A stretch of 12,661 bases of DNA, taken from Heterostelium multicystogenum. Taxonomy: Eukaryota; Evosea; Eumycetozoa; Acytosteliales; Acytosteliaceae. Of this stretch, positions 1 through 12,661 are shown in pieces. How positions within the stretch are numbered: the first letter of the stretch is position 1; every line of letters starts with the position of its first letter. Under the pieces are notes generated by a model. It searched no databases and was not told the origin of the DNA. It saw only the letters and a program-made list of their open reading frames with translations. Position numbers and translations under genes: made by a program. Where the stretch lies: assembly GCA_003667245.1 (NCBI GenBank), contig RCNN01000515.1, positions 1 to 12,661 of the forward strand, written 5' to 3'.

Positions 1-512
1 ATAACGATATCGAATTGTGACAGATATTTACATTTGAGTTCTTTAATTGACTATATATTGTTTTGATTTTATACTGATCGATGAGCCCATATGCATTTCA
101 TTCATGTCGTTTGTTGTAGCGCTAATAGAATTCAAATATGTGGGGAGGGGATGTTTTTTTCCTCTGTCATTATATAGTTAGAAGTTGAGAAGTCCAACAG
201 TGATCTGAACATGTTTAGACAATCCATTAAAATGGAAAGATTGATTTTAAAGATGATCGAAAAGACTCGACCGCAATTAAGCGATTGGTTGTCATACTCT
301 ACAGTGAATGTTATACCAGATGCTGATAATGTTACTATTGTGATTTGCATTACAGGTTCAACTATAATAAATGTCATCTCTTGGTCTATAAAATGATAAA
401 AATTTATCCAATGAATATTAATAACCAAAGTGATCAAAGTTTTTTTTTTAATGTTTTGGATCTACCAATCTATGTGCACATCTGGGTGTCAATTTCAGTG
501 ATATCAACCTGA
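1..512. other. AT-rich left flank, no confident gene
   Basis: This stretch is AT-rich with T and A runs and no convincing complete gene. The only protein-like reading is the + strand fragment at 178-396, listed separately. The long minus-strand open frame at 132-437 lies opposite that fragment, has no recognisable motif, and is probably a shadow. A pyrimidine-then-AG acceptor-like site ends at 498, just upstream of the F-box-like relic, but no matching first exon was found. Confidence 0.5.
178..396 (+). pseudogene. possible leucine-rich-repeat fragment (relic)
   Basis: The + strand is open from just after a TAG at 175-177 to a TGA at 394-396. The frame has an internal ATG at 211, but no upstream promoter or partner exon was seen. 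The second half has the loose rhythm of a ribonuclease-inhibitor-type leucine-rich repeat: WLSYSTVNVI, then ITGSTIINVISW, each with spaced aliphatic residues. A similar rhythm (FISNINNNQTLSMI) occurs in the next relic at about 1531-1572, so this could be the tail of a second copy of the same family. The piece is short and I did not recognise the family; chance is a real alternative. Confidence 0.25.
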
Positions 513-1614
513 TTCAATTTAATTGACATCAAAAGAGAAGCATCCTCTCTTTCAAAGCTTCTGAAGTGTAAAATCCTAGACTACACGATTGGAAACAGCT
601 TGGTGATAGAGGATGTATTTGAAAAAAAACCATATAAAACAAATATAACCTTTCCTAATTCAAATATTGTTAACTATTCACTGGTCAGCAAAGAATGGTT
701 CAACTATATATCTAAATATCATTGTACGCATTTCATGGTCTCCACAGTGGAAAGAAAACTGCAATACTATGGTCTAAATTACTTCTCTAATGTGATCAAT
801 ATGCATTCAAATCATTCACTGTTTCAATTCAAAAACATTGCACATCTATTCTACTGCGAAAATAAGAGTGTCTTCAATTCCGATGATACCTTTGACTTGA
901 TATCAAAGTTTAACATCGATGGCAATCTTCAACTATTACAAATAGCAACCACTAGAGATGATCTACTGAGGAAATTGGTTGCCTCTCTCAAAAATGTGAA
1001 GATTCATCTTTACCTTGACAAGAAAATCTCAGATTTTTCATTCGGGAAATGTATCAATTGACGATATCAATGAAACAGTGCTTTAAAAAGTCCAACTAAG
1101 TATTATTTCTTATTTAAAATTTTCCAGAATCAAACAGTGGAGAGTGACCACGTTCACGTTGACTTTACTCCTCACAGAGATATTCTCAGCTTTTTCAAAC
1201 TTAAAACACTCAAATAAATCAAAATCTTCAAGGAATATGACTTTGTTGATATAAAAGATCTACACTTGGCTGTCAATGATCATATCCAAAATATTAAAGT
1301 GTTCAGTACAGATTCAATGTCTTGGAAATCAATCGAAGATATCAAAAATAGTAATGACTATAGAAGTGATGGTGATGATGATGATAATTTCACACTAAAT
1401 AATAGTCCTATTCAGCATTGGTCAGAATTCTGTGACGCACTATCAACAAGATTTGAAAGTGAGTCCACCAAGGCGAGGTCGGACACAATATAGATATGAA
1501 GATGATAAAGCTCGAAGTCCATCAGTAATACAATTTATTAGCAACATTAACAACAACCAAACTCTATCCATGATATTATTAGAGAAAATAAAAGTTGAAA
1601 AAGTATCATCTTGA
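513..1614 (+). pseudogene. F-box / leucine-rich-like protein, broken
   Basis: The frame is open from 513 and has no good ATG. It begins with a helix like an F-box start (SLSKLLKCKILDYTI, 546-590) and then has YSLVSKEWFNYISKY (about 675-720), the LVSKxW pattern typical of dictyostelid F-box proteins that act as substrate adaptors of SCF ubiquitin ligases. The frame shifts near 1044 to a piece reading GNVSIDDINET. An intron at 1078-1127 then restores the frame into QTVESDHVHVDFTPHRDIL. A TAA at 1215-1217 interrupts an otherwise continuous frame that resumes with IKIFKEYDFVDIKDLHLAV and runs to 1493. Near 1460-1480 the frame changes again, and the last open piece (FISNINNNQTL, leucine-rich-like) stops at 1614. 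A missing start, two shifts and a nonsense codon point to a pseudogene. Assembly indels could explain the shifts but not easily the TAA. Family assignment is by pattern only. Confidence 0.5.
1078..1127 (+). other. putative intron in the F-box-like relic
   Basis: It starts GTGCTT, carries a branch-like CCAACTAAG, a pyrimidine-rich stretch, and ends TTTTCCAG. Removing these 50 bases joins INET to NQTVES in phase. Confidence 0.45.
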
Positions 1615-2433
1615 TATAGTCGATGACTTGGGTGGGTAGATCTTAATAAAAATATCTTTTTAAGAAAGTCATCTTAAGTCAAAAATACTATCAAGGTGTG
1701 ATTTCAAATGTGGGAGATGTGTAAATTTAGACTAAACACAAAGAAATTCATCTATTATAGCCCCAATAATATTGCACATGCTGTTTACAGAATATACCTA
1801 GCTCCAAATTAATTCTAGAATCGGTTACAAACAAATAATAAATATGAAAATTATCTTATTATTACCAATCTATTTTATTGTTCTTGTTATTGATCTTTTG
1901 TTTAATTCACTTCAAAAATTGGTGACCGAAGTTTTTCCTCTATAAACTGTGATGGAATCTAGTCGATAATCTAAATATCAACCCAAAGTTGTTTAAGTAA
2001 ACATGTTGCATAGAACACTGCACACAAAAATATCTTGAAAAACACTCGTTTCAAGCCAAACACAAACCTAAAGTTTTGGTTACGAGTTCGATCCAATCAA
2101 AATGCTGATGCATCAACAAAATCCAGACTAAGTTTTAAAAAAATTGATCACCCAATAACTTGTTGTGTCCCTACTAAATGAATTGGGGCAAGCGATGTGG
2201 TAACCTTAGGCGACAAACTATGACTGCTGAAAGATTCTGACTGGGTATCAAGAATAAATTTAAGTAACAATATTCACATAATCTAAAATCTAAGAACCGT
2301 TGAGGTTGATGATCAAAAGTTGACTAAGATCAACTTTATTTAGATCATACTTGTTGTTGTATCAAATTGTTTATTATAATTATAATAATAGTTATAATAT
2401 AGATATAGACACATAGATTTTTCTCAGTGGAAA
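1615..2433. other. gene-free spacer upstream of the large gene
   Basis: All frames have many stops and no motif was recognised on either strand. A GAGTTCGATCC at 2084-2094 resembles a tRNA B box but has no tRNA around it. A perfect 8-bp hairpin lies at 2316-2337. From about 2370 the sequence becomes almost pure A/T, as is usual for dictyostelid promoters, leading to the ATG at 2434. Confidence 0.55.
2370..2433 (+). promoter_or_regulatory. probable promoter and 5' leader of the IPT/DNase II gene
   Basis: A tract made almost only of A and T, including TTATAATATAGATATAG-like sequence, ends shortly before the ATG at 2434, which is preceded by AAA as is typical in dictyostelids. No specific factor site was recognised. 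Confidence 0.4.
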
Positions 2434-2525
2434 ATGATTACATCACAAACACTGCATTCTATAGCTATACTAATCGTATTGGTTATCGTCAATGCAGTGG
2501 CCGTGATCAATGCGATTCAAATAGA
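2434..2525 (+). other. signal peptide of the IPT/DNase II protein
   Basis: The first codons read M-I-T-S-Q-T-L-H, then a run of I, A, L and V (AILIVLVIVNAVAVINA), then a polar segment (IQIDQ). This is a standard eukaryotic secretory leader of about 30 residues with small residues near the end for cleavage. The frame stays open to a TGA at 2584-2586; the mature protein continues in the next frame after LYGVLF, with SDFAFLFGPHYYY. Confidence 0.75.
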
Positions 2526-5500
2526 CCAAATGTCTCTCCTTAGAGGATACGAAGAAGGTGGTAACTTGTATGGAGTTCTGTTCTGATTTTGCATTTTTGT
2601 TTGGACCACATTATTATTATAAACGATTTTCAAAAGATACTAATCTTAATTTCAATTTTGTTTCACACACAAGTTTTGTGATTGTCGGAGGTGACTTTCC
2701 AAGCATACCTGTATTGTCTGTGGTTGTTGGCTCCAGTGCACCAGCCATCTTTTCATTCTTTATTAATACAGGTAATGAATATGTTTGGATTGTTCCGCCT
2801 GCACCTTTGGATAGTAGCTCTAAGAAGCGTAAGTTTGGTTCCTCCTCTGCAACCTTCTATATCCATTTCGATGTAAATGCAGCTCCTTACTTTAGCGGAG
2901 ATTTTGAATATGTTCAACCCGTGATCGATAGCTTCTCTCCAAAGGCTCACTATCCCAGTCCCAATGGAAGAACCATGAAAATCATTGGCCACAACTTAAT
3001 CATCAATGAAAAGGATGTAGCTCCCTGGTCGAGCTTGTTCGTCATGATAACGTGGCCCATACTCTCACGGTTACCAGCACCAAGGCAAATGAACTTGTAG
3101 CTATATTACCAACTATTGATCCAGCAGACTTGGGTGGATATACGTTAAGATTGACCTTTTACGGTAGATTCTCCATCACTGCTTCCTCAAACTTTGACTA
3201 TGTTTTACCGGTTGTCACTGATGTCAGACCAAATCGTGGAGTATCCGGAGCTTCACACACTATTGTGCTGAGTGGAAATCATCTCTACGATAATGTAGGC
3301 TTACCCTTATCGACAATTACAATTGGAAGCCAACCATGCACCGATGTTCAAGTGGATTCAGATACAGGTGATCTCAGCTGTCAAACACCTTCAGTCGAGC
3401 TCGATATCGGTCAAATTAACGAACAGAACATTGCATTAACGATCGATATTCAACAAGCATTCTGTGATAAAATATTTATATACTACCGTAGGTTCCACAC
3501 AGCAGTTAGGTGAGGACTACTTAGTCGAAAGTACATTACTAATAACATTTATTGTCAACAGATCCTATAATTCTTAGTATAGAACCAAAAAGTGGACCTA
3601 CCCATTGGTGGAACAGTAGTTGTTGTTTCCGGACAATATTTGATGGATGTTAGTGCCGCTTCAATTGGTGGTGTTGAATGTGTTATTGATAGGACCTCGA
3701 TTTCACCTGATAGCTTTAGGTGTACAACTGGTCCATTCGATATGGTTGACGAAAGTGGTTATACACATAACTTGATTGCTACTATTGGAGGCACTCAATA
3801 TAGTTCTCCAGAGACCGAGAAGTTTACTTACTATGAGCCCAAGATCAATTCAATTGGACCCAGCAAGATCATTGACAAGGCCAAATGGGTGGTTACGATC
3901 CTAGGAAGCGGATTTTACCAAAACAACAAGGTGAAGATTGGAGATCAAGAGTATTCTCCATCCATAGGTTCAACTGATAGCTACCTGTTTATAGAAGTTG
4001 ATGCCAGTAAGTTCTCAGTCGGTGTTTTTAATCTGCTTGTCAATTCGGATGGAGTTGACTCCAATATTGTTCTATTTGAAGTAGCCAAACCTCTGATCAC
4101 TGCTGTCGAGCCAGCACTTGGATATCTCTTCTCTGAAACTAAGGTAACTTTGTACATCCAAGATTTCCCGCTTGGATTGACTCAAGATGAAATAGAAGAT
4201 CATATTATTGTGAAAATTAAGGACAAAGAATGCATAGGAGTTGCACAGCTTGATGATACGAAGCTGATATGTACTGTTCCACCAGGCGATGTAGCACAAC
4301 AGAGGACATATCGTTCTCTATCAAGAAAGTGTAGACTATACATCAACTGTAAAGTTCACTTATTTTGAACCAAAAGTAACCACACAATCTCAAACTACTA
4401 CCATTCCAAAGGGTGGAGGAAAATCTCGTCATTGATGGAGCCAACCTGGATGTAGTCTCCACAATAAAATTGGATGGCCAAAACATAGATATTTCCACCT
4501 GTATTATCCAAGTGGCACAAATCACCTGTACGATTCCAGCCCACACACCAGGAAACTTCCCCATTTTGTTGGTCGTAGTGGATTCAGAATACGAAGAGCA
4601 TCAATACAATACTGGTACGGACATCAACTACGTCGGTCCAACCATCACCGAAATCGTACCAAAACAAGCTTCAAAGAAACATCCAACCACTATCACAATT
4701 AAAGGAGCAGGCTTTGGAAATACACCTGGTTTGATTACGGCCACTGTTGGAACCAATGCGTGTACCAATATCGTTATTCTACAAAACGATGCTAAGATAG
4801 AATGTGATATTCCAGCACTTCAGGAAGCGACCTATGATGTGGAGGTGCAAGTTAAGCCCTCGGCAACACAGCCAGCAGTTGCCTCGATGGACAAGATAAT
4901 TTTGCCTCTCAAACCTTATCTTGTCTGGCACCTGTAGCTGATGGTGAAAAGACAAGCAAAGCAGTAGACTGGTGGTTCGTCTACAAGCTCAAACATGGCA
5001 ACAATCCATATCTCTATATGGACTCGACAATGGATAATCTTGAAAGAATGGAGAACTTACAAAATCATGGTACAACCAAATATAGTGCCGTTGAAGCGAC
5101 ATTCCTCCAGTACAAAGATTACTACCATTTATTCTTTAATGATCAGCCTGATACAAGAACAGATCAAGGAAAGAGAGGTAAATCAGGCAGGATCAATTGG
5201 TGCACATGGACACTTGAAAGGTAGCTATGAAATAAGAAATCCTCCGAGCAAACAAAAATTGTAACTAACAACTGTACAACTTTCAAGGTATGATATTTTG
5301 GGATGACCCCGATCCAGTGACCTCGCATGTTCACGGTATACACATGGGTAAGCATCATCTTCAGCTAGTTGAATATTAGTTAGTTATCTATATACTAAAT
5401 CAAGAAATTCAGTACATTCCAATCCAGCATTTCCAGCATATCAAAAGAAAAAGGTTCTGATATCAATGACCCAAGCACAGGAATAAAATTCTTAGGTGCA

Positions 5501-8500
5501 GCCGACTTCAATCAGCATTTCTTTTGCTATTCTTTCAATCATCTCGACGAGGTGGCACGCTACATATCTTTCAATGATGGAAATCTACTAGCAAGAGAAG
5601 GTTATTCCCTAATATGAATACGAGACAAAATGAATTTCCATACCTCTATGACTACCTAACTCAACACCTTAGCTACACGCGTCGTACCCGGGAACTGGGC
5701 CTCCCGTAAAAACACCCAGGATTTGATGGACGATTGCCAAGCTGTCATTGACTCACAAGTCGCACTCGAGAATATATGTTGGTGGAAAACACCTTCGATT
5801 ACCATCGCCAATGGAAAGCTCAATGCTTACTACTACATGAAGATTGGAACAAGTTTCACCACAAAAAATAGTCCCTTCCCAAGTGCGCTTCTTCCTCATC
5901 CTGCCACACTGAGTCCATATATCTTACCTAAACAGGGAACGGCCGTCTATGATGGTATTGATCTATGGATGGTTGTTGCCGATCATCTACAAAAGAAGAT
6001 GTTTGTTGAAATGTTCTACGCGATAAGAATGAAACAAATGCGTCCCACTGAGCAAGTATTAAATATAGGATATCTTGAACTTGTACCAAATCTTGTACTC
6101 AAGACACCAATAGCAACTGGTGGATATGAATATAATGATAAACTATACTCTGGAAGAAAAGAGTGACCATGCCAAATTGGGAGTTCCTATGTACCCAGCA
6201 TACGATGCAAATGCATTGAATCCCAACGAGAATTACTTTTGTATTGGTGACAGCAACAGACATAATGGGCAAGGTGGCAGAGGAGGTGGTGTCATATGTA
6301 TCCAGCATCCCACATTGGTTTATCAGTTCAACAGAATGGTTAGAGACTATAATACATACACTACAGCTGGTTTACTTACCAATCCATCAGACAGCAATAC
6401 CATTGAGCTATTTACCTCTGTGGTCCAGCCAATCAAAGTTAGTAGACCAGTAACTTGGGCTAATCCCATTCAAATTGAAGTCAAAGATTACATAAATAGT
6501 GTTCATATCACCAAATCCCCGCCAGAACTCTACGAGGTAAAAGCCTCAACCATGCAGATCCACATGATGTACTCGCTGAGTTCAAAGCATTGAGAAATTC
6601 CAAAACCCACACTGCTAGTGCAGCGGGTGAGTCTACTTCTGTCACAGGTGCAGTTACGATGCCAGCTACAGAGCCAGATATTATTAATTACGTCTCCACC
6701 GACATCATGACCCTCCATTACCATGCCTTCGATAATCTCATTGGAGCAATTTGTGCATACGACGCAGCGATTACCAGCTGCGAAAGAAAAAGCTCGGGTC
6801 ACGGAAATTGAACATGATGTGCCACTTGGCTATACTGTACCAGACTTCCCAGCAGCATTCCCACCATCATATGGAGATGTACAAGCACTGAGGACCTATA
6901 ATCTTAATGTCAATAAGGACTTCATGCTACTGCAATATGTATCTGAATTTATGACAATGCTCCCCAATGCCAAAAGAAAAACCTATCAGTTTATGGTTGA
7001 CAATGGAGGTACCATTTTATCGGCACGCTTCCAGCCTCCTTTTATCATTCGTTTGACTGATGATTTGTGTAAAGAAGAAATTGCATACTTTATGACACTT
7101 CACTACATCTACTATCAAGGCGGTGCCCCAGCAGAGGATACTCTCCTCTACAGCATAGGTCCAAACACTCCAAACTGGGCAAATGGAATCATTTTAGCTA
7201 TTTCCAAGAAGCTTTATAATGTAACTCTAATATACATCAACTTAACATTATGTTGTTTCACTCTATTAATATATGCTTCATTATCACTTATAGAGCTTAT
7301 ATCTTGGTAAAGATGCATCCTTTGAAGATTGTTTCGGTGAGGTATTTGAGGATTTCCTTAATATTGAAGATTATTCAGAGTAACTATATTGAACATTGTC
7401 ATATGGAAACTTTTACAGTATGCTTAATATTAACTTTAACATCCCTTCAATAGTGATAAATCAATGGACAGTCCAAGCAACGATGTGATGACAAGAAGAT
7501 CAGCCGTAGCTGCTTGGGATTGGATGAGTATTACTTATTCAGATGGATTAGGTTCAAGACTGAATAGACTCGACAATTCAGATATAATTCCAGTTGAATA
7601 TTTAATCAAGCTATTTGTAAAGACTCGTCGAAATAGCGGTGTGAACTCGATGGAGGACTTTGCACGTCTTGTGAATAAGAAATACAAGACTGAGACTAAC
7701 TTTAAGAATATTCTCATCAATAACTTTATAAAAACCACCTGCTCCAAAAAAAAAGTGGATCCATATGGCAATGTTATTCTGATGAAAATCGGATCGAATG
7801 ATAACTTCCAATCAAGGCTTCTGCAAACAGTAGAACAATCAATTACTGCAACTCGAAAACTTTTCCAAAATGAGCGACCACTTGATACTGGTATTAAACT
7901 TCTTAGTTCATTTATGCTAAACAATGAATGAAACTAGCATGGCCTCACTCACACCATACGAACAAGAAAAGTTGGAGAAAGCTCTCGACAAATGGATAAC
8001 TATTTACAACATGAACCAAGCAATCAAGGTATTAGTATTGGACCCAATCAACGATATCTATCATCAGCCCATCAAGTATATTGATGATATCAATCGTGAC
8101 ATGACTGGATATCAAATTGACATTGGTGTTGAACCAATCCCCAATTCAAGGAGAAAAAGATACACTCTTCTGTCACCCCCTTCCATTGTCTCTATAACTT
8201 ATGTCCTTGAGAGTAGCATGGCCAGCAGTGTTGCAAGTAAGAAATCATTCGGTGACTTTGAGGTATATTATATTCCAAGTCCCTATGGATTCGAAGATCG
8301 AATCCCTGATGGTGGTGGTATGATGATAACCACAATCAACTCTAAAATATGTGACATTTATTTGACTGCATATGTAATTTTCTACTATGGACCCTATACC
8401 TCCACATGCAAAGAAGTTGGACCCATCATTACCTCAGTTGATACTCTACATGGACAGACAGACGGTGGAAATATGATCACCCTAAATGGAATTAGATTCA

Positions 8501-9719
8501 CCTCTACCATGTCCATTGCAATTGGTGACTCTGCATGTCAAACTACCAAATTGGTCTCTTCTTCAACTAAATTGGCTTGTAAAATTCCTAAAGGAACAGG
8601 AAAGAATAACCTCATCCAAATATTCAATGACCAAACCATCTTCAACATCCAAAGAACTAAATTCTATTACTCATATGACGCGCCATCGATTTCAGATATT
8701 ACACCAAAAATATTGAGAGTTTTGGAAGTGATATTTTAACCATTACTGGATCCAACTTTGGTGATAGTGCCAGCAAGGTTAAGGTACTTATTGATGGAAG
8801 GTTGGAGTGCTCACCTATCATTGGAATTTCATCCACTTCTATTGCATGCTTAACACCATCTGCTATCGGTGATCATAGATCTATCACAGTCTTTGTCGAT
8901 GGTCAATCATCAAGCTACACAATCGAAACTGTTGAGTCACAATCAATCGATTTCAGTGGTTTGCAAATCAATGCTTTTTCTCCAGGCTCTGGTGACCCCA
9001 GTGATGTAATTGTCGTGCTTGGTAATGGATTTGGTAATGCTGAAGATACCGATTTACCACCACTTCTTTATATCGGTGACAATCTAGTTGAGATTAGCAA
9101 CTTCACCAATGAAGAAATTACTTTTACCTTAGAATACGAGACCTTAACACAACCATTGAAGATTCAAGCTGGTGATCAGTCAGTTGAAGGTGAATTTACC
9201 TACCTTCCCCAGTGGTATCTCTTTTCAACAATACATTGATTAAAACCACTGGAGGATTGATTCAAATATATGGTTATGGTTTAGGTTTCTCTTAGTCAAA
9301 TCGACTTTACTTTGGAATCTACCGAAATAGATTGTAATTCTTTTGATTACTTTATCGAATGCTATATCCCACCAGGAATTGGTGCCAATCTTAATATTAC
9401 TGCTGCCATCTCTGGTCAAACCATTGATCTTGGACACGACTCAATTTCCTATATGCTACCAAGAATCGAATTCTTCGAAAAAATCACTGAAAATCTACTC
9501 CGATTCCATGGTTCCAACTTTGTTCCTATTGAACTTGATGTTTCATTCGACCCCGACACCACATATGTCAACTTTAAGTATGGTAACCACATAGAAAAAT
9601 GTGATCCAACTTTCAAAAGTAGTACCATCTTTGAGTGCTACATCAATTCTATGCCCAACACTGCCCAGATTTTTGTTGGTGGACAATCATCAAACTTTCT
9701 TAATTTGCGCATACAATGA
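2434..9719 (+). CDS. secreted IPT/TIG-repeat protein with an embedded DNase II domain (split gene, many frame changes)
   Basis: Order of parts: signal peptide (2434 to about 2525), N-terminal E-set-like region, about seven IPT-like repeats to about 4905, a DNase II-family nuclease (about 4916-6345), about 650 unrecognised residues (to about 8400), five more IPT-like repeats, and TGA at 9717-9719. Five introns are supported by phase and branch sequence: 3510-3561, 5221-5287, 5348-5412, 7221-7293 and 7380-7453. Spliced length is near 6.95 kb, about 2,300 residues. The ATG at 2434 was chosen because it opens a hydrophobic leader. The reading needs single-base frame changes near 2582, 3026, 3446, 3604, 4304, 4416, 4912, 5186, 5452, 5602, 5660, 6150, 6538, 6790, 7928, 8707, 9209 and 9287. 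No nonsense codon was noticed between them. IPT repeats in amoeba surface proteins commonly serve binding or recognition; DNase II cuts DNA in acidic compartments. A secreted or lysosomal DNA-degrading, adhesive protein is inference. A recent pseudogene is the main alternative to sequence error. Confidence 0.72.
2582..4905 (+). other. N-terminal region and about seven IPT/TIG-like repeats
   Basis: After an N-terminal E-set-like stretch (SHTSFVIVGGDFPSIPVLSV), repeats start near 2915, 3205, 3564, 3838, 4090, 4372 and 4640. Each opens with a proline-marked strand such as PVVTDVRPNRGVSGA, IILSIEPKSGP or TITEIVPKQASK. Each continues with a glycine motif (VLSGNHL, VVSGQYL, TILGSGF, TIKGAGFG), then an x-IG-x-x-C strand and a C-x-x-P strand (LSCQTP, LICTVP, ITCTIP, IECDIP), and ends FTYYEP, FTYFEP or INYVGP. 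This is the established IPT/TIG (immunoglobulin-like) pattern. Paired cysteines within repeats fit an extracellular protein. Frame changes are needed near 3026, 3446, 3604, 4304 and 4416. Confidence 0.78.
3510..3561 (+). other. intron 1 of the IPT/DNase II gene
   Basis: GTGAGG at the donor, ACTAATAAC branch-like sequence, GTCAACAG at the acceptor, 52 bases. It joins GSTQQL to (D)PIILSIEPKSG in phase. Read-through followed by a frame change is a weaker alternative. Confidence 0.55.
5221..5287 (+). other. intron 2, splitting the first catalytic motif
   Basis: GTAGCT donor, GTAACTAACAAC branch-like sequence, CTTTCAAG acceptor, 67 bases. Removal joins AAAG to GTATG and gives HLKGMIFWDD, exactly the DNase II motif, which makes this intron very well supported. 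Confidence 0.85.
5348..5412 (+). other. intron 3 of the IPT/DNase II gene
   Basis: GTAAGC donor, TATACTAAATC branch-like sequence, AAATTCAG acceptor, 65 bases. Removal joins GIHM to VHSNPAFP in phase, matching the DNase II pattern. Confidence 0.82.
7221..7293 (+). other. intron 4 of the IPT/DNase II gene
   Basis: GTAACT donor after AAT, CAACTTAAC branch-like sequence, ACTTATAG acceptor, 73 bases, phase 0. It joins KKLYN to SLYLGKDASFEDC, which stays open in the right frame. Confidence 0.75.
7380..7453 (+). other. intron 5 of the IPT/DNase II gene
   Basis: GTAACT donor, ATTAACTTTAAC branch-like sequence, CTTCAATAG acceptor, 74 bases. It joins IEDYS to DDKSMDSPSND in phase. Confidence 0.75.
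8401..9719 (+). other. five C-terminal IPT/TIG-like repeats, no membrane anchor
   Basis: Repeats start near 8417 (GPIITSVDTLHGQTDGG), 8690 (SISDITPKNIESFG after adding back one base in an A run), 8960 (INAFSPGSGD), 9209 (PVVSLFNNTLIKTTGG) and 9463 (LPRIEFFEKIT). They show the same glycine motif (TLNGIRF, TITGSNFGD, VVLGNGFGN, QIYGYGLG, RFHGSNF) and cysteine strands (LACKIP, IACLTP, FECYI). The last repeat ends at LNLRIQ and TGA. No hydrophobic C-terminal segment follows, unlike membrane-bound amoeba IPT proteins, so the product should be soluble. Frame changes near 8707, 9209 and 9287. Confidence 0.75.
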
Positions 9720-9725
9720 TTAATC

Positions 9726-9740
9726 AATAAAATCAATAAA
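9726..9740 (+). terminator. two overlapping-range AATAAA poly(A) signals
   Basis: AATAAA occurs at 9726-9731 and 9735-9740, just after the TGA at 9717-9719. This fits the 3' end of the large gene and supports 9719 as its true stop. Confidence 0.6.
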
Positions 9741-10060
9741 AGCTAACGACACCAACCTGCTTGGACAATAACTTTTTCTATTTCATAACCGTCATATCAA
9801 CTGATGATTATGATGATAATTGGATATATGCAAAGAAATATATATTTAATAAAAATTTGTATGTTTCAATAGTTTGAATTTCTGTTAATAAAAATCCCAA
9901 TGTTCTCAGATTGGAATATGTTGCAAATATAACAATGCTAAAACTGTTACAGAATTCAACAACAACTTCATCATGATAAAATATACTTGATGTTTAAATA
10001 TTATAACGGTTATCAATTTGAATTTGAATTAGAAATAAAAAATACAAGCTAATTTGAATT

Positions 10061-10093
10061 ATATATAAACTCTTACCCTTATATATAAACTCT
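10061..10093 (+). repeat. 20-base-spaced direct repeat of ATATATAAACTCT
   Basis: The 13-mer ATATATAAACTCT occurs at 10061-10073 and again at 10081-10093. A third TATATATAAA core lies at 10176-10185. All sit 30-155 bases upstream of the ATG at 10214 and could be TATA elements of that gene. The spacer between the two copies contains CTTACCCTTA. Confidence 0.45.
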
Positions 10094-10344
10094 AACTTTT
10101 TTTCTTTTCAATTTATTTGTTAGTTTTGTTATTTATTCACATAGTTTTCAGTTATATTTATTAATTTTTAACCTCTATATATAAATTTTATTACTCTATC
10201 CTTTTGTTTAAATATGTCTCAACAATTATATCAACAAACATCTCAGTTGAATATACAACAATTCTTACAAAGCAAATTTACACTAACACAACTACAATCC
10301 TCATTTGAAGCTATTGATAAGCATTTCGTTTTGTTAGGAATCTT

Positions 10345-10681
10345 GTAAAATTAAATAGTTAATCAATGAATCAAAATATTCTATTGTTATGGTGGATTCT
10401 TATTGTTACACACTCACAAAGATGCTCTTGGTCTTTGTAGGTTCAGGTGTTTAAGCCACTGTGATTCCAGTCGGACTCCACCTCCGCGTGGTTGGCACCG
10501 GGAAACTCCATGAACATCAAAGTTTGCCGAACTTGATGTTCATGGTGGCTAAGAGAGTCCTTCAATTTTATAATCTTTGCATCACTCACACACTGTTTTG
10601 TAGATCACCAGATCAAATAATATTGTTCAAATAATTTTCATTTTTTTTTCTTTGCGTTCTCATCGACGAATATGATGTCAG
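10345..10681 (+). other. long putative first intron of the subtelomeric gene
   Basis: GTAAAA donor, T-rich tract (10641-10651), GATGTCAG acceptor, 337 bases. Exon phases agree (TT + T), giving GI-F-LNNS. It is several times longer than the other introns in the window because it contains the GC-richer segment at about 10430-10560. An in-frame upstream extension of exon 2 exists for a few codons, so the acceptor is not certain. Confidence 0.45.
10473..10560 (+). ncRNA. candidate structured RNA element (three-stem fold)
   Basis: The segment is clearly richer in G+C than its surroundings. An outer stem pairs GGACTC (10473-10478) with GAGTCC (10555-10560). The first inner hairpin pairs CCG-GTG (10484-10490, one bulged C) with CAC-CGG (10496-10501) around GTTGG. 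The second is a perfect 13-bp stem, CCATGAACATCAA (10508-10520) with TTGATGTTCATGG (10533-10545), extended by GTT/AAC around loop TGCCG. This three-way-junction shape suggests a folded RNA or a small mobile repeat. I could not match it to tRNA, 5S, SRP, snRNA or class I RNA. Function unknown. Confidence 0.4.
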
Positions 10682-11129
10682 TCTTAACAATTCAATTCGT
10701 GTCAAGCAATCTCTGGCCACATCCCTCTCGACTCAACAATTAACAATTTTACAGATTGAGAACAGCTTCAAAGAGTACTTCAGTCAACTCAAGTCAGCAT
10801 GCTATAAGACCAACACTATCGCATTCATCACTGGTGTCACACTTCTTGCAATGTCCGATTTCACATCTGTATTCGACATCACAACCGATTTGACTCTTGA
10901 GCCAAAGTACTCATCGATCTATGGCAATACAGACACTCATGTCAGGGATGCACTCGATCACATCGTTCCACCACTTCAAGAGACCACAAGGTCATCGATT
11001 CTCGATCACTTGAAAAGTGAAAACAAAGGATATAAGTTCAACAAGGATCAACCAGTTGCTCTCTATAATGCAGCAAAGGTCTCTTACTCTCTTCGACGAC
11101 TTCAGCTGTATAGATCTAGAGCTGAGGAG

Positions 11130-11176
11130 GTAGGTTATGATGTTTTTCATCAATCTACTCCTTAACACCTTCTTAG
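11130..11176 (+). other. second intron of the subtelomeric gene
   Basis: GTAGGT donor after GAG, CCTTAACACC branch-like sequence, CTTCTTAG acceptor, 47 bases, phase 0. It joins RSRAEE to DPIGLLQEIS. Confidence 0.7.
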
Positions 11177-12091
11177 GATCCAATTGGACTTCTCCAGGAG
11201 ATATCAGATCCCAACACTCTACCAGCTCAATCGACACTTGAGTTGTTCAGCAATCATCCTCTTGGTCACTTGGTTGTCAACGAGGCACTCCATCTCTCAC
11301 AACATCAAATGCGGTGGAGGACCAATGGGAAGATTCAACCTCACAGAGATTCAACAATTGGGTCAAGATCACAAGTCTTTGGTCTCTCATGTACAACACT
11401 GGTGCACTTACATTCCTCGACAAAGGAACTCATCTTTACATTCCAAATCTGTTAGCCAGGAAGGAAAGGAGTACCTCTACTAGGTCAAAAGACTCTTCAA
11501 CTGGAAGTCATTCGACACTGGGGAGCTCAGATCAGCAATCATACAATTCATCAAGGACGACGACACAATCCACTCTGTGAAATCATTCTTGGACAAGATC
11601 TCAGCCAACTGACAGGCAACAATGTCATTCATCACGATAAGAATAGCTTGTCTGAATGTTTCGACTAAGCAATCGCATATTCATTTGGAAAGCTGGACGA
11701 CATTCAACAAGAGTTCAAAGTGGACAAGATGAAAGGCTCGAACACTCTTGACAGAACAATCTCCATCTTTAACTCCTAGTCTCACGATGATAAGTGATTT
11801 GAGTACTTTTGAATAGAATGATGTGTCCCGACAGTATCGATCTCAGACAAACAGAGGATTCACTTAATGTTCCATAATATCAAGATAGGAATGTTGAAGA
11901 GATCTCCAAGCTCATGGGATGATATGTGTCTCACATCAGCATCGATTTCTTCAGAAGAACAAGCAATTCTACTCAATCTCTCGCTCACAGATCATAGATA
12001 TGGAAGAATTGTGGATGGATGTCTTCAATATGCAATTCAACAAGCGGTCAGCTACGCACGTGGTCTCAAAAAGAAGTATCGAATCTCTTAG

Positions 12092-12518
12092 ATGACTAGT
12101 TAGGTCATCGTTCTTGTTGGACTGACAAGATTGATCATCATTCAGCACTAGGCTCTTAATGGTTAAGCACATTCAGGTCATTCGTCTTAATTCAGGATTC
12201 AGGTGGACTCATTGATTGGTTTTTTGCTCTCAGGTTCAATTAGTTTGGTGGATGATGATTCTTTGTTTTCTAGTTTAACATCAGACAACAAACAGGACTG
12301 ATAAGTGGTGGAATTTAACTCAATTCAATGTAGTTACAGTTTATCAAGTATATGATGGAGGATTTAATAGAGTTTTGGACTCAGATGATTTGGATCAGTG
12401 TCTTCATTAATAGATAGATATATTATTAGGTCAACAGGTTGTTTTAGGTTTAAATAAAGTGGATTTAGTTTAATTAAAAAATATCTATGTAAAAGCATTT
12501 TCCCGCAAGCGTACCCGA
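12092..12518. other. C-poor subtelomeric region with coding remnants
   Basis: No intact gene is present. The frame of the preceding gene continues in pieces between stops, for example FRIQVDSLIGFLLSGSIS and LVDDDSLFSSLTSDN (12191-12298). A second frame is open for about 41 codons at 12285-12407, with KWWNLTQFNVVTVYQVYDGG. After TAA-TAG at 12408-12413 it continues as IDILLGQQVVLGLNKVDLV to 12470. These look like eroded coding sequence. Hand counts per 60 bases from 12181 give C 10, 8, 5, 5, 2 and G 13, 13, 13, 13, 11. Confidence 0.5.
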
Positions 12519-12661
12519 GGGTAGAGGGTAGAGGGTAGAGGGTAGAGGGTAGAGGGTAGAGGGTAGAGGGTAAGGGTAAGGGTAAGGGTAAGGGTAAGGG
12601 TAAGGGTAAGGGTAAGGGTAAGGGTTAAAGGGTAAGGGTAAGGGTTAAGGGTAAGGGTAAG
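12519..12661 (+). repeat. telomeric repeat array, chromosome end
   Basis: Seven perfect GGGTAGA units (12519-12567) are followed by nine perfect GGGTAA units (12568-12621), then GGGTTAAA, two GGGTAA, GGGTTAA and two GGGTAA to the final base. The G-rich strand runs 5' to 3' off the right edge, the polarity expected of a telomere 3' end. D. discoideum does not have simple telomere repeats, whereas from memory other dictyostelids carry TAAGGG-type repeats. The TTAA variants sit inside the distal part and may be natural variation or sequence error. Confidence 0.88.

What the first reader, a model, noticed from the sequence alone, without database searches (positions are those of the whole stretch)
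2434..9719. DNase II domain embedded between two IPT/TIG repeat arrays in one secreted protein
IPT-like repeats run without a spacer into a complete DNase II domain, then an unknown region, then five more IPT repeats. DNase II is normally a stand-alone enzyme of about 350-400 residues with its own signal peptide; here the only signal peptide is at 2434. I know of no described IPT-DNase II fusion. It could be a secreted, ligand-bound nuclease acting on prey or extracellular DNA, or in self/non-self contact. Those roles are inference.
Basis: partly seen in the sequence, partly recalled or inferred. Interest (0 to 1): 0.78.

Follow-up and report, generated by a model that had tools for sequence, protein, structure and literature searches.

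The report
Adhesive-repeat DNA-cutting protein of social amoebae
A social amoeba carries many copies of a very large secreted-looking protein in which a DNA-cutting enzyme, followed by what may be a dead protease domain, sits between two strings of adhesion-type repeats, an arrangement that exists in protein databases but that we did not find described in papers.

Summary
The fusion is real. The window gene (about 2434-9719, +) encodes: signal peptide (by eye), about 8 IPT repeats, DNase II, a ~620-residue middle region, 5 IPT repeats. This copy's frame is cut by introns and indels, but at 7 paralogous loci IPT runs into DNase II in one open frame, and one whole paralogue (2236 aa, spliced, one frame change) scores TIG 9.9e-80 and DNase_II 3.6e-31. 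The genome holds 25 DNase II loci; 23 have IPT downstream, 13 upstream (lower bounds). Proteins with both domains are deposited for Heterostelium album (12) and Acytostelium subglobosum (2): an old, expanded family, not a one-off; I found no paper describing it. The key histidines are kept in the window's class; a second class (6 loci) lost them. The 'unknown region' has no sequence match; its AlphaFold model resembles thermolysin/M1 peptidases but lacks HExxH: probably a pseudo-peptidase (fold evidence moderate). No domain shows dN/dS above 1; nothing found supports self/non-self. The window copy closely duplicates part of contig C484 and may be broken or badly assembled. Most likely role: secreted, surface-held acid nuclease for prey DNA (inferred, untested).

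The parts
2434..2514 (+). signal peptide (read by eye, no predictor run); similar starts in paralogues L012 and L018
   Evidence: window; paralogues
2515..4920 (+). N-terminal IPT/TIG array, about 8 repeats by motif (6 Pfam stretches at E<=1 in pieces above cut-off, plus one below cut-off); contains an intron near 2560-2681 and frame breaks
4921..6356 (+). DNase II domain (PF03265); first HxK motif GHLKG at 5208-5220, second (DHAK) in the piece 6114-6590; cut by introns and frame breaks
5221..5287 (+). intron inside HLK|G (inferred from GT-AG ends and from paralogue L018)
5348..5412 (+). intron inside GIHM|VHSNPAFP (inferred)
6357..7739 (+). X1: no Pfam match; AlphaFold model of the corresponding stretch of H. 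album P0003 resembles thermolysin/M1 peptidases, without HExxH; introns inferred at 7221-7293 and 7380-7453
7740..8421 (+). X2: linker and small domain before the second IPT array; low model confidence
8422..9719 (+). C-terminal IPT/TIG array, 5 repeats by motif, 3 Pfam stretches at E<=1; stop at 9717-9719; no transmembrane stretch seen by eye

Best explanation
The locus is one copy of an expanded gene family, shared with Heterostelium and Acytostelium (Acytosteliaceae), that encodes secreted proteins of about 2,200 residues: signal peptide, about 8 IPT repeats, DNase II, a probable gluzincin-like pseudo-peptidase domain, 5 IPT repeats. The IPT arrays most likely act as an adhesive stalk that holds an acid, metal-independent nuclease on a surface (prey bacteria, sheath or vacuole wall), so that DNA is cut where prey is bound or digested. 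Shown by computation: architecture, family, conserved catalytic histidines, dN/dS below 1. Inferred: secretion, tethering, substrate, place of action, the peptidase-like nature of X1 and its loss of activity.
Confidence: 0.55

Rival explanations
1. The window copy is redundant or decayed: it repeats most of the end of contig C484 and is either an unpolished duplicate of that stretch or a recent subtelomeric pseudogene. This concerns the copy, not the family.
For: Window 646-10550 matches C484:86000-95900 at 98.96% with 52 gap openings; C484 is 97,992 long, so by arithmetic the window's end would fall near the end of C484; telomere-like array at 12518-12661; dN/dS 0.71-0.84 among the three near-identical copies window, L011, L014; 14 private frame-shifting indels.
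Against: L014 itself has 8 private frame-shifting indels and L018 one in a homopolymer, so error-prone sequence may explain them all. The length of contig C485 and the last 2 kb of C484 were not seen (genome tool did not complete).
Confidence: 0.55
2. Two or more adjacent genes (IPT protein, DNase II, IPT protein) or a chimeric assembly, not a fusion.
For: In the window the IPT and DNase II pieces are in different frames.
Against: One open frame across the junction at 7 paralogous loci and annotated proteins with both domains in two other species.
Confidence: 0.03
3. A structural or adhesive protein in which DNase II is a non-catalytic nucleic-acid- or ligand-binding module.
For: A second class of 6 loci (C40, C59, C237-, C90, C169+, C23-) lacks the first HxK histidine in 6 of 6 and shows no second HxK in the 4 where that stretch could be read; X1 also lacks catalytic residues; DNase II has the highest dN/dS of the domains in the four window-clade pairs tested (0.50-0.65).
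Against: In the window's own class both HxK motifs and the middle histidine are kept in the rows that could be read, except N for H at C291; in the pair L009-L010 DNase II dN/dS is 0.20.
Confidence: 0.25
4. A self/non-self contact system like the tgrB/tgrC IPT proteins.
For: tgrB1, tgrC1 and tgrD1 are listed as IPT/TIG cell adhesion proteins (table in PMC4931340, passages); many copies here.
Against: IPT arrays are constrained between close paralogues: filtered dN/dS 0.15-0.35, lowest in the C-terminal array; no transmembrane segment seen by eye. Allelic data were not available.
Confidence: 0.08

Closest known systems
IPT/TIG domain-containing proteins of Heterostelium album PN500 and Acytostelium subglobosum LB1 (e.g. 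PPL_10555, PPL_02577, SAMD00019534_027680)
   Same: IPT and DNase II in one protein, the middle region, further IPT in those that are complete; most 1.9-2.8 thousand residues; same histidines in the rows without gaps
   Different: 35-65% identity to paralogue L018 over the part aligned, not measured against the window; automatic names; some models incomplete or carrying extra domains; no paper found that describes the fusion
Stand-alone DNase II (PF03265; human DNASE2, 5i3e; C166 in this genome)
   Same: two HxK motifs and a third histidine
   Different: ordinary enzyme is a few hundred residues with its own signal peptide; here it is embedded in a ~2,200-residue protein
Trichinella spiralis DNase II-like family (125 predicted genes; PMC4148230, passages)
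   Same: large lineage-specific expansion; nearly all copies without the C-terminal catalytic motif; about half predicted as excretory-secretory
   Different: no IPT arrays mentioned in the passages read
Gluzincin metallopeptidases (thermolysin M4, M1 aminopeptidases)
   Same: predicted fold of X1
   Different: no HExxH in 12 of 12 sequences; no sequence-level match
tgrB1/tgrC1 IPT proteins of dictyostelids
   Same: IPT/TIG repeats on exposed proteins
   Different: no DNase II and membrane-anchored (both recalled)

Membership tests
DNase II (PF03265) | profile match to N- and C-terminal parts above the curated cut-off | tested here: met
   33.8 and 42.5 bits on two window pieces, cut-off 23; 109 bits in L018
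DNase II (PF03265) | HxK motif in each half plus the middle histidine | tested here: met
   window: GHLKG, DHAKLG, HSNPAFP across an inferred intron (read by eye); family rows
DNase II (PF03265) | acid, metal-independent DNA hydrolysis | not testable with these tools
   needs protein
DNase II (PF03265) | DNase II fold | tested here: inconclusive
   AlphaFold model of DNase II plus X had mean pLDDT 38.9; no usable fold match
IPT/TIG repeat protein (PF01833) | repeats above the curated cut-off on both sides of DNase II | tested here: met
Gluzincin metallopeptidase | thermolysin/M1-like fold | tested here: inconclusive
Gluzincin metallopeptidase | zinc motif HExxH | tested here: not met
   no HExxH and no HxxxH in 12 of 12 sequences, two of them incomplete
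Gluzincin metallopeptidase | sequence-profile similarity | tested here: inconclusive
   no peptidase family among Pfam matches at E<=10 (12 members); no PDB sequence at E<=10
tgr self-recognition proteins | polymorphic IPT region with excess replacement change | tested here: inconclusive
   paralogue dN/dS only, 0.15-0.35 in IPT after filtering; no allele data

The most novel reading that the evidence does not exclude
An amoeban 'digestive rod': a secreted, lineage-expanded family in which an active acid nuclease and a dead metallopeptidase are carried between adhesive IPT stalks, with a parallel pseudo-nuclease branch, used to capture and dismantle prey or extracellular DNA, the peptidase-like domain serving as a binding module for peptide or cell-wall ligands.
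Probability: 0.25. Interest if true: 0.72.

Novelty: new variant of a known kind. Interest (0 to 1): 0.56.

Why it matters
DNase II is usually described as a small lysosomal enzyme. Here it is the core of a giant, secreted-looking protein: by my sorting, 17 loci of the histidine-keeping type and 6 of a histidine-less type in one genome, with relatives in two named genera. PMC8535579 lists 'deoxyribonuclease II activity' among terms enriched in dictyostelid family expansions (passages) and does not, in the passages read, name an architecture; this family is a concrete candidate to explain it and can be tested in H. album.

Tried and rejected
Tried without result: AlphaFold of DNase II plus X together (7 rows, mean pLDDT 38.9) and its Foldseek search (no match at E<=0.001). 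Protein search with a histidine-less class member: none at E<=0.001 among the 7991 candidates scored; this does not show that the class is absent elsewhere. Rfam: no match at the gathering score in the window. NCBIfam: no useful match. The fetch of contig ends and the telomere pattern search did not complete, so contig ends and the length of C485 were not seen.

dN/dS by domain was first run unfiltered (DNase II 0.48-0.83, C-terminal IPT 0.15-0.20 in the pairs with enough codons) and repeated with a filter for misaligned stretches; the filter lowers dN by design. Codons kept: 1637 of 1784, 1688 of 1914, 1628 of 1752, 1407 of 1524, 845 of 1129. L009-L010 departs from the pattern (DNase II 0.20; its IPT 1-3 could not be computed).

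Rejected: adjacent separate genes; chimeric assembly; a one-off fusion.

Literature: nine searches listed no paper that by title or abstract describes an IPT-DNase II fusion; one search listed 20 of 3,137. I read passages of six papers and none whole. The library lacks most subscription journals.

Full report
What is in the window. Pfam scans of stop-to-stop pieces find IPT/TIG repeats in 3010-3510, 3583-4365 and 4380-4934, the two ends of DNase II in 4856-5221 and 6114-6590, and IPT/TIG again in 7921-8736 and 8679-9236, with matches below cut-off at 2525-3097 and at 9285-9716. By repeat motif I count about 8 repeats before and 5 after; Pfam alone gives 6 and 3 stretches at E<=1. A hydrophobic start at 2434 looks like a signal peptide (by eye), and paralogues L012 and L018 start in a similar way.

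The reading frame. The window is not one open frame. Short introns with GT-AG ends interrupt it; in paralogue L018 I placed 8 of them, 51-66 bases. There are also frame-shifting indels: in three core exon stretches of a five-sequence alignment, 14 private to the window, 8 to L014, 9 to L013 (two of these 46 and 130 bases long), 12 to L015, none to L011. The junction from IPT to DNase II is in one open frame at C82, C484, C250, C202, C228, C253 and C100. That settles the fusion.

The family. The genome (29.7 Mb, 528 contigs, unnamed) has 37 DNase II matches, which I grouped into 25 loci; 23 of 25 have an IPT match within 6 kb downstream and 13 of 25 within 5 kb upstream on the same strand (one search scored 150 of 426 IPT candidates, so these are lower bounds). 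Without IPT: C166, with AHSKG, HSTP and DHSKW as in an ordinary DNase II, and C223. I sort the other 23 into 17 of the window's class and 6 of a second class. In the second class (C40, C59, C237-, C90, C169+, C23-) the first HxK histidine is missing in 6 of 6, and no second HxK is seen in the 4 loci where that stretch could be read (C59, C237-, C90, C23-). In the window's class the first motif was read in 13 of 17 (L009-L013, L016-L019, L021+, L022+, L023-, window); in L014, L015, L024 and L025 it was not resolved because the alignment ran into an intron or a broken stretch, and these four are placed by similarity. IPT was found upstream in 11 of the 17; C12, C291, C169-, C237+, C23+ and C489 showed none. 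C291 has Asn instead of the middle histidine.

Other species. A search with the L018 model found 14 proteins with both Pfam domains, 1898-2764 residues: 12 of H. album PN500, 1 of A. subglobosum, 1 unnamed EukProt entry. A profile search, which only considers shorter proteins, found one more, A. subglobosum P0015, 1110 residues, ending inside the middle region. P0002, P0006 and P0008 carry extra domains, perhaps joined gene models. Both named species are in Acytosteliaceae; that the window's genome belongs near them is inferred. In the tree (29 rows) L018 pairs with P0001 and L012 with P0005 at support 1.0, so several members are older than the split from H. album. Window, L011, L014, L015 and L013 form an own-genome group (1.0), and they join P0002 and L025 (1.0), with the order inside unresolved (0.04).

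The window copy. It matches C484:86000-95900 at 98.96% over about 10 kb with 52 gap openings, ends in a telomere-like AGGGTA array, and the three near-identical copies differ with dN/dS 0.71, 0.76 and 0.84 at dS 0.02. The other pairs give 0.17-0.39 (window-L018 could not be computed; pairs with L012 have dS near 2.7, saturated). The window copy is therefore either a poorly polished duplicate or a fresh, possibly dead, copy; the family as a whole is constrained.

Selection by domain. After filtering: DNase II 0.50-0.65 in four pairs of the window clade (upper bootstrap limit 1.02 in one) and 0.20 in L009-L010; X1 0.29-0.37; X2 0.04-0.17; C-terminal IPT 0.15-0.17; N-terminal IPT 0.21-0.35 (repeats 1-3) and 0.27-0.33 (repeats 4-8). 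No computed value exceeds 1. This gives no support to a hypervariable recognition surface, though alleles were not tested. In pairs with L013, dS is 0.12-0.20 in DNase II and X1 but 0.33-0.51 in X2 and C-terminal IPT, which suggests gene conversion among copies (not tested further).

How it may work. In porcine DNase II His297 attacks the phosphate and His115 acts as acid/base, and a cited title names His115, His132 and His297 as crucial (PMC11430429, passages); the equivalents are kept in the window's class. The protein probably enters the secretory path, the IPT arrays hold it to a surface, and the nuclease acts where pH is low, such as the food vacuole or the contact with bacteria. Only the sequence part of this is shown.

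Comparison with the literature. DNase II activity is listed among terms enriched in lineage-specific expansions of dictyostelids (PMC8535579, passages). P. pallidum has the highest IPT/TIG protein count of the five genomes tabulated, 110 against 55 in D. discoideum (PMC4931340, passages). Trichinella shows another DNase II expansion, 125 predicted genes of which one has the C-terminal motif (PMC4148230, passages). None of these passages describes the fusion, and the nine searches listed under Tried and rejected showed no paper that does.

Noticed in passing
window 12518-12661: Array of about 22 AGGGTA units at the window's end: probable telomere, so the locus would be subtelomeric; contig length not seen.
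   Followed up: partly
window 646-10550 and G000:C484:86000-95900 (L014): 10 kb near-duplicate, 98.96% identical with 52 gap openings: redundant contig or recent duplication.
   Followed up: partly
window 10635-11162: Open frame with a match just below cut-off to PF09820 Predicted AAA-ATPase (2e-5, 24.9 bits, cut-off 26.1).
   Followed up: no
window 513-1058: 182-residue open frame without a significant Pfam match, upstream of the fusion gene.
   Followed up: no
L002, L004, L005, L006, L007, L021 minus strand (C40, C59, C237, C90, C169, C23): DNase II-IPT relatives without the first HxK histidine: a likely pseudo-nuclease class; 4 of 6 show no upstream IPT.
   Followed up: partly
L016 (C12:43000-52900): Diverged member whose last open frame (612 aa, open at the locus edge) runs past the IPT repeats into a long non-IPT stretch; A. 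subglobosum P0011 looks similar by eye.
   Followed up: no
L013 versus L011, L014, L015: Synonymous divergence differs two- to fourfold between domains of the same gene pair, suggesting gene conversion among copies.
   Followed up: no
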